From Planctomycetota bacterium (GTDB lineage Bacteria; Planctomycetota; Brocadiia; Brocadiales; Brocadiaceae), in the NCBI GenBank assembly GCA_016873165.1, contig VGXV01000012.1, positions 1-64,000 of the forward strand: a stretch of DNA of 64,000 nucleotides, given 5' to 3'. The stretch's first letter is position 1; each line of letters begins with the position of its first letter. The notes under the pieces are model-generated. The model ran no database searches. It had not been told where the DNA came from and worked only from the letters and a program-made list of their open reading frames with translations. The position numbers were made by a program, and so were the translations under genes. Positions 1 to 64,000 of this stretch are shown here, piece after piece.

Positions 1-2
1 AA

Positions 3-200
3 GGCGATGTTCCCTCCATAACGATAGCGCCGGGCACACCATGGAAGGAAGCGGAAAAAGAACTCATTATGCAGACCCTTCAGTTGACGAAAGGAAATAA
101 GCAGGAAGCCGCAAAGATGCTGGGAATTTCCCTCAGAAAGATCGAGTACAGGGTAAAAGAATGGGGCATTACGTGCGGTCAAAAAATGGATAATACTTAG
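3..200 (+). CDS. C-terminal end of an NtrC-family sigma-54 response regulator (5' cut by window)
   Basis: The reading frame is open from the left edge and ends with TAG at 198-200, giving about 65 residues. The visible part is the typical end of an NtrC/AtoC-type activator: a short linker followed by a Fis-type helix-turn-helix, with the motif GNKQEAAKMLGIS and then RKIEYRVKEWG as recognition helix. Such proteins bind enhancer sites and drive sigma-54 RNA polymerase. The receiver and AAA+ domains would lie to the left of the window. It converges on the periplasmic binding protein gene 25 bp downstream. Two sigma-54 promoters are found later in the window, but nothing ties this regulator to them. 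Confidence 0.85.
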   Translation, partial: GDVPSITIAPGTPWKEAEKELIMQTLQLTKGNKQEAAKMLGISLRKIEYRVKEWGITCGQKMDNT

Positions 201-225
201 GCATTTTCCCCGATGATATTCCCTT

Positions 226-1221
226 TCATTGAATAATCTGGTTTACTGAATCCAATGCTTCCGTGTTTAACAATAAATTGCTCTTTTGTACTTTTTTCAG
301 GTTGATGCTTATGTGTGATCCGGCGGGAGTGTTAACCTTTTCATTTCTCTTTTTTTGTGAAAGCAGGTCAAGCGCCAGTCGCGCAGCTTGTTTGCCGATG
401 GTTGGAATATCTGCAGAAATTACCAGTGTTGCTCCTGCATCAATAAACGCCTCACTGTAGGTAAACACGGGAATGTCGGCTGCGTCACATTGCCGGAATA
501 TATCCCTGACTGAGTCCGTTTTTGACAGCACCATTGGATCAGATGTCAACCAAATGGCATCAACGTTATTTAAAAGTTTTTTCAGGGCAGACGTTATATT
601 TGTCTTTTTGCCTATTGGCACTCCTACAAGGCGAAGTCCGATATCCTCAGCGTCTTCCCTTGCCAGGTTCATCCATTCCTCATTATATTCTTTGCTGTAT
701 AGAATGCCAATTTTACTCGTTCTTGGAAAGAGATAGTGGTACATTGTCAATTGCACATTCGGAAGCAGTTCGGAGGATATGCCATAGGTATTTTCATCCA
801 ATGTGAGGCGACGCCAATTAATTATTGAAGAAAAAACGAGGGTAGCATCGTTCTTCAGTTCCCGGGCAAAAAGGTATGCTTTGATTCCTATGCAATATAT
901 TATAGCCGGATTTATTTCCCGAATCCGTTTTTCTATTTCGGATGTATCTTTCCATTTGCTGCCCAGATTTATTTCTCCTTTCGGGTTTGGTATTATTGAT
1001 TTGAATCCTGTCTGTGCGAGGGAGTAATTTTTAATGGACAAGTCCGAATTTATAATAAGGACATTTTCAGCAGTCTCCGAAAATAAAGTTCTTGCAGAGC
1101 ATGTCAGGACAATGAATAAAATAGCAAAAATTGCCGGGAATATGCGCTTTTTACTCTGATTAAGCAGCGTGGCAGAGAGTGTTGGGTATTTGTTTATTTG
1201 ATTATTTTTGTTTGTATTCAT
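226..1221 (-). CDS. Periplasmic ABC-type substrate-binding protein (ABC_sub_bind family)
   Basis: 331 residues. A basic N-terminus and a hydrophobic stretch at about residues 29-41 form a signal peptide, probably cleaved near residue 48. The mature part resembles the PF04392 (ABC_sub_bind) family of two-lobed periplasmic proteins: an early VLIINSD strand, an IIYCIGIKAYLFA segment, the SKIGILYSKEYNEEW hinge region and a late PVFTYSEAFIDAGATL segment. These proteins bind small ligands for uptake or sensing. The ATG overlaps the stop of the upstream binding-protein gene by 4 bp, so the two are translationally coupled. No permease or ATPase gene is adjacent, so a sensory or TonB-linked role is possible. 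The ligand cannot be read from sequence. Confidence 0.8.
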   Translation of the reverse strand: MNTNKNNQINKYPTLSATLLNQSKKRIFPAIFAILFIVLTCSARTLFSETAENVLIINSDLSIKNYSLAQTGFKSIIPNPKGEINLGSKWKDTSEIEKRIREINPAIIYCIGIKAYLFARELKNDATLVFSSIINWRRLTLDENTYGISSELLPNVQLTMYHYLFPRTSKIGILYSKEYNEEWMNLAREDAEDIGLRLVGVPIGKKTNITSALKKLLNNVDAIWLTSDPMVLSKTDSVRDIFRQCDAADIPVFTYSEAFIDAGATLVISADIPTIGKQAARLALDLLSQKKRNEKVNTPAGSHISINLKKVQKSNLLLNTEALDSVNQIIQ

Positions 1222-2099
1222 TCCTTTTCCAGGTATTCCTTTTCCGATTCATTGAGTGTTTTCCAGCCGTCAAAACCCAGCATGTTGAGTTTATTTTTTC
1301 CCTCAGCCACGGTTTCCATGTCTTTTACTATTTTTGCCAGTTTCAGATGATTTTCATCCAGAGGTTTTGGTATTGCTACAATCGGAAGCAACGTTTCATC
1401 ACTGATTAACAATTGCTTTAACTTGTCATGGAGTTTTCGATTGATTCCTGCAAGTTTTGTAAGGCTATTGTCTGTGGTAACAGCGGCGTCTGCCATACCA
1501 AACCCAACGGACATCAGTGCGTCAATATCTTTTGGAACGGATAGTATTTTAATAGAGGCCGCAATGTTGCCTTTATTTTCTCCAAACATTTGAACAAGGA
1601 TGTTTTTTGTAAAATCTTCACTGCTGGCGGAAGCGACATTCATGCCGCCTAACAGGCTTATATCGCTGATTACCCTGGTGGTAGAAAATACTCTTCTGCA
1701 TGTGGATTTGTTTTTCGTTATGGCAACCATAATGGGTTCAATAGGAATACGCTCCTTTAATTTTTTGTAATGCCAGCTGGAAATAATGAAAATGCCGTCT
1801 TTTTTATTGGTGATAAGTTTTTCAAACAATTCCCGTTCGCTAAATGGTTGGAATTGATATCCTCCAAACCGTGAAAGATAAAAATCAAATTCCTTTTTTA
1901 GTGAAGCAAAATTGTTGATATTTGTTTCCGGGTTATAAAAATAGATGGTGTATTTATGTCCGGCGCTAAGCGCCCGGGCATTGATAGATAAAAGGAAGAC
2001 GAACACAAGAGATAAAATTGTATGGAGGCGCTTTTTATGAGGAATCGTATGGTCGCAGGCACGAGACAATATGTGTTGTATTTTTCCGTACATTCCCAT
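1218..2099 (-). CDS. Periplasmic phosphate/phosphonate-type binding protein (PhnD-like)
   Basis: 293 residues with a signal-type hydrophobic stretch at about 28-40. The mature protein fits the PhnD-like periplasmic fold (PF12974 type): an early YFYNPETN strand, an EFDFYLSRFGGYQFQPF region, a GIFIISSWHYKKL segment and an ADAAVTTDNSL segment that in the family lines the ligand cleft. It is the first gene of a two-gene minus-strand operon and ends in a 4-bp overlap with the second binding protein. It is divergent from the TonB-dependent receptor across 231 bp. Pairs of orphan binding proteins beside a TonB receptor suggest uptake or detection of a scarce solute, which is inference. Family call is moderately sure, ligand unknown. 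Confidence 0.7.
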   Translation of the reverse strand: MGMYGKIQHILSRACDHTIPHKKRLHTILSLVFVFLLSINARALSAGHKYTIYFYNPETNINNFASLKKEFDFYLSRFGGYQFQPFSERELFEKLITNKKDGIFIISSWHYKKLKERIPIEPIMVAITKNKSTCRRVFSTTRVISDISLLGGMNVASASSEDFTKNILVQMFGENKGNIAASIKILSVPKDIDALMSVGFGMADAAVTTDNSLTKLAGINRKLHDKLKQLLISDETLLPIVAIPKPLDENHLKLAKIVKDMETVAEGKNKLNMLGFDGWKTLNESEKEYLEKE

Positions 2100-2330
2100 A
2101 CAAATTTATAAAAAAGAGGCTGGAAAGTTAGTTCAAATAAATTGCAAGAACAAGAGGGACAAATATAACACAAGATACTATAAAATTATATTTTTGTGTC
2201 AAGTATTTTTGTAAAAGAGAATTGTTTAAAGAGTTGCTTTTAAAAAAACATATTTGTATAATCCCGTAAATTTTGAGGAGATACTATACGTTACATTATT
2301 ATGCATTATCATTTTCTACATCAATAACAA

Positions 2331-4514
2331 ATGATTAATAACAATTATTTGGCAAATTTACGATGTATAATAAAAAAAGTGATAATACTGTCATTGTATG
2401 CAATTTACACAGGTTTTGGGTTAGCGCAAACTTTTGCTGAAGATCTGATGGACGACAAAAGCAATGAACAGATTCAAATTACCGATGCGATCGAGGAAGA
2501 GATTCGATGGCTGCAGGCGGAAACTGACGTAGCTATATCAACCAGGCATGAAGTGCGGATAAGCAAAGCCCCAGGCATAGTAACCGTATTAAATGAGCAG
2601 GAGATTAACTATTCCGGGTATCGCACTTTCTCTGAATTATTGCGAACTATACCCGGCTATGAGATATTAAAGTCGGAGGATTTTGGCTCAGTAGTTCCTG
2701 CGGTGAGAGGTCTTGAAGGCGCAAACAGGGTGCGGGTAATGATCAACGGCCATTTGGTCAATAATCCGTTAGACGGCAGCGCTTTTGGCAATTTTGACGA
2801 CTTCCCTCTGGAAAATATTAAGAAAATTGAGATTATACGCGGGCCCGGTTCGGCATTATACGGAGAAAATGCCTTTTTATCGGTGATCAATATTATTACG
2901 AAAGATGCGGCAGATATCGACGGCATATTTCTGGACAGCGGTTTTGGAAGTTATGATACGTTAGAAGAAAACATTGTATTTGGCAAACGTTATGGAAATG
3001 TTGAAGTATCCGGCATGATGCATTACAGGGATACGAATGGATACGATGGCACTATCGAAAGCGACAGTCAGTCTGTATTGGATAATTCATTATCACCTTT
3101 TGGGTTTCCTGCGGTTTCGCAGGCTCCCGGAGAGGTAGAAGACTGGAGGAGGGAGTATAGCCTGAATTTAAAAATGGCATATAAGGATGTTTATTTTCAG
3201 GGGTGGTACAATAATAAAAACCGTGGGCCTTTTGTCGGGCCGCAACATGCGCTGACCGATGAATCGGATATTGAAAGCAATTATGTATTTGCTGAAGTGG
3301 GATACAAAAAAACATTTGAAGAAATATTCACAATAAAACCGAGGGTGTATTATGATCAATTCGACAATGATTCTTATGTCGAATCTTTGCCGGAAGGCAC
3401 AACGCTGTCTTTTGATACGGACAGCGATGGTTCCTATGATACTTTTAATACGTATAAAGATGGTCTTATTGGCAATGGCAAAGTCATACAGAGAGTTGTT
3501 GGCGCCGAAATCCCTTTCGATTATGAACTGTTTGATAGCAATATTCTTACCTTAGGATTCGAATACCGGCATATCAAACAATCGGACATTCAATATTCGG
3601 CGAACTTCGATCCGCTTACCCTTGACCCGTTGGATTCCATGAAAGATTTTACGGATACCTATCCTTTTTTAGAAGAAACAACAAGGAACATCTGGTCTGT
3701 TTATATACAGGATACCTGGGATATTACAAACAACGTAAGCCTCACTTTAGGCGCAAGGCATGATGAATATAATGATTTTGGAGAGGCGACGAGCCCGCGT
3801 TTGGGATTTACATGGAAATGTACGGAAAATGCGACTCTGAAATTACTGTATGGAGAGGCATTTCGGGCTCCAAGCTTTCTGGAGATGTTTACGGTAAATC
3901 AGCCCGCAATATTGGGGAATGAGGATTTGGACCCTGAACTCATCCGTACCACTGAAATGGGATTGACGTATGCATTCAATAAATACATCACGAGCAGTAT
4001 TAGTTACTTTAACAATAATATTAAAGATCTTATAACGCTTCGCGCTCTTGATGATGCGCAGGAGACATGGCAATATGATAATTTCGGCGACGCCCATATT
4101 CAGGGATTTGAGGCAGAAACCAAAATAAATATATCTCAGGGCAATTACGTATTTTTCAATTATACGTATCAGGATCCCGAAGATGATCATGGAAACGAAC
4201 TGCCCTTTGTGGCAAAACATAAAGGCAATATCGGAATCAATGCGCAGCCCTGTAAATATGTAAACACAAATCTCAGCGCCTTTTTCAGCGGAAAACGCTA
4301 CAGAGAGGAAGATGACAGCAGGGATGACATGTCATCGTATGCTTTGGTAAATCTTTCTGTTATCGGGAAGGAATTTTTCAGGACGATGAACGTGCAGGGC
4401 ACGGTATTTAATGTGCTTGATAAAGATTATGAAGACCCCGGGACTGTTTCCATATCGGAGGATTTGCCAAGACCCGGGAGGACATATTTTGTAGGGCTAA
4501 GTTATCAGTTTTGA
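2331..4514 (+). CDS. TonB-dependent outer-membrane receptor
   Basis: 727 residues. The signal peptide spans roughly residues 14-36. A plug domain follows at about 75-185 (KAPGIVTVL, SELLRTIPG, RVMINGH and the IEIIRGPGSALYG motif). The rest is a 22-strand-type beta-barrel ending GLSYQF with a terminal phenylalanine, as expected for barrel insertion. Length and order are normal for siderophore, cobalamin or metal receptors; the plug is most like the ferric enterobactin/colicin receptor group. An in-frame TAA directly upstream fixes the earliest start at 2331; no clear Shine-Dalgarno is seen. The divergent operon encodes two periplasmic binding proteins, so the set could pass a solute from the outer membrane to the periplasm. 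Substrate unknown. Confidence 0.92.
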   Translation: MINNNYLANLRCIIKKVIILSLYAIYTGFGLAQTFAEDLMDDKSNEQIQITDAIEEEIRWLQAETDVAISTRHEVRISKAPGIVTVLNEQEINYSGYRTFSELLRTIPGYEILKSEDFGSVVPAVRGLEGANRVRVMINGHLVNNPLDGSAFGNFDDFPLENIKKIEIIRGPGSALYGENAFLSVINIITKDAADIDGIFLDSGFGSYDTLEENIVFGKRYGNVEVSGMMHYRDTNGYDGTIESDSQSVLDNSLSPFGFPAVSQAPGEVEDWRREYSLNLKMAYKDVYFQGWYNNKNRGPFVGPQHALTDESDIESNYVFAEVGYKKTFEEIFTIKPRVYYDQFDNDSYVESLPEGTTLSFDTDSDGSYDTFNTYKDGLIGNGKVIQRVVGAEIPFDYELFDSNILTLGFEYRHIKQSDIQYSANFDPLTLDPLDSMKDFTDTYPFLEETTRNIWSVYIQDTWDITNNVSLTLGARHDEYNDFGEATSPRLGFTWKCTENATLKLLYGEAFRAPSFLEMFTVNQPAILGNEDLDPELIRTTEMGLTYAFNKYITSSISYFNNNIKDLITLRALDDAQETWQYDNFGDAHIQGFEAETKINISQGNYVFFNYTYQDPEDDHGNELPFVAKHKGNIGINAQPCKYVNTNLSAFFSGKRYREEDDSRDDMSSYALVNLSVIGKEFFRTMNVQGTVFNVLDKDYEDPGTVSISEDLPRPGRTYFVGLSYQF

Positions 4515-4552
4515 CATTTAAATAAGGGCATAATAAACACCCGATAGAGAGA

Positions 4553-4628
4553 TGGTGGAGGCAAGGGGATTCGAACCCCTGGCCTTCTCATTGCGAACGA
4601 GACGCTCTCCCAACTGAGCTATGCCCCC
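4553..4628 (-). tRNA. tRNA-Ala (anticodon CGC)
   Basis: A full cloverleaf reads on the minus strand: acceptor GGGGGCA pairing with TGCCTCC, TTCGAAT T-loop, and anticodon loop TTCGCAA giving CGC. The acceptor carries G3:U70, the alanine identity pair. The 3' CCA is encoded. CGC reads GCG codons only, so other alanine tRNAs must exist elsewhere. Confidence 0.95.
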
Positions 4629-4910
4629 ACATTCAAAACAGGTTTCGGAAAAAGTTATTTCTCATAAATATAACAATCTTTTTATCGAATTTCACTATGT
4701 TTTTTTTGATAATTTTACAACCTATCACCCTCTTTAGAGAGACCTTTAATGTTTTCTTTTTTGCATTGACATGAAACAAACGCTCTGATACTCTATGCCG
4801 CACCTGCTATTACTGTTCGCCTCCCGTATTGGCAAAGTAGGTAGCAGATCATGATGTCCAAATGATAGTATCCTTCATATAAGCATACATCGGTTTTACA
4901 ATAGTACCTT

Positions 4911-5672
4911 ATGATATACTTCTCACTTGCAATATGCCTTATTATGATAGTTTTTCTCAGTTTTGCCACAAACGGGCTTTGGGTGAAACATATCAATAAC
5001 AAATTTCTTAAAGGGTTTCTCCTGCCAGGGTCAATTGTCCATGAACTCAGCCATGCTCTTTTATGTCTTATAACAGGAACCACTATTAGCGAACTGAATT
5101 TGTTCCGAACAGATAACACAGGAATAAAATATGAAAAACCAAAGATTCCCTTCGTCTTTGATTTCTTTATCACTTCCGCGCCTTTTTTCGGCTGTGCGTT
5201 TTTTATTATATTCATATCTAAAATTCTGTCTGATCCCATTCGCATAAACAATTCATTTCCCGATGAAATCCTTTTTTCATTTAACGGACTTTTTAATTTG
5301 GTCCGGTATCTTATCGATACGGTTTGGATTACCTTTAACTCCTTTCGCGGACAATTTCAAATAAAAGAAGTACGACACATTCTGTTCCTTTTCGCTATCA
5401 TTGTATTTACCCTATCAATGTCGCCGCACAAACAGGATTTTAAATACCTGATACCCGGATTTGCCATCCTTTCGGCCATCCTTTTTTTTCTCGAAAAACT
5501 CGGTGTATCATTGTTAAAAAATTCCTGGTGGAATTCTTTTATAAAAGAGATGTGGACAATCACCACCCTTTCCATTTCTGTTCTCGCGACACTTCTTTTT
5601 TTTACTCTAATTATTATGGGATTTGTAAAAGGATACCGACTGACGTTTGGGCATAAAGGATCAAAAAAATAA
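4911..5672 (+). CDS. Membrane protein with HELSH zinc-peptidase-like motif
   Basis: 253 residues, mostly hydrophobic, with several membrane segments (about 1-20, 80-100, 160-195 and 220-245). Residues 41-50 read SIVHELSHAL, an HExxH motif (His44, Glu45, His48) placed at the edge of a membrane helix, as in M50-type intramembrane metallopeptidases and related membrane proteins. The third zinc ligand of M50 proteases (a C-terminal NPDG-like motif) is not evident, so proteolytic activity is uncertain. The end overlaps the start of the alkyltransferase gene by 26 bp if that gene uses its TTG start. The 280 bp between tRNA-Ala and this gene show no other feature. Confidence 0.6.
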   Translation: MIYFSLAICLIMIVFLSFATNGLWVKHINNKFLKGFLLPGSIVHELSHALLCLITGTTISELNLFRTDNTGIKYEKPKIPFVFDFFITSAPFFGCAFFIIFISKILSDPIRINNSFPDEILFSFNGLFNLVRYLIDTVWITFNSFRGQFQIKEVRHILFLFAIIVFTLSMSPHKQDFKYLIPGFAILSAILFFLEKLGVSLLKNSWWNSFIKEMWTITTLSISVLATLLFFTLIIMGFVKGYRLTFGHKGSKK

Positions 5673-6210
5673 GGGGAAAAAGGTTTATTTCTGCATATTC
5701 CTTACCTCCATAGGCTACGTATACATAGCAAAAACAGAAAAAGGCATTTGCAGAATATCCTTTCCGCGAACTTCAAAGAACGATTTGCCCCTCCCTGATC
5801 AACGCGCGACCTATATAAACCTTTGCGAAAATGATTCTTTCCTGAAATACGAGATAGGTATTTTAAAAAAATATTTTGAAGGAAAACAGGTGATATTTGA
5901 TTTTTCGCTCGATTTAAGCAGCGGAACCTTTTTTCAGAGGAAGGTATGGAACAAACTGAAGGAAATTCCCTACGGTGAATGCCGTTCTTATAAATGGGTA
6001 GCAGAACAGATCGGTAATCCTAAAGCGGCGCGGGCAGTAGGAATGGCAAACAATAAAAATCCGTTGCCACCCGTCATTCCCTGCCACAGGGTTATAGGAG
6101 CAAATGGCAAATTAATCGGATATGCCACCGGACTTCACATCAAGCAATGGCTGCTGGAAATGGAAAGCGATGCTAACCCTTCTCAGGCAAAACACCGGGA
6201 TAGTGCTTAA
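5647..6210 (+). CDS. ogt: Methylated-DNA--protein-cysteine methyltransferase
   Basis: 187 residues. It removes alkyl groups from O6-alkylguanine in DNA by transfer to its own cysteine in a single-turnover reaction. The C-terminal domain is clear: FFQRKVWNKLKEIPYGE, AARAVGMANNKNP for DNA binding and base flipping, and the active site PVIPCHRVIG with the acceptor Cys. The N-terminal ribonuclease-H-like domain is short but present. The longest frame begins with TTG at 5647 inside the preceding gene; a later start cannot be excluded. The 3' end overlaps speE on the opposite strand by 38 bp. The symbol is the generic family name. Confidence 0.9.
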   Translation: MGIKDQKNKGKKVYFCIFLTSIGYVYIAKTEKGICRISFPRTSKNDLPLPDQRATYINLCENDSFLKYEIGILKKYFEGKQVIFDFSLDLSSGTFFQRKVWNKLKEIPYGECRSYKWVAEQIGNPKAARAVGMANNKNPLPPVIPCHRVIGANGKLIGYATGLHIKQWLLEMESDANPSQAKHRDSA

Positions 6211-7114
6211 TAAGAGGTTCATTATCACGTATTATATGCTTGCAGTCCTCTAATTCTTTCCGCAAATATTTTGGCAAATTGAACATTGAATGGTGGGTAA
6301 TGCTGTCATAATAGCGTAACGTTGAATGTACCCGGTTTTTAATTCTGGAATCAATTTCCTCGTCCGTAATATCTAAATTTCCCAGATTATGTGTGGCAAG
6401 GATAAATCCCCACAGGCATGCATACGAAGGTATATACGTAATATAAGGAAATACGTGAGGAAATACTTCGCTTAACGTATGAAATATGCCGGAGAACAGG
6501 TCATTATCCGTAATAGATACAGCGCCGGATTGAACGACGATGATTCCGTCTTTCCTTAATCTGCCTGCCGCAATCTGATAACATTCTCTGGTAAAAAGCA
6601 TCGCTGAAGGGCTGCCTTCAACGGGATCATTTACATCAATAATAATCACATCAAACTGCTGATCTGCCTTTTCAAGGTATTTTCTTCCATCTTCAATAAC
6701 AAGAGTGGTTCTTTTATCATCGAAAGCCCCTTCATGAAAAGAGGGAAGATGCTTTTTCGCGCATGAGATTACTTCATCACTGATGTCAACCATTACAGCT
6801 TTTTTAACCGATTGATGACGAAGCGTTTCTCTTAAGGTGGCGCCCTCTCCCCCTCCTATTATAAGGACATTTTGCGCCTCAGAATGCATTATAAGGGATG
6901 GCTGCACAAGGGATTCATGATAAATATATTCATCCGCTTCTGAAGACTGGAATTCATTATCAAGTATAAGACATCTGCCAAAGCTGTGAGTATCAACAAT
7001 GATTATTTTCTGATGTTTCGATTCAGCCTGGTAGAGAATGTTTTTAAACGCCAGTTTATGAAGTTCGTATTCACTGAAATAATCATCTATCCAATTTAAA
7101 GGTGGTTTTTCCAT
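6173..7114 (-). CDS. speE: Spermidine synthase (polyamine aminopropyltransferase)
   Basis: 313 residues. It transfers the aminopropyl group of decarboxylated S-adenosylmethionine to putrescine. Visible motifs: DEYIYHESL (about 61-69), the nucleotide-binding GGGEG at 87-91, VMVDISDEV, and IIIDVNDPVEGSP with the catalytic aspartate of the family. Length and domain order are those of a standard bacterial SpeE. It follows speD on the same strand with a 46-bp gap, so the two enzymes that make and use decarboxylated SAM are co-transcribed. The coding region ends inside the 3' end of the convergent alkyltransferase gene. Polyamine specificity (putrescine versus longer amines) cannot be decided from sequence. 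Confidence 0.95.
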   Translation of the reverse strand: MEKPPLNWIDDYFSEYELHKLAFKNILYQAESKHQKIIIVDTHSFGRCLILDNEFQSSEADEYIYHESLVQPSLIMHSEAQNVLIIGGGEGATLRETLRHQSVKKAVMVDISDEVISCAKKHLPSFHEGAFDDKRTTLVIEDGRKYLEKADQQFDVIIIDVNDPVEGSPSAMLFTRECYQIAAGRLRKDGIIVVQSGAVSITDNDLFSGIFHTLSEVFPHVFPYITYIPSYACLWGFILATHNLGNLDITDEEIDSRIKNRVHSTLRYYDSITHHSMFNLPKYLRKELEDCKHIIRDNEPLIKHYPGVLPEKG

Positions 7115-7160
7115 AGGGTATTTTAGTAATAAAGTTTAATATTGAGTAAAATAACAATAG

Positions 7161-7544
7161 TTACTGCTGCTGACACACCATTTCAGCATTTTGGGAATGA
7201 AAATCGCCTCTTTTCAATTCCATAGTAAAGGTTTCTTTCGCATGAAATGCTTGTGAAATATACAGAGCCGCACTATGCGGATCCCTGGTGTTCCCGCACA
7301 AAAAAATGTCTGCCGCGGCATATTCATGCTCAGGCCATGTATGAATTGATATGTGTGATTCAGATAAAATAGCGACTCCGGTAACACCGTAGGGACTGAA
7401 ATGATGGCATACGACATCGACTAATGTTGCATTCGAAGCTTCGGCTGCCTTTGCAAGAATGTCTTTCACCGAGGAGACACTGTTAATAATGTCTTTACTG
7501 CATCCCTTCATTTCCAGAATAACATGCTTTCCTAATATAGCCAA
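7161..7544 (-). CDS. speD: S-adenosylmethionine decarboxylase proenzyme
   Basis: 127 residues, the class 1B (prokaryotic, Thermotoga-like) form. The proenzyme self-cleaves before a serine that becomes the pyruvoyl cofactor. Here the cleavage motif is LSESHISIHTWPE with Ser63, His68 and Cys83, the same residue numbers as in the Thermotoga maritima enzyme. A good Shine-Dalgarno (AAGGAAG) sits 6 nt before the ATG. It is the first gene of the speD-speE operon and supplies the aminopropyl donor. Upstream lies a long repeat-rich stretch that must contain its promoter. Confidence 0.96.
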   Translation of the reverse strand: MAILGKHVILEMKGCSKDIINSVSSVKDILAKAAEASNATLVDVVCHHFSPYGVTGVAILSESHISIHTWPEHEYAAADIFLCGNTRDPHSAALYISQAFHAKETFTMELKRGDFHSQNAEMVCQQQ

Positions 7545-7662
7545 TGGTCAACTTCCTTTCTAAGTATGGTTTAAGACTCCGTATTGGCAACAATACATCA
7601 ATTACAATACCACACAACTAAATTTTACAATCAGGACGTCCCTGCCGGGGACCGCATTCCTC

Positions 7663-7710
7663 CACATTGCAGGCTCACGTTTGCCTGCCGGCAGACAGGT
7701 AACCCGAACT
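7663..7710. repeat. Interspersed palindromic repeat, copy 1 (with inserted CCTGCCGGCAG core)
   Basis: Begins CACATTGCAGGCTCA and ends AACCCGAACT. It matches the copy at 7941-7972 at both ends but carries an extra GC-rich insert containing the perfect palindrome CTGCCGGCAG. This type of palindrome-with-core layout is typical of REP-like or MITE-like elements. Confidence 0.5.
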
Positions 7711-7861
7711 CCACATTGGAAGCATTTCCGATTTAATGATGAATTTGCAAAAATTTGGGATACTCCCCATTGGGTTGCAAACCTGAGCCCTCCAAATAAT
7801 AACTTTGTGCCTTTGCGGTGAACCGTTACCATTATTCCTTGTTCAATATTCAATCCCGCAA

Positions 7862-7884
7862 AGAGACGCATGCAATACGTCTCT
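7862..7884. repeat. Hairpin repeat AGAGACG...CGTCTCT
   Basis: Perfect 7-bp arms separated by 9 nt. GAGACG/CGTCTC palindromes recur as dispersed repeats in several bacterial groups. Here it sits between two other repeat copies in a gene-free stretch, so it is more likely a dispersed repeat than a terminator. Confidence 0.45.
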
Positions 7885-7940
7885 ACAATGGACGTTACAA
7901 CCCTATTCCCGTATCAATGGCATTCACCTTTTCATCATCA

Positions 7941-7972
7941 CACATTGCGGGTTCAAATTTGTAACCCGAACT
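7941..7972. repeat. Interspersed palindromic repeat, copy 2
   Basis: Begins CACATTGCGGGTTCA and ends AACCCGAACT, matching copy 1 without its GC-rich insert. The body forms a GGGTT/AACCC stem around a CAAATTTG core. A third partial copy in reverse orientation lies at 7772-7790. Confidence 0.5.
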
Positions 7973-8009
7973 TTATGTTTTATATCGTTGATTCCATCTC
8001 TGTTTGTTA

Positions 8010-8025
8010 TGTAACATATGTTACA
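8010..8025. promoter_or_regulatory. Perfect 16-bp palindrome, possible operator
   Basis: TGTAACATATGTTACA equals its own reverse complement over 16 bp. It lies 175 bp before the MurC-like gene and outside the repeat copies. Perfect palindromes of this size are typical of dimeric repressor or activator sites; the regulator is unknown. Confidence 0.4.
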
Positions 8026-8199
8026 ATTTCAACAATTCCTCCTGCAAGTAACTTCGCACTGCCGTACGTTTCCAAAAGGAGTTGAGATTTTAAATGTGCA
8101 AATTCCCATTGTCAAGAAATGAATATAACGCAACAGGAAGTATTTACAAAAGAAATATTTTGACTATCAAAACATTGCAAGATATATTTTAAATCACTT

Positions 8200-9609
8200 A
8201 TGAAACACCCTCTAAAACAAGAATCTGTTAAAAAACCGAATTCCTACCACTTTGTTGGCATCGGCGGCATTGGAATGAGCGCCATAGCACAGGTGCTGAA
8301 AGAACAGGGTCACGATGTCAGCGGTTCCGACAGAAATTATGACAAACAAATTGCGGTTCAGATATTTTCGAAACTGTCTTCCATCGGCATTACCATGACT
8401 CCTCAGGATGGTTCCGGTATTAACAAATCAACAGATTTTGTAATTGTTTCCTCAGCAATAGAGGAAGAAAATCCTGATATCATAAAGGCGCGTTCACTCA
8501 ACATAACTATTACAAAGCGCGCTAATCTTCTCGCCGATATGTTTAATAATAAATTCGGAATAGCTATTGGAGGAACAAACGGAAAGACTACTGTCAGCAG
8601 CATGGTTGGGTATGTGCTTGATCATGCGGGAAGGTCTCCAACGATTATCGTTGGAGGATGTATTAAAAATTATCTTACTCCACGTTACCTGGGCAATGCG
8701 CGGGTAGGCAACTCTGACATCGTGACAATCGAAGCGGATGAGAGCGACGGAAGCATTGTTTATTACACACCGAAAATCTCTCTCATTACAAATATGTCGA
8801 AAGACCACAAACCGATTGAAAGTATCTCAAAATTGTTTGAAACGTTTTCTCAAAACACACAGGATGTGCTTATTATTAATTCCGATTGCCCCGAACTTAA
8901 TAAAATACAATTTAACCGTAACAATACGAAAACGTATGGCATCAATAAAAAGGCAGATATTTCTGCTTCCAATATTGTTAATAAACCTTTTCATTCGACA
9001 TTTGACGTTGATGGCCAATCCTTTGAATTGCAGATTCCCGGTCTTCATAACGTATCAAATGCATTGGCTGCAATCTCCGTAGCAAGGAGTTTGAACATCA
9101 AGGATAATGAAATAGCGGAAGCCCTGTATAATTTTAGAGGCGTCCAACGCAGAATGGATGTTGTTGGAGAATACAATGGCATAAAGGTGATAGACGATTT
9201 TGCCCATAATCCAGAAAAAATCTCGGCAGCAATAAAAGCAATAAAACTAGGTTGTAAAAGGGTGATTGCAATTTTTCAACCCCATGGATTCTTTCCCGCC
9301 AGTTTTATGAAAGAGGAGCTGATTAATGCCTTTATACAATCTCTTTCACCAAGCGATATACTTTTTATGCCAGAAATCTATTACATTGGCGGTTCAGCAA
9401 ATAAAGAAATTTCCTCCGCAGACCTTATCTTCAAAATAAGTAAAAGCGGCAGGAATGCATTTTTTAGTGAAAAAAGAGAAGATATTATCCCTGAAATCCT
9501 AAAAACGGCAAAAACGGGGGACGGTGTTTTGGTAATGGGAGCACGGGATAACACCCTTACTGACTTTTGTTATGAGATTTTACAAGCACTTCAGAAAAAA
9601 AGTTTTTAA
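8200..9609 (+). CDS. Mur ligase family protein, MurC-like paralogue
   Basis: 469 residues. It has the three-domain MurC plan: an N-terminal nucleotide domain (FVGIGGIGMSAIA, about 18-30), an ATP P-loop GTNGKTT at 125-131, the EADESDGS acidic motif, the DH of KDHKPIES, and the C-terminal domain with RRMD and DDFAHNPEKI. It differs from the true MurC of the window at 60-61.5 kb, which has GTHGKTT, DDYAHHPTEI and YQPHQYSRTR; this protein has FQPHGFFPASF instead. It probably ligates an amino acid or peptide to a UDP-muramyl or similar carboxylate, but not necessarily as the housekeeping MurC. Mpl-type recycling ligase is one alternative. It is followed by a small secreted protein gene 27 bp on. 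Confidence 0.75.
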   Translation: MKHPLKQESVKKPNSYHFVGIGGIGMSAIAQVLKEQGHDVSGSDRNYDKQIAVQIFSKLSSIGITMTPQDGSGINKSTDFVIVSSAIEEENPDIIKARSLNITITKRANLLADMFNNKFGIAIGGTNGKTTVSSMVGYVLDHAGRSPTIIVGGCIKNYLTPRYLGNARVGNSDIVTIEADESDGSIVYYTPKISLITNMSKDHKPIESISKLFETFSQNTQDVLIINSDCPELNKIQFNRNNTKTYGINKKADISASNIVNKPFHSTFDVDGQSFELQIPGLHNVSNALAAISVARSLNIKDNEIAEALYNFRGVQRRMDVVGEYNGIKVIDDFAHNPEKISAAIKAIKLGCKRVIAIFQPHGFFPASFMKEELINAFIQSLSPSDILFMPEIYYIGGSANKEISSADLIFKISKSGRNAFFSEKREDIIPEILKTAKTGDGVLVMGARDNTLTDFCYEILQALQKKSF

Positions 9610-9636
9610 CTTATGATAAATAAAGGAGGTTGTGCA

Positions 9637-10089
9637 GTGAAAGTATTTTATAAATACGTATTTTATATTTCTTTATTCATTTTTCTTTTGTCTGTTTCAA
9701 GTTATGCAAGCAACACCAAATTTAATGGCACATATAGCGGCACATTGAATAATGGCGCTGAACTTTCTCTTACTTTTGGCAATGACAAAAACAGTAAAAA
9801 TGATGGTAATTATATTTATCTCCCCAAAAATAGCCCTTTTCATGTATATGAAGGCATAGATGATGATAATGACCCATTTACCGTAACGATTATTATAAAA
9901 GGCAGAACTATCTATTTTTCCAAAGTCGGTCAATACGACACTATTCCCGAATATGGGTGGTCAGATTTTATTAAAATGAATTTTAATAAAAAATATAATT
10001 CCGTAAAATTAAGTGGTTTTGAAATTGTGGAAAATAGTTCGGGAAACACTTCCGAAACTAATATAAATGGCACATTAGAAGAGGAATGA
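9637..10089 (+). CDS. Small secreted protein of unknown function
   Basis: 150 residues when started at GTG 9637, chosen because a strong AAAGGAGG Shine-Dalgarno lies just upstream; the ATG at 9613 lies in front of this site. A signal peptide is clear (hydrophobic residues about 5-22, ending SSYAS). The rest is short, rich in Asn, Gly and Thr, and looks beta-rich (NGTYSGTL, GAELSLTFG, VTIIIKGRTIYFSKV). No family is recognised. It lies close behind the MurC-like gene and may be co-transcribed with it, ending before a hairpin at 10129-10173. Confidence 0.65.
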   Translation: MKVFYKYVFYISLFIFLLSVSSYASNTKFNGTYSGTLNNGAELSLTFGNDKNSKNDGNYIYLPKNSPFHVYEGIDDDNDPFTVTIIIKGRTIYFSKVGQYDTIPEYGWSDFIKMNFNKKYNSVKLSGFEIVENSSGNTSETNINGTLEEE

Positions 10090-10128
10090 TAATAAAAAAT
10101 TAAGTTTAAATATGATTGTTTTTAGTAA

Positions 10129-10173
10129 AAATAGCCTGATATCTTCTCATGAAAGAAAAATACCAGGCTATTT
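10129..10173. terminator. Bidirectional hairpin between convergent small genes
   Basis: AAATAGCCTG and CAGGCTATTT are perfect 10-bp arms, extended by three more pairs after one mismatch. A-rich and T-rich flanks on both sides suit termination in both directions, between the secreted protein gene (+) and the 54-aa ORF (-). Confidence 0.65.
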
Positions 10174-10240
10174 CCAAATCTCCTCCAAAACTTATTTTTC
10201 GTTAGGGAGAAGTATGTAATAACAGTAGTAATACTGTCAT

Positions 10241-10405
10241 TTAAACGTTTGTGCTTCGACTATGACTACATTCTTTTTTTATTAAAGAAATCGCATATAA
10301 AGAATTCAATACATATTGTAAATCTTTCTGAACCGTTGGATTAAGTTTACATGGAATTTCATGTAAACTACCATCACTCGCATAAGACAACAGTCTGTTT
10401 TTCAT
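10241..10405 (-). CDS. 54-aa ORF behind a sigma-54 promoter, function unknown
   Basis: ATG at 10405, stop TAA at 10241-10243. The protein starts MKNRLLSYASDGS and ends SHSRSTNV; it has no membrane segment and no recognised domain. Support for a real gene: a Shine-Dalgarno GGAG 9 nt before the ATG, a near-consensus sigma-54 promoter 70 bp upstream (10475-10490), and a small hairpin (ACAGTA/TACTGT, 10222-10237) directly after the stop. The same promoter type drives flagellin in this window, so a flagellar or co-regulated role is possible but not shown. It could also be a regulatory RNA carrying a short ORF. Confidence 0.55.
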   Translation of the reverse strand: MKNRLLSYASDGSLHEIPCKLNPTVQKDLQYVLNSLYAISLIKKECSHSRSTNV

Positions 10406-10474
10406 ATTGGATTACTCCATGTGTTTTATAAAGATACAATTTTCTATCCTTAACAACTTCAATAATCATGATTG

Positions 10475-10490
10475 AGCAATGTGAGTGCCA
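10475..10490 (-). promoter_or_regulatory. Sigma-54 (RpoN) promoter for the 54-aa ORF
   Basis: On the minus strand the site reads TGGCACTCACATTGCT. Against the consensus TGGCACGNNNNTTGCW all conserved positions match except one (T for G at position 7), and the GG-to-GC spacing is exact. Transcription would start near 10463, giving a leader of about 60 nt to the ATG at 10405. Confidence 0.8.
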
Positions 10491-10684
10491 AATAGAATCT
10501 GAATATCATCATCAAAAGAAAAATAATATTAACTCTTTATTTAATAAACAATTATAACACGCACAATTTCTTTGCAATGGTATGTTAAAAAGTTAAATTT
10601 TAAACATTACCCAAAAAGAATGACTAATTTTTCCTTTTGAGAGGAAGCAATATTCTTTTTTATCTTATAGAAATATTTCTGAAA

Positions 10685-11059
10685 ATGAATACAGAAAGTA
10701 AGGGATTTTTATCTTGGTTTTTACAAAGGATCACTGCCTTGTTATTGGTGATGGGAATGTCTGTTCATTTCTTTACCTTTCATTTCAGCCTAAGCCGCTA
10801 TGCTTCCCGTTACTACGATGAGATTGTTCATCGTTTTTGTACTCCGGGATGGATTGCCTTTAACATTTGTTTGCTTGCCTTAGTAATTTTCCATGGTTTG
10901 AACGGAATCTGGGGTATTTTTGTTGATTATAATTTCAAGAAGAAATCCGGTGATATATTCAGATACGTTTTATGGTTCGTAGGAATGGTTTTATTTGGAG
11001 CAGGGGTTTATATACTTGTTTGGTTTGCAAAAGCAAAGGCAGAGGGTTTAATACTATGA
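10685..11059 (+). CDS. Succinate dehydrogenase membrane anchor subunit (first of two)
   Basis: 124 residues from ATG 10685; a longer frame from TTG 10637 exists, but the 16 extra residues look unlike family N-termini. Three membrane helices are evident (about 13-35, 55-80, 95-118). The motif FLSWFLQRITALLLVMGMSVHFF near the start and VIFHGLNGIWGI in helix 2 carry the histidines expected for haem b ligation in SdhC/SdhD/FrdC-type anchors. Together with the next gene it should hold haem and quinone at the membrane for the flavoprotein SdhA. Which of the two anchors is C and which D cannot be settled by eye. Confidence 0.75.
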   Translation: MNTESKGFLSWFLQRITALLLVMGMSVHFFTFHFSLSRYASRYYDEIVHRFCTPGWIAFNICLLALVIFHGLNGIWGIFVDYNFKKKSGDIFRYVLWFVGMVLFGAGVYILVWFAKAKAEGLIL

Positions 11060-11145
11060 TTCCTATAATATAGTATTAACAGGTAATTGATAAGGTATGA
11101 AATTGCCGTCACATTTTGAACTGTGATCTTATTTTTATTGAGTTA

Positions 11146-11529
11146 ATGAATGTAATGATTATACAAAAACTAAAAGAAACTCTTTATGACCTCTGGAGAA
11201 ACAAAAATATGGGCATGCCCGCTTTTTGGGTACATCGTATTTCTGGCATCCTGCTGACAATATTTTTATTTCTTCATATATGGACGCTAAGCGCTGTTTT
11301 TCGGGGTAAAGATGCATATGATTATGCCATCAGTAAGTTTGATACACAATTTGGCTATATTTTTCAATATATTCTGCTTTTGACGGTAGCATTTCACCTG
11401 CTTAATGGAATAAGGATTGCGATTATTGATTTCTCGGGGCTTACACGAAGCCAAAAACAAATGCTGCGGATATCACTTTTTATTCTTTTTATAATCGCAG
11501 TTGTCGGTTTCTATACTGTGGTTCTGTGA
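11146..11529 (+). CDS. Succinate dehydrogenase cytochrome b-type anchor subunit
   Basis: 127 residues from ATG 11146. Three membrane helices. The motif PAFWVHRISGILLTIFLFLH opens the first helix and VAFHLLNGIRIAIIDF lies in the second; both histidines fit the haem b ligands of SdhC. It lies 86 bp after the first anchor and 63 bp before sdhA. The pair plus sdhA forms a short operon, but the iron-sulfur subunit gene sdhB is missing from both sides, so electrons from the flavin to the quinone site need a subunit encoded elsewhere. Confidence 0.8.
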   Translation: MNVMIIQKLKETLYDLWRNKNMGMPAFWVHRISGILLTIFLFLHIWTLSAVFRGKDAYDYAISKFDTQFGYIFQYILLLTVAFHLLNGIRIAIIDFSGLTRSQKQMLRISLFILFIIAVVGFYTVVL

Positions 11530-11592
11530 GCACAATTATAAACAAAGATGAAAATGATTACCATACTTATCAGATTGGATTAGGGAATTATT

Positions 11593-13317
11593 ATGAAGTA
11601 TCATGATGTTATTGTTGTCGGCGGGGGATTAGCAGGATTAAGGGCAGCCATTGAAGTGAACCGCCACAACGTTAAAGTTGCCATAATTTCCAAGGTACAT
11701 CCCTTACGATCTCATTCTATCGCAGCCCAAGGTGGAATTAATGCCCCTTTGGAAAATCATTTCCGTGGAATTTATGACAGTTGGGAAAAACACGCGTTTG
11801 ATACCGTAAAGGGAAGTGATTATCTGGCAGACCAGGATGCGGTTATCCGTATGACAAAGGATGCGGCACACCGCATTTATGAACTGGAACATTGGGGATG
11901 CCCTTTTAGCAGGACGGCAGAAGGAAGAATTGCACAAAGACCTTTTGGAGGCGCAGGATTCCCACGGGCTTGCTATGCCTCAGATAAAACAGGACACGCA
12001 TTGTTACATACCCTGTATCAAAAAGTCATGCAATTCAAACACGCATCGGAACGGGAAGAACTGGTGATATACGAAGAATGGCTGGTTACCGATCTTGTAA
12101 TTGATGAAGGTGTTTGTGTTGGTGTGATTGCGATGGATATTATCAGCGGAAAAATAGAGGCGCTACAGGCCGGTGCGGTAATTTTTGCTACGGGAGGATC
12201 TGGCAGAATATACGGCAACACAACGAATGCCCTGATAAATACAGGTATGGGCATGGCTGTTCCGTATTGGGCTGGTGTGCCATTAAAAGACATGGAATTC
12301 ATTCAATTCCATCCGACAACTATCCTGGGAAAAAACATTCTGATCACTGAAGGATGTCGGGGGGAAGGTGGTTTTTTATTGAATAACAAAGGCGAACGGT
12401 TTCTGGAAAAGTATGATGATTCCAGAAAGGATATGGAAATAGCGCCCAGAGACATTATTGCACGGAATATCGTAAGAGAAATTTCAGCAGGTTATGGTTT
12501 TGACGATAGTTATGTACTTTTGGATTTAAGGCATTTGGGAAAGGAAAAGATTTTCCGGAGATTGCCGGGTATTCGTGATATCTGCATGGAATTTATCGGC
12601 ATAGACCCTGCCGAATCGCCCATACCAATTAAGCCGGGGCAGCACTATACTATGGGCGGAATTGATTGCAATACGGAGTGTGAAACGAAAATAAAGGGAT
12701 TGTACACCGCGGGAGAAAGCGCCTGTGTCAGTGTCCATGGAGCAAACCGTCTGGGCGGGAATTCATTGCTGGATACCATTGTGTTTGGTGCTATAGCGGG
12801 AGAAAACACCTCAAAATATGTGCAAAGCACGGGGGGAAAAAAGGGAGAAAAACGCCTTAATGATGTGTTAAATCTCAGAAAACAAATCATTGATAAAATA
12901 GGGAAATCAACGGGCACCGAGGAACCTGTGACCATTAAAAATGAACTCAATAAAATGATGGATACAAATGTGGGAATTTTTCGTAATGCCTCTGCCTTGC
13001 AGAAAGCGGCATGTGAAATAAAAACATTACAAGAGAGGTACCACCGGATTAAATTAAATTATACGGGAACGCAGGTAAATTTAGGTTTGGTTTGGGTATT
13101 AGAACTGAAAGGGAATCTGGATGTAGCGGAAGCGTGCATAATGGGCGCATTGGCACGTGAAGAAAGTCGCGGAGCACATTTCCGCACAGACTTCCCCAGG
13201 AGAGACGACACTAATTGGTTAAAACATACCCTGTCTTATTTCACAAAAGAGGGAGTAAAACTTGACTATGCTCCGGTTAATATAGGACCGTTTGCACCAA
13301 AAGAGAGAAAATACTAA
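11593..13317 (+). CDS. sdhA: Succinate dehydrogenase / fumarate reductase flavoprotein subunit
   Basis: 574 residues. It oxidises succinate to fumarate (or the reverse) with covalently bound FAD. Visible motifs: the FAD dinucleotide fold VVGGGLAGLRAA (about 8-19), RSHSIAAQGGIN with the FAD-linking histidine at about 41, IQFHPTT and EGCRGEGG around the substrate site, RDIIARNI, HYTMGGI, and the C-terminal TAGE..SVHGANRLGGNSLLD motif. The capping and helical domains are complete, so it is full length. It is the last gene of the anchor-anchor-flavoprotein operon and is followed at once by a strong terminator. Direction of the reaction in this cell cannot be read from sequence. Confidence 0.93.
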   Translation: MKYHDVIVVGGGLAGLRAAIEVNRHNVKVAIISKVHPLRSHSIAAQGGINAPLENHFRGIYDSWEKHAFDTVKGSDYLADQDAVIRMTKDAAHRIYELEHWGCPFSRTAEGRIAQRPFGGAGFPRACYASDKTGHALLHTLYQKVMQFKHASEREELVIYEEWLVTDLVIDEGVCVGVIAMDIISGKIEALQAGAVIFATGGSGRIYGNTTNALINTGMGMAVPYWAGVPLKDMEFIQFHPTTILGKNILITEGCRGEGGFLLNNKGERFLEKYDDSRKDMEIAPRDIIARNIVREISAGYGFDDSYVLLDLRHLGKEKIFRRLPGIRDICMEFIGIDPAESPIPIKPGQHYTMGGIDCNTECETKIKGLYTAGESACVSVHGANRLGGNSLLDTIVFGAIAGENTSKYVQSTGGKKGEKRLNDVLNLRKQIIDKIGKSTGTEEPVTIKNELNKMMDTNVGIFRNASALQKAACEIKTLQERYHRIKLNYTGTQVNLGLVWVLELKGNLDVAEACIMGALAREESRGAHFRTDFPRRDDTNWLKHTLSYFTKEGVKLDYAPVNIGPFAPKERKY

Positions 13318-13324
13318 AATGAAA

Positions 13325-13352
13325 AAGGGGATGGCTATCCAACCATCCCCTT
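13325..13352. terminator. Rho-independent terminator after sdhA, probably bidirectional
   Basis: AAGGGGATGG and CCATCCCCTT form a perfect 10-bp stem with an 8-nt loop, starting 8 bp after the sdhA stop. A-rich sequence before and T-rich after would let it serve the convergent ComEA-like gene too. Confidence 0.9.
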
Positions 13353-13399
13353 AATTTCTGTTACTGCAAAAAATTTAGCGTATTTGTTTTTGAACCAAG

Positions 13400-13732
13400 T
13401 TACTGCTCTTTTACCACTTCTATCGTTGTTTCACCTTCCAAAACTAAGAAAGCTTTGCATTTTTCAAATTTTTTGTCTTTTACCCCTTTTACTTTTTTAA
13501 TATCCTCAAGGATTTTAAAAGCGCCCTCTTTTGTTCTATGCGCAATTATTTCCTTCGCTAATTTATCGCCAATACCAGGTAATATCGCCAATTGTGACTC
13601 GGTAGCAGTATTAATATTTACCTGCCCTTGCAATTTTGGCTTTGCTGCAAAACTAACTTTGCTCTGGCCTACAATGAAGGCTACTGCAAACATTAACAAA
13701 ACAACCATTAAACGTTTTTGCATTTTGTGCAT
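13400..13732 (-). CDS. ComEA-like secreted helix-hairpin-helix protein
   Basis: 110 residues from the ATG at 13732, chosen because the AGGAGG ribosome site is 7 nt from it; an ATG two codons earlier lies too close. A signal peptide or membrane anchor covers about residues 4-29. The helix-hairpin-helix core reads VNINTATESQLAILPGIG followed by DKLAKEIIAHR, the ComEA-type double-stranded DNA-binding motif. In other bacteria ComEA binds incoming DNA during transformation; many genomes carry such small proteins with no competence system, so the role is open. It lies downstream of clpP in the same direction across about 50 bp. Confidence 0.8.
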   Translation of the reverse strand: MHKMQKRLMVVLLMFAVAFIVGQSKVSFAAKPKLQGQVNINTATESQLAILPGIGDKLAKEIIAHRTKEGAFKILEDIKKVKGVKDKKFEKCKAFLVLEGETTIEVVKEQ

Positions 13733-13784
13733 CAGCATCCCTCCTCCTCTTAAAAAGAGTTAAAAGATATAAATTTCACGATGT

Positions 13785-14453
13785 TTATTTTTTTTTGTCC
13801 CGTAATGATTCGATTACTTCATCAACCAAACCATATTCTTTCGCATCATAAGAAGACATATAGAAATCACGGTCCACATCTGTCTCTATACGCTCCAAAG
13901 GTTGCCCTGTATGTTTTACAAGAATTTCATTCAAACATTTTTTCATCTTCAGAATTTCTTCCGCCTGAATACTAATATCGGTAGCAGTACCTCTCATTCC
14001 TCCCCAGGGCTGATGCAACATAATACGCGTATGGGGAAGGCCGTGTCTTTTGCTTTTTGTCCCACCGGCAAGAAGAATGGCTGCCATGCTGTATGCCTGA
14101 CCAATGCAGTAAGTGGCAACATCGCATTGTACAAATTGCATGGTATCGTAAATAGCTAAGCCAGCAGTAATCGATCCTCCCGGCGAGTTTATGTAAATAT
14201 TAATATCCTGGTTTTTATTTTCGTTCTGAAGAAAAAGTATCTGTGCTATAACTAAATTTGATAAAGTATCCTCAATTGCCGAGCCAATAAAGATAATACG
14301 ATCTTTAAGTAGCCGTGAAAATATATCATAATGTCTTTCGCCGTAACCGGTTTTTTCCACGACATACGGAACAAAAAGGGCTCCCTGCCTCATTTGTGGT
14401 GAAACATGAGGAAACTCGCCGTTTTCTAAATGCGATAAATAATCTTTATACAC
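13785..14453 (-). CDS. clpP: ATP-dependent Clp protease proteolytic subunit
   Basis: 222 residues. ClpP forms the tetradecameric chamber that degrades proteins fed by Clp ATPases. The catalytic triad is complete: Ser122 in GQAYSMAA, His147 in RIMLHQP and Asp196 in DRDFYMS, with the same residue spacing (25 and 49) as Escherichia coli ClpP. The usual GQAASMGA is changed to GQAYSMAA without loss of Ser. The INSPGGS motif near residue 90 is intact. It follows tig by 30 bp, the common tig-clpP order, but clpX does not follow; a ComEA-like gene does. Confidence 0.95.
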
Positions 14454-14483
14454 AAAAACTCCTTTATTCTAACAAATCAACTA

Positions 14484-15791
14484 TCATTTCTTCGCTTCTT
14501 CTTCGATTTTGGCTTCCTTAACTAAAAAAGTCAATGCTTTGTCTTCCCGCATTTCGTTCCGCAAATAGGATAAGTTCCCGTGAGTTTCCAGTTGTTTGCG
14601 AACAACCTTTTTGTCTGTATTGTAAGAATATGCTATTTCTGTTATCCGTTGTTCAACCTCATTTTCTGTAACAAATATTTTTTCTTTTTTTGCGATATAA
14701 TCCAGTATAAGTGAGGCTTTGAGTTCTTTCGTTACCGATTCCTCTGAAGCGTTTTTTATTGCCTCTGTCTGTTTTTGAACATCCTCAAACGGAATGCCTC
14801 TCTTTACCATATCCAACTGATGTTTATACAACCTTTCCTCTGCATGCCTGTTGATAAAATCCTTTGGCAAATCAAATTGTGTTTGAGCCAAAAGCGTATC
14901 AAGAATCTGTTTTCTCAAATCGTTTTCCACCCAGATATTTTTATTTATTTCCAGACGTTTTCTGACATTGGTTTTTAAATCATCCAATGATTTAGCATTT
15001 AAGGTTTTTGCAAAATTCTCGTCTATTTCAGGTGGGATTAGGCGTTTTATCTCATTTATTACGAGTTTTATACTTGCTTCTTTTCCGCAATATTCTTTTA
15101 TGGAAAAAGAGTCGGATAATGTAGCATTAACGGCGCATGATTTCCCTGTTGTTTTTCCTTTTAATTTCTTTGCCAAGTCCGGTATTTCTGTATTTACAAT
15201 TTTACTCCCGTCAAGCGCTTTAATTTCTATGTCATTATCCTCAAGGATTGTTTTACCTTCAACTTCAACCTTGCAGTCACAAATAATAATATCCCCTTCT
15301 TCGATGCTTCCATTATCCATGACGGTTAATTGTGCTTTTTGCAGAGCCAATTCTTTCAAAGTCTTGTCTATTTCTTCATCCGACACATCAATTGCCTTCT
15401 TCTTTAATGGCAAACCCTTGTATTGATTTACTTCAAATACAGGCAAAACTTCCAATGTAACACCAAAGGAGAGAGATTTTCCGATTTCAAGATCCAGACT
15501 TTCAAAGTCCGGGTCGAATTTCGGATTACCTACAGGTTCTATTTTATTCTCTTCCAATGCTTTTTCATACGATTCGCTTATGATTGTTTGCTTTACATCT
15601 TCTTTGATTTGAGTTCCAAACCGTTTCTCAACCAATTTTCTTGGCGCTCGACCCTTTCTGAAGCCGGGGAGTTGGACAGCGCTACAGGCTTCCTGCGTCT
15701 TTTTTTCAAATTCGCTTTCTATGGTTTCTTTAGGAATTTCAAATTTTAAAAGCTTTTTGCATGGCCCTGCATCTTCGATTATTAGATTCAT
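14484..15791 (-). CDS. tig: Trigger factor, ribosome-associated chaperone and prolyl isomerase
   Basis: 435 residues. It binds nascent chains at the ribosome exit and helps them fold. The N-terminal domain has the ribosome-docking signature PGFRKGRAPRKLVEKRFG near residues 42-59. A FKBP-like domain follows at about 155-245 (IEEGDIIICDCKVEVEG), then the long helical C-terminal chaperone domain with arm motifs such as DFINRHAEERLYKHQ. Length is standard. It heads the tig-clpP operon on the minus strand, directly downstream of a tRNA group, so its promoter must lie within about 40 bp or it shares the tRNA transcript. Confidence 0.94.
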   Translation of the reverse strand: MNLIIEDAGPCKKLLKFEIPKETIESEFEKKTQEACSAVQLPGFRKGRAPRKLVEKRFGTQIKEDVKQTIISESYEKALEENKIEPVGNPKFDPDFESLDLEIGKSLSFGVTLEVLPVFEVNQYKGLPLKKKAIDVSDEEIDKTLKELALQKAQLTVMDNGSIEEGDIIICDCKVEVEGKTILEDNDIEIKALDGSKIVNTEIPDLAKKLKGKTTGKSCAVNATLSDSFSIKEYCGKEASIKLVINEIKRLIPPEIDENFAKTLNAKSLDDLKTNVRKRLEINKNIWVENDLRKQILDTLLAQTQFDLPKDFINRHAEERLYKHQLDMVKRGIPFEDVQKQTEAIKNASEESVTKELKASLILDYIAKKEKIFVTENEVEQRITEIAYSYNTDKKVVRKQLETHGNLSYLRNEMREDKALTFLVKEAKIEEEAKK

Positions 15792-15829
15792 GATTCGTTA
15801 TCCTGTATTTTAATCGACTATTTAAAAAA

Positions 15830-15904
15830 TGGAGCGGGTGATGGGGCTCGAACCCACGACATTCACGTTGGCAACGTGATGCTCTACCACTGAGCTACAC
15901 CCGC
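15830..15904 (-). tRNA. tRNA-Gly (anticodon GCC)
   Basis: Acceptor GCGGGTG pairs with CACCCGC; anticodon loop TTGCCAA gives GCC; TTCGAGC T-loop; U73 discriminator as usual for glycine; CCA encoded. 75 nt. Confidence 0.95.
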
Positions 15905-15926
15905 TTTTTGTAAATCTACAAGTTTA

Positions 15927-16009
15927 TGCGAGGGGGGGGAATCGAACCCCCACACCGTCAAGGTACAAGATCCTAAGTCTTGCGCGTCTGCCAGTTCCGC
16001 CACCCTCGC
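15927..16009 (-). tRNA. tRNA-Leu (anticodon UAG)
   Basis: Class II tRNA with a long variable arm. Acceptor GCGAGGG, D-arm GGCGGAACTGGCAGACGC, anticodon loop CTTAGGA giving TAG, A73. No CCA is encoded, unlike most of its neighbours. 23 bp from tRNA-Gly. Confidence 0.95.
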
Positions 16010-16140
16010 AGACATCAATTCAATAAAATCAATATTAACCTACTAACTTCGGCGTAAAAATATATTATCTGAATATTCAGATTGATTCTAAATAGCTTTT
16101 TCGATTTTGTCAAATTAACTGCGACAAAGCTATATTGTAC

Positions 16141-16216
16141 TGGTGCGCCCTGGAGGAATCGAACCTCCGACCCACTGATTAAGAGTCAGTTGCTCTACCA
16201 TCTGAGCTAAGGGCGC
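16141..16216 (-). tRNA. tRNA-Lys (anticodon CUU)
   Basis: Acceptor GCGCCCT pairs with AGGGCGC; anticodon loop CTCTTAA gives CTT; TTCGATT T-loop; CCA encoded. 76 nt. The 130 bp before it show no feature. Confidence 0.95.
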
Positions 16217-16241
16217 AAAAGATTATTGAAAAATTTAAGAA

Positions 16242-16318
16242 TGGTGCGCCCGGCAGGACTTGAACCTGCAACCGTTGGATTCGAAGTCCACCACTCTATC
16301 CAATTGAGCTACGAGCGC
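16242..16318 (-). tRNA. tRNA-Arg (anticodon UCG)
   Basis: Acceptor GCGCTCG pairs with CGGGCGC with one G-U; anticodon loop CTTCGAA gives TCG; CCA encoded. 77 nt. Confidence 0.93.
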
Positions 16319-16536
16319 AAAAACACAAGCTCAATGCCAGCGCATTCTTTCATAAATCAAAATTGGACAGTAATTACGAAAAAAATTATTATATATAATA
16401 TAAGATAAAAGTCAACTTGATTCCGCTTTACAGAATGCGTTCCTCAAACCTTTTGTAATGGCATAAGTTGTATCATCATATCATAACAATATTCATGCAA
16501 TGAATGAAACCATCTATTATTCTGTAAAGTGGGAAA

Positions 16537-16614
16537 TGGGGTGAGCGACGGGATTCGAACCCGCGACCCTTAGAGCCACAGTCTAATGCTCTAACCAACT
16601 GAGCTACGCCCACC
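16537..16614 (-). tRNA. tRNA-His (anticodon GUG)
   Basis: Acceptor GTGGGCG pairs with CGCTCAC; anticodon loop CTGTGGC gives GTG. The extra G at position -1 is encoded (16614) opposite C73, the histidine identity pair. CCA encoded. The 218 bp between this and tRNA-Arg hold nothing recognisable. Confidence 0.95.
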
Positions 16615-16646
16615 ATAAACGATAAAGTATATTGACGGAATGAATA

Positions 16647-16723
<77 letters not shown>

Positions 16724-16782
16724 TTTGTGAGACTGAATTATATCAATACTATAATCAAAATATCAATATATTTTTAAACTTA

Positions 16783-17817
16783 TTACATACGTATCGGAAT
16801 TATTGTTGCAAACGATTCAATTGATTTTCTGAATGGGGTATTTCGCACATACTTCCAGTTTTCATCATTTGGTTCATGTTCCGGCTTTGTGATATTGCGG
16901 ATGAAAGGAAGTCCTTTGAGACCGTCTTTAAACGCAAAAGCATGAGTTCGGGATGTCGCCTCTCCCGTTGGCATAACATCAGTAACAAAGTCAACTAATA
17001 CTTGCGCATCATCAAAAATTTCACTCGTCACCACCTGGCCGGCTTTAAAATTGCCGATAGTAGCATCCGGAATTGTTTCTAACAAATTAATGCCTGCAAA
17101 CATTGTATTCTCGCCAACGTGAATCGCACTCCTTGGTATACCTACTACAACATCTTTGAATATAGCATCAACGAATATTTTTTTGAAAAAGTGTTTTGTT
17201 GCGCCAAGCGTATTTGTCGGAGCAAGTTCCCCTTCCGGGGTATATTTGCCAAATGTTAATCCGCTGGCAAGGTCTTTGAAGAAATTAATTATTGTACCCA
17301 AAAACCCGACCTTTTCTCCTTCCTGCACAGAGCCATTATTGTCAACATAGTTAAATGATGCGCCGAGTCCCATATCTTTAAAAACATTTACAAAATTTTC
17401 TCCGGCATCTTGTATATCTTTCCCTACTCTCTCGCTGAATTTCGATTGATCTATATTGGAATCTATTGAATTTGTTTCCTTGTTTAATGCGAGATAATCC
17501 CCTCCCGGCTTTGATAATAGTTGATCTTCTTTGTACATTTTCAGTTGTTCTTTAAAAGATAATGAGTTTTTTTCTTTTTTTATGTTTTCCGAGGTGGTTT
17601 TAATATCAAATGCATTACGTTCTATCTGTGATAAAGTAGTTATGTCCGTTTCCAAAGGTGGAGAGGAAGGGTTTTCTGCCGGTTGAGATGCTTGACTTTT
17701 TAATTCCTGATGAATAATATCCTGAAATAACGAATTATCCGAACCTTTGAGAGAATTTGTAGAGAACCCATAATTGATCTGAGTACTCGTTGTTGAAATT
17801 TCTGTGTTTTGTATCAT
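16783..17817 (-). CDS. Unrecognised protein with low-complexity N-terminus
   Basis: 344 residues from the ATG at 17817 (starting MIQNTEIS). A longer frame to 17907 would add 30 residues, but a possible sigma-54 site at 17871-17886 lies inside that extension. The N-terminal 150 residues are polar and rich in Ser, Thr, Gln and Lys. The C-terminal half has hydrophobic patches (GFLGTIINFFKDLASGLTFG, KKIFVDAIFKDVVVGI). No signal peptide and no family is recognised. Opening segments rich in Ser/Thr/Asn recall flagellar hook-length or cap-associated proteins, but this is only an impression. It lies upstream of the tRNA group on the same strand. Confidence 0.6.
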   Translation of the reverse strand: MIQNTEISTTSTQINYGFSTNSLKGSDNSLFQDIIHQELKSQASQPAENPSSPPLETDITTLSQIERNAFDIKTTSENIKKEKNSLSFKEQLKMYKEDQLLSKPGGDYLALNKETNSIDSNIDQSKFSERVGKDIQDAGENFVNVFKDMGLGASFNYVDNNGSVQEGEKVGFLGTIINFFKDLASGLTFGKYTPEGELAPTNTLGATKHFFKKIFVDAIFKDVVVGIPRSAIHVGENTMFAGINLLETIPDATIGNFKAGQVVTSEIFDDAQVLVDFVTDVMPTGEATSRTHAFAFKDGLKGLPFIRNITKPEHEPNDENWKYVRNTPFRKSIESFATIIPIRM

Positions 17818-17870
17818 AATCAAATTCTTCAGAAGATTATTTTGGGTATTTAATACTACGAGGTATTTAT

Positions 17871-17886
17871 AGCAAATAATATACCT
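17871..17886 (-). promoter_or_regulatory. Weak sigma-54-like site upstream of the unrecognised 344-aa gene
   Basis: On the minus strand the site reads AGGTATATTATTTGCT. The GG and GC elements have the right spacing and TTGCT matches, but TGGCAC is reduced to AGGTAT. If used, transcription would start about 40 nt before the ATG at 17817. Confidence 0.3.
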
Positions 17887-18077
17887 TCTAAAAAGGAATA
17901 CCACCAAAATGTATATTTGTCTATAAGTTAATATATTGCCATAGCTTATAAATAGTATAAATATATGCGTTTGCAGATTTACTTATTGAAAAATCTACCA
18001 GAAAAAAAATCGTACAGAAAAATTTTCCCAGTAGAATTCCATACTTTTATCAAATTCCAGAGAGGAATATTTCAAAA

Positions 18078-18980
18078 ATGACAGTAATGATTGAAATGAG
18101 CACCATGTGTTTTCGCGATGCCGATGTATTTACAAAGATTAAAAATTGCAAAAAAATAATTGAATCAAGAGGATTTGCGTTTGGTATTCAGCTTCATAAT
18201 TCTACTTCAAAAGAGTTATATAGTAAGATCAAGAGACTTGAATTAAAGTATACCGTTCATGCCCCGTTATTCTCTCAATATTTCATAAATTTGGCCGGAG
18301 ATAATTTTGACCTTATTACAGAAGGTTTTCAAAGCACCGCAAATGTTCTGGAGACGTTAAACAGTAATATTACTGTATTACATGGGTTTTTTATGACCAA
18401 CAAGCCTATCAAAAATGACCCCGCCAACTATGGTAAAGTCTTGCGCGATGCGATAGACAGCAAATATCTTCTGCACAATACACGTGTGATGGATCCAAAG
18501 TACTTAGAAACAGAGGAGTTTCATAGTTATCAAAAAAAGGTTAAAAAAAATATGGAGCGCCTAAGAAATCACTTCCCATCGTATATTTTGTGCATGGAAA
18601 ATGATTTTCCAGGACTCGGAAATGGAAATCAAACACCGGAACATATGGAATATCTTGAGTGTCCCATTTGGATTGATACCGGCCATTTATGGGCATCTGC
18701 AATCTTGAATAAATTTGATTTTTACGAAGGCCTTGAAACGATTTGTAACCAATGCAATGTTATGGGTGTTCATTTAAATACGAATCAAACACCTTTAAAT
18801 TGGAATTTTAAAGCGCCAATGGGAGACACCCATTCTCATTTCTCTACCGAACATGATATGGACATAAAAAAAATTATTTCTATTCTTAAAAAAAATCAGA
18901 TTACTCATTTTACCATTGAAATTATTGATGGAAACGAGGAGGACATAAACTTTTTGATTGAGACATATCAGGGCTTGTGA
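18078..18980 (+). CDS. TIM-barrel protein of the sugar-phosphate isomerase / AP endonuclease 2 superfamily
   Basis: 300 residues. The order of short motifs fits a metal-dependent (beta/alpha)8 barrel: KYTVHAPLF, NITVLHGFF, YILCMENDFPG, CPIWIDTGHLW, VMGVHLN, GDTHSHF and HFTIEIID. Histidines and acidic residues in these strands are the metal ligands in xylose isomerase-like and endonuclease IV-like enzymes. Substrate is unknown; members act on sugars, inositols or abasic DNA. It stands alone, with 133 bp before the Cache protein gene. No clear ribosome site is seen beyond GAGAGGAA about 10 nt upstream. Confidence 0.65.
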   Translation: MTVMIEMSTMCFRDADVFTKIKNCKKIIESRGFAFGIQLHNSTSKELYSKIKRLELKYTVHAPLFSQYFINLAGDNFDLITEGFQSTANVLETLNSNITVLHGFFMTNKPIKNDPANYGKVLRDAIDSKYLLHNTRVMDPKYLETEEFHSYQKKVKKNMERLRNHFPSYILCMENDFPGLGNGNQTPEHMEYLECPIWIDTGHLWASAILNKFDFYEGLETICNQCNVMGVHLNTNQTPLNWNFKAPMGDTHSHFSTEHDMDIKKIISILKKNQITHFTIEIIDGNEEDINFLIETYQGL

Positions 18981-19014
18981 TTATCTATAAGCTTTTTATT
19001 ATTAATCAATAAAC

Positions 19015-19042
19015 TTGACAAAATAAAAATTATTAGTATCAT
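19015..19042 (+). promoter_or_regulatory. Possible sigma-70 promoter upstream of the Cache protein gene
   Basis: TTGACA at 19015-19020 and TATCAT at 19037-19042, spacer 16 bp, in an AT-rich intergenic stretch. It would give a leader of about 65 nt before the ATG at 19114. Confidence 0.5.
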
Positions 19043-19113
19043 GCGTGGATTAATTGTTTTTTGTGCGTTAGGAATCGTATCTATAATTAAATTTATGAAA
19101 TGGTAAAATCAAA

Positions 19114-20124
19114 ATGTACAGGATATTAGTCGCTTCGAGTATTGCTATTTTTACATTTTTAGTAATTATGGGGCCTTTGACGTATCGGACACTCATTCCC
19201 GCACTGGAATACGAGGCCAAAAATCATTTAATCTCCGTTCGAGAGATTAAAAAAATGCAAATCCAAAATTTCTTTTATGAACGATACGGGGATGTGCATG
19301 TCCTCGCAAAAAACCCAATCGTAGTCCAAAGTCTTCCCCGTTTTTCAAATGCCTTTAAATCGGCGGGCTTGGATTCTTCTTCATACAAACAGGTGGATAC
19401 GTATTACGGCCCTCTTTTAGAACATTATCAAAGGCAATACGGTTATCAGAATATCCTGCTTGTTGATAAAGATGGAAATGTTGTTTTCGGAGTAAAACGT
19501 GACGAATACCTTGGAACAAATTTAAAAACCGGTGTTTTTAGCTCATTTACTATCGGTGAGGTATTTAAAGAAGGTTTAAACAATATCAAATTCTCCGATT
19601 TAACATGGTGTGAAGAAACAAAAGATTTTATCTTTCTGGGCGCTTCCCCTGTTTATGATATTTCCAATAACCTTTTAGGTTTAGTTGTTGTAGAAATACC
19701 TTTCTCAAAAATTGATCACATTTTGCTTCAGAGGGATGGCTTAGGCGAAACAGGAGAAATTTATGTTGTTGGCGAAGATAATTTTATGCGATCAAAATCA
19801 AGGTTCCTAAAACAGAACACTATTTTAAAGCTTGAAATTAATACAGAAGCAACAAAAGAAGCGCTTGCGGGACATACTGACATAAAAATTATAAAAGATT
19901 ACCGTAATATGCCCGTACTCAGCGCCTATACTCCCCTTGAAAACCTCAGGGATGTTAGCTGGGTGCTTTTGGTAGAGATTGATAAAAAAGAGGCATTTTA
20001 TGCCGTACTTGCTTTGAAAACAAATCTTATCATTATTGGCGCGGTCATAGCCGTTATCACCATTGTTTATCTGTATTTTTATTTTCGGAAAAGACGTTTG
20101 CAAAGTGATCTTTCAACGTCTTGA
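19114..20124 (+). CDS. Membrane-bound periplasmic Cache sensor domain without output domain
   Basis: 336 residues. One membrane helix at about 5-24 and a second at about 302-324 enclose a periplasmic part typical of the double Cache fold: LISVREIKKMQIQNFF, ILLVDKDGNVVFGVKRDEYLGTNL, FLGASPVYDISNNLLGLVVVEI, GETGEIYVVGEDNFMRSKSR and SAYTPLENLRDVSWVLLVEI. Such domains sense small ligands in chemoreceptors and histidine kinases. Here the protein stops about ten residues after the second helix, with no HAMP, kinase or methyl-accepting part. The end overlaps the convergent 587-aa gene by 68 bp. It must signal through a partner or bind ligand only; alternatively it is a truncated receptor. Confidence 0.8.
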   Translation: MYRILVASSIAIFTFLVIMGPLTYRTLIPALEYEAKNHLISVREIKKMQIQNFFYERYGDVHVLAKNPIVVQSLPRFSNAFKSAGLDSSSYKQVDTYYGPLLEHYQRQYGYQNILLVDKDGNVVFGVKRDEYLGTNLKTGVFSSFTIGEVFKEGLNNIKFSDLTWCEETKDFIFLGASPVYDISNNLLGLVVVEIPFSKIDHILLQRDGLGETGEIYVVGEDNFMRSKSRFLKQNTILKLEINTEATKEALAGHTDIKIIKDYRNMPVLSAYTPLENLRDVSWVLLVEIDKKEAFYAVLALKTNLIIIGAVIAVITIVYLYFYFRKRRLQSDLSTS

Positions 20125-21820
20125 GAGGAAATATGCAGATAGGATATTCCCGGAATTTAACAACCTCGTTATAAGCGACTTTCTCTTTGCCTGCCTCTAG
20201 TTCATTTTGCTTATTTATGAACTCATTGGTTATCTGTTCAAAGATCAATACGTTTAATGTTTTGATCTGATCGAATAATTGTTTTCGTTTCTCTTTGTCA
20301 TTTCGTTTCATTTTTTCTATCAACAAGCGTTTGTTTTCAACATTTTTTAAAAATAAGGCGTTCCGCTTTGTTTCTTCAGATGCATGACGTTCGGGGTTGG
20401 CACGCATGTCAATGAGTTCTTTTTGCAAAGTTTCCAAGTTTTTTGTATCAATGGTGCGCGTCTCGATGGGAAGAAATAGCGTCGTTGTCGTCGCAATGTA
20501 ATCGGGTGGATTTACATTAAAAAACTCTTTAATAATTTCATTTGTTATTACATCGTATTTTGCCCCGCCAATTCCATGGATAAATACATCGGAAAAGAAT
20601 AACCGTAAAAACATTGTTGTGGCAATCGCTCTTGGCCGCAATTTAATACAGGAAGATCCCAACTCTAATGAACCGAGTTGTGAAACAATTTTCTGTATAT
20701 CTTCATCCTTTCTCAATTCAAATCCGATTTTATTGCCATTTGTTATTATTATTGAATCAGCGCTGTAGTGTGCGTAACATTTGTTTCGGCTGCCGCCTTT
20801 TTCCCACAACCAAAAAGGCAATTCAACGAATGAATCCTGCGCTTGTAAATCGGGGAAAGGATTCGCTTTTGAATAAATCTTGTGAATGCTTCTATAATCG
20901 TTTAATTTTTTATTGTGAATTTTTACAAATTGATCCGCATGAAATAAAATGTGCAAGAAAAAATAATAAAACCCCTTTGTCTTACACATCATGGATACGG
21001 GAATTTCCAGGTTATTAATGCCAAATTCGGTTTCCATCCTTTTTCTTGCCGAAGTAAGCAATGTCGTTATATCTTTGTAACCTTGTGTATACGAATACCA
21101 CAATTGATGAAAATAAAAATCAAACCCGCTCTTCATGGCGCTAACGATTGTTTTCACGTTGGGGTGGTTATTATTATCTATCAATGCAACGACTTCATTC
21201 CTAAATTGCTCTACAGTATTTGTATTTTCGAACGAAATCTCTTCGTACGCCAGAGTTTCTTTGTCTTTAACAAAAGGTACTTTTTCAATGACCGCTGATT
21301 TTTTAGCAAGAAGCGGCATGTATATGAAACCCATAGTACACGCATCGCTATCAACGATAAGATTCACACCGATACCCTCTACATTTTTTGCCAGATAATG
21401 TGCAAGATGGTTTTTTATCCAAATTCCGGGATGATAAAAAATTGGTTCATGACCAGTAAGTATTATTGGAATATCTTTGACCGCTTTAAGGCGAGAAACT
21501 ATATCATTACTGTCGGAAATTCTTTGGAATAATTGATCTACTGCGGTTTTTTCAGTATCATTTGCATTACGGCAATAGATTTCGTGAAACCCCTTCAATA
21601 CCAATGAATTGATTTGTTGTGTGTATTGAAATGCACTATTTAACAATTCAATGCGGGTTTCATCCCGTAATATCTGAAAAGGAATATCAATTACATTAAA
21701 ATTATAATGTTGTATTTCCCGTTTGTTATTCAGCGTCAATTCTAAAATATTTCCGATTGGCGGGCAAAGTATCGTTTCCTCATTTTCGGGTATTTCATAG
21801 TGAATGTTTTTTGTTGCCAT
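20057..21820 (-). CDS. Conserved protein of unknown function, distantly BshC-like
   Basis: 587 residues, soluble. An N-terminal region carries the motif GHEPIFYHPGIW (123-134), which resembles the GHQPELFHPGVW motif I recall from planctomycete proteins of unknown function. A C-terminal third has LRPRAIATTMFLRLFFSDVFIHGIGGAKYD, followed by a Lys/Glu-rich helical stretch that may form a coiled coil (about 470-545). The layout (early G-x-x-P motif, late RP and GIGG motifs, coiled coil) recalls BshC, the cysteine-adding enzyme of bacillithiol synthesis, but I cannot prove this by eye and no bshA or bshB is near. It overlaps the Cache gene at its 3' end. Confidence 0.65.
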   Translation of the reverse strand: MATKNIHYEIPENEETILCPPIGNILELTLNNKREIQHYNFNVIDIPFQILRDETRIELLNSAFQYTQQINSLVLKGFHEIYCRNANDTEKTAVDQLFQRISDSNDIVSRLKAVKDIPIILTGHEPIFYHPGIWIKNHLAHYLAKNVEGIGVNLIVDSDACTMGFIYMPLLAKKSAVIEKVPFVKDKETLAYEEISFENTNTVEQFRNEVVALIDNNNHPNVKTIVSAMKSGFDFYFHQLWYSYTQGYKDITTLLTSARKRMETEFGINNLEIPVSMMCKTKGFYYFFLHILFHADQFVKIHNKKLNDYRSIHKIYSKANPFPDLQAQDSFVELPFWLWEKGGSRNKCYAHYSADSIIITNGNKIGFELRKDEDIQKIVSQLGSLELGSSCIKLRPRAIATTMFLRLFFSDVFIHGIGGAKYDVITNEIIKEFFNVNPPDYIATTTTLFLPIETRTIDTKNLETLQKELIDMRANPERHASEETKRNALFLKNVENKRLLIEKMKRNDKEKRKQLFDQIKTLNVLIFEQITNEFINKQNELEAGKEKVAYNEVVKFREYPICIFPLKTLKDHFANVFSENKNTDKQW

Positions 21821-21935
21821 TTTTCAATGATTCTGATTTAGTATCTTACAACAATCTTGCTATGGTTTCATTCCGCGTTAAACGAAATCATTTTTTAAAG
21901 TATGTCTTATAAAAATATTTATGACAGGAAATAGA

Positions 21936-23486
21936 ATGCTTGAAAATAACACCGAAAAAATTTTAATACTGGATTTTGGTTCTCAGTATGCACAGCTTAT
22001 TGCCAGAAGAGTAAGAGAAAACAATGTATACAGCGAAATAGTAGCACATACTGTCACCTCAGAACAAATAAAAAAGATACGTCCGAAAGGAATTATCCTG
22101 AGTGGAGGACCTGCCAGTGTATATTCAAAAAATGCGCCTACTTGCGATAAAGAGATAGTAAAACTTGGCATACCGATTTTGGGCATTTGTTATGGAATGC
22201 AGTTAGGATGCATGATGCTTGGTTCAAAAGTCAGCCCTACAACCGCGAGAGAGTATGGACGAACATTGTGCACTATCAGCAGTAAAAGCAATTTTTTAAA
22301 AACCCTTCCTCATGAGATTACCGTATGGATGAGTCATGGAGATATTGTTGCCGAATTATCTGCGGAATTTGAATCAATCGCTCATACGAATAATTGTCCT
22401 TATGCGGTGGTAAAGCACAAGAACATGCATTTTTATGGCGTACAATTTCATCCGGAAGTAACCCATACGCCAAATGGCAGTCAAATGATAAGAAATTTTC
22501 TTTACGAAATATGTAACTGTTCGGGAAATTGGAAGATGGATTCCTTCATTGAGAAATCAGTGAGCGATATTAACAAACAAGTGGGAAACGGGAGAGTTGT
22601 GTGTGGTTTATCCGGCGGGGTGGATTCTGCTGTAACTGCCGCACTTATTAACAAAGCCATTGGCAATCACCTTTCGTGTATTTTTGTTGATAACGGACTG
22701 TTGAGAAATTTTGAAGCGGAAGAAGTAATAAAGACTTTTGAAGAAAATTTTTCAATAGATCTCCATGTTGTAAGGGCTCAAGACAGATTTATGGAAAAAT
22801 TGAAGGGGATATTCGATCCTGAAAAGAAACGTAAAATTATCGGTCATGAGTTTATCGAAGTCTTTAAAAATGAAGCGCAAAAACTGAGCAATGTAAAATT
22901 TCTTGCCCAGGGAACTTTATACCCTGACGTTATTGAAAGTATACCGGCTCATGGAGGCCCCACGGTTACCATAAAAAGCCATCACAATGTCGGAGGATTG
23001 CCGAAAGAGTTAGGGTTTGAATTGGTGGAGCCTTTGCGATTTTTATTTAAAGATGAGGTGAGGAAAATAGGGGAAGAACTAGGACTTCCGAAAGAATTGG
23101 TTTGGCGTCATCCATTTCCCGGGCCGGGATTGGCAATCAGAATTATCGGGGAAATTACACAACAGCGTTTAGAAGTTCTACGCAATGCGGATAAAATAGT
23201 CATAGAGGAAATACGAAAAGCCGGTTTATACGATAAAATTGCACAGTGTTTTGCAGTGCTCCTGCCGTTAAGCACGGTGGGAGTCATGGGCGATGAAAGG
23301 AGTTACGAAAATGTTATTGCCGTTCGTGCCGTGGAAACGATAGATTTTATGACAGCAGACTGGTACCGCATTCCCGGCGAAGTACTAGGAACCATTTCCC
23401 ATCGAATCATTAATGAGGTGAAAGGTGTTAACCGCGTCGTATATGATATAAGCACAAAGCCTCCAAGCACTATTGAGTGGGAATAA
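21936..23486 (+). CDS. guaA: GMP synthase (glutamine-hydrolysing)
   Basis: 516 residues from ATG 21936, preferred over ATG 21921 because AGGA lies 6 nt upstream of it. It converts XMP to GMP using glutamine and ATP. The class I amidotransferase domain shows [10 protein letters not shown] with the nucleophile Cys and [10 protein letters not shown] with the His/Glu pair. The synthetase domain has the PP-loop LSGGVDSAV, and the C-terminal dimer domain ends with KPPSTIEWE, the usual GuaA end. It is monocistronic, closed by a strong terminator. Confidence 0.97.
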
Positions 23487-23534
23487 GGTTTTACCGTTTT
23501 TAGTGGTGTATTTTTATTATCGAAGACGTATATA

Positions 23535-23578
23535 AAAAAGGTTTCACGGGAAATGACACACTCCTGTGAAACCTTTTT
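23535..23578. terminator. Strong bidirectional terminator between guaA and flagellin
   Basis: A 17-bp stem with a single G-U pair (left arm AAAAAGGTTTCACGGGA) and a 10-nt loop. The A-run and T-run at its ends let it end transcription from guaA (+) and from the convergent flagellin gene (-). Confidence 0.93.
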
Positions 23579-23611
23579 AATTTATCTGACGTCTATCTGC
23601 CTCAATTCAGA

Positions 23612-24508
23612 TTATTGGAATAACTGCATTATGCTTTGAGGTCCTGCATTCGCCTGAGCCAACATCGCGCTTGCAGTCTGTTGCAATATCTGAAGCTTTG
23701 TCGCCTCTAATTGTTCATATGCCATATCAGCATCCTCAATACGACTCCTTGCTGCCTCCGTATTCGTCCTTGCCACCGTCAAGCTGGTTTCCTGATACGA
23801 CAATCTGTTGACTACGGAACCTATATAACTCAATGCCTCCGATACATCAGAAATCGCCTTGTCTATATTTCCCATCAAAGAAAGTGCAGATGCGTTTGAG
23901 GTAACCGCCCTGCCTGCTGTACCAACACTTACTCTCAATCCATTAGCCTTAAAGTTCGTATTGCCCGACTCAAGACTTACATTTGCCTTCCTCAATAAAT
24001 CAAACTTCAATACATCATTCGTGCTGCTTGCTCCGGCGCCTATCTGGAATTTGAACTGTACGCTGCTTGCCGACCCTGTTGTTGAATTTCCCGTGCCAAA
24101 TATCGAATTAGAGTTCCATGTCGCCTGGGTAACTTCAAGATCAATTTGTGTTGCCAACGCTGACAGTTCTGACTGAATAGCACTACGCTCTGCAGTCCCT
24201 AACGAATCATCTGCAGCTTGTGTTACCTTTGTCTTCATCTGGGTTAAAATATCAAGAATGTTGTTTAAATGTCCTTCCGCAACCGCCATTAAATTCTTTG
24301 CTGATCCTATGTTTGCAAGGGCCTGCCCAAGTCCTTGTGACCTGGCATTAAATTTCTTGGCAATTGTATAACCGGCAGCGTCATCTGCTGCGTTATTAAT
24401 CCTTTTGCCTGTCGCAAGCCTTAGCTGAGATACCGACATGCGACCGTTAATGTCATTCAACGACTTCAACGCATTTAAAGCATTAATATTCGTATTAATC
24501 CTACTCAT
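23612..24508 (-). CDS. Flagellin
   Basis: 298 residues, the filament subunit exported by the flagellar type III system. The N-terminal D0/D1 part is classic: INTNINALNALKSL, LRLATGKRINNAADDAAGY. The C-terminal D1/D0 part has SRIEDADMAYE, TKLQILQQTASAMLAQAN and ends QSIMQLFQ. The variable middle (about 140-215) is short and Ser/Thr-rich, with many possible O-glycan sites. An AAGGAG ribosome site lies 6 nt before the ATG. A sigma-54 promoter lies 104 bp upstream. It is a single-gene unit. The glycan/sulfotransferase cluster starts 2 kb away beyond decayed mobile DNA, so filament modification is conceivable but unproven. Confidence 0.97.
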   Translation of the reverse strand: MSRINTNINALNALKSLNDINGRMSVSQLRLATGKRINNAADDAAGYTIAKKFNARSQGLGQALANIGSAKNLMAVAEGHLNNILDILTQMKTKVTQAADDSLGTAERSAIQSELSALATQIDLEVTQATWNSNSIFGTGNSTTGSASSVQFKFQIGAGASSTNDVLKFDLLRKANVSLESGNTNFKANGLRVSVGTAGRAVTSNASALSLMGNIDKAISDVSEALSYIGSVVNRLSYQETSLTVARTNTEAARSRIEDADMAYEQLEATKLQILQQTASAMLAQANAGPQSIMQLFQ

Positions 24509-24611
24509 ATTGGACTCCTTTCCAAAAAAATATAATTAATTCCTTTTTCACAATACCTATAAAAAACTGACAATTTTTGTTGCTATAGCAAAAACTTTGT
24601 AAACTATCATG

Positions 24612-24627
24612 AGCAATACATGTGCCA
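24612..24627 (-). promoter_or_regulatory. Sigma-54 (RpoN) promoter of flagellin
   Basis: The minus-strand sequence TGGCACATGTATTGCT matches the TGGCACGNNNNTTGCW consensus at every conserved position but one, with exact GG-GC spacing. The start of transcription is predicted near 24600, giving a leader of about 92 nt. No complete sigma-28 promoter is present. Confidence 0.9.
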
Positions 24628-24750
24628 AATATTTTTTCATAGAAATAGCAAGTCTTATCTTACCTGATCTAAAAGACATACTACCTTAGAACAATATCTT
24701 CCATTTTATATTTAATATGTTTAGTTTTTAGACAACCTAATGTTTTATTG

Positions 24751-24780
24751 AAAACTTTTCCGATTTATTGGGAAAGTTTT
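24751..24780 (+). terminator. Terminator-like hairpin with no obvious gene
   Basis: AAAACTTTTCC pairs with GGGAAAGTTTT (one G-U) around an 8-nt loop and is followed by a T-rich run. No plus-strand gene ends before it, so it may close an unannotated short transcript or be a relic next to the insertion element. Confidence 0.45.
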
Positions 24781-24806
24781 TCTCGTGTTTTTTATTCACA
24801 ATAAAA

Positions 24807-25716
24807 TCAGCATTGTCTGGTTAGGAAATTGCGTAATGCGGGTGTTGAAAAAATGAGAAAAACATATTGTTTTGAGCAGATAATTTACTTGATAAATCAG
24901 CAAAAAGCGCACGCACGAATTTTTCGTAAAAATCATTAAATATAGGAGTTACGAAAAATGCCGCGCACCTTTCGCCCTCACGACAAAAAGCAAAACGTAC
25001 CTTCATTTCGCGAATTATGGCAGCCTGTCGAAAACGTTTTTATCCGTATGCCTCCGCTTGAGGCACGGGGAAATAGACCTTTGCAAATGAATTTTGAACA
25101 CCAGCTTAAAGCAGCGAGCATCCTGCCCAGGGAACATGCCGAGTTGGGAAATCTTGTTGCTATTGACGGCTCACTCATTGATGCTGTTCTCTCTATGCAC
25201 TGGGCCGACTATCACAAAGGTTGCAGAAAGGCCAAAGTACATATACGATGCAATTGTGCTTCTTGGCACTGCCGGAGTCAATCAGACCAAAAAGCAACTG
25301 CGGGGTATTGGCTACCGCGTTGATAACAAGGTATACTGGATAGCCACGAACCGATTTGACCTCTCTGCGGAAGAAGTCGCAACCGTCTATAAGCTCCGTT
25401 GGAATATTGAAATATTTTTCGGCTGGTGGAAACGCCATCTCAAAGTCTATCACCTTATCGCAAGGAGCGAACAAGGGCTAATGGCATAAATACTCAGTGG
25501 CCTTATAACTTATCTGCTTCTTGCAATCTATTGCTACAACCATCACAAAGAAAAGGTGAGTATTAAAATGGTCAGGGAGTTGCGCATTAAAATACAAAAC
25601 GAAGCCCGCAATCTCGACGTTGATTTACCAACTACTGACAGGCATCAGGCAGATACTCATAATCTCAAAGAACAACATTGGCGCTCTTTCGCAATTTCTT
25701 AACCGGACATTGCTGA
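24807..25716 (+). mobile_element. Decayed IS4-family insertion element (about 910 bp)
   Basis: Imperfect terminal inverted repeats of 27 bp: left 24807-24833 begins TCAGCATTGTCTGG and the reverse complement of the right end 25690-25716 begins TCAGCAATGTCCGG, with 3 differences in 27. They enclose a single transposase pseudogene. No target-site duplication is visible. Intact relatives should be about 0.4-0.5 kb longer, matching the internal deletion in the gene. Confidence 0.85.
24958..25702 (+). pseudogene. IS4-family transposase, internally deleted and interrupted by a stop
   Basis: The N-terminal part (from MPRTFRPHDKK) includes VAIDGSLIDAVLS with the first catalytic Asp. After KGCRKAKV near 25235 the frame changes and jumps to IYDAIVLLGTAG, which in the family lies well over 100 residues later, so the middle with the second Asp is deleted. 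The tail keeps the full Y-2-R-3-E-6-K signature (YKLRWNIEIFFGWWK) that defines IS4. An in-frame TAA at 25487-25489 interrupts the end where relatives have Gln, and the frame then runs on to 25702. Three lesions make it inactive. Confidence 0.88.
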
Positions 25717-25717
25717 C

Positions 25718-25843
25718 AGAAAAGAGAATTTAACTTCATGGAAAGATATTTGCGATCATTTGGAAATAGAAGTTGGAAGAGATTCTGCAAGGTGTGTATT
25801 AGAAAGATGGGTTAAACAGATATTTGACAGTCAAAGAAATTAA
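25718..25843 (+). pseudogene. 3' fragment of an unknown gene abutting the insertion element
   Basis: Directly after the right IS end an open frame encodes 41 residues (SWKDICDHLEIEVGRDSA, then CVLERWVKQIFDSQRN) ending at TAA 25841-25843. It has no start codon of its own. The most likely reading is the tail of a gene cut by the insertion; the upstream part is not found on the left flank of the element. Family not recognised. Confidence 0.35.
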
Positions 25844-25935
25844 ATATTTACTAAATAAAGACATAGGACTTGCCGGAAAGTTCTTGGCACTACCATTTAT
25901 TGTTTGCATCTTATCCGTTCAGTTCCCGAATAAGG

Positions 25936-25970
25936 GTGGATTAAGGCATTGCCTTTTATGCCAAATCCAC
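25936..25970. repeat. REP-like two-step hairpin
   Basis: GTGGATT/AATCCAC (7 bp) enclose GGCAT/ATGCC (5 bp) with small bulges. It directly adjoins, in antisense, a fragment of a REP-associated transposase, the usual partner of such hairpins. Confidence 0.5.
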
Positions 25971-25980
25971 CAGATAACTG

Positions 25981-26034
25981 ATTCATCACATGGTAAAAAG
26001 CGCTTTCAGATTCTATTCCTGCCGGTTTTGCCAT
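25981..26034 (-). pseudogene. N-terminal remnant of a REP-associated (IS200-like) tyrosine transposase
   Basis: From the ATG at 26034 the first 18 residues read MAKPAGIESESAFYHVMN, close to the conserved start of RAYT/TnpA_REP proteins (M-R-P-L-R-I-E-..-A-F-Y-H-V-..-R-G-N). Similarity then stops and the frame runs into the REP-like hairpin, so over 85% of the gene is missing. Assignment rests on a short match and is tentative. Confidence 0.45.
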
Positions 26035-26115
26035 GGTCTCGCGTTATACATATCATTTAAATATTGTCAATAGCCCAGATGGTGACCCCTTTCCATGTCT
26101 CTTCTGTCGTCTTGT

Positions 26116-26332
26116 TTATTTGAATGCCTCAAATCCTTTCAGATAATCGTCATAATCAATGGGAGATTCAACTCCGAATTCAGACAATCCATCTATGGTT
26201 TCACCGGGAGCATTCCCAGCCGTAATCTATCAGCTCTCTCGCAACTGTGGACTTATCCTTATGTTCCATTCTGGACAGTTCGTTGATTCTCTTTATCTCC
26301 CCGTCTTTCAGCCTTAAACTTATCACTGACAT
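26116..26332 (-). pseudogene. Broken ribbon-helix-helix antitoxin-type gene
   Basis: The first 43 codons from ATG 26332 encode an RHH-type DNA-binding start (SVISLRLKDGEIKRINELS, then KDKSTVARELIDYGWE), followed by a premature TGA at 26201-26203. In another frame the expected C-terminus continues (ETIDGLSEFGVESPIDYDDY, then LKGFEAFK) to TAA 26116-26118. In relatives about 15-20 residues lie between the two parts, so a small deletion with frameshift has inactivated it. It resembles antitoxins of PIN-type toxin pairs (UPF0175-like); no toxin gene remains beside it. Confidence 0.65.
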
Positions 26333-26562
26333 TATTGGACTCCCTCTGTCCTCATTATCAAAATAATAGCTCAAAAAATTGACTTCTCAATGCACCTATC
26401 GAATAAATGGAAATATTATTGATGGGCTGCTTCGTTTAACCTGTCCGTACCTCTATTTCCAATCAAAAAATATTCGCCTATTAATAATAGTTTATTTTCC
26501 TGTGTCAAGAACCAAAAAAGGTTGACGGCAATGGAGATGAGAGGAAGGTTTTAAACAGGGAG

Positions 26563-27441
26563 TTATTTATCAATGATAGTATCATAGCCAAGCTTTTGCA
26601 TTATTTCTTCTTTCTGTATTTGCAAATAAAGTTCCCGCAGGGAATTATCTTTTATAAAGGTAAATTTATTGCCGGATAACACATTTTTCGAGACGGCATG
26701 GAGAGAGGAAGTTTCGGCGGGCAGATCGGTAAAGCGCGCAATTTTTTCAAGTGTGTCTGCCGGGCAATCGAGGAAGGTTTCGTATCGGATATGGAGTATG
26801 TTTTCCTTCCATTCTTCATTGAGAGAAAATGCTTTTTGCACATAATCCTTCCATAGCTGAATCCCTTCGTGTATGTTCTGAAGCCGTACAGAGTCCTGAT
26901 ACAAGACCTTTCCGAATACGAAACGTTCTTTTAATATATTTTTCCAGTTTTTCTTGTAGTTGTTTTGGATTTCCAACTCCCTTTTCATCGCGCTGTTTGC
27001 AACGTCAATGGGATTCCGGTAAATATGCAAGAGTTTTGGATGGGGGAAAATGTCTTTCCAGACATCAATGGTAAAGGTGTTTCTTGGGTCTTTCCAGCCC
27101 CAGGGAAAGTCGATATGCCGGATGTCTTTGTATCGCAGAAAATTTCCAAAGCCCAGATATTCAAGCCTTCTCGTGCCTTTTAAGTGTTGTTTTAGAACAC
27201 AAAGGACTCTTTCCTTAAAGACAGGATTTATAAAATTAAAATTGTGCGGATTATCCCATGATGCGTTAGCCTGACGCAGCAGCCAGTCGTTTAATTTGAA
27301 AAAGAATAACGACTCGTCATTTTCCTGTTTTCTTGCGCCGATAAATAATCCCAATTGTTCCAGCAGCGAGGCAAGCATTGTGGTGCCGGAACGGTGCATG
27401 CCCATGATTATTACCGGTTGCAGATATTTTGTATTCATCAA
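26563..27441 (-). CDS. Sulfotransferase (PAPS-dependent), cluster gene 9
   Basis: 292 residues. The 5'-phosphosulfate loop is GMHRSGTT at 14-21, and the 3'-phosphate region is KLLHIYRNPIDVANSAMKR, the two hallmarks of PAPS-binding sulfotransferases (Sulfotransfer_3 type). A WGWKDPRNT segment lies between them, typical of bacterial members. It should move sulfate from PAPS to a hydroxyl of a glycan or similar acceptor in the cytoplasm. It is the last gene of the nine-gene minus-strand cluster, 94 bp after the glycosyltransferase. No downstream terminator is seen before the antitoxin remnant. Confidence 0.85.
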   Translation of the reverse strand: MMNTKYLQPVIIMGMHRSGTTMLASLLEQLGLFIGARKQENDESLFFFKLNDWLLRQANASWDNPHNFNFINPVFKERVLCVLKQHLKGTRRLEYLGFGNFLRYKDIRHIDFPWGWKDPRNTFTIDVWKDIFPHPKLLHIYRNPIDVANSAMKRELEIQNNYKKNWKNILKERFVFGKVLYQDSVRLQNIHEGIQLWKDYVQKAFSLNEEWKENILHIRYETFLDCPADTLEKIARFTDLPAETSSLHAVSKNVLSGNKFTFIKDNSLRELYLQIQKEEIMQKLGYDTIIDK

Positions 27442-27535
27442 TCTTATAAAAGGTTATATTTGTTGTATACTGGACAACCCCCTGGCCTCCCTTTATTAAT
27501 GGGGATTTTGGGAATAATGGTAGTTTGCAGTTTAT

Positions 27536-28531
27536 TCATTTCAATACTTTTTCAAAGACTATTAAATGTTCTTTTGCGCTTTTTTGCCATGAAAAATTTT
27601 GCGCACGGGTTAGTCCCTTTTTTCTTAATGTATCACGTAAGGAGACATCTTCTCTCAGACGCTGCATTGCATGGGCAATATCATGTTCTGAACGCGGATT
27701 TACGAAGAGCGCGGCGTCATTTGCTATTTCTGCACATGCTGTGCTGTCTGATGTTATTACCGGACAACCGCATGCCATTGCCTCCAGAACAGGCATGCCG
27801 AACGTTTCATGCAGGGAAGGAAATACAAACCCAAGGGCGCCTCTGTACCATTTTGCCAATTCAGAGGGAGCGCACTTTTCATGAATATGTCGTATTCCTT
27901 TGCTATGAATTTTGGTCTTATAATCCGGCACTATCATGACAAGTTCAGGTTTTGCATTATTGGAAAGATTTTCATATGCACGGATAATTCTGTCAACATT
28001 TTTTTTGGGATGATATTGTGAAACATGGAGGAAATAGTTTTCAGATTCGGTTGTAACGGTGTTGTCCTGATTAAATGTCGTGTGGTCAATGCCGTGATAA
28101 ATAGGGTATATTTTTTCGCGCGGAATGGTAAAAACATGGGACACTTCCCGTGCGGCAAATTCGGAAACGGTAATGACTGCTGATGTCTTTTCCCGAAACC
28201 ATTTCCACGCGGATAATGTTGTACGGTTTTTCAATTTGCATCTGATTGCCTGCAAAAAAGAGGTGTTCACTTCATTCCATTTCATGGTAAACAGCGCCGC
28301 TCCATGAACGGTTGCAACTATTTTCGCTCTGATATTCTTATATATATCTGGCGGCGTATGGTTTCCTGCAAGGCCAGGTTCCCAGACAATATCACAGTTT
28401 GCAGGAACGGGGTCGGATTCCGTAAAAGAAATGAAATCTACCCCGAGGTCTGATAGTTCTTTCTTAATATTATCGCGATATATTTTCAGGCTAAAGGGAA
28501 TTTGGGTGCGGGTAAGGACGGCGATTTTCAT
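27536..28531 (-). CDS. Glycosyltransferase family 4 (GT-B), cluster gene 8
   Basis: 331 residues. Two Rossmann-like halves: the N-terminal acceptor half (MKIAVLTRTQIPFSLKIY, TVHGAALF, VITVSEFAAREV) and a donor half with YFLHVSQYHPKKNVDRIIRA and FVFPSLHETFGMPVLEAMACG, the E-x7-E motif of retaining GT4 enzymes. It builds a glycosidic bond from a nucleotide sugar. It is shorter than usual for GT4 but complete. The neighbours on both sides are sulfotransferases (15 bp upstream, 94 bp downstream), which suggests that the sugar it adds or the chain it extends becomes sulfated. Confidence 0.9.
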   Translation of the reverse strand: MKIAVLTRTQIPFSLKIYRDNIKKELSDLGVDFISFTESDPVPANCDIVWEPGLAGNHTPPDIYKNIRAKIVATVHGAALFTMKWNEVNTSFLQAIRCKLKNRTTLSAWKWFREKTSAVITVSEFAAREVSHVFTIPREKIYPIYHGIDHTTFNQDNTVTTESENYFLHVSQYHPKKNVDRIIRAYENLSNNAKPELVMIVPDYKTKIHSKGIRHIHEKCAPSELAKWYRGALGFVFPSLHETFGMPVLEAMACGCPVITSDSTACAEIANDAALFVNPRSEHDIAHAMQRLREDVSLRDTLRKKGLTRAQNFSWQKSAKEHLIVFEKVLK

Positions 28532-28546
28532 TGAATTTGCAAAAGA

Positions 28547-29443
28547 TTAATTTGAACACCAATACGTTAAATCTCTTCCAAGCAAGTCGCTTAACTGTTT
28601 GATTTCCGGTTTAAATTCCTCCTGCAATATTTTTCGTAATTCCGGTTTCATGGGGATACGGGCTTCGTGGCGAATATTCAGATTCCACATGCTTTTTCTC
28701 ATAAGGCTGCGCACCGGATGCGGTATTAGTTTTCTTGACATATTGAGCAAAAAAGGGGGAGGATTTTGCAATACATTTCTCAGAAAAATGCTCCTTGCAC
28801 GTTTGTTTGGATTGACCAATTTTATATCATCACGGATATTTTCATCTACTCCCAGAAAACGGAATGTGTCTCTTAAAGACATTTGAGGATCATTCTTTAA
28901 ATCGTCAAAAATTATTATATGAACAGCATTTTTATCAAATATTTCAAAATATCTTTTTACCTGTTGCGTGTACTTTGCCGTTTCCCGGTAGAAAAGCCCT
29001 TCAACGGGATACGCATTTTTTGGCAGGAATAATCCTTTTTTTCTTTCGTCTTCCTTTCTCAGCGCTTCTTCAAAATCGGTTATATCTTCGCATCCGTTAA
29101 AAAGATATTGACTGTGTAAGGAATATAGCATATCGACAGGGTTTCTTAGCATAATGATAATTTGTGCCGAAGGTGAAAACTCTTTAATCTCGTATGCCGC
29201 CCGTTTTGAATAAAGGTACCATACGGATGCTTCTCCTGCTCTTTTCTCATTTTTTACTTTTTGGAAAAAAGATAAATAGAGTGTTTTATCCCTGACAAAG
29301 TCGGGATGATATAAATCCGTCCCGAAATAATGTAATTCTTTTCTGTCGGGCATAAAAATTTCCGGATGGTTTTTCAAGTGGCTGTGTAAAAAAGTAGTCC
29401 CGCATTTGGGAGCGCCTACAATAAAGAAATCAGGATGTTTCAT
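28547..29443 (-). CDS. Sulfotransferase domain protein, cluster gene 7
   Basis: 298 residues, of the Sulfotransfer_1 (heparan/ester sulfotransferase-like) type. PAPS loop GAPKCGTT at 10-17, then MPDRKELHYFG, and the 3'-phosphate motif IIIMLRNPVDMLYSLHSQY with Arg and Ser. The pattern with KELHYF is typical of bacterial and animal glycan O-sulfotransferases. No membrane anchor, so it acts in the cytoplasm on a lipid- or nucleotide-linked acceptor before export. It lies 24 bp after the ABC-like gene and 15 bp before the glycosyltransferase. Confidence 0.9.
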   Translation of the reverse strand: MKHPDFFIVGAPKCGTTFLHSHLKNHPEIFMPDRKELHYFGTDLYHPDFVRDKTLYLSFFQKVKNEKRAGEASVWYLYSKRAAYEIKEFSPSAQIIIMLRNPVDMLYSLHSQYLFNGCEDITDFEEALRKEDERKKGLFLPKNAYPVEGLFYRETAKYTQQVKRYFEIFDKNAVHIIIFDDLKNDPQMSLRDTFRFLGVDENIRDDIKLVNPNKRARSIFLRNVLQNPPPFLLNMSRKLIPHPVRSLMRKSMWNLNIRHEARIPMKPELRKILQEEFKPEIKQLSDLLGRDLTYWCSN

Positions 29444-29467
29444 TTTATTTTACCAAGAATAAAGATT

Positions 29468-31363
29468 CTATAGATCATCATCGTCCAGGTCATCATCCAG
29501 GTCAAAATCATCGACTTCTTTTTCGGTGGTCTTCTTATAGTCCGGTATTTGTATATCTTTGATGGCAGTTTGATTTGTTTTAAACCAGTCAATTGAACCC
29601 AGGCCAATAATTTCACCACGCGCAATTGCCGCGATTATATCTTCGCGGTAATTGCCCACAGCGGTATGATCTTTATAGAAGACTATTGTAATTATTTTAT
29701 CTGAACACTGGTCGAGGAAATAATTACGGGCTTTATCGGACAGTGTTCTCAGCCCTTTTTCCTCAATCATTATCCAGTTGCAATTCGATTGAAGGGCGTT
29801 GATTAGTGTTAACGAAAATTTCAGGTCGGGGTCTATTCTTCTCCAAATATCCGGAGGTAAAGAAGCGTCCAGATTATCCGGCAACTGTTCGATGTATTTT
29901 TCCCACAAGCTTATTTTCTCTAAATCTTTCTGTAAATTATCAGTAGTATATTTTTTTGAATATCTCAAGGATTCCCGTAAGGAACGTTTCGGGAGAAATT
30001 CGTAATCAGCCGTTACGAACCACATGGATTCAAGAGCGTTTTTTGTCTTTTCCGCAGAATGCCCAAGCATACAGCCGGTCAAAAACCCCAATGTATAGCG
30101 ATTCAGTGCAATGGGGCTCAGGAGACTGATCCGACTTCCTTTCTTTAGTTCCCAGGATTCCAGAGAACCTTCTATTGCAGGCGGAGCGGGTGTATTAATA
30201 GTATAGTTTGCCGGAGGCGCTATCCCTGGCATTGGAGTAATGATAGTTGCATTGAGAAATTGGAAATATCTTCTGATCTGCGGATAAAGGCGGTTGATTC
30301 CGGTTGCTTTCCTGTTTACCTGTCTCATGTTGGTTAACATAAAGCGTAACGCGATCAAATAGACAATTAATTCTCCCCATCCCTTTCCTTCGGAAATAAT
30401 GGATTTGCCCAAAATGAGCAATATTAAGAAAATTGCCGTGGCAAGAACAATATTACTGATCAAATGGCTGTACTCCAATGATTTCAACCTGCCCTCATAG
30501 GCATCATGGAATTTTTTAATTGGACCGGAGGAAAAGAAGTTTTTTTCAAGCCATTGTTCATTCTCTGAAGCCGAAACTACCCATGCCTTTTGGTGTTGTA
30601 TAATCCGTAAATATTCTTTGCTTGTTTTTTTTGCAAATTTTTCAAATGACGCAGAATTTCTCGCGGCATAGACGCTTACTTTATAAAGAAAAAAGGCAGA
30701 GATGCCCATTAGGGTAAAGTTTAAAAGGGTCAGGAGCGAATTGATATATAATAAGGTGGCAATTGCGACAATAAAGGTGGCCAATGGAATAATAGTATCG
30801 AGAATCATCCATAACGCCCTGCTGCAAAATCTTGAATCCCTCCTTGCCAGACGAACGATAACTTTGTCATCACTGAAATCCTGTTCAACAGGGGTTCCGA
30901 TTTTAAAGCCCGAACCAAATAAAAGAAAAATCCTCTTTGCACAAAATTCTTCGTATCTTCTCCTTAATTTCAAACCCTTTGACTTTGAAAAATAAATAGA
31001 CCATGCGGCGATCAAAAGTGAAAACAATATTGACAATCCGCATAAGATGAGAAGTAAATTGGAGGTGCGTGCATTGAATTCATAGTGCAGGAGTTTGATA
31101 GTCTTGCCGCTTTGCATTGCTCTGGCGTAATAAATGGCAAGGCCAATCGTCCATACCTGAAATGATATCCCGATAAAATTGGTAAAAAGGATGAGGAATG
31201 ATTCTTTTCTGAATCGCCAGATGGAATCCCCCACTAACCATTTGAGCACCAAACAATACTGGTCAAAGGTTTTCAGGAAACGATCATATCGGGTCTTTAA
31301 AAAAGAGTATATGTGTAACAATTTTGTATTTTTAAGAAATATATTTCGTCCGCTCGATCCCAA
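29468..31363 (-). CDS. ABC-exporter-like membrane protein with dead nucleotide-binding domain, cluster gene 6
   Basis: 631 residues. The N-terminal half has the six-helix plan of type I ABC exporters (helices near 55-80, 105-130, 190-235, 305-345). The second half (about 395-600) follows the ABC ATPase in outline: LSPIALNRYT at the Walker A place, WFVTADYEFLPKRSLRESLR at the Q-loop, then LPDNLDASLP, and NCNWIMIEEKGL at Walker B. But Walker A lacks GxxGxGKST, the LSGGQ signature is absent and the Walker B DE is EE after a changed strand. It should not hydrolyse ATP. The tail is a run of Asp (DDDLDDDDL). The TTG start is weakly supported and sits in a hairpin. Role may be structural or regulatory, or with an active partner elsewhere. 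Confidence 0.75.
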   Translation of the reverse strand: MGSSGRNIFLKNTKLLHIYSFLKTRYDRFLKTFDQYCLVLKWLVGDSIWRFRKESFLILFTNFIGISFQVWTIGLAIYYARAMQSGKTIKLLHYEFNARTSNLLLILCGLSILFSLLIAAWSIYFSKSKGLKLRRRYEEFCAKRIFLLFGSGFKIGTPVEQDFSDDKVIVRLARRDSRFCSRALWMILDTIIPLATFIVAIATLLYINSLLTLLNFTLMGISAFFLYKVSVYAARNSASFEKFAKKTSKEYLRIIQHQKAWVVSASENEQWLEKNFFSSGPIKKFHDAYEGRLKSLEYSHLISNIVLATAIFLILLILGKSIISEGKGWGELIVYLIALRFMLTNMRQVNRKATGINRLYPQIRRYFQFLNATIITPMPGIAPPANYTINTPAPPAIEGSLESWELKKGSRISLLSPIALNRYTLGFLTGCMLGHSAEKTKNALESMWFVTADYEFLPKRSLRESLRYSKKYTTDNLQKDLEKISLWEKYIEQLPDNLDASLPPDIWRRIDPDLKFSLTLINALQSNCNWIMIEEKGLRTLSDKARNYFLDQCSDKIITIVFYKDHTAVGNYREDIIAAIARGEIIGLGSIDWFKTNQTAIKDIQIPDYKKTTEKEVDDFDLDDDLDDDDL

Positions 31364-31376
31364 ACTCCTGTTTGGG
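31359..31376 (-). promoter_or_regulatory. Hairpin covering the ribosome site and start of the ABC-like gene
   Basis: CCCAAAC and GTTTGGG form a perfect 7-bp stem whose 4-nt loop AGGA is part of the AGGAG sequence; the TTG start lies in the 3' arm. It could limit translation or reflect a different true start downstream. Confidence 0.4.
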
Positions 31377-31410
31377 AACCAGCGGTAAAGAGATGAAAAA
31401 AGAAGGTATT

Positions 31411-32196
31411 TTATTTTTTATAGCCCCAGAAATCACAGTAGTGAGGCATTAAATCAACAATTTTGGTTGCTTCTGCAACTAACCTTTTATCCTGTTCCTG
31501 CTGCCATCGATGCACTCTTTTGTCCGTAATAATGCTGCCGTGCAGGTCATATTCGTCTTTCCTCTTAACATTTGCCGCGTTGAATCCCCCTATTGTACCG
31601 GTATCAGGGATTTCACTTTCTACAAATGCCTTTATTTTTGGATATATTTCCCTATTTGTGCACAATTCCTCATATTTTACCTTAATACATTTTGCTTTTT
31701 TATACATTTCCATTTGTCTGTCAAACTCATTATTAAGGTGTGTCGATAAGGTTTCCGGAGTTAATTCTTTTTTCCAGCTTCCCTTTCCCTGTTGTAATCT
31801 GTGATAAACAGAAATATAGATATCCCTGGGGTCTCTTGCCGTCAGGATAATCCTCATGTCCGTAAACACCTTGTAATAATTTTGCCAGCCTCTGTTATGA
31901 ATCTCTTTTACCCCTATCTGATGGATGTGGGTGTCAAGTTTTGGCAGTAAATCATTTTTTAAGGCCTTGATAATGGAATTGTCTTCTTCGGTCAGATATT
32001 TTTGCTTAAATTCTTCAAGATTAATTCCCAATTGCAAAAACAATTTAAGATCATTCTCCCGTATCCGAAATTTGTTCTTCCCCAAATTCGGTTCCAGAAA
32101 GATAAATGAGTATGGCAGCATGGTTAATGCCTCGCTGAGCACCGTGCCGCCCGTCCTTCTTAATGAGGCAATATAAATAAATGGTTTTTTCTGCAT
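31411..32196 (-). CDS. Sulfotransferase-like protein, cluster gene 5
   Basis: 261 residues. The N-terminus IYIASLRRTGGTVLSEALTM carries a PAPS-loop variant (R-R-T-G-G-T, 13-18), and RIILTARDPRDIYISVYHR gives the 3'-phosphate Arg/Ser motif. The C-terminus has HRWQQEQDKRLVAEATKIVD, common in bacterial sulfotransferases. Length is short but both cofactor sites are kept. It lies 26 bp after the propeller-like gene and 47 bp before the ABC-like gene. Confidence 0.8.
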   Translation of the reverse strand: MQKKPFIYIASLRRTGGTVLSEALTMLPYSFIFLEPNLGKNKFRIRENDLKLFLQLGINLEEFKQKYLTEEDNSIIKALKNDLLPKLDTHIHQIGVKEIHNRGWQNYYKVFTDMRIILTARDPRDIYISVYHRLQQGKGSWKKELTPETLSTHLNNEFDRQMEMYKKAKCIKVKYEELCTNREIYPKIKAFVESEIPDTGTIGGFNAANVKRKDEYDLHGSIITDKRVHRWQQEQDKRLVAEATKIVDLMPHYCDFWGYKK

Positions 32197-32222
32197 CGGG
32201 ATATCGTTCTTAAAATTATCTA

Positions 32223-33257
32223 TTAACTACAAGCCAGTAAACCATGCACACATACGGCGATATCTTGTGAATATGAGAATATATCTAAGAGTTTTCCTTT
32301 TTCAATATCGAATTCCGCAATGGTTGCGGGAGAGAATCCCACAAGGATGCGAGACTGATCGACAGGGCTGAGGCCGCGTAAAAACAGCGGACTTTTTATT
32401 TCATGTTCTCTATTCATAAAATTGGAAAAAAGGTTAAATACACGAAAGAAAGAAGATGACTTTGCCTGAGGAAACTGGCTTGCAGACTGGTATATAGCGT
32501 TTATTTCAGGAAAGTCTAACAAATTCAGAGATCTCACCAATTTGCCGTCCTGTGTATACACCATAACCCTTTTTCCCTTGGTATCGTTAATCAATATTTT
32601 GTCTCCAAAAAATACAAGGTTGTGACACCCGGCAATAGATGGGTCTTCCAGCACAAAACGGTTCGTTGTTGTATTATAAACGGCGCCAAACCGGTTCAAA
32701 AGAACGTATAACTGTTCCTGATGAACTGCAACCGCATTTAAATGCGTATGACTTGGCTGCCGTGCAGGCAATACTTTCAACCAAAGCATTCTGTTGTCGA
32801 TTGTTTTATCAATTTTTAACGGAGTGAGTGAAAAATGTTTCTTTAAGTTTGCATCTTCTCTTGCCCACCAGCAATCAATATAATTCCCTTGTGTATCAAT
32901 GCCGATAATACAATCTATTGCAGTGGAAGTAAGCCAGATTACATTATCATTGAGAAAAATTTCGTGCAATCCGACAAATAAATTGTTTGATATTTTTCCC
33001 TTTGGCCTAAGGAAAGAATCAAAAAGGTGCAAACTATGATAGGTTGCGACATAGATCGTGTTATTGATCTTAACGATGCCTCTTCCACCCCTTGAGTTGC
33101 CCCTTGGATTAGCATCGTCTTTTTCTGTAATGAGGGGGTCGGTGGGTGATAAAATTGCTTTTGCATGTACTTTTTTTGTTGACCAGTCGATGTGAACCAA
33201 TTCTCCGCCTTGTGAAATCGGTCCTTGCCGGACAACCGTGCTAAAATATACGTCCAT
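32223..33257 (-). CDS. Beta-propeller-like cluster protein (TIGR03032/DUF4915-like), cluster gene 4
   Basis: 344 residues with no signal peptide. Repeated short strands with turns (TIYVATYHSLHLFDS, VIWLTSTAIDCIIGIDTQG, QLYVLLNRFGAVYNTTT, DKILINDTKGKRVMVYT, RILVGFSPATIAEFD) suggest a beta-propeller of five to seven blades. HLNAVAVHQ, CHNLVFF and PLFLRGLSP resemble motifs of the TIGR03032/DUF4915 group, which I recall near sulfotransferase and glycosyltransferase genes. It may bind or modify the glycan; no catalytic motif is evident. It sits mid-operon with gaps of 42 and 26 bp. The family call is tentative. Confidence 0.6.
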   Translation of the reverse strand: MDVYFSTVVRQGPISQGGELVHIDWSTKKVHAKAILSPTDPLITEKDDANPRGNSRGGRGIVKINNTIYVATYHSLHLFDSFLRPKGKISNNLFVGLHEIFLNDNVIWLTSTAIDCIIGIDTQGNYIDCWWAREDANLKKHFSLTPLKIDKTIDNRMLWLKVLPARQPSHTHLNAVAVHQEQLYVLLNRFGAVYNTTTNRFVLEDPSIAGCHNLVFFGDKILINDTKGKRVMVYTQDGKLVRSLNLLDFPEINAIYQSASQFPQAKSSSFFRVFNLFSNFMNREHEIKSPLFLRGLSPVDQSRILVGFSPATIAEFDIEKGKLLDIFSYSQDIAVCVHGLLACS

Positions 33258-33299
33258 TCACTTGTTTCTCCCCAAAAGGTATCTGAATCAAAATAGTAT

Positions 33300-34454
33300 T
33301 TACAGGCCAAAGGCGTCTTTTGCGTGTTGTATCGTATTTTTCCATGAAAATATTTTTTGAGATTCCACAGTATTCCTTGTGTATTCCCCGATGGTCTCCG
33401 GAACTGATAATTCTTCTATTGCGCGCACAAGGCCGTCAACGTCCGGGTCAAAGCAGGGAATCCCGGAAAATGTGTAACCTGTCTTATGCGATTTTACGAG
33501 AATGCCATTATACCTGTCCTGAATTATTTCATTATGAGGTGGAATATTATTGGTAATTGTGGGTAGTCCAAAAGAGATAGCTTCATAAAAATGCTGCCCT
33601 AATCCTTCCCACCTGCTTGGAGCAAGGCAGACGTGGCATGAGGAAAATAAATCATAATATTCCTTTGCCGTTAAATCTTCTTTCATGTGGATAATTCTTT
33701 TGTCGGCGATATCATTGATATGTTCCGTATTTGACCGTTCTCCCTGTGCCTTGATAATGAGTCGTATATCGGGATTTTTTACCTGTGTGAAGGCTTTCAC
33801 TGTTTTTCGTATGGGTTTTCTTCCGCCCTGAAAGCCTCCGGGAAAATAAAAATAGATCGCATCTTTGCGCTTTTCTGATACGGAATTGAGAAGTTCCGGG
33901 TGGCATCCCCACGGCACCCACGGGCTGTCAACGCCAAAGTCTGCATATCGCACGCATTCGCATTTGTTGAGTGAATAAATTATGTCATAAGCGTCTTTTG
34001 CGCCTTTTAAAGGGCGTATTCTTGAATTGCTCAGAAAACATCTTCCTAAATTTTTCCAGCGGAACGGCTTCAGGGGTATTTTTTTGTAGCCGGTCAGATG
34101 TTGTATTCCGAAACTTTCCCATATAAATCTTCCGATCGTTTTTATTCCCATCGCGCGTAAAGCCGCAATTTCAGGGAATTGCATATTTGAATCGAAAAAT
34201 ATCACCGCCAGTGAGTTTTTTCTCGCCCATTCTCTGTATTCTTTTAAGGGAATGACAAAATTGGAGGCATGGGTAACATTTTCCTGGTCCCATACGTCTG
34301 ATTTGGCAATGTGTTTCGGCAATGCGTCATTATCTCTTGTAGGCCTCGCAAGCACAAAGGTTTTATGTCCGAGTTCATCAAAAATGGAGCGAAGGTAGCG
34401 CGAAACGGTAGCCTGGCCTCTATTTAACCAGGTACTGACTATTCCGATATGCAT
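33300..34454 (-). CDS. Glycosyltransferase (GT4-like), tandem copy B, cluster gene 3
   Basis: 384 residues, paralogue of the next-upstream gene. Start IGIVSTWLNRGQATVSRYL, donor-half motifs YFYFPGGFQGGRKP, LIIKAQGER and CLAPSRWEGLGQHFYEAISF with the acidic E-x7-E-type pair. The two copies share an identical block of well over 30 residues around that motif, and differ more in the N-terminal acceptor half, a pattern expected when duplicates keep the same donor but change acceptor. It lies 21 bp behind copy A. Confidence 0.87.
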   Translation of the reverse strand: MHIGIVSTWLNRGQATVSRYLRSIFDELGHKTFVLARPTRDNDALPKHIAKSDVWDQENVTHASNFVIPLKEYREWARKNSLAVIFFDSNMQFPEIAALRAMGIKTIGRFIWESFGIQHLTGYKKIPLKPFRWKNLGRCFLSNSRIRPLKGAKDAYDIIYSLNKCECVRYADFGVDSPWVPWGCHPELLNSVSEKRKDAIYFYFPGGFQGGRKPIRKTVKAFTQVKNPDIRLIIKAQGERSNTEHINDIADKRIIHMKEDLTAKEYYDLFSSCHVCLAPSRWEGLGQHFYEAISFGLPTITNNIPPHNEIIQDRYNGILVKSHKTGYTFSGIPCFDPDVDGLVRAIEELSVPETIGEYTRNTVESQKIFSWKNTIQHAKDAFGL

Positions 34455-34475
34455 GATTGTGTCTCTCTTGTTTTT

Positions 34476-35636
34476 TTATAATCCAAAAGTTTTTTTGATT
34501 TGTTCCGTGGTAGTATCCCATGAATATTTTTTTTGCAACCGTATCGTATTCTTTGAAAGTTCTTCTATTTTTTTCATGTCAGATAGTTCTTCTATTGCCC
34601 TTGCAAGATCATTTACGTCAGGGTCATAAATGGGTATCCCCGACTGTTTATAACCGATTTTAACTGATTTTACAAGTAATCCGTTATTTTCATTTTCGAT
34701 GACTTCGTTATGAGGAGGGATATTATTGGTGATTGTGGGTAATCCGAAAGAGATTGCTTCATAAAAATGTTGTCCTAATCCTTCCCATCTGCTTGGAGCC
34801 AAACATACGTGACAGGATGAGAATAAATCGTAGTATTCTTTTGCAGGGATATCTTTGACAATTTTTATGAGCCGTGAGTCCGAATAGGCATCAATGTTTT
34901 CGGTGGTAGTTCTCGTTCCCTGAGCTTTTATAATAAGGCGGATATCCGGGTTTTTTACCTTCATGAAAGCTTCAACGGTCTTTTTCAGGGGTTTTCTTGC
35001 CCCCTGAAAACCGCCGGGAAAGAAAAAATAAATCGCATCTTCCCGCTTTTTTGATTTTACTTCAAGAAGTTCCGGGTGGCAGCCCCACTGAATCCATGGG
35101 CTGTCAATTCCAAAATTTTTATACCGGGTTTGTTCACATTTGGTAAGCGAATATACGATAGTAAATGCTTCCTTAGCTCCGGCAATATCCTTGTTGGCAA
35201 AGCATTCTCCTGCATATCGATAAAAAGATTTCACATCTCCGGTTTTAAATATGGTTTTTAGACTTTTTGCGTGTTTTTCTCCAAAACATTCCCAGACGAA
35301 ACGTCCGTAAGTTTTTATTCCCGTTGAACGCAAATGTTTAATTTTTTCATATTCATTATTTTCGTCAAAAAAAATGATCCGGAGTGAATTTTTTTCTGTC
35401 CATCCCAGATACTCTTTCAGGGGGATAAAAAAATGTGAAGCCTTAGTGACGTTTTTCTGGTTCCATACGTCAGTTGTGGAGATAAAATTTGGCAGATCAT
35501 CGGTATCGCTTGTAGGACGGGCGAGTACGAATGTGTGATGCCCAAGATTGTCAAGAACAGACCGGATATAACGGGACACGGTGCTTTGCCCCCGGTTCCA
35601 CCATGAGCTTACTATCCCTATGTTAAGTTTTTCCAT
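34476..35636 (-). CDS. Glycosyltransferase (GT4-like), tandem copy A, cluster gene 2
   Basis: 386 residues. IGIVSSWWNRGQSTVSRYI at the start, TFVLARPTSDTDDLP, GFQGARKPLKKTVEAFM, and the same CLAPSRWEGLGQHFYEAISF block as copy B. Predicted to be cytoplasmic or peripheral, adding a sugar from a nucleotide donor. It follows the first sulfotransferase by 12 bp. The high likeness of the pair in the donor half points to a fairly recent tandem duplication. Confidence 0.88.
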   Translation of the reverse strand: MEKLNIGIVSSWWNRGQSTVSRYIRSVLDNLGHHTFVLARPTSDTDDLPNFISTTDVWNQKNVTKASHFFIPLKEYLGWTEKNSLRIIFFDENNEYEKIKHLRSTGIKTYGRFVWECFGEKHAKSLKTIFKTGDVKSFYRYAGECFANKDIAGAKEAFTIVYSLTKCEQTRYKNFGIDSPWIQWGCHPELLEVKSKKREDAIYFFFPGGFQGARKPLKKTVEAFMKVKNPDIRLIIKAQGTRTTTENIDAYSDSRLIKIVKDIPAKEYYDLFSSCHVCLAPSRWEGLGQHFYEAISFGLPTITNNIPPHNEVIENENNGLLVKSVKIGYKQSGIPIYDPDVNDLARAIEELSDMKKIEELSKNTIRLQKKYSWDTTTEQIKKTFGL

Positions 35637-35648
35637 TTTTGAAAATAA

Positions 35649-36629
35649 TTAAATGAGATATTCATATCCTGCCGCTTTGAGTTCTTCCTCCATATTAATT
35701 TCTTTTACTGCTTTGCGCCAGTGAGGATTGTCTGGCGCGAAAAAAGAAGGTGTTCGCTGGATATTTTTCTGTACCCATTCAAGAACGTGTTTCGGCAGGG
35801 GTAGTTCCATGAATTCATATAATGTTTTTACCGTTTGTTCCGGTTCGGAAAGCAGGTTTTCATGCCGAAAGAGAAAATAGTTGTTTCCGAATAACGCTTG
35901 TCCGACGTCGTGAGTTCTTCGAAACATAATTTTCCACAGAAGCATAACCCTCATATACGCCTTGCATTTGCTGAGATAAGAATATTCAGGAGTTTTCAGC
36001 AGTATGTCGGATAATGTGCGGCTTGCGCCGATCAATACTTCCGGACCGCTTTCGAAGAAACTATTCTCGTTTGAGAAATTGTCGCGCAGTTTTTGTTTTT
36101 TCCCGAAAAAAAACGATGCCGTGACAGAACGTGGGTCACGTATAAGATGAACAAATTTTGCTTTTGGGTCGATTTCCCATAACACCTTAATTTTTGAAAA
36201 CATCCGGGTAAACTTTATCATGGTATGTTCTGCCTGTAAAATCATGAATTTTATGTATTCTCTTGCGTAATCAGGCAAATCAGTTTCAAACTCAAGCGCT
36301 GGTTCTCGTGGCGCGCCGTAATTGAGCAAATTTTCTTTTTCTATCACCGGCAATTTTAATGACGTTAAATTTTTGATGGATTTACGGAAGGATTCTTCCT
36401 TATTTATCTTTTCCAGATGAAAATGAGGATATTTTTTCATAAAAGAAGCACGGCATTTCCTTACATTTTCATAAAAATCTACCTGTCTCATTCTGCTGCC
36501 ACCCCCGAGTGTATCATCGATTGCAGTAGATAAGGGTTCATAGTAACAGTTAAATCTTCCGTCTTCCCATAGGATATCGAATGCAATAGTCGTTCCGGAA
36601 CGCCTCATCCCCTGCATGAAAATATTCAT
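35649..36629 (-). CDS. Sulfotransferase family protein, cluster gene 1
   Basis: 326 residues. PAPS loop GMRRSGTT (7-14) near the N-terminus and KFVHLIRDPRSVTASFFFG for the 3'-phosphate. NCYYEPLS after the loop is common in bacterial sulfotransferases with large acceptors. The C-terminal part has RHENLLSEPEQTVKTLYEFM. It is the first gene of the nine-gene cluster; the divergent rnpA starts 163 bp away, and that gap contains a hairpin (ATAGTAT/ATACTAT, about 36658-36682). Confidence 0.87.
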   Translation of the reverse strand: MNIFMQGMRRSGTTIAFDILWEDGRFNCYYEPLSTAIDDTLGGGSRMRQVDFYENVRKCRASFMKKYPHFHLEKINKEESFRKSIKNLTSLKLPVIEKENLLNYGAPREPALEFETDLPDYAREYIKFMILQAEHTMIKFTRMFSKIKVLWEIDPKAKFVHLIRDPRSVTASFFFGKKQKLRDNFSNENSFFESGPEVLIGASRTLSDILLKTPEYSYLSKCKAYMRVMLLWKIMFRRTHDVGQALFGNNYFLFRHENLLSEPEQTVKTLYEFMELPLPKHVLEWVQKNIQRTPSFFAPDNPHWRKAVKEINMEEELKAAGYEYLI

Positions 36630-36792
36630 GTGCTAAACCTCAATGATGATGAATGATAGTATAGAAAACTTTCATACTATATTTGTATTGCGCTATTAAT
36701 GTCAAGATGTTTTAATTCTTCATAGATAATAGATAGGGCAGGGATTTTGTGAGAGAATTTTCGGGTGGGACATGAAACATTATTGATTTGGT

Positions 36793-37173
36793 ATGGGGAC
36801 AATAAATTATAAATTCACAAAAGCGGAGCGTTTGTTACGAAAGAGGGAGTTTGACAGGGTTTTTGATGAAGGAAAAGTATTTAAAAATAAATTTATTACT
36901 CTGTATGTCGCTCCTGGCGCTCAGAAGTGTTCCCGGCTGGGACTGATAGTCAGTAAAAAAATCGGGAATGCAGTATGCCGAAACCGTGTAAAACGATTAT
37001 TACGAGAGGTTTTTCGGTTAAATAAAAATATGTTGGTGATAAATGTGGATATTGTTATTATTCCGCGAAACACATTTTTACCTTCTTTGAAATTGTCCGA
37101 TATTGATATTGGGTTTAAGAAGGCAATTCTTCAAATCAATAAAAATTTTACGAATGAAGTTCATCATCATTAA
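36793..37173 (+). CDS. rnpA: Ribonuclease P protein component
   Basis: 126 residues. It is the basic protein partner of the RNase P RNA in tRNA 5' maturation. The signature RNRVKRLLREVFR is present, preceded by LGLIVSKKIGNAVC, and the N-terminus RLLRKREFDRVFDEGK is typical. The ATG at 36793 follows no strong ribosome site. rpmH, which usually precedes rnpA, is not found within the 160 bp upstream. It overlaps yidD by 20 bp. Confidence 0.95.
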   Translation: MGTINYKFTKAERLLRKREFDRVFDEGKVFKNKFITLYVAPGAQKCSRLGLIVSKKIGNAVCRNRVKRLLREVFRLNKNMLVINVDIVIIPRNTFLPSLKLSDIDIGFKKAILQINKNFTNEVHHH

Positions 37174-37363
37174 ACTGCTTCAACTATATAAATTTGCCGT
37201 TTCGCCTCTTTTCCAGCATGCCTGCAGGTTTGAACCTACGTGTTCTCAGTACATGATCGATGCGGTACAAAAGAAGGGGGCTGTGCGGGGAATCGCTTTA
37301 GGAGTTTGGAGGATATTGCGCTGCAATCCCTTTGGTGGCTCAGGATATGATCCGGTAAAATAA
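37154..37363 (+). CDS. yidD: Membrane protein insertion efficiency factor
   Basis: 69 residues from ATG 37154, which gives the usual YidD length; the frame is open further upstream but inside rnpA. Motifs: KLLQLYKFAVSPLF, CRFEPTCSQYMIDAV, and the end CNPFGGSGYDPV, with the conserved cysteines. It works with YidC in inserting membrane proteins. It follows rnpA in the standard order; yidC would come next in many genomes, but here a convergent TPR gene follows after 3 bp. Confidence 0.95.
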   Translation: MKFIIIKLLQLYKFAVSPLFQHACRFEPTCSQYMIDAVQKKGAVRGIALGVWRILRCNPFGGSGYDPVK

Positions 37364-37366
37364 TAT

Positions 37367-38077
37367 TCAGTTTTCTTGCGGTGCGTTGCGGATTAAATCT
37401 TCATAAAGTTTTAATTCTTTGTCGGCCTCTTCATTCAAACCTTTCTTTCTGTACGCAAATTCTAAGTTTTTGTGAGTCATTGGAATCGTGGGGTTAAGTT
37501 GAATAGATTTCTTTAACTCTACGATTGCCTCGTCCAGTTTGTCTATTTCCGTGTAAGCCGCGCCCAAATTATTATGTGAAACGGGGTCGTCCGGTTGTTT
37601 TTCGAGTACCTTCTTATATGCGTTGATAGCGTCGGCAAAACGGTTTTTTTGCGCGTATGCAATCCCCAGTGCGTAGTGTGCTTCCGTGAAATCGGGTTTC
37701 AGTTCAACTGCCTTTTCCCAAAAGGCAACGGCATTATCCTGATTGTTATTTCGCGCTTGTATTGCTCCGACATTATAAAGCACCTGCGGGTCGTAAGGAT
37801 ATAACTCCAATACTATTTTATATTCTTCAATGGCTTTATCGAGCAGCCCTTTTTTATGATAAACAGTCGCAATGTTGCAATGTGCGTCTCTGTTGTACGG
37901 ATCTATACGTAATGCCTTGTTATAATATACAAGTGCTTCATCAAGTTTTCCCTGATTATCTAAAAGGACGCCCTGGCGGTTGTAATTATCCGGGTCTTGT
38001 ACGCCGCAACCTTCCGTTGACAGGATAAAAAATATAAGCAGGCAAATTTTGTATTTTGTATATGAGCGAAGAAACAT
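37367..38077 (-). CDS. TPR-repeat protein, exported or lipoprotein
   Basis: 236 residues. A hydrophobic N-terminus (about 10-22) ends in TEGC, a weak lipobox, so it may be a lipoprotein facing the periplasm. Five to six tetratricopeptide repeats follow, each with the pattern N-..-G-..-Y-..-A-..-P (for example NRQGVLLDNQGKLDEALVYY, HYALGIAYAQKNRFADAINA, NNLGAAYTEIDKLDEAIVEL). TPR proteins hold complexes together; partner unknown. It ends 3 bp from the yidD stop on the other strand. Confidence 0.85.
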   Translation of the reverse strand: MFLRSYTKYKICLLIFFILSTEGCGVQDPDNYNRQGVLLDNQGKLDEALVYYNKALRIDPYNRDAHCNIATVYHKKGLLDKAIEEYKIVLELYPYDPQVLYNVGAIQARNNNQDNAVAFWEKAVELKPDFTEAHYALGIAYAQKNRFADAINAYKKVLEKQPDDPVSHNNLGAAYTEIDKLDEAIVELKKSIQLNPTIPMTHKNLEFAYRKKGLNEEADKELKLYEDLIRNAPQEN

Positions 38078-38300
38078 GGATTTGTACCTCTTGTGATAGT
38101 TTAAATTGTTTACGATTACCCCAATGGGCTATTATTCTAATTCCAAATTTTTTGACTTCAAATAAATTCTGAAGACGAATCTTTCGATTTAAGCATAGCA
38201 TAATTAATGGCATATTATAAAGAAATTACTGTTTGATTTTTCATCATATCACGAATATAATTAAACCCTTAATAAATTTTTAGAATTTTAAGAGACTAGT

Positions 38301-38374
<74 letters not shown>

Positions 38375-38391
38375 TTAATATATTTACCTTT

Positions 38392-39033
38392 ATGATTGAT
38401 TTGCACACACATACGCTATTTTCCGATGGCGAATTGTTGCCTTCAGAGCTTATCCGCCGTTGTGAGATAAAAGGTTTTCGCGGGCTGGCTATCACCGATC
38501 ATGCAGACTATTCCAACATTGATATTGTAATTCCTAATGTGTTAAAAGCGTGTAAGGAAATAACATCTATCGCCAGAATAAAGGTGCGTGTGGGGGTTGA
38601 ATTAACGCATCTCAGGCCGGAACATATAAAGGCAATGGTACAGAGAGCCAGAGAACTGGGCGCGCATATTGTTTTGGTGCATGGGGAAACAATTACAGAG
38701 CCGGTTATTCCCGGCACAAACAGGGCTGCGATAGAGGCGGGCGCTGATGTTTTGACTCATCCCGGGCTTATTTCTGAGGATGATGTAAAGTTGGCGAAGG
38801 AAAGGGGCGTAAGGCTTGAAATATCGGGAAGGAAAGGCCATTCTTACGCAAATGGTCATGTTGCTAAAATAGCAAAAAAGGTAGGGGCAAAGCTTGTTAT
38901 GGGCTCGGATTCCCATTCCCCTGGTGACTTATTGGACCGCTCTTATGCTGAATTGATTATTAAAGCGGCGGGTTTGGATGATGATGATGTGAAAAAAATT
39001 TTTAAAGAGGCAGAGACTTTAATTGGTTTATAA
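38392..39033 (+). CDS. PHP-domain metal-dependent phosphoesterase
   Basis: 213 residues. The PHP motifs are in order: IDLHTHTLFSDGE (metal site 1), LAITDHADY, VGVELTH, VLVHGETI, DVLTHPGL and VMGSDSHSPGD. These histidines and acids bind three metals in PHP enzymes such as histidinol phosphatase, RNase AM and polymerase PHP domains. A histidinol-phosphate phosphatase or nuclease role is possible; the sequence does not decide. It begins a run with a TPR gene (12 bp), rluD and tatA on the same strand. Confidence 0.85.
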   Translation: MIDLHTHTLFSDGELLPSELIRRCEIKGFRGLAITDHADYSNIDIVIPNVLKACKEITSIARIKVRVGVELTHLRPEHIKAMVQRARELGAHIVLVHGETITEPVIPGTNRAAIEAGADVLTHPGLISEDDVKLAKERGVRLEISGRKGHSYANGHVAKIAKKVGAKLVMGSDSHSPGDLLDRSYAELIIKAAGLDDDDVKKIFKEAETLIGL

Positions 39034-39045
39034 AGAGAAAGAAAA

Positions 39046-39696
39046 ATGACTGAGACAAAAACTGACACACTGGGGGTATTAAACAAATATAAAATCTTTA
39101 TAGGTATAGGCATTGCGGTTGCCGTTTCTATTGCTTCCGGGACGATTACTTTTGTTAAAGCAAAGTCAAGAAAGGAAGAAGCCGCATGGCAGAGCATGTG
39201 GAGAATCAATAATGACCTTGCGAAGGCTGTTCAATCGGGAAAAACTGAAAAAGACAAAAACGAGGCATTAAACAATGCCATTGAAGCCTTCAAATATGTG
39301 GAAGAGACTTCCGCATCTTCCGGCACAATGCCATGGATTTTATTTCAAATGGGTAATATTTATTATGACCTGAAGAAATATGACGAGGCGATTCGTAGCT
39401 ATAATGATTTTTTGCAAAGATATAGCGGACACCCAATTGCTTTCATGGTGAAACAATCGTTGGGCTATGCTTATGAGGAAAAAGGACTTTTGCAGGAGGC
39501 CGGCGGCCAATTTAATGATGCTGTGCTGTCAGACAAGATTTTTCTTTTGGCGCAACAGGGGTGGGATGCCGGTCGTTGTTACGACAAATTAGGCCAAAAG
39601 GAAAATGCTATTCGCAGCTATACCAAAGCGATTGATACCGCCCCTGACAGTATTTGGGCATCACTTTCGAGATATCGGTTATCGATAATAAAATAA
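39046..39696 (+). CDS. Membrane-anchored TPR protein (YfgM-like)
   Basis: 216 residues. One N-terminal membrane helix (about 15-37), then a periplasmic or extracytoplasmic helical part with TPR-like repeats (FQMGNIYYDLKKYDEAIRSY, FMVKQSLGYAYEEKGLLQEA, GWDAGRCYDKLGQKENAIRS). Layout and length resemble YfgM/Tol-associated TPR proteins that assist folding or insertion at the membrane. Between the PHP gene and rluD with 12- and 3-bp gaps, so co-transcribed. Confidence 0.75.
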   Translation: MTETKTDTLGVLNKYKIFIGIGIAVAVSIASGTITFVKAKSRKEEAAWQSMWRINNDLAKAVQSGKTEKDKNEALNNAIEAFKYVEETSASSGTMPWILFQMGNIYYDLKKYDEAIRSYNDFLQRYSGHPIAFMVKQSLGYAYEEKGLLQEAGGQFNDAVLSDKIFLLAQQGWDAGRCYDKLGQKENAIRSYTKAIDTAPDSIWASLSRYRLSIIK

Positions 39697-39699
39697 CTT

Positions 39700-40704
39700 A
39701 TGATGCTGCAGGAAAGCCTACCACAGGTTAAAGAAGTAATTATAGAAATAAAAAGGGTAAATGAAAATAAGAGAATAGACAGGTACATTGCTTCCCGGTT
39801 TCCGGATTTTTCGAGAACCTATATACAGAAACTCGTAAAAGAGGGCGCAATTGTTGTAAATGGAAGCGCCGTCAAGAGCAGTTATTTTATAAAAAAAGGC
39901 GATGTTATTTCTGCCACTGTTCCGGTGCCGGAAGAAACAAAAATAGTGCCGGAAGACATTCCACTGAATATAATTTACGAAGATGATTACTTAATGGTTA
40001 TCAACAAGCCATTTGATATGGTGGTACACCCTGCGGGCGGTCATCCTTCCGGTACTCTTGTTAATGCTGTTACTTTTTACTGCCAAAATCTTTCTCAGAT
40101 TAATGGCCCTCTGAAAGCGGGTATCGTTCACCGATTGGATAGAGATACAAGCGGAGTAATGCTTGTAATAAAGAGCAATGCCGTGCATTCTCATATTGCA
40201 ATGCAGTTTGAGAAAAGGCTTATAAAAAAAGAGTATATTGCTGTTGTAGAGGGCGAGATGGTATTTGATTCTGATGAAATAAATATGCCAATCGGACGGC
40301 ATAGAGCTGACAGGCAAAAGATGGCGATAAGAAGGGACATCGGGAAAGACGCGGTTTCCGTTTATGAGGTAATTGAGCGTTTTCGGGGATATACGTTGGT
40401 GAAAATAATGCCAAAGACGGGGAGGACGCATCAAATTCGTGTTCATATGCAGGCAATAGGGCATCCGGTAGTTGCAGATGAGATGTATAGCAAGCAGGAT
40501 TCATGTTATCTTACCGATTTGCTGGACAAGGAAAGGTTTCTGGAAGAGGAACCTATAATTGACAGGCAGGCTCTCCATGCGCAGAGAATTGAGTTCTTCC
40601 ATCCCATCCTGAACAAACAAATGGCATTCCAGGTTGATTTGGCAGAGGATGTTTCTTCTTTGGTGAACGCACTTCGGGAATTAAGACCTCTCAAAAATAA
40701 ATAA
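39700..40704 (+). CDS. rluD: Ribosomal large subunit pseudouridine synthase, RluD family
   Basis: 334 residues. The N-terminal S4 RNA-binding domain (RIDRYIASRFPDFSRTYIQ, about 24-95) is followed by the RluA/RluD catalytic domain: VINKPFDMVVHPAGG, the catalytic HRLDRDTSG with Asp, and GRTHQIRVHM near the C-terminus. It isomerises uridines in 23S rRNA helix 69 if truly RluD; related RluC-type specificity cannot be excluded by eye. It has the usual length. It follows the TPR gene by 3 bp. Confidence 0.9.
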   Translation: MMLQESLPQVKEVIIEIKRVNENKRIDRYIASRFPDFSRTYIQKLVKEGAIVVNGSAVKSSYFIKKGDVISATVPVPEETKIVPEDIPLNIIYEDDYLMVINKPFDMVVHPAGGHPSGTLVNAVTFYCQNLSQINGPLKAGIVHRLDRDTSGVMLVIKSNAVHSHIAMQFEKRLIKKEYIAVVEGEMVFDSDEINMPIGRHRADRQKMAIRRDIGKDAVSVYEVIERFRGYTLVKIMPKTGRTHQIRVHMQAIGHPVVADEMYSKQDSCYLTDLLDKERFLEEEPIIDRQALHAQRIEFFHPILNKQMAFQVDLAEDVSSLVNALRELRPLKNK

Positions 40705-40878
40705 GAAAAAGGTATGAAAAGGTTATAATGAGATAAAAAAATATGATATTTGGTGATTTAATAACATATTTGCTATGCTATATTTCTAAAGATTTCGTGT
40801 AAATAAATGTATTGCTTTTTACTATAGCCTGGTGTTATATTTCCTAATGTCTTTTAATTTTTATATAAGGAGTTATTT

Positions 40879-41109
40879 ATGTTTGGTATGCCGGGTGGTT
40901 GGGAGTGGATTATCATCCTGATTGTGGCGCTTCTTATCTTTGGCAAAAGACTTCCTGAAGTAATGAAATCTTTGGGGAAGGGGATTGTCGAGTTTAAAAA
41001 GGGTGTAAAGGGCGTTGAAGAAGATGTGGAAGAAGTCAGCAACAAGCCGAAGTCTCAGAACAAAATAGACCGTGAGAATGATACTGCAAAGCAGGAAAAA
41101 AATAGTTAA
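40879..41109 (+). CDS. tatA: Twin-arginine translocase subunit TatA/TatE
   Basis: 76 residues. A single N-terminal helix (GGWEWIIILIVALLIFGKRLP) runs into the amphipathic helix of TatA with the FGKRLPE hinge, then an acidic/basic tail. It forms the pore ring of the Tat export system together with TatC, which is not in the window. A good AAGGAG ribosome site is 8 nt upstream. It is separated from rluD by 174 bp of AT-rich sequence that may hold its promoter. Confidence 0.93.
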   Translation: MFGMPGGWEWIIILIVALLIFGKRLPEVMKSLGKGIVEFKKGVKGVEEDVEEVSNKPKSQNKIDRENDTAKQEKNS

Positions 41110-41140
41110 TTTAGTTTGATTTTGGAAAAGGATTACGACA

Positions 41141-41239
41141 ATGAGAGATCAACGAAGGCAGAGATTGAACTGGAGGAGTAAGAGAGCGAATCATGGAAGA
41201 ATGGGAGCTAAAGGAAGAAGAGTGGGCAGGTATAAGTAA
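41141..41239 (+). CDS. Possible 32-aa very basic peptide after tatA
   Basis: ATG 41141 to TAA 41237-41239; AAGGA lies 8 nt upstream of the start. 13 of 32 residues are Arg or Lys (RSKRANHGRMGAKGRRVGRY in the middle), a make-up seen in small ribosomal proteins. A second short frame in the same bases (20 codons from ATG 41193, starting MEEWELKEEEW) also has a GGAG-rich upstream, so the choice is uncertain and either may be chance. No family is recognised. Confidence 0.35.
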   Translation: MRDQRRQRLNWRSKRANHGRMGAKGRRVGRYK

Positions 41240-41693
41240 ATCAGACGATACATAGGGTAATGCCCCAATTTTTTCCTGATGAAGATTTTCTGGAGTTTTT
41301 TGCAGATATAATGTAGCACTTAAGAAATTTTAAATTCATGTAGGGTGGACAATATCCACCCTACAGTTAAAAATTGCCAAAGTCCTAAGTACTATTCATT
41401 CCTTTCATTATTTTAAGTGCTTAAACCGGTGGAGGGAAGTTTTCTGTTCCCATCAATAAAACAAAGATTTGCCATTAAAACAAACAACAAACGTTTAATT
41501 TATTCATATCCAATAGCAATTCCTGTCAAAACATTCGGGTAGACGCAACAAAATAAAGTATATTTCCGTTTTTTGTGACAATTTCTTCGCATTTACCGGC
41601 AATTCATCAATAGAGAAGGCCCTCGCTATGGTTGCTTTACGAATTGTGTCGTTCATTTTATTTTTGTAAGTTTCATGCGGGAGAATATTTTGA
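41240..41693. other. 454-bp stretch without convincing gene
   Basis: It holds a strong hairpin at 41339-41365. The minus-strand frame across 41504-41743 has no ribosome site at any of its ATGs and runs into the AsmA gene, so it is not called. The promoter of the AsmA gene should be here; no clear -35/-10 pair is seen. Confidence 0.5.
41339..41365. repeat. Perfect 11-bp-stem hairpin, repeat-like or terminator
   Basis: TGTAGGGTGGA and TCCACCCTACA with a CAATA loop. No T-run follows on the plus strand. The TAGGGTGG..CCACCCTA core is known as a dispersed repeat in many genomes, so a repeat element is more likely than a terminator for tatA. Confidence 0.55.
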
Positions 41694-44351
41694 ATGAAGA
41701 AAATAATTATTATCCTTTCATCTGTTTTTATTTTTCTTTTCATAGCAATAATCGTTGCGCCCTTTGTCGTTAATTTAAATAAATATAAGGGCAGGATAAT
41801 TACACTGGCAAAACCCTATTTGAACCGGGAGTTCGATTTTACCGATGTTAAACTTACCATAATCAGCGGTCTGGGAGTGGAAATCAAGGGATTGCGTATA
41901 GCAGATAATCCGGAATTTGGGAGTGAAGATTTTCTTTCTTTACAAAATCTTCACATAAAGCTGAAATTGTTTCCACTGATAAAGAAAGAGATACAAATTA
42001 AAAAACTGATCATAGAGAAACCGGTTGTGCATATGGTTCGGAACTCAAGAGGAGAGTTTAATTTTTCTGATATAGTAAATGACACAGAAAAAACAGAAAC
42101 GTTGCCTGCAAGAGATGGGAAAAAGAGCGGGAAAAAAATAGGAGAGAGAGAGAAGCCTGATAGTGAAAAACATGATAATAATTATAACCCCTTTCTTGCG
42201 GGATTAATGGTTTCTCAATGTATCATAAACCAGGGGCAGATACATTTTCTGGATAATTATGTTCGCGATGAACCGGTAACAACGGTGGTTGATGCATTAG
42301 AGATAGAATTCCAAAATGTGTCACTGAATAAGCCGATATCGATGTATTTATCAGCTTATTTACCAGGGGAAACCGAGCAAAGTTTTCTCATAAAGGGGAC
42401 ATTGGGTCCATTGGGAGAAAGCATGGACATAGCAAGCCTTTTTATGGATATTAACGTTTTCTTCAAAAATATACTCCTTAATAAATTTGCTCCCTATATT
42501 CCCGAAGATTTAGTGATATATCCTCTTGAAGGAATTATTAATATGACTGCAAACATGAGGGGAGCTATTAATTCGGAACTTGATATAGAGTCAGAAATAA
42601 AGGGCGAAAAACTGACAATGTCTATAAAAGATGCTAATGAGAAAATACAAAACGTAAATTTTACCCTCAAAGAAAAGATAAAATATGAAGACAGCAAAGG
42701 GGGACTCGTTCTCCAACAATTGGATGTAAATCTGAATGGTAATGCCGTTTCTTTGACGGGGAATATGAAAAATATAAAAACAAGTCCTCAATGGGATTTA
42801 ACCCTCTCATCAAAAATAAATGCGCTTGATGAGGTGTTTGCAATGTATCCTGCCTTAAAAGAAGGATTGCCGCAAGATTTCCAAATCACAGGCCCGGTAA
42901 ATATGGAGATGAATTCTAAGGGGAATATGGACACGATGCAAATATCCGGACATACAGAGATGAGTGGTGCGGCAATCACCTATGGTGAAATATTTCAGAA
43001 GCCAAAGCAGGTTCCGTTTCAATTATCTCTTAAAGCAAATAAAATTGCAGACACCGTTAAACTTGAGTCTCTCGTAATTAATATTCAGAATGCATCAATC
43101 AATAGCACCGGAACTATTGAAGGTCTGACAAATCCGCGTGTTGATTTGGTGAATACTACAAATGAATTTTCTTTGAAGGAATGGGGCGCAATTGTCCCTT
43201 TGCTTAAAGAATACAGACCGGATGGTACTATTGTTATAAAGAATTTTGTGAAAGGCAATTTGGATGATGCATTTGTGAATATGCAGGTATCTTCTCCGAA
43301 ACTTGCATTTAAACTTCCTGCATCATTGTCCGAATCAGAAGATCAGGAGAATAAGGATAAGAGTAAAAATGAGAAGCAGTCCGAAGATTTTGTTGAATTG
43401 CTCAGCCTGGAACTATTGGCAGAAAAAAAAGCAGACAATATAAATGCCGACATGAAGGCGGATATAAAAAAGGGGGTTGTGCAGAATATTGATTTTGAAG
43501 AAATGAAAGGGAAGTTTAATTTCCAAAATGATATATTGAAAATAGAGGACTTTCAAATGAAGACATTTGAGGGAGATATTTCACTGGCAGGTGACTATGA
43601 CACTGCCAGTATGAAATGGAATGCGAGTCCCGTAATCAATAACGTAAAAGTCGAAGGGATTGTTGATAGTCTTACACAGTACCGTGGCATGATGAAGGGA
43701 CTGTTTTCGGGTTCCTTTGAAATGGGCGGCTCTTTGGGCAATGAAGAGAGAATGGTGACGAGTGCCAATGGTTCATTTCAACTTTTACAAGGAGAAATAG
43801 AAAACGTAAATTTTATGGGAACGATAATAGATTCTCTCCTGGGAATGAAAGAATTATACAAGTATGCAGAGAAAAAGAAGGAGGTGCTGGAGAAGTATAA
43901 TGTAACGCGATTTGATTCTCTGGAGGGTGAAGTTTCTCTTCTCAATGAAAAACTTGATTTGAAAAAATGTGATCTGGAGAATATTTATGTTCCTGAGGCG
44001 CCGGGTTCGGATGCAAAATTAAAGGGGAATATAAATATTGATACCGGCAACCTCAATTTAAAAGGTAAAGTTCACTTATCGCCGGAACATTCGGAAAAAT
44101 TGACAAAGAAGGCAAAACCGTTGAATGCACTCGTTGATGAAAAAGGGAGTATTGTCCTGCCTGTTGCCGTTACCGGAAATATGAATAAGCCAAAACCATT
44201 ATTGGATACAAAATACGTACTCACCGCGATAATGAATTATTACGGCAAGGAAGAAATGGAGAAAGGATTGAATAAATTAAAAGAAAAAATTGACCTGGAG
44301 AAGTTTGGCCTGGATAAACTCGGTTTGGAAAAGATATGGAAAAAAGAATAA
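41694..44351 (+). CDS. AsmA family protein
   Basis: 885 residues. An N-terminal membrane helix (about 4-26) starts the AsmA domain: VNLNKYKGRIITLAKPYLNREFDF, GLGVEIKGLRIADNPEFG and IKLKLFPLIKKEIQIKKLIIEKP, all typical. Long beta-rich repeats follow up to an AsmA_2-type C-terminal region (GSLGNEERMVTSANGSFQLLQGE, VEGIVDSLTQYRGMMKGLFSG). These proteins bridge the envelope and are now seen as lipid-transfer grooves between membranes. A Lys/Glu-rich linker lies at about 125-165. Start at ATG 41694. It stands alone, convergent with the protease-like gene, 150 bp apart. Confidence 0.88.
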   Translation: MKKIIIILSSVFIFLFIAIIVAPFVVNLNKYKGRIITLAKPYLNREFDFTDVKLTIISGLGVEIKGLRIADNPEFGSEDFLSLQNLHIKLKLFPLIKKEIQIKKLIIEKPVVHMVRNSRGEFNFSDIVNDTEKTETLPARDGKKSGKKIGEREKPDSEKHDNNYNPFLAGLMVSQCIINQGQIHFLDNYVRDEPVTTVVDALEIEFQNVSLNKPISMYLSAYLPGETEQSFLIKGTLGPLGESMDIASLFMDINVFFKNILLNKFAPYIPEDLVIYPLEGIINMTANMRGAINSELDIESEIKGEKLTMSIKDANEKIQNVNFTLKEKIKYEDSKGGLVLQQLDVNLNGNAVSLTGNMKNIKTSPQWDLTLSSKINALDEVFAMYPALKEGLPQDFQITGPVNMEMNSKGNMDTMQISGHTEMSGAAITYGEIFQKPKQVPFQLSLKANKIADTVKLESLVINIQNASINSTGTIEGLTNPRVDLVNTTNEFSLKEWGAIVPLLKEYRPDGTIVIKNFVKGNLDDAFVNMQVSSPKLAFKLPASLSESEDQENKDKSKNEKQSEDFVELLSLELLAEKKADNINADMKADIKKGVVQNIDFEEMKGKFNFQNDILKIEDFQMKTFEGDISLAGDYDTASMKWNASPVINNVKVEGIVDSLTQYRGMMKGLFSGSFEMGGSLGNEERMVTSANGSFQLLQGEIENVNFMGTIIDSLLGMKELYKYAEKKKEVLEKYNVTRFDSLEGEVSLLNEKLDLKKCDLENIYVPEAPGSDAKLKGNINIDTGNLNLKGKVHLSPEHSEKLTKKAKPLNALVDEKGSIVLPVAVTGNMNKPKPLLDTKYVLTAIMNYYGKEEMEKGLNKLKEKIDLEKFGLDKLGLEKIWKKE

Positions 44352-44501
44352 TCATGAATTCGAAGGCAGAAAGATAAAACAGTAGACGAGAAAGCAGTTT
44401 TTTCTTGTAACAGAAACTGAATAGCATTCTCTTCGTAACGGCAAAACCCCTTTATTTGATAAAATAAGCAAACCGGAAATTCTTCCGCTTCTCAAATAGA
44501 A

Positions 44502-45716
44502 TCATTGGTAAATCATCTGATACAGTTTTGACGCCAGATGTTTATTCATATCTTTGAGGATTTTATACTCCTCGAATGCCATTAACTTGTTTTCTATCTG
44601 CAGATATGCTATTCCCAGATGAAAATAGAGTTCCGGAACGTTTTTGTTAATGCGAATAGCCTGCCGGTAAGCCTCGACCGTTTCACGGTGCTGTTCAAGT
44701 GCGGTATGGGCTAAACCAAGCATAAAATATGCATCGAATAATTGCGGATCGATACGCGTGGCATCAAGGAGAGGTTCCACTGCTTCTTGATATTGTTTCA
44801 GCATGAAATAGGAAAGACCCAGTTGGAAGTATCCTTCCGGAAACTCCGGTTTCAGGCTGATTGCCTGTTTCAAGTCCTTTATTGCGTCAGAATACTGTCC
44901 AAGCTTGTTTTTACAGTAACCGATTAGGATGTATGCATTGACATGATTACGGTTTTTCCCGGTGGCTTGTTGAAACGAGGAAATGGCCTTTTCGTACTCT
45001 GTAGTAACAAGATGGGAAATTCCCTCTCTGCAAAATTCCCATTCGGAATCGACCCGAGACCTTATCCACTCCGAAAGCGCCTGCTCTTTTACCGGCATAA
45101 GGTTTTCAATCCGTTCACAGGAAAGAGCGTAACCAAACCCATCGGGAGAAAGGAATGAGAGAATGCCTATGATTTCACCTTCCTTATTTACTACCGGGCT
45201 TCCACAATAACCCGCCGGAAGCAATGCCTTTATCTTTATTATTTTGCCAAACAACGGTATTTCAATGCTATCGGAAACAAATCCATTTACTACCGGATGC
45301 TCCGCATCGAATTGGCTGTTCACTACCATGATTTGCTCATTTGCCCCGGGAAAAGTCCTGTTCAGTGGCAACGGCAATATCCCCTCTTCATGACCTTCGG
45401 TTGCCAACAACACAAGGCCGCTTTCTTTATCTTCCGCAAGAACATTCTTTACGCAAAAAACATTTCCCTGAATATTTTTTATCTGAATACTATGTGCATC
45501 ATGAAATACTTTATTGATGGTAATAAAATCGCCACGCTCATTTATAATGAAACCGCTTCCCTGCCTGGTCAATTTTCCATATTTATCAAGAGACTCAATA
45601 GAAACAACGGCAGATTGCATTTTCATAATGGCATCCTGTGCCAGTAAACCGGAAGACCATCCCGCTCCAATTACGAAAAACGCACCAAATATCAAACATT
45701 GCAAAAATATCTTCAT
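44502..45716 (-). CDS. Trypsin-fold pseudoprotease with TPR repeats
   Basis: 404 residues from ATG 45716, chosen because GAGG lies 8 nt upstream; an ATG six codons earlier lacks a site. Signal peptide to about residue 27. Residues 30-200 follow the HtrA/trypsin fold (GSGFIINERGDFITINKVF; PAGYCGSPVVNKEGEIIGIL). But the catalytic positions are changed: Lys69 for His in the TNxHV motif, Gly100 for Asp in the DLALL motif, Cys171 for Ser in GNSGGP. Five TPR repeats (about 240-400) follow. Likely a non-catalytic, exported scaffold or sensor. A Cys-based enzyme would still lack the base. Confidence 0.85.
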   Translation of the reverse strand: MKIFLQCLIFGAFFVIGAGWSSGLLAQDAIMKMQSAVVSIESLDKYGKLTRQGSGFIINERGDFITINKVFHDAHSIQIKNIQGNVFCVKNVLAEDKESGLVLLATEGHEEGILPLPLNRTFPGANEQIMVVNSQFDAEHPVVNGFVSDSIEIPLFGKIIKIKALLPAGYCGSPVVNKEGEIIGILSFLSPDGFGYALSCERIENLMPVKEQALSEWIRSRVDSEWEFCREGISHLVTTEYEKAISSFQQATGKNRNHVNAYILIGYCKNKLGQYSDAIKDLKQAISLKPEFPEGYFQLGLSYFMLKQYQEAVEPLLDATRIDPQLFDAYFMLGLAHTALEQHRETVEAYRQAIRINKNVPELYFHLGIAYLQIENKLMAFEEYKILKDMNKHLASKLYQMIYQ

Positions 45717-45979
45717 ACACCTTTCCTCGAACATATTACCATCCTCATTAGATAATTAATTTAAGACACTTTATTATAAAATAAATCCGAACAGATGAAA
45801 TATAAATATAGATACGGGAAAACATTAAATTGCAGCATTCGTCAAATAACCAATAAAGAAAACACTCCATTCCATACACACAAACATATAAAACACATTG
45901 ACTTAAGTAGTTGCATATTGTACCATAGCTTTTCTTTTGTGTGAATTACAGACGTGTAGTTAAACAATGGAGAAATTAC

Positions 45980-46690
45980 ATGGACAATCAAGAAAATATG
46001 TCCTTTATTGGCAAGACAAAGGGAATTAATGTAAAAGGAAACGATCTTAAATGGTTTGCAATTAAAGTGGCTGCTATTCTTGCTTCTCAAGCTATTGTGG
46101 CCTTTTTATTTATGCTGTTTTACGTGGAAAAGTCAAGTAAAGACAATAGCCAGCGCTTTGCTGATTATGATACGAAAATAAGCGCAATCGAAAACCTTGT
46201 TGCCCAGACGACCCAAAAACAAAACAAAGACATCGCGGGACTCGCCAAATCAATTGATACAATGGGCCGTATAAACCAAAGCATTTTGGGAACGATTAAT
46301 AATCTCTCAGAAGAATTCCGCAAAATGAGTCCGGTAACTGAAGAAGCCCCCGCAGAGCAGCAGCAGCAAAAACAGGAAAGCACGGCATCCCAAACAGAAG
46401 AACCTTCCTCCTCTGGCGCCGCTCCGCCACAAGGCAACACATGGCATCTCAGGATTGTTACTTTGCAAAATATGGAAAAGAACAAGAAAGGTTTGGAAGA
46501 ACTGGTGGAATTTCTGCAAAGCAAGGGAATACATGAAGCAAGATTGTTCCAATACGGTAAGCTGATGTCGGTGGATGTCGGTGATTTTGCCGATGTTGCG
46601 GATGATGCGGCAAAAAACCTTAAAACGAAAATTATGGAAATCTCTTATAAGGGAAGCACATTTAAGGACGCTTACTTCGTGCAATACTGA
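45980..46690 (+). CDS. Membrane protein with coiled region and SPOR-like C-terminus
   Basis: 236 residues from ATG 45980, with GGAGA 6 nt upstream. One membrane helix at about residues 28-48, then a helical region with heptad-like spacing (about 55-110), a Gln/Glu/Pro-rich linker, and a C-terminal domain of about 75 residues (WHLRIVTLQNMEKNKKGLEE, RLFQYGKLMSVDVGDFADVA, GSTFKDAYFVQY) with the order of a SPOR domain. SPOR domains bind denuded glycan strands of peptidoglycan at division sites. This fits an envelope role in a cell that also has the mur/ftsW set below. SPOR call is by pattern only. It may have its own promoter near 45898-45926 (TTGACT, 17 bp, TACCAT). Confidence 0.65.
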   Translation: MDNQENMSFIGKTKGINVKGNDLKWFAIKVAAILASQAIVAFLFMLFYVEKSSKDNSQRFADYDTKISAIENLVAQTTQKQNKDIAGLAKSIDTMGRINQSILGTINNLSEEFRKMSPVTEEAPAEQQQQKQESTASQTEEPSSSGAAPPQGNTWHLRIVTLQNMEKNKKGLEELVEFLQSKGIHEARLFQYGKLMSVDVGDFADVADDAAKNLKTKIMEISYKGSTFKDAYFVQY

Positions 46691-46804
46691 TAGAGAATGG
46701 CGGCTTGCTGAACGAGCGAAAATCATTACTATGCCACTTGATGGAGAGCAGGTAAACATTGAAATTCCTTAAACATCAATATAAACCAAAGTATATAAAC
46801 ATCC

Positions 46805-48802
46805 ATGAAAAAACAAACAACACAACTAATTATTGCTTTTTTTGTTCCGATCTTAATCGCATCACTTTTTCGTTTTTGGGATATTGACCTCAGACCACTT
46901 CACTCCGACGAAGGGGTAAATAGTTTTTTCCTGCGGAATTTGTTCGAGAGGAATCACTATCGCTACGACCCGGCAAACTATCATGGACCATTCCTCTATT
47001 ATATTGGCCTGCTCCCTTTTTATGTATTAGGTCTGACGGATTTCTCATTTCGGCTTATGCCGGTCTTGTTTGGCATCATGGTTGTCGCAATACTCTACCC
47101 TCTGCGAAAAAGAATTGGCAAAATGGGGTTACTTACTGCCGGTTTGCTTATTGCCATCTCTCCTTCCAATTCTTTCTTTTCGAGAGATACCATCCACGAA
47201 ACATATTTGATCTTTTTCACCCTGGCAACCGTTGTTTCCTTCTTTCTCTATTCGGAAACAAGAAAGTCAAGATACATTTATTTCGCCGCATCAAGCATTG
47301 CCTTTATTATTACCATAAAAGAAACTTACATAATTACCTTTGCCGTATTTGTTATTTCGCTATTCTTCGCTTACGGGTATGAAATACTGCTTTCTCCCGC
47401 CGGAATAAGAGTCAAAAACACGAGACACATTTTCAGTGTTTTTGGAAATACCTGCAGACAAAAATGGTATGTGATCAGCATCAGCGTTGGTCTCTTTCTG
47501 TTAATTAATTTTTTGTTTTACTCATCGTTTTTTAGTTATTATGGCGGGATAAATGGTATTTTAACCACATTAAAGATATGGACAAAAACCGGCACCCATT
47601 CGGGAGGTCACGCAAAACCATTTTTTTATTATTTTACCCTGTTACGTAAATTTGAACTTCCCATGCTGGTTATGGGAATTGCCGGAGTCTTCTATTCATT
47701 TAAATACAGAAACAAATTTGCCATTTTTACTACTGCATGGGCAGCGCTTATATACGTCATCTATTCACTCATACCTTATAAAACTCCCTGGCTGATCATA
47801 AATTTTACGCTTCCGATTGCAATTTTAGCCGGCATCTTTATTGATGGATTATTTAAAATTATTACACATAGCTGGCATTATGCAGTTTTCTTTTCAATAT
47901 ACGTTTGTGTTTTTTGTTTCTTTTGCTATCAATCCATCATGTTAAACTTTGTAAATTATGATGACGAGAGATACGAACTTGTATATGTTCAAACGAAAAG
48001 AGATGTTTACAATTTATTAGATCGATTAGAAACACTGTCAGGCATAAGCGGGAAAAATATGGTGATAAACGTAGTTTCAAAGGATTACTGGCCGCTTCCC
48101 TGGTATTTCAGAGAGTACAAACATGCAAATTTCTGGGGAAGAGTTGTAGATAATCCAAACGCGCCCGTTATTTTAGTGGATAAAAAAGGAGAAAAAGATT
48201 TAAAGAAGAAACTCAAGGGAAATTACAAAAACGAGCGATTTATTTTGCGTCCGGGCGTATGGCTCACCGCATATATACAACAAGGATTGTATGATAGCGC
48301 TTTTGCGCATGAAATTCAGGAAAAAAAGATTACCCCACTCACCCTGAATGTGTCAAAAGATGAACTTGAGCCAGGATTAAAGGCTCAGTATTATTACAAT
48401 GTTGACTGCATAGGACAACCATTCTCCTCATCCATTGAAAAAGAATCCATTTCTTTCACATACAATGACGAGACAAAAAAACCTTATCGCTCCCCTTTCG
48501 GAATAGAATGGGAAGGTTATTTATATATTAAGCAAAAAGGGGTGTATCAATTTGCAACAAAGTCCGATGACGGCTCATTTGTTTATATTGACGAAAACCT
48601 TGTTGTAGATAATGGAGAACCGCACGCAGTGCGCTATATTTCAGGGGTAACACCACTGGAAGAAGGGTATCATGCCATCCGAATTCAATATTTTGATATT
48701 GGCGGTGGAGCTATTATGGAGTTGTTATGGAAAACGCCCAAAGGCAATGAAGTATTAATTCCGGGTGATGTGCTGTTTCACAAGAAAACAAATCATCCGT
48801 AG
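46805..48802 (+). CDS. Membrane glycosyltransferase (TIGR03663/Agl23-like) fused to PA14 domain
   Basis: 665 residues. The first 370 or so form a multi-helix membrane part with the ArnT/PMT-type opening RFWDIDLRPLHSDEGVNSFF, with the acidic pair in the first loop, then SPSNSFFSRDTIHETYLIFF and IYSLIPYKTPWLIINFTLP, as in the TIGR03663 family. A soluble part follows and, at about 525-660, a PA14 domain (LEPGLKAQYYYN, FEWEGYLYI-type strand in GIEWEGYLYIKQKGVYQF, TKSDDGSFVYIDENLVVDN, GYHAIRIQYFDIGGGAIMEL). PA14 binds carbohydrate. Probably uses a polyprenyl-phosphate sugar on the outer face. It overlaps the convergent GT2 gene by 10 bp. Confidence 0.8.
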   Translation: MKKQTTQLIIAFFVPILIASLFRFWDIDLRPLHSDEGVNSFFLRNLFERNHYRYDPANYHGPFLYYIGLLPFYVLGLTDFSFRLMPVLFGIMVVAILYPLRKRIGKMGLLTAGLLIAISPSNSFFSRDTIHETYLIFFTLATVVSFFLYSETRKSRYIYFAASSIAFIITIKETYIITFAVFVISLFFAYGYEILLSPAGIRVKNTRHIFSVFGNTCRQKWYVISISVGLFLLINFLFYSSFFSYYGGINGILTTLKIWTKTGTHSGGHAKPFFYYFTLLRKFELPMLVMGIAGVFYSFKYRNKFAIFTTAWAALIYVIYSLIPYKTPWLIINFTLPIAILAGIFIDGLFKIITHSWHYAVFFSIYVCVFCFFCYQSIMLNFVNYDDERYELVYVQTKRDVYNLLDRLETLSGISGKNMVINVVSKDYWPLPWYFREYKHANFWGRVVDNPNAPVILVDKKGEKDLKKKLKGNYKNERFILRPGVWLTAYIQQGLYDSAFAHEIQEKKITPLTLNVSKDELEPGLKAQYYYNVDCIGQPFSSSIEKESISFTYNDETKKPYRSPFGIEWEGYLYIKQKGVYQFATKSDDGSFVYIDENLVVDNGEPHAVRYISGVTPLEEGYHAIRIQYFDIGGGAIMELLWKTPKGNEVLIPGDVLFHKKTNHP

Positions 48803-49524
48803 TAGCCTTTTATATCATTTATTTTTATAACGATAAGATCTTTGAACATTTGCAATGAATGTCTTACAGGACTTACCTTACTGAGGATGGAATTTCGCCA
48901 TCGGATTGGTAATTCTTTAATCTTAAAACCAAACTTTTTTGAAAGATAGAGAACCTCAACGTCAAACGCAAAACCTGCTATTCTGCACTTATCAAAAACC
49001 TTTCGCGCGACATCCCGCTTAAATCCCTTAAATCCACACTGCGTATCTATCAAACCTCCCATTAATACCAGCCGGATAATGAAATTAAAGATTTTACCCA
49101 TTTTCTCCCGGTACCATGGTTGATGTATTATTATATCAGCGCCGGGAATGCTTCTCGATCCGATAATCACATCATAGCCTTTGGCATTAAGGTAAGGCAA
49201 ACATTTGTCAACTTCTTCTATCGGGGTGGAAAGATCTGCGTCAGTAAAAAAAACATACTGCCCTTTTGCAGCCAGCATACCGCGTTTTACAGAATACCCC
49301 TTGCCTTTATTTTTATTGTTTTTTATTAGGATTATACCCTCATTTGAATTCAAAAATTCATTTATCTTCTTTACTGTATTATCTACAGAACCATCATCCA
49401 CCACAATGACTTCGGAAGAATAATCCTGCCTCGAAAGATATGCACAAATGCTCCTCAAGGAAGGCAGAATTCGTTCCTCTTCATTATATGCAGGAATCAC
49501 TATCGACAGAAAGCATTCTTTCAT
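48793..49524 (-). CDS. Glycosyltransferase family 2, polyprenyl-phosphate sugar synthase-like
   Basis: 243 residues. GT-A fold motifs: SIVIPAYNEEERILPSL, VIVVDDGSVDNTV with the first Asp, FTDADLSTPIEEVDKCLPYL with the DxD, and DTQCGFKGFKRDVARKVF, typical of dolichyl/polyprenyl-phosphate glucose or mannose synthases. No C-terminal membrane helices. It could make the lipid-linked sugar donor for the neighbouring membrane glycosyltransferase; the adjacency supports this, but the genes are convergent (10-bp overlap). Start at ATG 49524. Confidence 0.9.
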   Translation of the reverse strand: MKECFLSIVIPAYNEEERILPSLRSICAYLSRQDYSSEVIVVDDGSVDNTVKKINEFLNSNEGIILIKNNKNKGKGYSVKRGMLAAKGQYVFFTDADLSTPIEEVDKCLPYLNAKGYDVIIGSRSIPGADIIIHQPWYREKMGKIFNFIIRLVLMGGLIDTQCGFKGFKRDVARKVFDKCRIAGFAFDVEVLYLSKKFGFKIKELPIRWRNSILSKVSPVRHSLQMFKDLIVIKINDIKGYYG

Positions 49525-49583
49525 TTCAATCTCTTATCGCTGTCTATTACCAGGGGTGTAACATTTGCGCTGAATAGTTGCAT

Positions 49584-50786
49584 TTAAAACTTCATATCAT
49601 TCACACTAAGGATTGCAGTAAGCATAGAGATAACAATAACGCCAATGACCGCCCCCATGAGCAATATAAGCACAGGTTCTACCATTGTCACAAGCCGTTT
49701 CATCCGGTTCTCGACATCCGCATCAAAATTATCCGCAACCTTAAGGAGCATCTGATCCATATTCCCTGTTTCTTCACCCACCTTAAGCAAATGGACTGCG
49801 ATTTCCGGTAAAAAACCTCTCTCCGCAAGTGAAATGGTAATTCCGGAACCCTCCTTTACATTTGTCTTCACATCATTGAGAATCTCTGAAAGATGTTTAT
49901 TGGACAGAACATCTTTGACGATATCCAAAGACCTGAGCAAAGGAACGCCGTTTTCCAGCAACGTTCCCATCGTTCTCGCAAACCGGGATATTTGCATTTT
50001 CCATAACAAATTGCCAATCAGGGGCAGTTTCAACTTTTTATGGTCTATTTTAGCGGCAGTATTTTTATCTTTCATCACCCTTTTGTATATAAAAAACACC
50101 GTCATTGCCACAGCAATAAGAATCCATCCGTATTTTATGGCATATTGGCTCATTCCCATAAGCACCATCGTAGAGAATGGCAAAGAAATCCCCATCCCTT
50201 CAAAAATTTGAGAAAATTTAGGGATAACATAAACAATGAGCGCTCCGATCGACAAGAGTCCTGTGCTGCTTAACAATAAAGGATAAATCATTGCAGAAAT
50301 GATTTCACTCTTCGTTTTCTGCAACTTCTCCTGAAAATTTCCCAATCGCTTTAAAACCTGCGGCAAAACTCCACCTTCCTCTCCCGCACGTATCATGCTG
50401 ATGTAAATGCTGGAAAATAATTTTTCATGATTTTTGAGCGCCTCGGTGAATGATTTTCCCGATTTAATTCCGTTCAGCAAATCCTCAATAACATCCTTCA
50501 TTGCATTTTTTTCCTGTCCCGACAATAAAATAGACAAGCTTTTGTCGATTGGGATGCCGCCTTCCAGCAGTGTTGCCAATTCCTGGGTAAACGGCAAAAC
50601 AGCTTTTTTACTTACACGTTTAAAAAATAATTCAAATTTTTTCCCTTTATCAACCTGATGGATATTTAAAATAATATGGCCGGATTTCCGGAGGTCGCTT
50701 ATTAAGCTTGTTTTGTTTTCCGCTTCCTTCTCGCCTTCTACTATGCTGCTGGAACTGGTTAATAGTTTATACCTGAACGTACTCAT
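49584..50786 (-). CDS. gspF: Type II secretion inner-membrane platform protein GspF
   Basis: 400 residues with two T2SSF domains (about 70-190 and 270-395), each ending in membrane helices: FTQELATLLEGGIPIDKSL, MIRAGEEGGVLPQVLKRLG, then ISRFARTMGTLLENGVPLLRS and LLKVGEETGNMDQMLLKVAD. It anchors the assembly of the pseudopilus. It is the last gene of the operon. Type IV pilus PilC is the close relative, but the gene order here is type II secretion. Confidence 0.9.
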   Translation of the reverse strand: MSTFRYKLLTSSSSIVEGEKEAENKTSLISDLRKSGHIILNIHQVDKGKKFELFFKRVSKKAVLPFTQELATLLEGGIPIDKSLSILLSGQEKNAMKDVIEDLLNGIKSGKSFTEALKNHEKLFSSIYISMIRAGEEGGVLPQVLKRLGNFQEKLQKTKSEIISAMIYPLLLSSTGLLSIGALIVYVIPKFSQIFEGMGISLPFSTMVLMGMSQYAIKYGWILIAVAMTVFFIYKRVMKDKNTAAKIDHKKLKLPLIGNLLWKMQISRFARTMGTLLENGVPLLRSLDIVKDVLSNKHLSEILNDVKTNVKEGSGITISLAERGFLPEIAVHLLKVGEETGNMDQMLLKVADNFDADVENRMKRLVTMVEPVLILLMGAVIGVIVISMLTAILSVNDMKF

Positions 50787-50792
50787 TACTAT

Positions 50793-51437
50793 CTATTTTC
50801 TAATGTTTGCCCTCATCACAACAATATGCTCTTCCCCGTACCAATCGAGCTTAACTTTGTCTTTTTCTATTTTCTTTACCTTGTAGTCAACAATCTTCGC
50901 ACCTTCTTCTATAAAAATATAAGCATCTTTATTTATTGTCGTATCCGGATTGAGTATCAGCGCCTTTTTAACATCTCCAAGTATTAAGATGCCAAATAAC
51001 TTAATAGGTTTTGGGCTACCTTTTGGTTTTTGTTCTTCAGTTTTTGCTGATGCAGGTACGGATACGGCTTCTTCTTTAGATGGCGAATCGGCTTTTGTAT
51101 CTTTCTTCTTTTTTTCTACCGGCTTCCAATCATTGCGGTCCTGAGAAAATGGATTGTTGGATAATAACGTTTCATAATGATCTATGTTTTTTTTCTCCAT
51201 GTCTAAAAAAGCTAATTGTTTTTTGTCGTCAGTAGTCTTTTCAGGAACTACCGCCCGTTTTACCGTTTCCATCTGAGGTTTGTATACCAAAAGCACACAT
51301 ACGCCAACCATCCCTAAAACGCCGGCAAGCAATACAAGATTTATTAACGGCAAATAATTTTTCCAGCGCCTCATCTTTTCCGCAAGGCTTTTGGCAACTG
51401 TTTGCAAATATTGTGTGTTTATTTTAACAGGTTTCAT
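50793..51437 (-). CDS. Type II secretion GspC/PilP-like inner membrane protein
   Basis: 214 residues. One membrane helix (about 31-52), a Lys/Ser/Glu-rich linker (about 105-140), and a C-terminal domain (KLFGILILGDVKKALI, INKDAYIFIEEGAKIVDYKV, DKVKLDWYGEEHIVVM) with the pattern of the GspC homology region, which connects the inner-membrane platform to the secretin. Distance to gspF is 6 bp. The exact letter (GspC, GspN or PilP-like) is not certain. Confidence 0.6.
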   Translation of the reverse strand: MKPVKINTQYLQTVAKSLAEKMRRWKNYLPLINLVLLAGVLGMVGVCVLLVYKPQMETVKRAVVPEKTTDDKKQLAFLDMEKKNIDHYETLLSNNPFSQDRNDWKPVEKKKKDTKADSPSKEEAVSVPASAKTEEQKPKGSPKPIKLFGILILGDVKKALILNPDTTINKDAYIFIEEGAKIVDYKVKKIEKDKVKLDWYGEEHIVVMRANIRK

Positions 51438-51442
51438 ATATT

Positions 51443-52045
51443 TTATGATTTTTTTTCTATGAAAGCCACCGCTGTTAACGTTGAATTAAAAATTGCTCCC
51501 TTTACCGCCTTTAAACCCAATGCCTTAATTCTAAGATTATCAATAAAAAGTGTTTTGGCATTATCATATTCGATGTCATATAAAAAATCCCGTAATTTTT
51601 CCGTACTTTCTATATTGCTTATTTCTATATTAATCGATAATGCGATAAGATAAGGATTCTTATTGATTATATTCTTCTTTAACGCGGTACTTCTCGATAC
51701 AATCAAACCGTTCTTTTTTGCGATATCATTTACTATTTCCTGTAATTTTGCAGACGCAAGTTCTTCCGTTTCTTCATATAAAAACTTTTTTTTCATTTTT
51801 TCATAATATTGTTCCAACTCATTCAATCGTTCTTCATATCGTTTTTTATTCGCAATAAATACGTAACTTTTCTCCAGCAGTTTTTCTTTTGTTTCCAACA
51901 TTTGCTTCGTTTCATTTATTGACGCAAAAAAGGGGGTGATTATTACTCTATCAATGCCGATATAAAAAAGCACTATAATTGCAGCAATCAGCAGAACTCT
52001 TTCTCGTACTTTAAATCTTCTAAATACTTCAATAAGTCTTTCCAT
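51443..52045 (-). CDS. Type II secretion GspM-like protein
   Basis: 200 residues: one N-terminal membrane helix (about 16-33), a helical stretch (about 40-85, ETKEKLLEKSYVFIANKKRY) and a small alpha/beta part. Position directly after GspL and the size fit GspM/PilO-like proteins, which pair with GspL at the platform. Named by position and layout, not by motif. Confidence 0.6.
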   Translation of the reverse strand: MERLIEVFRRFKVRERVLLIAAIIVLFYIGIDRVIITPFFASINETKQMLETKEKLLEKSYVFIANKKRYEERLNELEQYYEKMKKKFLYEETEELASAKLQEIVNDIAKKNGLIVSRSTALKKNIINKNPYLIALSINIEISNIESTEKLRDFLYDIEYDNAKTLFIDNLRIKALGLKAVKGAIFNSTLTAVAFIEKKS

Positions 52046-52048
52046 ACA

Positions 52049-53320
52049 TCACTGCCGTTCTACTTTTCCCTTTATACGAAACTTCTCCCTGCCGCTCTGT
52101 GTTTTAGTAACCGGCGATGCCAAACCAACCGCTGAAAAAAAAGGAGAACTTTCCAGGATGGGTATTAAATTGGTAGAAGACACCGCATCGCCCTCTATTT
52201 CAAAAAGGTTATCATCTATTTTAATAGTCTTTGTCCATGCGTCATTCGGCAAAGTTTTCGCCAATTCTAAAATAATATCTATTCTCGAAATATACTTTTC
52301 GCTGATTTTATTGACATTAGCAACCGTATTTTCCAATAGTTCCATCTGCTCCTTCGTCTTTTCAACAGCTTTTATATCTTTTTTAATTGATTTGATTCCT
52401 GAATCCACCGTCTTTAGCATTGCAATATTATTAATTTTCTGAATATAGGGTATTAAAAAAATAAACAATATTAAAAACCCTATCAAAAAACACATTGCAG
52501 ATATCTGAGGATTTAATTGTTTTCTTCTTAATTTAATTAAGCTTAAATTACATGGATAACCGGATATCCCATAAAGCGCCGCACCATATGACTCTGAATA
52601 TTCACTCATCCGGTTTATTTGAACAGGAATGTCTTTCAGTATAATCTCACCGTCATTATTATTTGTATACATCGCCTCATCAGGAGCGTTCGATTTTAAT
52701 TGCTTTGTGAGTTCATCTTCATTCCTCACAACCGATGACAACTTCAATAGGCTGTTATCGTACAGGTTATAACAATAATCCTTTTTATTTTTATTGATTA
52801 TGACAACTACACCCCGCTTATCAACAATAAGGGGGACAAATGCAAAGGGGGTGATAATAACGCGGGACGGCATTATTTCGAGCGCTTTCAGGCGCAATAA
52901 TATGTCATCCAATACTTGTTTTTTTACCGCAACAATAAGCACCTTTGAATTGTGCCGGTTATGAGACAGCAAGTGAACATCAAAATAAACATCCTCGTTA
53001 TTGAATGGAATAAAACTGTCTAACTGGTACGTTAATGCTTCCCGTAACTCTCTGATATTTGCATAGGGAAATTCGATTTCTCTGATAATACATAAATCTC
53101 TGGGTATCGAGAGAATAATTTCCCCGTCAAATTTCTTTTGCTGCACTAAAATCGGTTTTAATTGCTGACTGTCTTTAATTAAAAAATCTTTTACAATAAA
53201 CGTCTCCGAAGATAATTTAATTAATTGTTTGGAAACGTACGTAATAACAAGATCATTTCCATGCAACGATAAACCTGTGCCGCTGGGAGAAAATATGCCA
53301 ACAAACGGAATCTTACTCAT
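52049..53320 (-). CDS. Type II secretion GspL/PilM-like protein
   Basis: 423 residues. The first 270 residues have an actin-like fold (GLSLHGNDLVITYVSK, LPYA-type ELREALTYQLDSFIPF, VYFDVHLLSH, KVLIVAVKKQVLDDIL), a membrane helix at about 270-290, and a periplasmic tail with a helical stretch (about 300-340) and a small alpha/beta domain. This is the layout of GspL (or fused PilM/PilN). It links GspE to the platform; GspE itself is not in this operon. Confidence 0.75.
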   Translation of the reverse strand: MSKIPFVGIFSPSGTGLSLHGNDLVITYVSKQLIKLSSETFIVKDFLIKDSQQLKPILVQQKKFDGEIILSIPRDLCIIREIEFPYANIRELREALTYQLDSFIPFNNEDVYFDVHLLSHNRHNSKVLIVAVKKQVLDDILLRLKALEIMPSRVIITPFAFVPLIVDKRGVVVIINKNKKDYCYNLYDNSLLKLSSVVRNEDELTKQLKSNAPDEAMYTNNNDGEIILKDIPVQINRMSEYSESYGAALYGISGYPCNLSLIKLRRKQLNPQISAMCFLIGFLILFIFLIPYIQKINNIAMLKTVDSGIKSIKKDIKAVEKTKEQMELLENTVANVNKISEKYISRIDIILELAKTLPNDAWTKTIKIDDNLFEIEGDAVSSTNLIPILESSPFFSAVGLASPVTKTQSGREKFRIKGKVERQ

Positions 53321-53323
53321 AAA

Positions 53324-54382
53324 TTAATCGGGATATACCGCAATAATATTAAAATCCCCACTCCCTTTTTGTATAATTATTTTATATGAGCTGAAAGAAT
53401 TTTCCGATGTTTCCGGAGAAGCAAGAGCAGTAATCGTCAAAAAGTTTGAATCGTATACGGTTAAATATTTCGTTATTTCCTGAAAAGATGAACCTACAAT
53501 GCCAAACTCTCTGAATACCTCCTTCAGGTCTTTGAATTTTTCGATTTTCCCGTTTTCATCTCTGTATTGAATAATTGCATCAACTATTTCGGGCGTAATA
53601 TCAGGCACATAAAGCAATACCTCTTTAGAAGCAAAATTAACATTAATTTTCCCCGCTCCATAAACGGTCACATGCTCTCGTAACATCTCATATATTTGGG
53701 GGGTTACTCCCTTCACCAATGTTAATTCTTCTATTAATTCAAATAATCCGTTTTTAGGCTCATACGGTTCAGGTAATGACATATAGTAATTTTTTTCTGC
53801 TCCATTTACATGGTGCAAATCGTCATCATCCACCCAATCCAAAATAGAATCTGTTATAATTTGCGCAACATGTTCTTCAACTTTCAGAGCCAAAAGGAAT
53901 TTAATAAAACTTGGCCTTGTTTCATCGGTAATTTTATTTATGTTTATTTTCCCGCTTTCATCACTAATATGCACATCACAGTTTCTCTCTCCTATCTGCA
54001 CTGAATATGGCTCATTACCGGGTATCCATTGGCCTTCGCCTTGTTTCTTTTTGTTTCTTGTTATTTTCCTGTTTCTTTTCTTATTTCTCTCTTTCGTTTC
54101 TACCTGTTTCGCGGGAGTCAATATCATTTTTACCGCATAAATACATGCCCCCCTGGCAGCATAAACATTTTTTGTCCGCTCAGTGAAAGCCAATTCGGTT
54201 TTTATAGCAATACCGGTATTACGTGTAAAACTTAATGCGATAAAACCAATAATTACTATCGTCCATAGGCTAAAAACGAGTACATAACCATAATTGGTGT
54301 TATAAATACTTGTTCTTCCCCATTTTTTGTCACCGTTAATTTTATCGCCTTCGGGATTTTTCCTATAATTTTTCCCTTCCAT
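53324..54382 (-). CDS. gspK: Type II secretion minor pseudopilin GspK
   Basis: 352 residues. A hydrophobic segment (YVLVFSLWTIVIIGFIALSF) sits after a long basic leader. The GspK domain shows SVQIGERNCDVHISDESGKIN, a SAM-like helical insert (KFLLALKVEEHVAQIITDSI, DWVDDDD) and LFELIEELTLVKGVTPQIYE followed by KINVNFASKEVLLYVP. GspK caps the pseudopilus tip. The start overlaps the gspJ end by 127 bp; no later start codon is available before the hydrophobic segment, so the overlap seems real. Prepilin cleavage motif is not clean. Confidence 0.85.
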   Translation of the reverse strand: MEGKNYRKNPEGDKINGDKKWGRTSIYNTNYGYVLVFSLWTIVIIGFIALSFTRNTGIAIKTELAFTERTKNVYAARGACIYAVKMILTPAKQVETKERNKKRNRKITRNKKKQGEGQWIPGNEPYSVQIGERNCDVHISDESGKININKITDETRPSFIKFLLALKVEEHVAQIITDSILDWVDDDDLHHVNGAEKNYYMSLPEPYEPKNGLFELIEELTLVKGVTPQIYEMLREHVTVYGAGKINVNFASKEVLLYVPDITPEIVDAIIQYRDENGKIEKFKDLKEVFREFGIVGSSFQEITKYLTVYDSNFLTITALASPETSENSFSSYKIIIQKGSGDFNIIAVYPD

Positions 54383-55035
54383 ATCGCTTTTGTGTCTTCT
54401 TTAATATTAGCACTATACTTATCTGCCGGCGGAGGAGATTCATCCTCGCCCTCAATATCTTCAATGTCCTCGTTATCGTTCATTGACTCCTTGCCGGAAA
54501 CCAGATATTCAAATGCAATTAATTCGCAATCATTAAAAAAAACCGTATAATCTTCATACAAAACAGCATTGGCCTCCATGCGGAAATTCGTTTTGAATCC
54601 CTCTGCCAAATCCATTAATAATTTCGGATTCAACCGTTTTTCAACGTAAATCAAATCCAATTTCCCATTATCATTGATTTTCACCTTGTAATTTGCAATT
54701 ATCAATCCCTGTGTATAATGTTTTTTTAAAGAAAGAGGGGAAACAAAAACAAGAAAATCATCTTCGCCAACAAACATTTTATCCTTCTTTTTTTTAGCAG
54801 TATCACTTAAAAGCCTGTTTTCTTTTGGGAGTTTCTGGTTGTACAGGGAAGATGCCTGTTGCCAGAAAAAATCAAAGGCCGCTTTTTCCCTCGTAGAATC
54901 ACTAAACCATGCGCCCTCTCTTTCCATTGAAAATAAGCCGATCCTGATAGCATACACTCCTGACATAACAAGCACTGTGCCAACAAATAGAGCTATTAAT
55001 AGTTCAAATAATGTAAACCCTCTTTTGTCTTGCAT
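54256..55035 (-). CDS. gspJ: Type II secretion minor pseudopilin GspJ-like
   Basis: 259 residues from ATG 55035, chosen because it gives a 6-residue leader before the prepilin peptidase motif RG|FTLFELLIALFVGTVL. A longer frame to 55134 overlaps gspI. The rest is a beta-rich domain with AFDFFWQQASSLYNQ and LVTKNGEEQ-type strands, and a Glu/Asp-rich insert (ESMNDNEDIEDIEGEDES). Its place between gspI and gspK supports J. It joins GspI and GspK at the pseudopilus tip. Confidence 0.75.
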   Translation of the reverse strand: MQDKRGFTLFELLIALFVGTVLVMSGVYAIRIGLFSMEREGAWFSDSTREKAAFDFFWQQASSLYNQKLPKENRLLSDTAKKKKDKMFVGEDDFLVFVSPLSLKKHYTQGLIIANYKVKINDNGKLDLIYVEKRLNPKLLMDLAEGFKTNFRMEANAVLYEDYTVFFNDCELIAFEYLVSGKESMNDNEDIEDIEGEDESPPPADKYSANIKEDTKAIWKGKIIGKIPKAIKLTVTKNGEEQVFITPIMVMYSFLAYGR

Positions 55036-55063
55036 ACAATCATCTTTCAATACATTATAAACT

Positions 55064-55549
55064 CTATTGCTGTTCCATTTCCCGGTTTTCTGCTTCATTA
55101 TCTTCCTTCTGCTCAACGAATGATGCCGTATCAATCTTAATGCCTTCTACGTCCGTATTCACCACCACAAAACCTTCGGGAGGCAATTGCAATTCTATCT
55201 CCGCATCTCCATTCAGCCCCACATTCATTAGTTCCATAGTAGCTTCCTTATATTTATCAATTTCCAAAACTTTCCACTTAATACCATTTGCAGTAGTGCT
55301 CTCGTATATTGTTTTTTCATTTTGTTTGAGAGGGATAACATCAAGTATTCCCAAAAAAGACTCTTCTGTTTTTGTCCTTGCCAGCAGCAACGACTTTGCA
55401 TGATCGTCAATTTTGCCTCTTATTCTTGAGGAATTACCCACCATACTAAAGAAAATACCAATCGAAATACCTATTATTGCCAATGCAACCATGACTTCAA
55501 GCAAGGTAAATCCTTTTCTTTTCCAAAACAAAACAATTTTCATCTTCAT
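55064..55549 (-). CDS. gspI: Type II secretion minor pseudopilin GspI-like
   Basis: 161 residues. The leader MKMKIVLFWKRKG ends at the peptidase site before FTLLEVMVALAIIGISIGIF. ARTKTEESFL and WKVLEIDKYKEATMELMNV follow, as in GspI/PulI. The AGGG before the first ATG is closer to the second ATG two codons on, so the start may be 55543. It begins 4 nt after the gspD stop. Confidence 0.78.
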   Translation of the reverse strand: MKMKIVLFWKRKGFTLLEVMVALAIIGISIGIFFSMVGNSSRIRGKIDDHAKSLLLARTKTEESFLGILDVIPLKQNEKTIYESTTANGIKWKVLEIDKYKEATMELMNVGLNGDAEIELQLPPEGFVVVNTDVEGIKIDTASFVEQKEDNEAENREMEQQ

Positions 55550-55553
55550 TTCC

Positions 55554-57560
55554 CTACTGATTTACCAGAAAATTAATTTCCTGCAGTTTTTTCTCAAATG
55601 CCGCTGTTAAAGAATCGGCTTCCTCCGCATTATTTGCAATATATGGCGTTATTAACATTATCAACTCTGTCCTTTTATTGGAAAGCGATGTCAGCTTAAA
55701 TAAATTTCCCATATAGGGAATATCGCCCAAAAGCGGTATTTTGCTTATGCTTTTCTCATTTTTTTGCTCAATAATGCCGCCAAGGCTTATCGTATGACCG
55801 CTTTTTATCACCAGTGAAGTTTGTGCCTGGCGGGTGGAAAATGTCGGAGAATCACTCACCCCTGTTGTCGTCTCCTGAGCGTTGCTTACTTCCTGATTTA
55901 CCTCAAGGGTAATAAAACCATTTTCCGCAATATGCGGCGTAACGGTAAGGATAATACCGGTATCGCGATACTGCACCTGTTCGAAGACAACTTCAGTGCC
56001 CGTCTGCTGACCTGAACCGGTAAGAATCGGCACTTCTTCTCCTACCTGAATGCTTGCCGGTTGTTCATCGCGGACTAATATATGCGGCGCAGAAAGTATT
56101 TTTGCATCAGAATAGGTAGCAAGAATATCCATGAGGATATCAAAGTTTCCTTTCGCAAATGTGTTCGTAAACTGCGCCGTTGCATTGCCGGCAGTCCTTG
56201 CAACATCTCCCATTCCAAATATTTCCAAATTGCTTCTTGACCATGACCACTCTGTTCCGTAATCCAATGTATCCTTCAGATCGACTTCTATAATCAATAC
56301 TTCAATAAACACTTGCTGCGGGGTTGCGTCAATTGCCTCAATAATGGTTTTGATTCCCTTATAATCACTGGGAAATGCCTTAACAATAACAGAATTGGTT
56401 TCCACGTCAGCAAGCACCTTCATTGATTCCACTATATCCATGCCCAGCTTCTTTGGTTGCGCCGCCATCTTTTCACTATACACCTGGGTGATAATCGGAA
56501 CAATCGTCTCTGCCTTCTGATGCTGTACCTTATAAATATACACCCTCATTTCCTCATCTAATTTAGTGGGCGGGACATCGATATTTTTTATCCACATGTC
56601 TATTTTAGGCAAGAGTTCCGGGAGTTTTGTGATCACTATTAACTTATTCGTGTCTGAAAACGGCACAAAATCAAATTCTCCATCCCCGCCAACTTTTGCT
56701 CCCAAAGATTTTGCCAAATTCCCAAGGTCTTTTTGCATATTTCTGGCATCTACATATTTAAATTCATAAAACTTCATGGCTTTTCCCGCCAAAAAAGGCA
56801 CATCAAAGATTTTTATTATGGTAAGCAATTTTTCCATCACGGAAGCATTATCAATAATCATTAAATAAGGAAAGTCTTCATGGGTAACAATATTTCCAAT
56901 ACTCGACATAAATTGCTTCACCGTCGCACTCAATTTTTTGGGGTCGGCATATTTTAACGGCACAATTTGAATAATAACGTCTTTGCTCCATTCTGGAATT
57001 TTATCCCCGTGAATAATAATGCTTGTTTCACGCCGGGCTTCTGCCTGCGGAAGTATATTGTAGAGATTTCCATCTTTCATTATAGCAAAGTTATAAATAT
57101 AGAGGAGTGAATTGAGCATGGAGAGCAACTCTTCCTTATATACTTCACCGCTGGCATGGAGGTTTATTTTCCCCCCAACCCTCTTATCCAGAACATAATT
57201 TACATTTAAAATCTCCCCCAGTATAACCTGCACAACATCCTTGATTTCTGCATCATCAAAGTTTAGTGCAATATCAATCTTTGCGCCGGTGTATCCCGGT
57301 TTATAAAGTGATGATTCCGGTTTTCTATATTCCGAGGGATAGATAATTTCACCGGGTATTTCCTCTTTTTTCTCTTTCATCTCTTTCACTTCCGGCATCA
57401 CTTCATATTCCCATGATTTTTTTTCTACTTTTTCAGTGGTAGTTGAAAGCGAAACGGGTTTTTTAAATGGCATAAAATCCGCTTGTTTTATCTGCGCTTC
57501 TTTACAACCAGATAAAAGTGCAAAAATAATCGTGATAACTACCGGTATGCATTTATTCAT
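55554..57560 (-). CDS. gspD: Type II secretion outer-membrane secretin GspD
   Basis: 668 residues from ATG 57560 (GGAG 8 nt upstream; a further upstream ATG lacks a site). The start is a lipoprotein signal with lipobox LLSGC at about residues 16-20. N-domains follow (DIALNFDDAEIKDVVQVILG, NVNYVLDKRVGGKINL, then FYEFKYVDARNMQKDLGNLA), and the secretin domain with VFIEVLIIEVDLKDTLDYG, VGEEVPILTGSGQQ, QYRDTGIILTVTPHI and PLLGDIPYMGNLFK. It forms the outer-membrane gate. It is the first gene of the operon, reading away from tRNA-Leu. Confidence 0.95.
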   Translation of the reverse strand: MNKCIPVVITIIFALLSGCKEAQIKQADFMPFKKPVSLSTTTEKVEKKSWEYEVMPEVKEMKEKKEEIPGEIIYPSEYRKPESSLYKPGYTGAKIDIALNFDDAEIKDVVQVILGEILNVNYVLDKRVGGKINLHASGEVYKEELLSMLNSLLYIYNFAIMKDGNLYNILPQAEARRETSIIIHGDKIPEWSKDVIIQIVPLKYADPKKLSATVKQFMSSIGNIVTHEDFPYLMIIDNASVMEKLLTIIKIFDVPFLAGKAMKFYEFKYVDARNMQKDLGNLAKSLGAKVGGDGEFDFVPFSDTNKLIVITKLPELLPKIDMWIKNIDVPPTKLDEEMRVYIYKVQHQKAETIVPIITQVYSEKMAAQPKKLGMDIVESMKVLADVETNSVIVKAFPSDYKGIKTIIEAIDATPQQVFIEVLIIEVDLKDTLDYGTEWSWSRSNLEIFGMGDVARTAGNATAQFTNTFAKGNFDILMDILATYSDAKILSAPHILVRDEQPASIQVGEEVPILTGSGQQTGTEVVFEQVQYRDTGIILTVTPHIAENGFITLEVNQEVSNAQETTTGVSDSPTFSTRQAQTSLVIKSGHTISLGGIIEQKNEKSISKIPLLGDIPYMGNLFKLTSLSNKRTELIMLITPYIANNAEEADSLTAAFEKKLQEINFLVNQ

Positions 57561-57695
57561 TATCACTTCTCCGTAAGGGGAAAACATTCAAACATTAATT
57601 CCTGCCTTTTACAAAAAAGATGTGTACTCAAATTACATTTTATCCTTGCTGTTTACCTGCTCAAAACTATACCTGAATGGCGGGAGAATACAGAA

Positions 57696-57782
57696 TGGTG
57701 CGGAAGGGGGGATTTGAACCCCCACCCCGGTAAAAGGACTAGCCCCTCAAGCTAGCGTGTCTGCCGATTCCACCACTTCCGC
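57696..57782 (-). tRNA. tRNA-Leu (anticodon GAG)
   Basis: Class II with long variable arm. Acceptor GCGGAAG pairs with CTTCCGC; anticodon loop TTGAGGG gives GAG; TTCAAAT T-loop; CCA encoded. 87 nt. The 290 bp to the ftsQ stop show no feature. Confidence 0.95.
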
Positions 57783-58072
57783 ATTTTATTGATGTGTGTT
57801 TACTGTGGCAACTCTTGTTTTTCTATAATAATTTTCTAATCTTATTGAATTTTAACGGTTCTTTTATATTTTACACCCCTTAATTTATATTGTTAGACGC
57901 CAAAATTTTTGCAATATTCAGTTAATCTGCAAAATAAGCAACCAAAATCAACACTACTTTAAGCGGCATATAAATTTATCTTAACTTATAAATATTTAAT
58001 CACTTAAAAAAACTCATTAAATTTTATCATTACAGCGTGAAATGTCAAATATTTTTAACCTGCTTGCACCGT

Positions 58073-58993
58073 TTAATTTCTCCACCGTTTGCCAACAGGC
58101 TTGCTCCATCTCACATCAATATATTCCATTTGTTTCAAGCTTGTTCCTTCAATCTTTGCAATACTCAAAAGATTTTGCAATTTCTCTTCGTCTGTGAGTT
58201 CCTCCGGACGCTTAAATAATGAAGAATTACCCCAGCGAATCTGGGTATTATTTTCCGTCCATAAAATAATATCACTTTTCCCGGAATATCCTCCACTATG
58301 CACATTTGTTACATCCACCGACACAATGTTGAAAAGTTTATGAATATTATTTGCCCGGAGGAATCTTACCAATTCTATTCCCGCCTTAATCTTCTTGTCA
58401 TTCCACTCTTTTCCCAGCAAAGGGAGACGGGATAATTTCCTGCTTTGTATGTAAGGACTTATGTAATCAACATCAGAGAACTTATAATATTCTTTTGGCA
58501 GCAATACACATTCATCATCAACTAGATATGTAATATTTCCCTTTTTTATTAAAGCAAAGGGCTTACGCATCGTAAACTTGATATTAAGTTTATTTGGAAA
58601 TATACGTTGTATTACATCAACTTTTTTCACCAGAACAATATCATCATATACCTTGGCTATTTTACGAGTTATATCCTTTTCATAGATACCGTACTGGCCA
58701 TGGAATGCCTCGACATGTTTTATATCTTCATAGAAACGGTCGTTCATCCAGGGAGGTAAATTAAATGTCAACGTTGCGGGGCTTACTTTAAATATGCTCA
58801 GATCAGCGAGTGTGTTCCATACTTTCTTTAATCCCCATATTGTGAAAATGAGAATGCATATCACTCCAATAAGTTTTAACAAAAAGGGATATAGCTGTCG
58901 ATTGAACCAGTGAAGCTTTTCAGAAATAGAAGGAACAAGGGACTTGAATAGAAATATGTGATTTAGAAAATTTTTAATTTTTAATCGACCCAT
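58073..58993 (-). CDS. ftsQ: Cell division protein FtsQ (DivIB-like)
   Basis: 306 residues. Cytoplasmic N-terminus, one membrane helix (about 37-56), then a POTRA-type domain (YGIYEKDITRKIAKVYDDIV, VDVIQRIFPNKLNIKFTMRK-like with PFALIKKGN, VDDECVLLPKEYY) and a C-terminal beta domain (PLLGKEWNDKKIKAGIELVR, KQMEYIDVRWSKPVGKRW). This order and the place after ddl identify FtsQ. It overlaps ddl by 20 bp. ftsA and ftsZ, which normally follow, are absent. Confidence 0.85.
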   Translation of the reverse strand: MGRLKIKNFLNHIFLFKSLVPSISEKLHWFNRQLYPFLLKLIGVICILIFTIWGLKKVWNTLADLSIFKVSPATLTFNLPPWMNDRFYEDIKHVEAFHGQYGIYEKDITRKIAKVYDDIVLVKKVDVIQRIFPNKLNIKFTMRKPFALIKKGNITYLVDDECVLLPKEYYKFSDVDYISPYIQSRKLSRLPLLGKEWNDKKIKAGIELVRFLRANNIHKLFNIVSVDVTNVHSGGYSGKSDIILWTENNTQIRWGNSSLFKRPEELTDEEKLQNLLSIAKIEGTSLKQMEYIDVRWSKPVGKRWRN

Positions 58994-59978
58994 CTATACT
59001 AACAAAACTGTTTTGTAAAGCAAGATCGACAATTTTTTCACATAACGATGTGAAGGAAATATCTGCTGCCCTTGCCGCCATAGGCAGTAAACTTTTTTCT
59101 GTAAATCCCGGAATTGTATTTATTTCCAATAAATATAAATCTTTCTTGTTATCAAGCAGCATATCAACCCTTGAAAATCCCCTGCAACCTATAGCATTGT
59201 GTGCTTCAACGGCCAATTCCTGCGCTTTATCATACAATTCTGCATCCAAAAAACCAAACTCACAGCGAGAACTGCCTCGTCTGTTTATTTCATCTTTAAA
59301 AGTCTTTTTAATTACAAAATAGCGTGTCTTATCACTTTTATATTTTGCATTATAATCGAAAAACGCTTCCGATACAATAATCTCTATAATTGGCAATGCT
59401 CTGTTATCCAGTATTCCCACCGTCAACTCCCTACCCGATATATATCTTTCAACAAACATATCGTCCTCACATTTCAATGCTTTCTCAATTTGAAGTTGAA
59501 GATTATTATCATTTTTAATTATGGATACACCTATACTTGAGCCACCGCTCGTTGGTTTTATTACCACGGGCAAACCGAACTCCTTAATCTTTTGCTCTAT
59601 ATCACCATGTTTCATGGTTTTTTTTACAGGGAAATACTCCGGTGTCCTAAGTCCGGCATCCAAAAAACATTTCTTCGCCTCTAATTTATCCATCGCAATC
59701 CTGCTGGCATCCACTCCGGAACCTGTATAAGGGATTCCCTTTGCTTCCAAAAGCTGTTGAACACCCCCGTCTTCCCCGAAATATCCGTGTAAGGCAATGA
59801 ATGCAACATCAATTTCCCTATGATCAATATCTTCTATGCATTCATCTTTCACATCAATGCAAATAACATTATTCCCCGCATCTTTTAAAGCCTTCGCTAC
59901 GGCATTACCGGAACGTAAAGATACTTCACGTTCAGAAGAAATGCCTCCCATTAATACAGCAATATTTCGAGGTCTCAT
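58974..59978 (-). CDS. ddl: D-alanine--D-alanine ligase
   Basis: 334 residues, ATP-grasp fold. Motifs: VLMGGISSEREVSLRSG, IALHGYFGEDGGVQ, GIPYTGSGVDASRIAMDK, LPVVIKPTSGGSSIGVS, EINTIPGFTEKSL. It joins two D-Ala for the peptidoglycan stem. Full length. It overlaps ftsQ by 20 bp and lies 100 bp behind murC; murB, often found between them, is missing. Confidence 0.96.
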   Translation of the reverse strand: MRPRNIAVLMGGISSEREVSLRSGNAVAKALKDAGNNVICIDVKDECIEDIDHREIDVAFIALHGYFGEDGGVQQLLEAKGIPYTGSGVDASRIAMDKLEAKKCFLDAGLRTPEYFPVKKTMKHGDIEQKIKEFGLPVVIKPTSGGSSIGVSIIKNDNNLQLQIEKALKCEDDMFVERYISGRELTVGILDNRALPIIEIIVSEAFFDYNAKYKSDKTRYFVIKKTFKDEINRRGSSRCEFGFLDAELYDKAQELAVEAHNAIGCRGFSRVDMLLDNKKDLYLLEINTIPGFTEKSLLPMAARAADISFTSLCEKIVDLALQNSFVSIDGSIKN

Positions 59979-60078
59979 TCAGTACCCGCCTTATTATTAA
60001 TAAAAACTTTTTTCAGATAATAAAAAACACGTATTTATTATTACGTTTCGTAATAAATAACTATTTTGCCTGCCAGCA

Positions 60079-61509
60079 TTACTTATCACGGATGTTTCCT
60101 ATTCTTTCCGTTAATTCATGAGCCACTTTCCCAATATCACCCGCCCCCATAGTGATAATAACATCTCCGGGTTTTGCATTTAAAGAAAGCATATCTACAA
60201 TACGTTCCAATTGTGGACAATACTGTATATCGACTCCTGTTTTACAAATTTCTTCATACAATTTCAATGCGCTAATTGAGGTCTTTTCAAAATCATTATC
60301 TCGTGACTCATATATATCTGCCAGCACCACTTTATCCGCAAAATAAAAAGATTCTGTAGTTTTTTTCAATAAATGTCGTGTTCTGCTGTATTGATGCGGT
60401 TGATAGACACACCATATCCTTCTTTTCGGATAAATTTCGCGTGCCGCTCTCAATGTGACATATATTTCCGTTGGATGATGCGCATAGTCATCAATTATGG
60501 TAATATCATTCTTTACACCAACAATTTGAAAACGCCTTTTCGCGCCCTTGAAGGATTCTAATGCTGCCTTAATAGCCTCTCTTTCAACCCCAATAAATGT
60601 ACAAACTGCAATAGCAGCAAGCGCATTCAGTATATTATGGGTCCCGGGAATTTTTAAGCAAAGATCATCAAAATATATGCCTCTCCTGTAAACCCGAAAC
60701 TTATTCATCCCCTGAACCGCTGTAATGGTCTTGGCCGCATACCAGTCAGAAGAATTTGTGAGGGAATACGTTTCTATAGCGCAATTAGCTTTTTTCTTAG
60801 CGATAGCAATATTCTCGTCATTACCATTAACAACCAGTAACCCATTTTTTGCAACAAGGCGGGCAAAATCTCCAAAGGCATTTACTATTTTCTCAATATC
60901 CCCATAATAATCCAAATGGTCTTCATCTATATTTGTAATTACCCCTACATGCGGAATAAGGTCGAGGAACGAGCTGTTATATTCACACGCTTCAGCCACA
61001 AACAAATTTCCCTGCCCCAGATATGCATTGCCACCAATATCAGGAACCTCTCCGCCAATAACATATGTAGGATCCAATTGGGCTCTTTTTAAAATAGTAG
61101 AGATCATTGCGCTGGTAGTTGTTTTCCCATGAGTGCCGCTAATTGCAATCCCTCTTTTCTCCTGCATCAAAGAACCAAGCATTTGAGAATATCTCACTAC
61201 CTTAATACCCAATTGCCTGGCAATTTTTAACTCGGGATTGTCCTCCTGAATCGCGGCGGAAACAACTACCATATCCGTTTTAGCCGGCATCATGCTGCCA
61301 TCTTGTTTTGAGTTAACCGTAACCCCTATTTTTTCAAGTGAAGATATGAGCGGAGACGTCCGAATATCAGAACCTGCGACAATGCACCCTTCACTCACAA
61401 GAATACGTGCCAGCGCGCTCATCCCGCTTCCGCCAATCCCGATAAAATATATATGGTTTCCGCGCAAAGGCTTATAATTCAAATACCTGTTGTTAATGTA
61501 GTTGTCCAT
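60079..61509 (-). CDS. murC: UDP-N-acetylmuramate--L-alanine ligase
   Basis: 476 residues. HIYFIGIGGSGMSALARI (about 19-36), ATP loop GTHGKTTTSAM, EACEYNSSFL, VITNIDEDHLDYYGD, then DDYAHHPTEI and YQPHQYSRTRHL. All are classic MurC motifs. It adds the first amino acid to UDP-MurNAc. It is the housekeeping copy judging by the cluster context, in contrast to the paralogue at 8.2-9.6 kb. 57 bp after murG. Confidence 0.96.
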   Translation of the reverse strand: MDNYINNRYLNYKPLRGNHIYFIGIGGSGMSALARILVSEGCIVAGSDIRTSPLISSLEKIGVTVNSKQDGSMMPAKTDMVVVSAAIQEDNPELKIARQLGIKVVRYSQMLGSLMQEKRGIAISGTHGKTTTSAMISTILKRAQLDPTYVIGGEVPDIGGNAYLGQGNLFVAEACEYNSSFLDLIPHVGVITNIDEDHLDYYGDIEKIVNAFGDFARLVAKNGLLVVNGNDENIAIAKKKANCAIETYSLTNSSDWYAAKTITAVQGMNKFRVYRRGIYFDDLCLKIPGTHNILNALAAIAVCTFIGVEREAIKAALESFKGAKRRFQIVGVKNDITIIDDYAHHPTEIYVTLRAAREIYPKRRIWCVYQPHQYSRTRHLLKKTTESFYFADKVVLADIYESRDNDFEKTSISALKLYEEICKTGVDIQYCPQLERIVDMLSLNAKPGDVIITMGAGDIGKVAHELTERIGNIRDK

Positions 61510-61566
61510 TTTTTTATTGTACGATGTAAGATTTCTCTATGGGTAAAATACTTTTCGAAATATTTG

Positions 61567-62691
61567 TTATCTGGTGAGTAATACCAATCGTATCTCCCTG
61601 TAATTGATTAATCTGCTTATCATATCCACAACACAAACCGAGGCATTCGGCAATCCCATTTCTTTACTAAACATTTTCATTCTGTCGTATTTTTCTTTGT
61701 TTTTGAGAAGATCGGTAATAATCTCAACAATCTTGTCCGGTGTTAAATCAATCTGCTGCAGTAAATACCCACCGCCGTTTTTTTCAACCTCAATTGCATT
61801 CCAATACTGGTGGTTATCGGCAGCATATGGATATGGTATGAGAATTGCTGGTATGCCAATTGCGGTAATTTCAGCAATTGTTGTTGCGCCTGCCCTGCAT
61901 ATAACGATATCTGCTATATTTAACGCTGCATCCATATCATTTAAAAAACTACACACAAACGAATTAATCTTTGTTGATTCGTATCCTTTTTTTACCGATT
62001 CATATCCATGCTCACCCGCACAATGAATTATTTGTATTTCCTCTGAAAACTGTTCTAATTTTGGCAAACTTTTTAAAATAACTTCATTAATCGCCTGTGC
62101 ACCCTGACTGCCGCCGGTCACTATAATTGTTTTTTTTGTAAAGTCCAATCCAAATTTTTCATAAAAATTCATCTTTCTTCCAGACAATATCCCTTTACGA
62201 ATAGGAGTCCCCGTAACATGCACCTTCTTTGCCTTGGCAAACCATTTGAGTGAAGCCCTCCAATGGCAACATATCTCATCCGCCCATCTTGCCAAAAACA
62301 AATTTGCCTTGCCGGGAACCACATTCTGTTCAAGCAATAGAGAAGGCACAGAGAGTAATTTTGCCGCAATAATCGGAGCAAAAGAAGCGTATCCCCCCAA
62401 TCCCACCACAATATCAGGTTTGAATTTCCGATGCAGGATAAGAGATTCAATCACCCCTACAAATGTCGTTCTAAGAAATGCAAAAACCCCCTTGAAAGAC
62501 CTTTCCCATTTTTTTGCGTGTATTTTTTTAAACCGGAATCCTCGTTGCAATACATATTCCTCTTCAAACTTTTTGTCTGTGCCGCAAAACATGATGTCCG
62601 CATTACGGAATCTCTTCCGAACTTCTTCCGCAGCGCTAATTCCCGCTATGAGATGACCGCCTGTACCGCCACCCGCAAATAATATTTTCAT
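61567..62691 (-). CDS. murG: Lipid II synthase, UDP-GlcNAc transferase MurG
   Basis: 374 residues, GT-B fold. GGGTGGHLIAGISAAEE (about 6-22), DIVVGLGGYASFAPIIAAKL, LEQNVVPGKANLFLARWADE, IIVTGGSQGAQAINE, CRAGATTIAEITAIGIPAILI and PYAADNHQYWNA. It moves GlcNAc to lipid I at the inner membrane face. Full length and 135 bp after ftsW. Confidence 0.96.
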   Translation of the reverse strand: MKILFAGGGTGGHLIAGISAAEEVRKRFRNADIMFCGTDKKFEEEYVLQRGFRFKKIHAKKWERSFKGVFAFLRTTFVGVIESLILHRKFKPDIVVGLGGYASFAPIIAAKLLSVPSLLLEQNVVPGKANLFLARWADEICCHWRASLKWFAKAKKVHVTGTPIRKGILSGRKMNFYEKFGLDFTKKTIIVTGGSQGAQAINEVILKSLPKLEQFSEEIQIIHCAGEHGYESVKKGYESTKINSFVCSFLNDMDAALNIADIVICRAGATTIAEITAIGIPAILIPYPYAADNHQYWNAIEVEKNGGGYLLQQIDLTPDKIVEIITDLLKNKEKYDRMKMFSKEMGLPNASVCVVDMISRLINYREIRLVLLTR

Positions 62692-62826
62692 TTTTCAACC
62701 CCTGCTTTCAACAATTGCCATTGATAATCAAAAACATTTATTTTAAATATCCGTGAGATATTAATAGTAACAGATGGATGGCGCATACTTGCAAACATTT
62801 GTTTAACTGTTATCCTTTTTTAGCAA

Positions 62827-64000
62827 TCACCATGAAAATGCTGCTATCTTTGAAATTATTTTAGTGGCAATTCTCACAGGGAGAAAATTTTCATTCACAG
62901 ATTGCTCTTCTTTTACTTCATCAGCCGATAGCTTGTCTGTATCGCACTTTAAAGATTGTTTCGCAATGCTAACCAATATCCCAATGCCAAACATTGAAAA
63001 TAACAAAGAAGAACCACCTGTGCTTAAAAACGGCAATGGGATGCCTTTTGTTGGCACAATACCCGAAACAACTGCAATATTCATGGCTGCCTGCAAACCA
63101 AACATTACCGTAATACCCAGTCCTAAAAAGAAACCAAACAAATCCTTTGTTCTGCTTACAATTTTTAATCCCTGCCATAACAATAAGGAAAAAAGGACAA
63201 TAATTGTCATTCCCCCAATAAAACCATATTCTTCACCAATAACGGTAAATATAAAATCACTGCTGCTTTCCGGCAGAAAAAACAGTTTTTGCTTGCTGTT
63301 GCCAAGCCCCAAACCTGTCAGCCCTCCGGAACCAAGGGCAATCCATGATTGAATCACATGATACCCTGTTCCCAGCGGATCCTGCCATGGGTCAAGAAAT
63401 GAAGTAAATCTCATTTTCCTGTACGGAACATGAAAAACCAACTCATAGATAAATGGCACAGCCGCCAACAGAGTAAAAAAAACATAAATAATCCGCATGC
63501 CACCCACCACACACATCAACATTGACAATATAACGATAAACGCTGCTGTGCCAAAATCCGGTTCCATGAGTATCAGCCCGCCTACCAATGCAATAAACCC
63601 CAGCGGCATTAAAAACCCTCTCTTGAAGCTATGCATGTTGTTATAATTTTTGGCTATATAATTTGACATAAATATAATCATTGCCAGTTTTGCAAATTCA
63701 GACGGCTGAATACCCGCCATGCTGCCGATTCTGAGCCACCTTCTCGCTCCATTAGTAACAGTTCCGATGCCAGGCACTAACACAACCAAAAGGCAAATCA
63801 CCGACACCGCAATAATCGGATATGCCAGTTTCTGCAAATGCCGGTAATCAATAACCGACATGGCAAACAACACAGCCAAACCCAATAAAATCCATACAAG
63901 GTGTTTGGTAAATTGGTAACCAGCCCCTCCTGCTGCAAACATTGTCATATCAGTGCTGTAAACAGTGACAATACTAAAACCAAGTAGCGCAACGACAATA
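62827..64000 (-). CDS. ftsW: Lipid II polymerase / cell division protein FtsW (5' end beyond window)
   Basis: The frame is open to the right edge: before the internal ATG at 63948, 17 more codons read VALLGFSIVTVYSTD in family style, so the true start lies outside. About 390 residues are visible, a ten-helix SEDS protein. Motifs: DYRHLQKLAYPI, GARRWLRIGSMAGIQPSEFAK, MEPDFGTA with the conserved Asp, and PTKGIPLPFLSTGGSSLLFSM. These fit FtsW/RodA glycosyltransferases; placement before murG favours FtsW. With murG-murC-ddl-ftsQ it forms a peptidoglycan and septum operon. Confidence 0.93.
   Translation of the reverse strand, partial: IVVALLGFSIVTVYSTDMTMFAAGGAGYQFTKHLVWILLGLAVLFAMSVIDYRHLQKLAYPIIAVSVICLLVVLVPGIGTVTNGARRWLRIGSMAGIQPSEFAKLAMIIFMSNYIAKNYNNMHSFKRGFLMPLGFIALVGGLILMEPDFGTAAFIVILSMLMCVVGGMRIIYVFFTLLAAVPFIYELVFHVPYRKMRFTSFLDPWQDPLGTGYHVIQSWIALGSGGLTGLGLGNSKQKLFFLPESSSDFIFTVIGEEYGFIGGMTIIVLFSLLLWQGLKIVSRTKDLFGFFLGLGITVMFGLQAAMNIAVVSGIVPTKGIPLPFLSTGGSSLLFSMFGIGILVSIAKQSLKCDTDKLSADEVKEEQSVNENFLPVRIATKIISKIAAFSW

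Follow-up and report, generated by a model that had tools for sequence, protein, structure and literature searches.

Which product is made by a block of nine closely spaced genes that combines sulfotransferases and glycosyltransferases with a relative of the ABC exporters devoid of ATPase motifs, and what could the latter contribute to it? The block occupies positions 26563-36629 of the window (the whole stretch of DNA analysed, 64,000 nucleotides in length), which corresponds to contig C12 in a genome of 4.05 Mb (G000). The protein PROP6 is 89% identical to its orthologue from Candidatus Kuenenia hertensis YC6, which places the host in the anammox genus Kuenenia.

Gene content and conservation of the cluster

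All nine ORFs (Table 1) were found on the minus strand, separated from ST1 to ST9 by 94, 15, 24, 47, 26, 42, 21 and 12 bp, in agreement with an earlier reading of the same DNA (hereafter the sequence-only reading), which had listed nine same-strand genes with gaps of 12-94 bp. The promoter-like site directly upstream of ST9 is the best promoter consensus match of the region, a consensus match alone being no proof of function; its position fits a putative single operon running from ST9 to ST1.

Table 1. Genes of the cluster and promoter-like site, with positions in the window
Feature	Description	Position	Strand	Evidence
ST9	PAPS sulfotransferase, heads the putative operon	35649..36629	-	PF13469 61.6 bits, PF00685 44.1 bits; GMRRSGTT loop
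GT8	GT4 glycosyltransferase, tandem duplicate with GT7	34476..35636	-	PF00534 65.2 bits
GT7	GT4 glycosyltransferase	33300..34454	-	PF00534 55.6 bits; single copy in other genera
PROP6	Propeller-like, role unassigned	32223..33257	-	DUF4915 15.2 bits, below cut-off
ST5	PAPS sulfotransferase	31411..32196	-	PF13469 33.1 bits (cut-off 27); SLRRTGGT loop
ABC4	Derived from an ABC exporter, ATPase motifs lost, C-terminal tail acidic	29468..31363, start codon uncertain	-	12-row profile; dN/dS 0.11
ST3	PAPS sulfotransferase	28547..29443	-	PF00685 59.4 bits; PDB search
GT2	GT4 glycosyltransferase	27536..28531	-	PF00534 88 bits
ST1	PAPS sulfotransferase, closes the putative operon	26563..27441	-	PF13469 75.6 bits; GMHRSGTT loop
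Promoter-like site	TTGACA-18-TATAGT upstream of ST9	36676..36705	-	Consensus match 11/12

The four genes noted earlier for their PAPS loops (ST1, ST3, ST5 and ST9) all exceeded the curated Pfam cut-offs for PF00685 / PF13469, and both of their PAPS-binding motifs are intact, the 5'-phosphosulfate loop (GAPKCGTT in ST3, the others as listed in Table 1) as well as the 3'-phosphate motif (RNP/RDP...S). Regarding ST3, the nearest solved structures were 3rnl and, weakly, heparan sulfate 3-O-sulfotransferases. The genome encodes three APS kinases (PAPS supply). The three GT4-like genes were likewise recovered as such, GT2, GT7 and GT8 each carrying a Glycos_transf_1 domain above the Pfam cut-off; GT7 and GT8 are tandem duplicates with an identity of about 63%. 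The gene called propeller-like in the sequence-only reading is present, but its assignment to the propellers is weak, as PROP6 fell short of the DUF4915 family cut-off of 35 bits and yielded no significant match in the PDB. PROP6 and ST5 were found solely in genomes carrying ABC4. No obvious export signals were seen in the N-termini of the sulfotransferases and glycosyltransferases when the sequences were read directly, which makes cytosolic assembly and sulfation on a lipid carrier the natural reading.

The three Kuenenia-group genomes (G000, G030 and G031) share most of the gene order, which is found in part in more genera; it is thus kept in two genomes beyond the host and is not the chance arrangement that had been named as the outcome speaking against the cluster. 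In G030 the flank on the ST9 side is the same as in the host (rnpA), whereas the flanks in G031 differ. Both relatives have an extra ST9-like gene (42%) beside GT8; in G031 the ST9 orthologue proper is missing at the locus, and two small additional ORFs lie between GT7 and GT8. Other genera of the same family showed the partial orders GT7/8-ST9-ST5-PROP6-ABC4 (G013) and GT7/8-ST9-ST5-PROP6-Wzy_C (G012, the ABC4 gene of which begins a separate contig). The dN/dS ratios against G030 were 0.07-0.13 for all nine genes and similar for two neighbouring genes. The earlier description as a sulfated-glycan-type cluster is thereby upheld for a conserved group of PAPS sulfotransferase and GT4 genes, of which a sulfated glycan would be the putative product.

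Ancestry and neighbourhood of ABC4

As a single sequence, ABC4 matched no Pfam or NCBIfam family significantly, and its hhalign alignment with MsbA was collinear and not significant (E 0.19). Its ancestry became visible only with a profile of 12 homologues, which matched BmrA (E=1.1e-6, profile positions 170-593 to chain positions 144-583), MsbA (E=2.8e-4) and also TM_0288. Because the matches to BmrA and MsbA are collinear across both the transmembrane and the nucleotide-binding domain (NBD), ABC4 is regarded as a descendant of an ABC exporter. None of the 12 homologues, which come from four planctomycete families, retains Walker A, Walker B, LSGGQ or the H-loop histidine; this confirms the ABC-exporter-shaped gene without working motifs of the sequence-only reading. 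The place of Walker A reads LNRYTL in most homologues, R422, at or adjoining the place of the Walker A lysine, is invariant in 12/12, and an acidic C-terminal tail is clear in 11/12.

At the same dS, the dN of ABC4 was 0.038 for the membrane half but 0.093 for the pseudo-NBD half, and the majority of the columns invariant in the 12 homologues fall into the membrane half. The better conservation of the membrane half in a motif-less exporter points to a function in the membrane. Decay as a pseudogene is ruled out by the dN/dS of 0.11 and by the open frame in nearly all homologues; the frame of the G038 homologue is broken by a stop. An AlphaFold model of ABC4 from two sequences (window and K. 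hertensis) had a pLDDT of 41 and a pTM of 0.24.

Within the order, ABC4 was detected in 10 out of 62 genomes, which belong to a single family, and a profile search of 392 Planctomycetota genomes added four more (G105, G330, G399 and G405) that represent three other families; comparison with plasmids gave no match. Occurrences were counted by lineage (Kuenenia, g2, g3, g8, g11 and the four distant genomes). Sulfotransferase genes were present within about 10 kb of ABC4 in all nine lineages; in G399 ABC4 is directly followed by two Sulfotransfer_2-like ORFs and has a third upstream, and one of these ORFs passes the Pfam cut-off. The corresponding frequencies were 1/40 for control windows of 20 kb (six genomes, the distant four contributing 20 windows, at spaced coordinates picked by hand and not by random draw) and 0/11 for Wzy_C loci without ABC4 (including L047, the genome of which has ABC4 at another place). 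Regarding the four distant genomes alone, the ratio was 4/4 against 1/20 control windows, corresponding to a hypergeometric probability of about 5e-4; a Fisher value computed over the genomes is not to be read at face value, since those within one lineage are related. Judged by sequence, ABC4 belongs to a phylum-wide, sulfotransferase-linked family of ATPase-dead exporter descendants.

Proposed pathway and role of ABC4

Genes for an initiating sugar transferase and for a Wzy_C protein are linked to the cluster in sister genera. In G020 (order ST5-PROP6-Wzy_C-ABC4-GT4-Gfo/Idh-initiator) Wzy_C is flanked by PROP6 and ABC4, and the initiator, of the Bac_transf/CoA_binding_3 type, follows three genes downstream of ABC4; the order in G041 is ST-kinase-like-GT4-ST-ABC4-GT-GT-Wzy_C-GT4-initiator-TPR, with a frame break in Wzy_C. 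The Kuenenia orthologues are located outside the operon, the initiator (77%) on contig C22 and Wzy_C (58%) on contig C1 with GT2 and GT4 genes alongside. The C22 protein is of the WcaJ type and passes TIGR03023, undecaprenyl-phosphate glucose phosphotransferase (529 bits, cut-off 411). Both genes are present in 10/10 ABC4 genomes. Since the same Wzy_C locus in relatives without ABC4 contains heptosyltransferase-like and Kdo-kinase-like genes, it resembles an LPS-core locus, and Wzy_C, which also showed a weak match to TIGR03097, may be a ligase. The earlier statement that neither a polymerase nor a flippase lies inside thus holds for the host operon but not, regarding Wzy_C, for the sister genera. 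The short oligosaccharide deduced from the missing polymerase does not follow, given the Wzy_C and initiator genes in the sister clusters and at two other Kuenenia loci; the product may instead be a ligated or polymerised undecaprenol-linked glycan.

No Wzx flippase was found among the cluster proteins scanned (host operon, G020 and G041), and G013 (91% complete) gave no match to PF01943; Wzx proteins are encoded elsewhere in Kuenenia (G000) and in most other genomes. That the absence of Wzx from the cluster proves ABC4 to be the flippase was considered and dropped: the Wzy_C loci of relatives without ABC4 likewise had no flippase in the stretches read, and the absence is therefore not diagnostic.

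The reading tentatively preferred, at somewhat below even chance, is that the nine genes form one operon for the steps that elongate and sulfate an undecaprenol-linked surface glycan, with ABC4 as the dedicated, non-hydrolysing translocator. The WcaJ-type transferase of contig C22 would start the chain by attaching a sugar to undecaprenyl phosphate, GT8, GT7 and GT2 would lengthen the lipid-linked chain in the cytosol, and ST9, ST5, ST3 and ST1 would transfer sulfate to it from PAPS. The lipid-linked sulfated glycan would then traverse the membrane and be ligated or polymerised by the Wzy_C protein of the LPS-core-like locus on contig C1. ABC4 would serve as translocator of the sulfated intermediate without ATP hydrolysis of its own, pulled by ligation or driven by a partner; this role is favoured by the MsbA ancestry together with the better conserved membrane half. 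PglK, the most thoroughly studied ABC flippase for lipid-linked oligosaccharides, requires ATP hydrolysis (PMC5395944), and ABC4, having no ATPase motifs, cannot work exactly like it.

The contender closest to this reading, possible though rated somewhat lower, keeps the sulfated-glycan pathway but makes ABC4 a scaffold or regulator, a membrane dock recruiting the cytosolic sulfotransferases and glycosyltransferases to their lipid-linked substrate via its pseudo-NBD and acidic tail, with flipping by a Wzx encoded elsewhere. The loss of all ATPase motifs from an NBD region that is nevertheless under purifying selection, the acidic tail of most homologues and the Wzx proteins elsewhere in most genomes would agree with it, as would the fact that ABC4 follows the sulfotransferases rather than the Wzy_C locus. 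BcsE, in which an ATPase-like domain without Walker A serves cellulose secretion (PMC7439463), provides a precedent. A dock is harder to reconcile with a membrane half better conserved than the NBD half, and docking by charge through the acidic tail was rejected, as the enzymes are basic but ordinarily so for this window.

On a further reading, rather less probable than not, the whole ABC4 family would have lost its ATPase permanently and would still translocate sulfated lipid-linked glycans or gate their translocation. Given where R422 lies, the pseudo-NBD might have a sensing role, with PAPS, PAP or the sulfated glycan as its ligand.

Some exporters are heterodimers in which one half has degenerated, and this precedent and the profile match to TM_0288 would allow ABC4 to be the inactive half of such a pair, drawing its energy from an active ABC half-transporter whose gene lies elsewhere. 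The degenerate halves of known heterodimers retain most motifs, unlike the ABC4 homologues, which have lost all of them, and the ABC4 loci read showed no gene for an active ABC half-transporter; this arrangement is considered unlikely.

Similarly improbable is that the operon modifies the S-layer or flagellin, adding a sulfated form of a glycan linked to protein. Some members of the Wzy_C family are protein O-glycan ligases, which together with the weak TIGR03097 match speaks for it. So does the heavy O-glycosylation of the Kuenenia S-layer described in the available part of PMC5088730; the S-layer glycan described there, however, shows no sulfate. A link to flagellin, which the sequence-only reading had suggested assaying, is not supported: no flagellin was found beside the cluster in either of the other Kuenenia genomes, and in the host an IS-like remnant stands between the two. 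The acceptors of PF00685/PF13469 enzymes cannot be read from sequence, but that they act here on unrelated small molecules, the cluster being no glycan locus, is most improbable in view of the conserved linkage with genes for GT4 enzymes, for a Wzy_C protein and for a polyprenol-phosphate sugar transferase, and of the weak resemblance of ST3 to heparan sulfate 3-O-sulfotransferases.

Relation to known systems and candidate products

With the Wzx/Wzy-dependent O-antigen and exopolysaccharide pathways the system shares a WcaJ-type initiator, GT4 chain builders and Wzy_C, linked in the sister genera; it differs in that the clusters scanned have no Wzx, several sulfotransferases and an ATPase-dead ABC protein, and in its distribution over three loci in Kuenenia. 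Compared with PglK, Wzk and MsbA, ABC4 is collinear in sequence with MsbA/BmrA over both domains, whereas its homologues all lack Walker A, Walker B, LSGGQ and the H-loop, and an acidic C-terminal tail is present. BcsE resembles it as an ATPase-fold domain retained minus Walker A in a polysaccharide secretion system (PMC7439463), but has a RecA-like plus REC-GGDEF architecture and is not an ABC protein, and no sulfation is involved. If the proposed role is correct, ABC4, motif-less, sulfotransferase-linked and conserved throughout the phylum, would add a component of a new type to glycan export, and its gene would mark sulfated-glycan loci in Planctomycetota.

The available portion of PMC4807772, from the literature on Kuenenia and sulfotransferases, does not describe the nine-gene cluster. 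The O-glycan of the Kuenenia S-layer protein Kustd1514 is likewise a surface oligosaccharide of this genus, but its published form, according to the part of PMC5088730 at hand, carries methyl groups, and no sulfate is reported for it. Sulfated glycosaminoglycan-like polymers were found in the EPS of anammox granules (Boleij 2020, cited in PMC10483923) and are comparable as sulfated glycans, although neither producer nor genes are assigned in the accessible text of PMC10483923. The operon is a candidate source of the sulfated glycans in anammox granules and supplies concrete Kuenenia genes to which they might be attributed.

Flagellin gene and putative insertion-element remnant

Inverted arms of 30 nt, 87% complementary and 850 nt apart, enclose two overlapping ORFs in the window. 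This stretch is probably the leftover of an insertion element; it is situated between the flagellin gene and the operon. No flagellin gene was found beside the cluster in the other two Kuenenia genomes.

Coordinates of features in the window and in related loci
Feature	Position	Remarks
Flagellin gene	window 23612-24508	adjoins putative sulfated-glycan cluster
Putative insertion-element remnant	window 24807-25716	
Overlapping ORFs	window 24958-25323, 25094-25489	different frames; resemble a broken transposase
Extra sulfotransferase	L021:15289-16206, L022:15937-16893	
Two small ORFs	L022:13913-14760	G031
~700-aa RHDVD-motif proteins	L059:5580-7748, L060:413-2566, L073:2597-4720, L074:11114-13138	
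Second sulfotransferase cluster	L030:5542-20000	G000 C26, same genome as window
HprK-related kinase-like protein	L026:6708-7820	clusters of g11 (an ABC4-bearing lineage); flanked by sulfotransferase and GT4
TPR protein with transglutaminase-like domain	L039:8334-10079	G000 C22; immediately after glycan initiator gene

Variation among the Kuenenia operons

An extra sulfotransferase with 42% identity to ST9 is present in both other Kuenenia genomes and missing from the operon of the window; a true ST9 orthologue is missing at the corresponding place in G031. The latter genome also carries an insertion between GT7 and GT8, the two small ORFs of which resemble a HEPN/nucleotidyltransferase pair.

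Genes of related loci

The ~700-aa proteins, which several lineages encode within or close to loci of the ABC4 type, have the RHDVD-type motif conserved near the N-terminus and, in the three scanned, a sulfotransferase-like domain in mid-protein. The second sulfotransferase cluster has its own Wzx (flippase), Wzy_C (ligase/polymerase), radical-SAM-like and GT4-like genes. The TPR/transglutaminase-like gene stays paired with the initiator gene in the relatives inspected.
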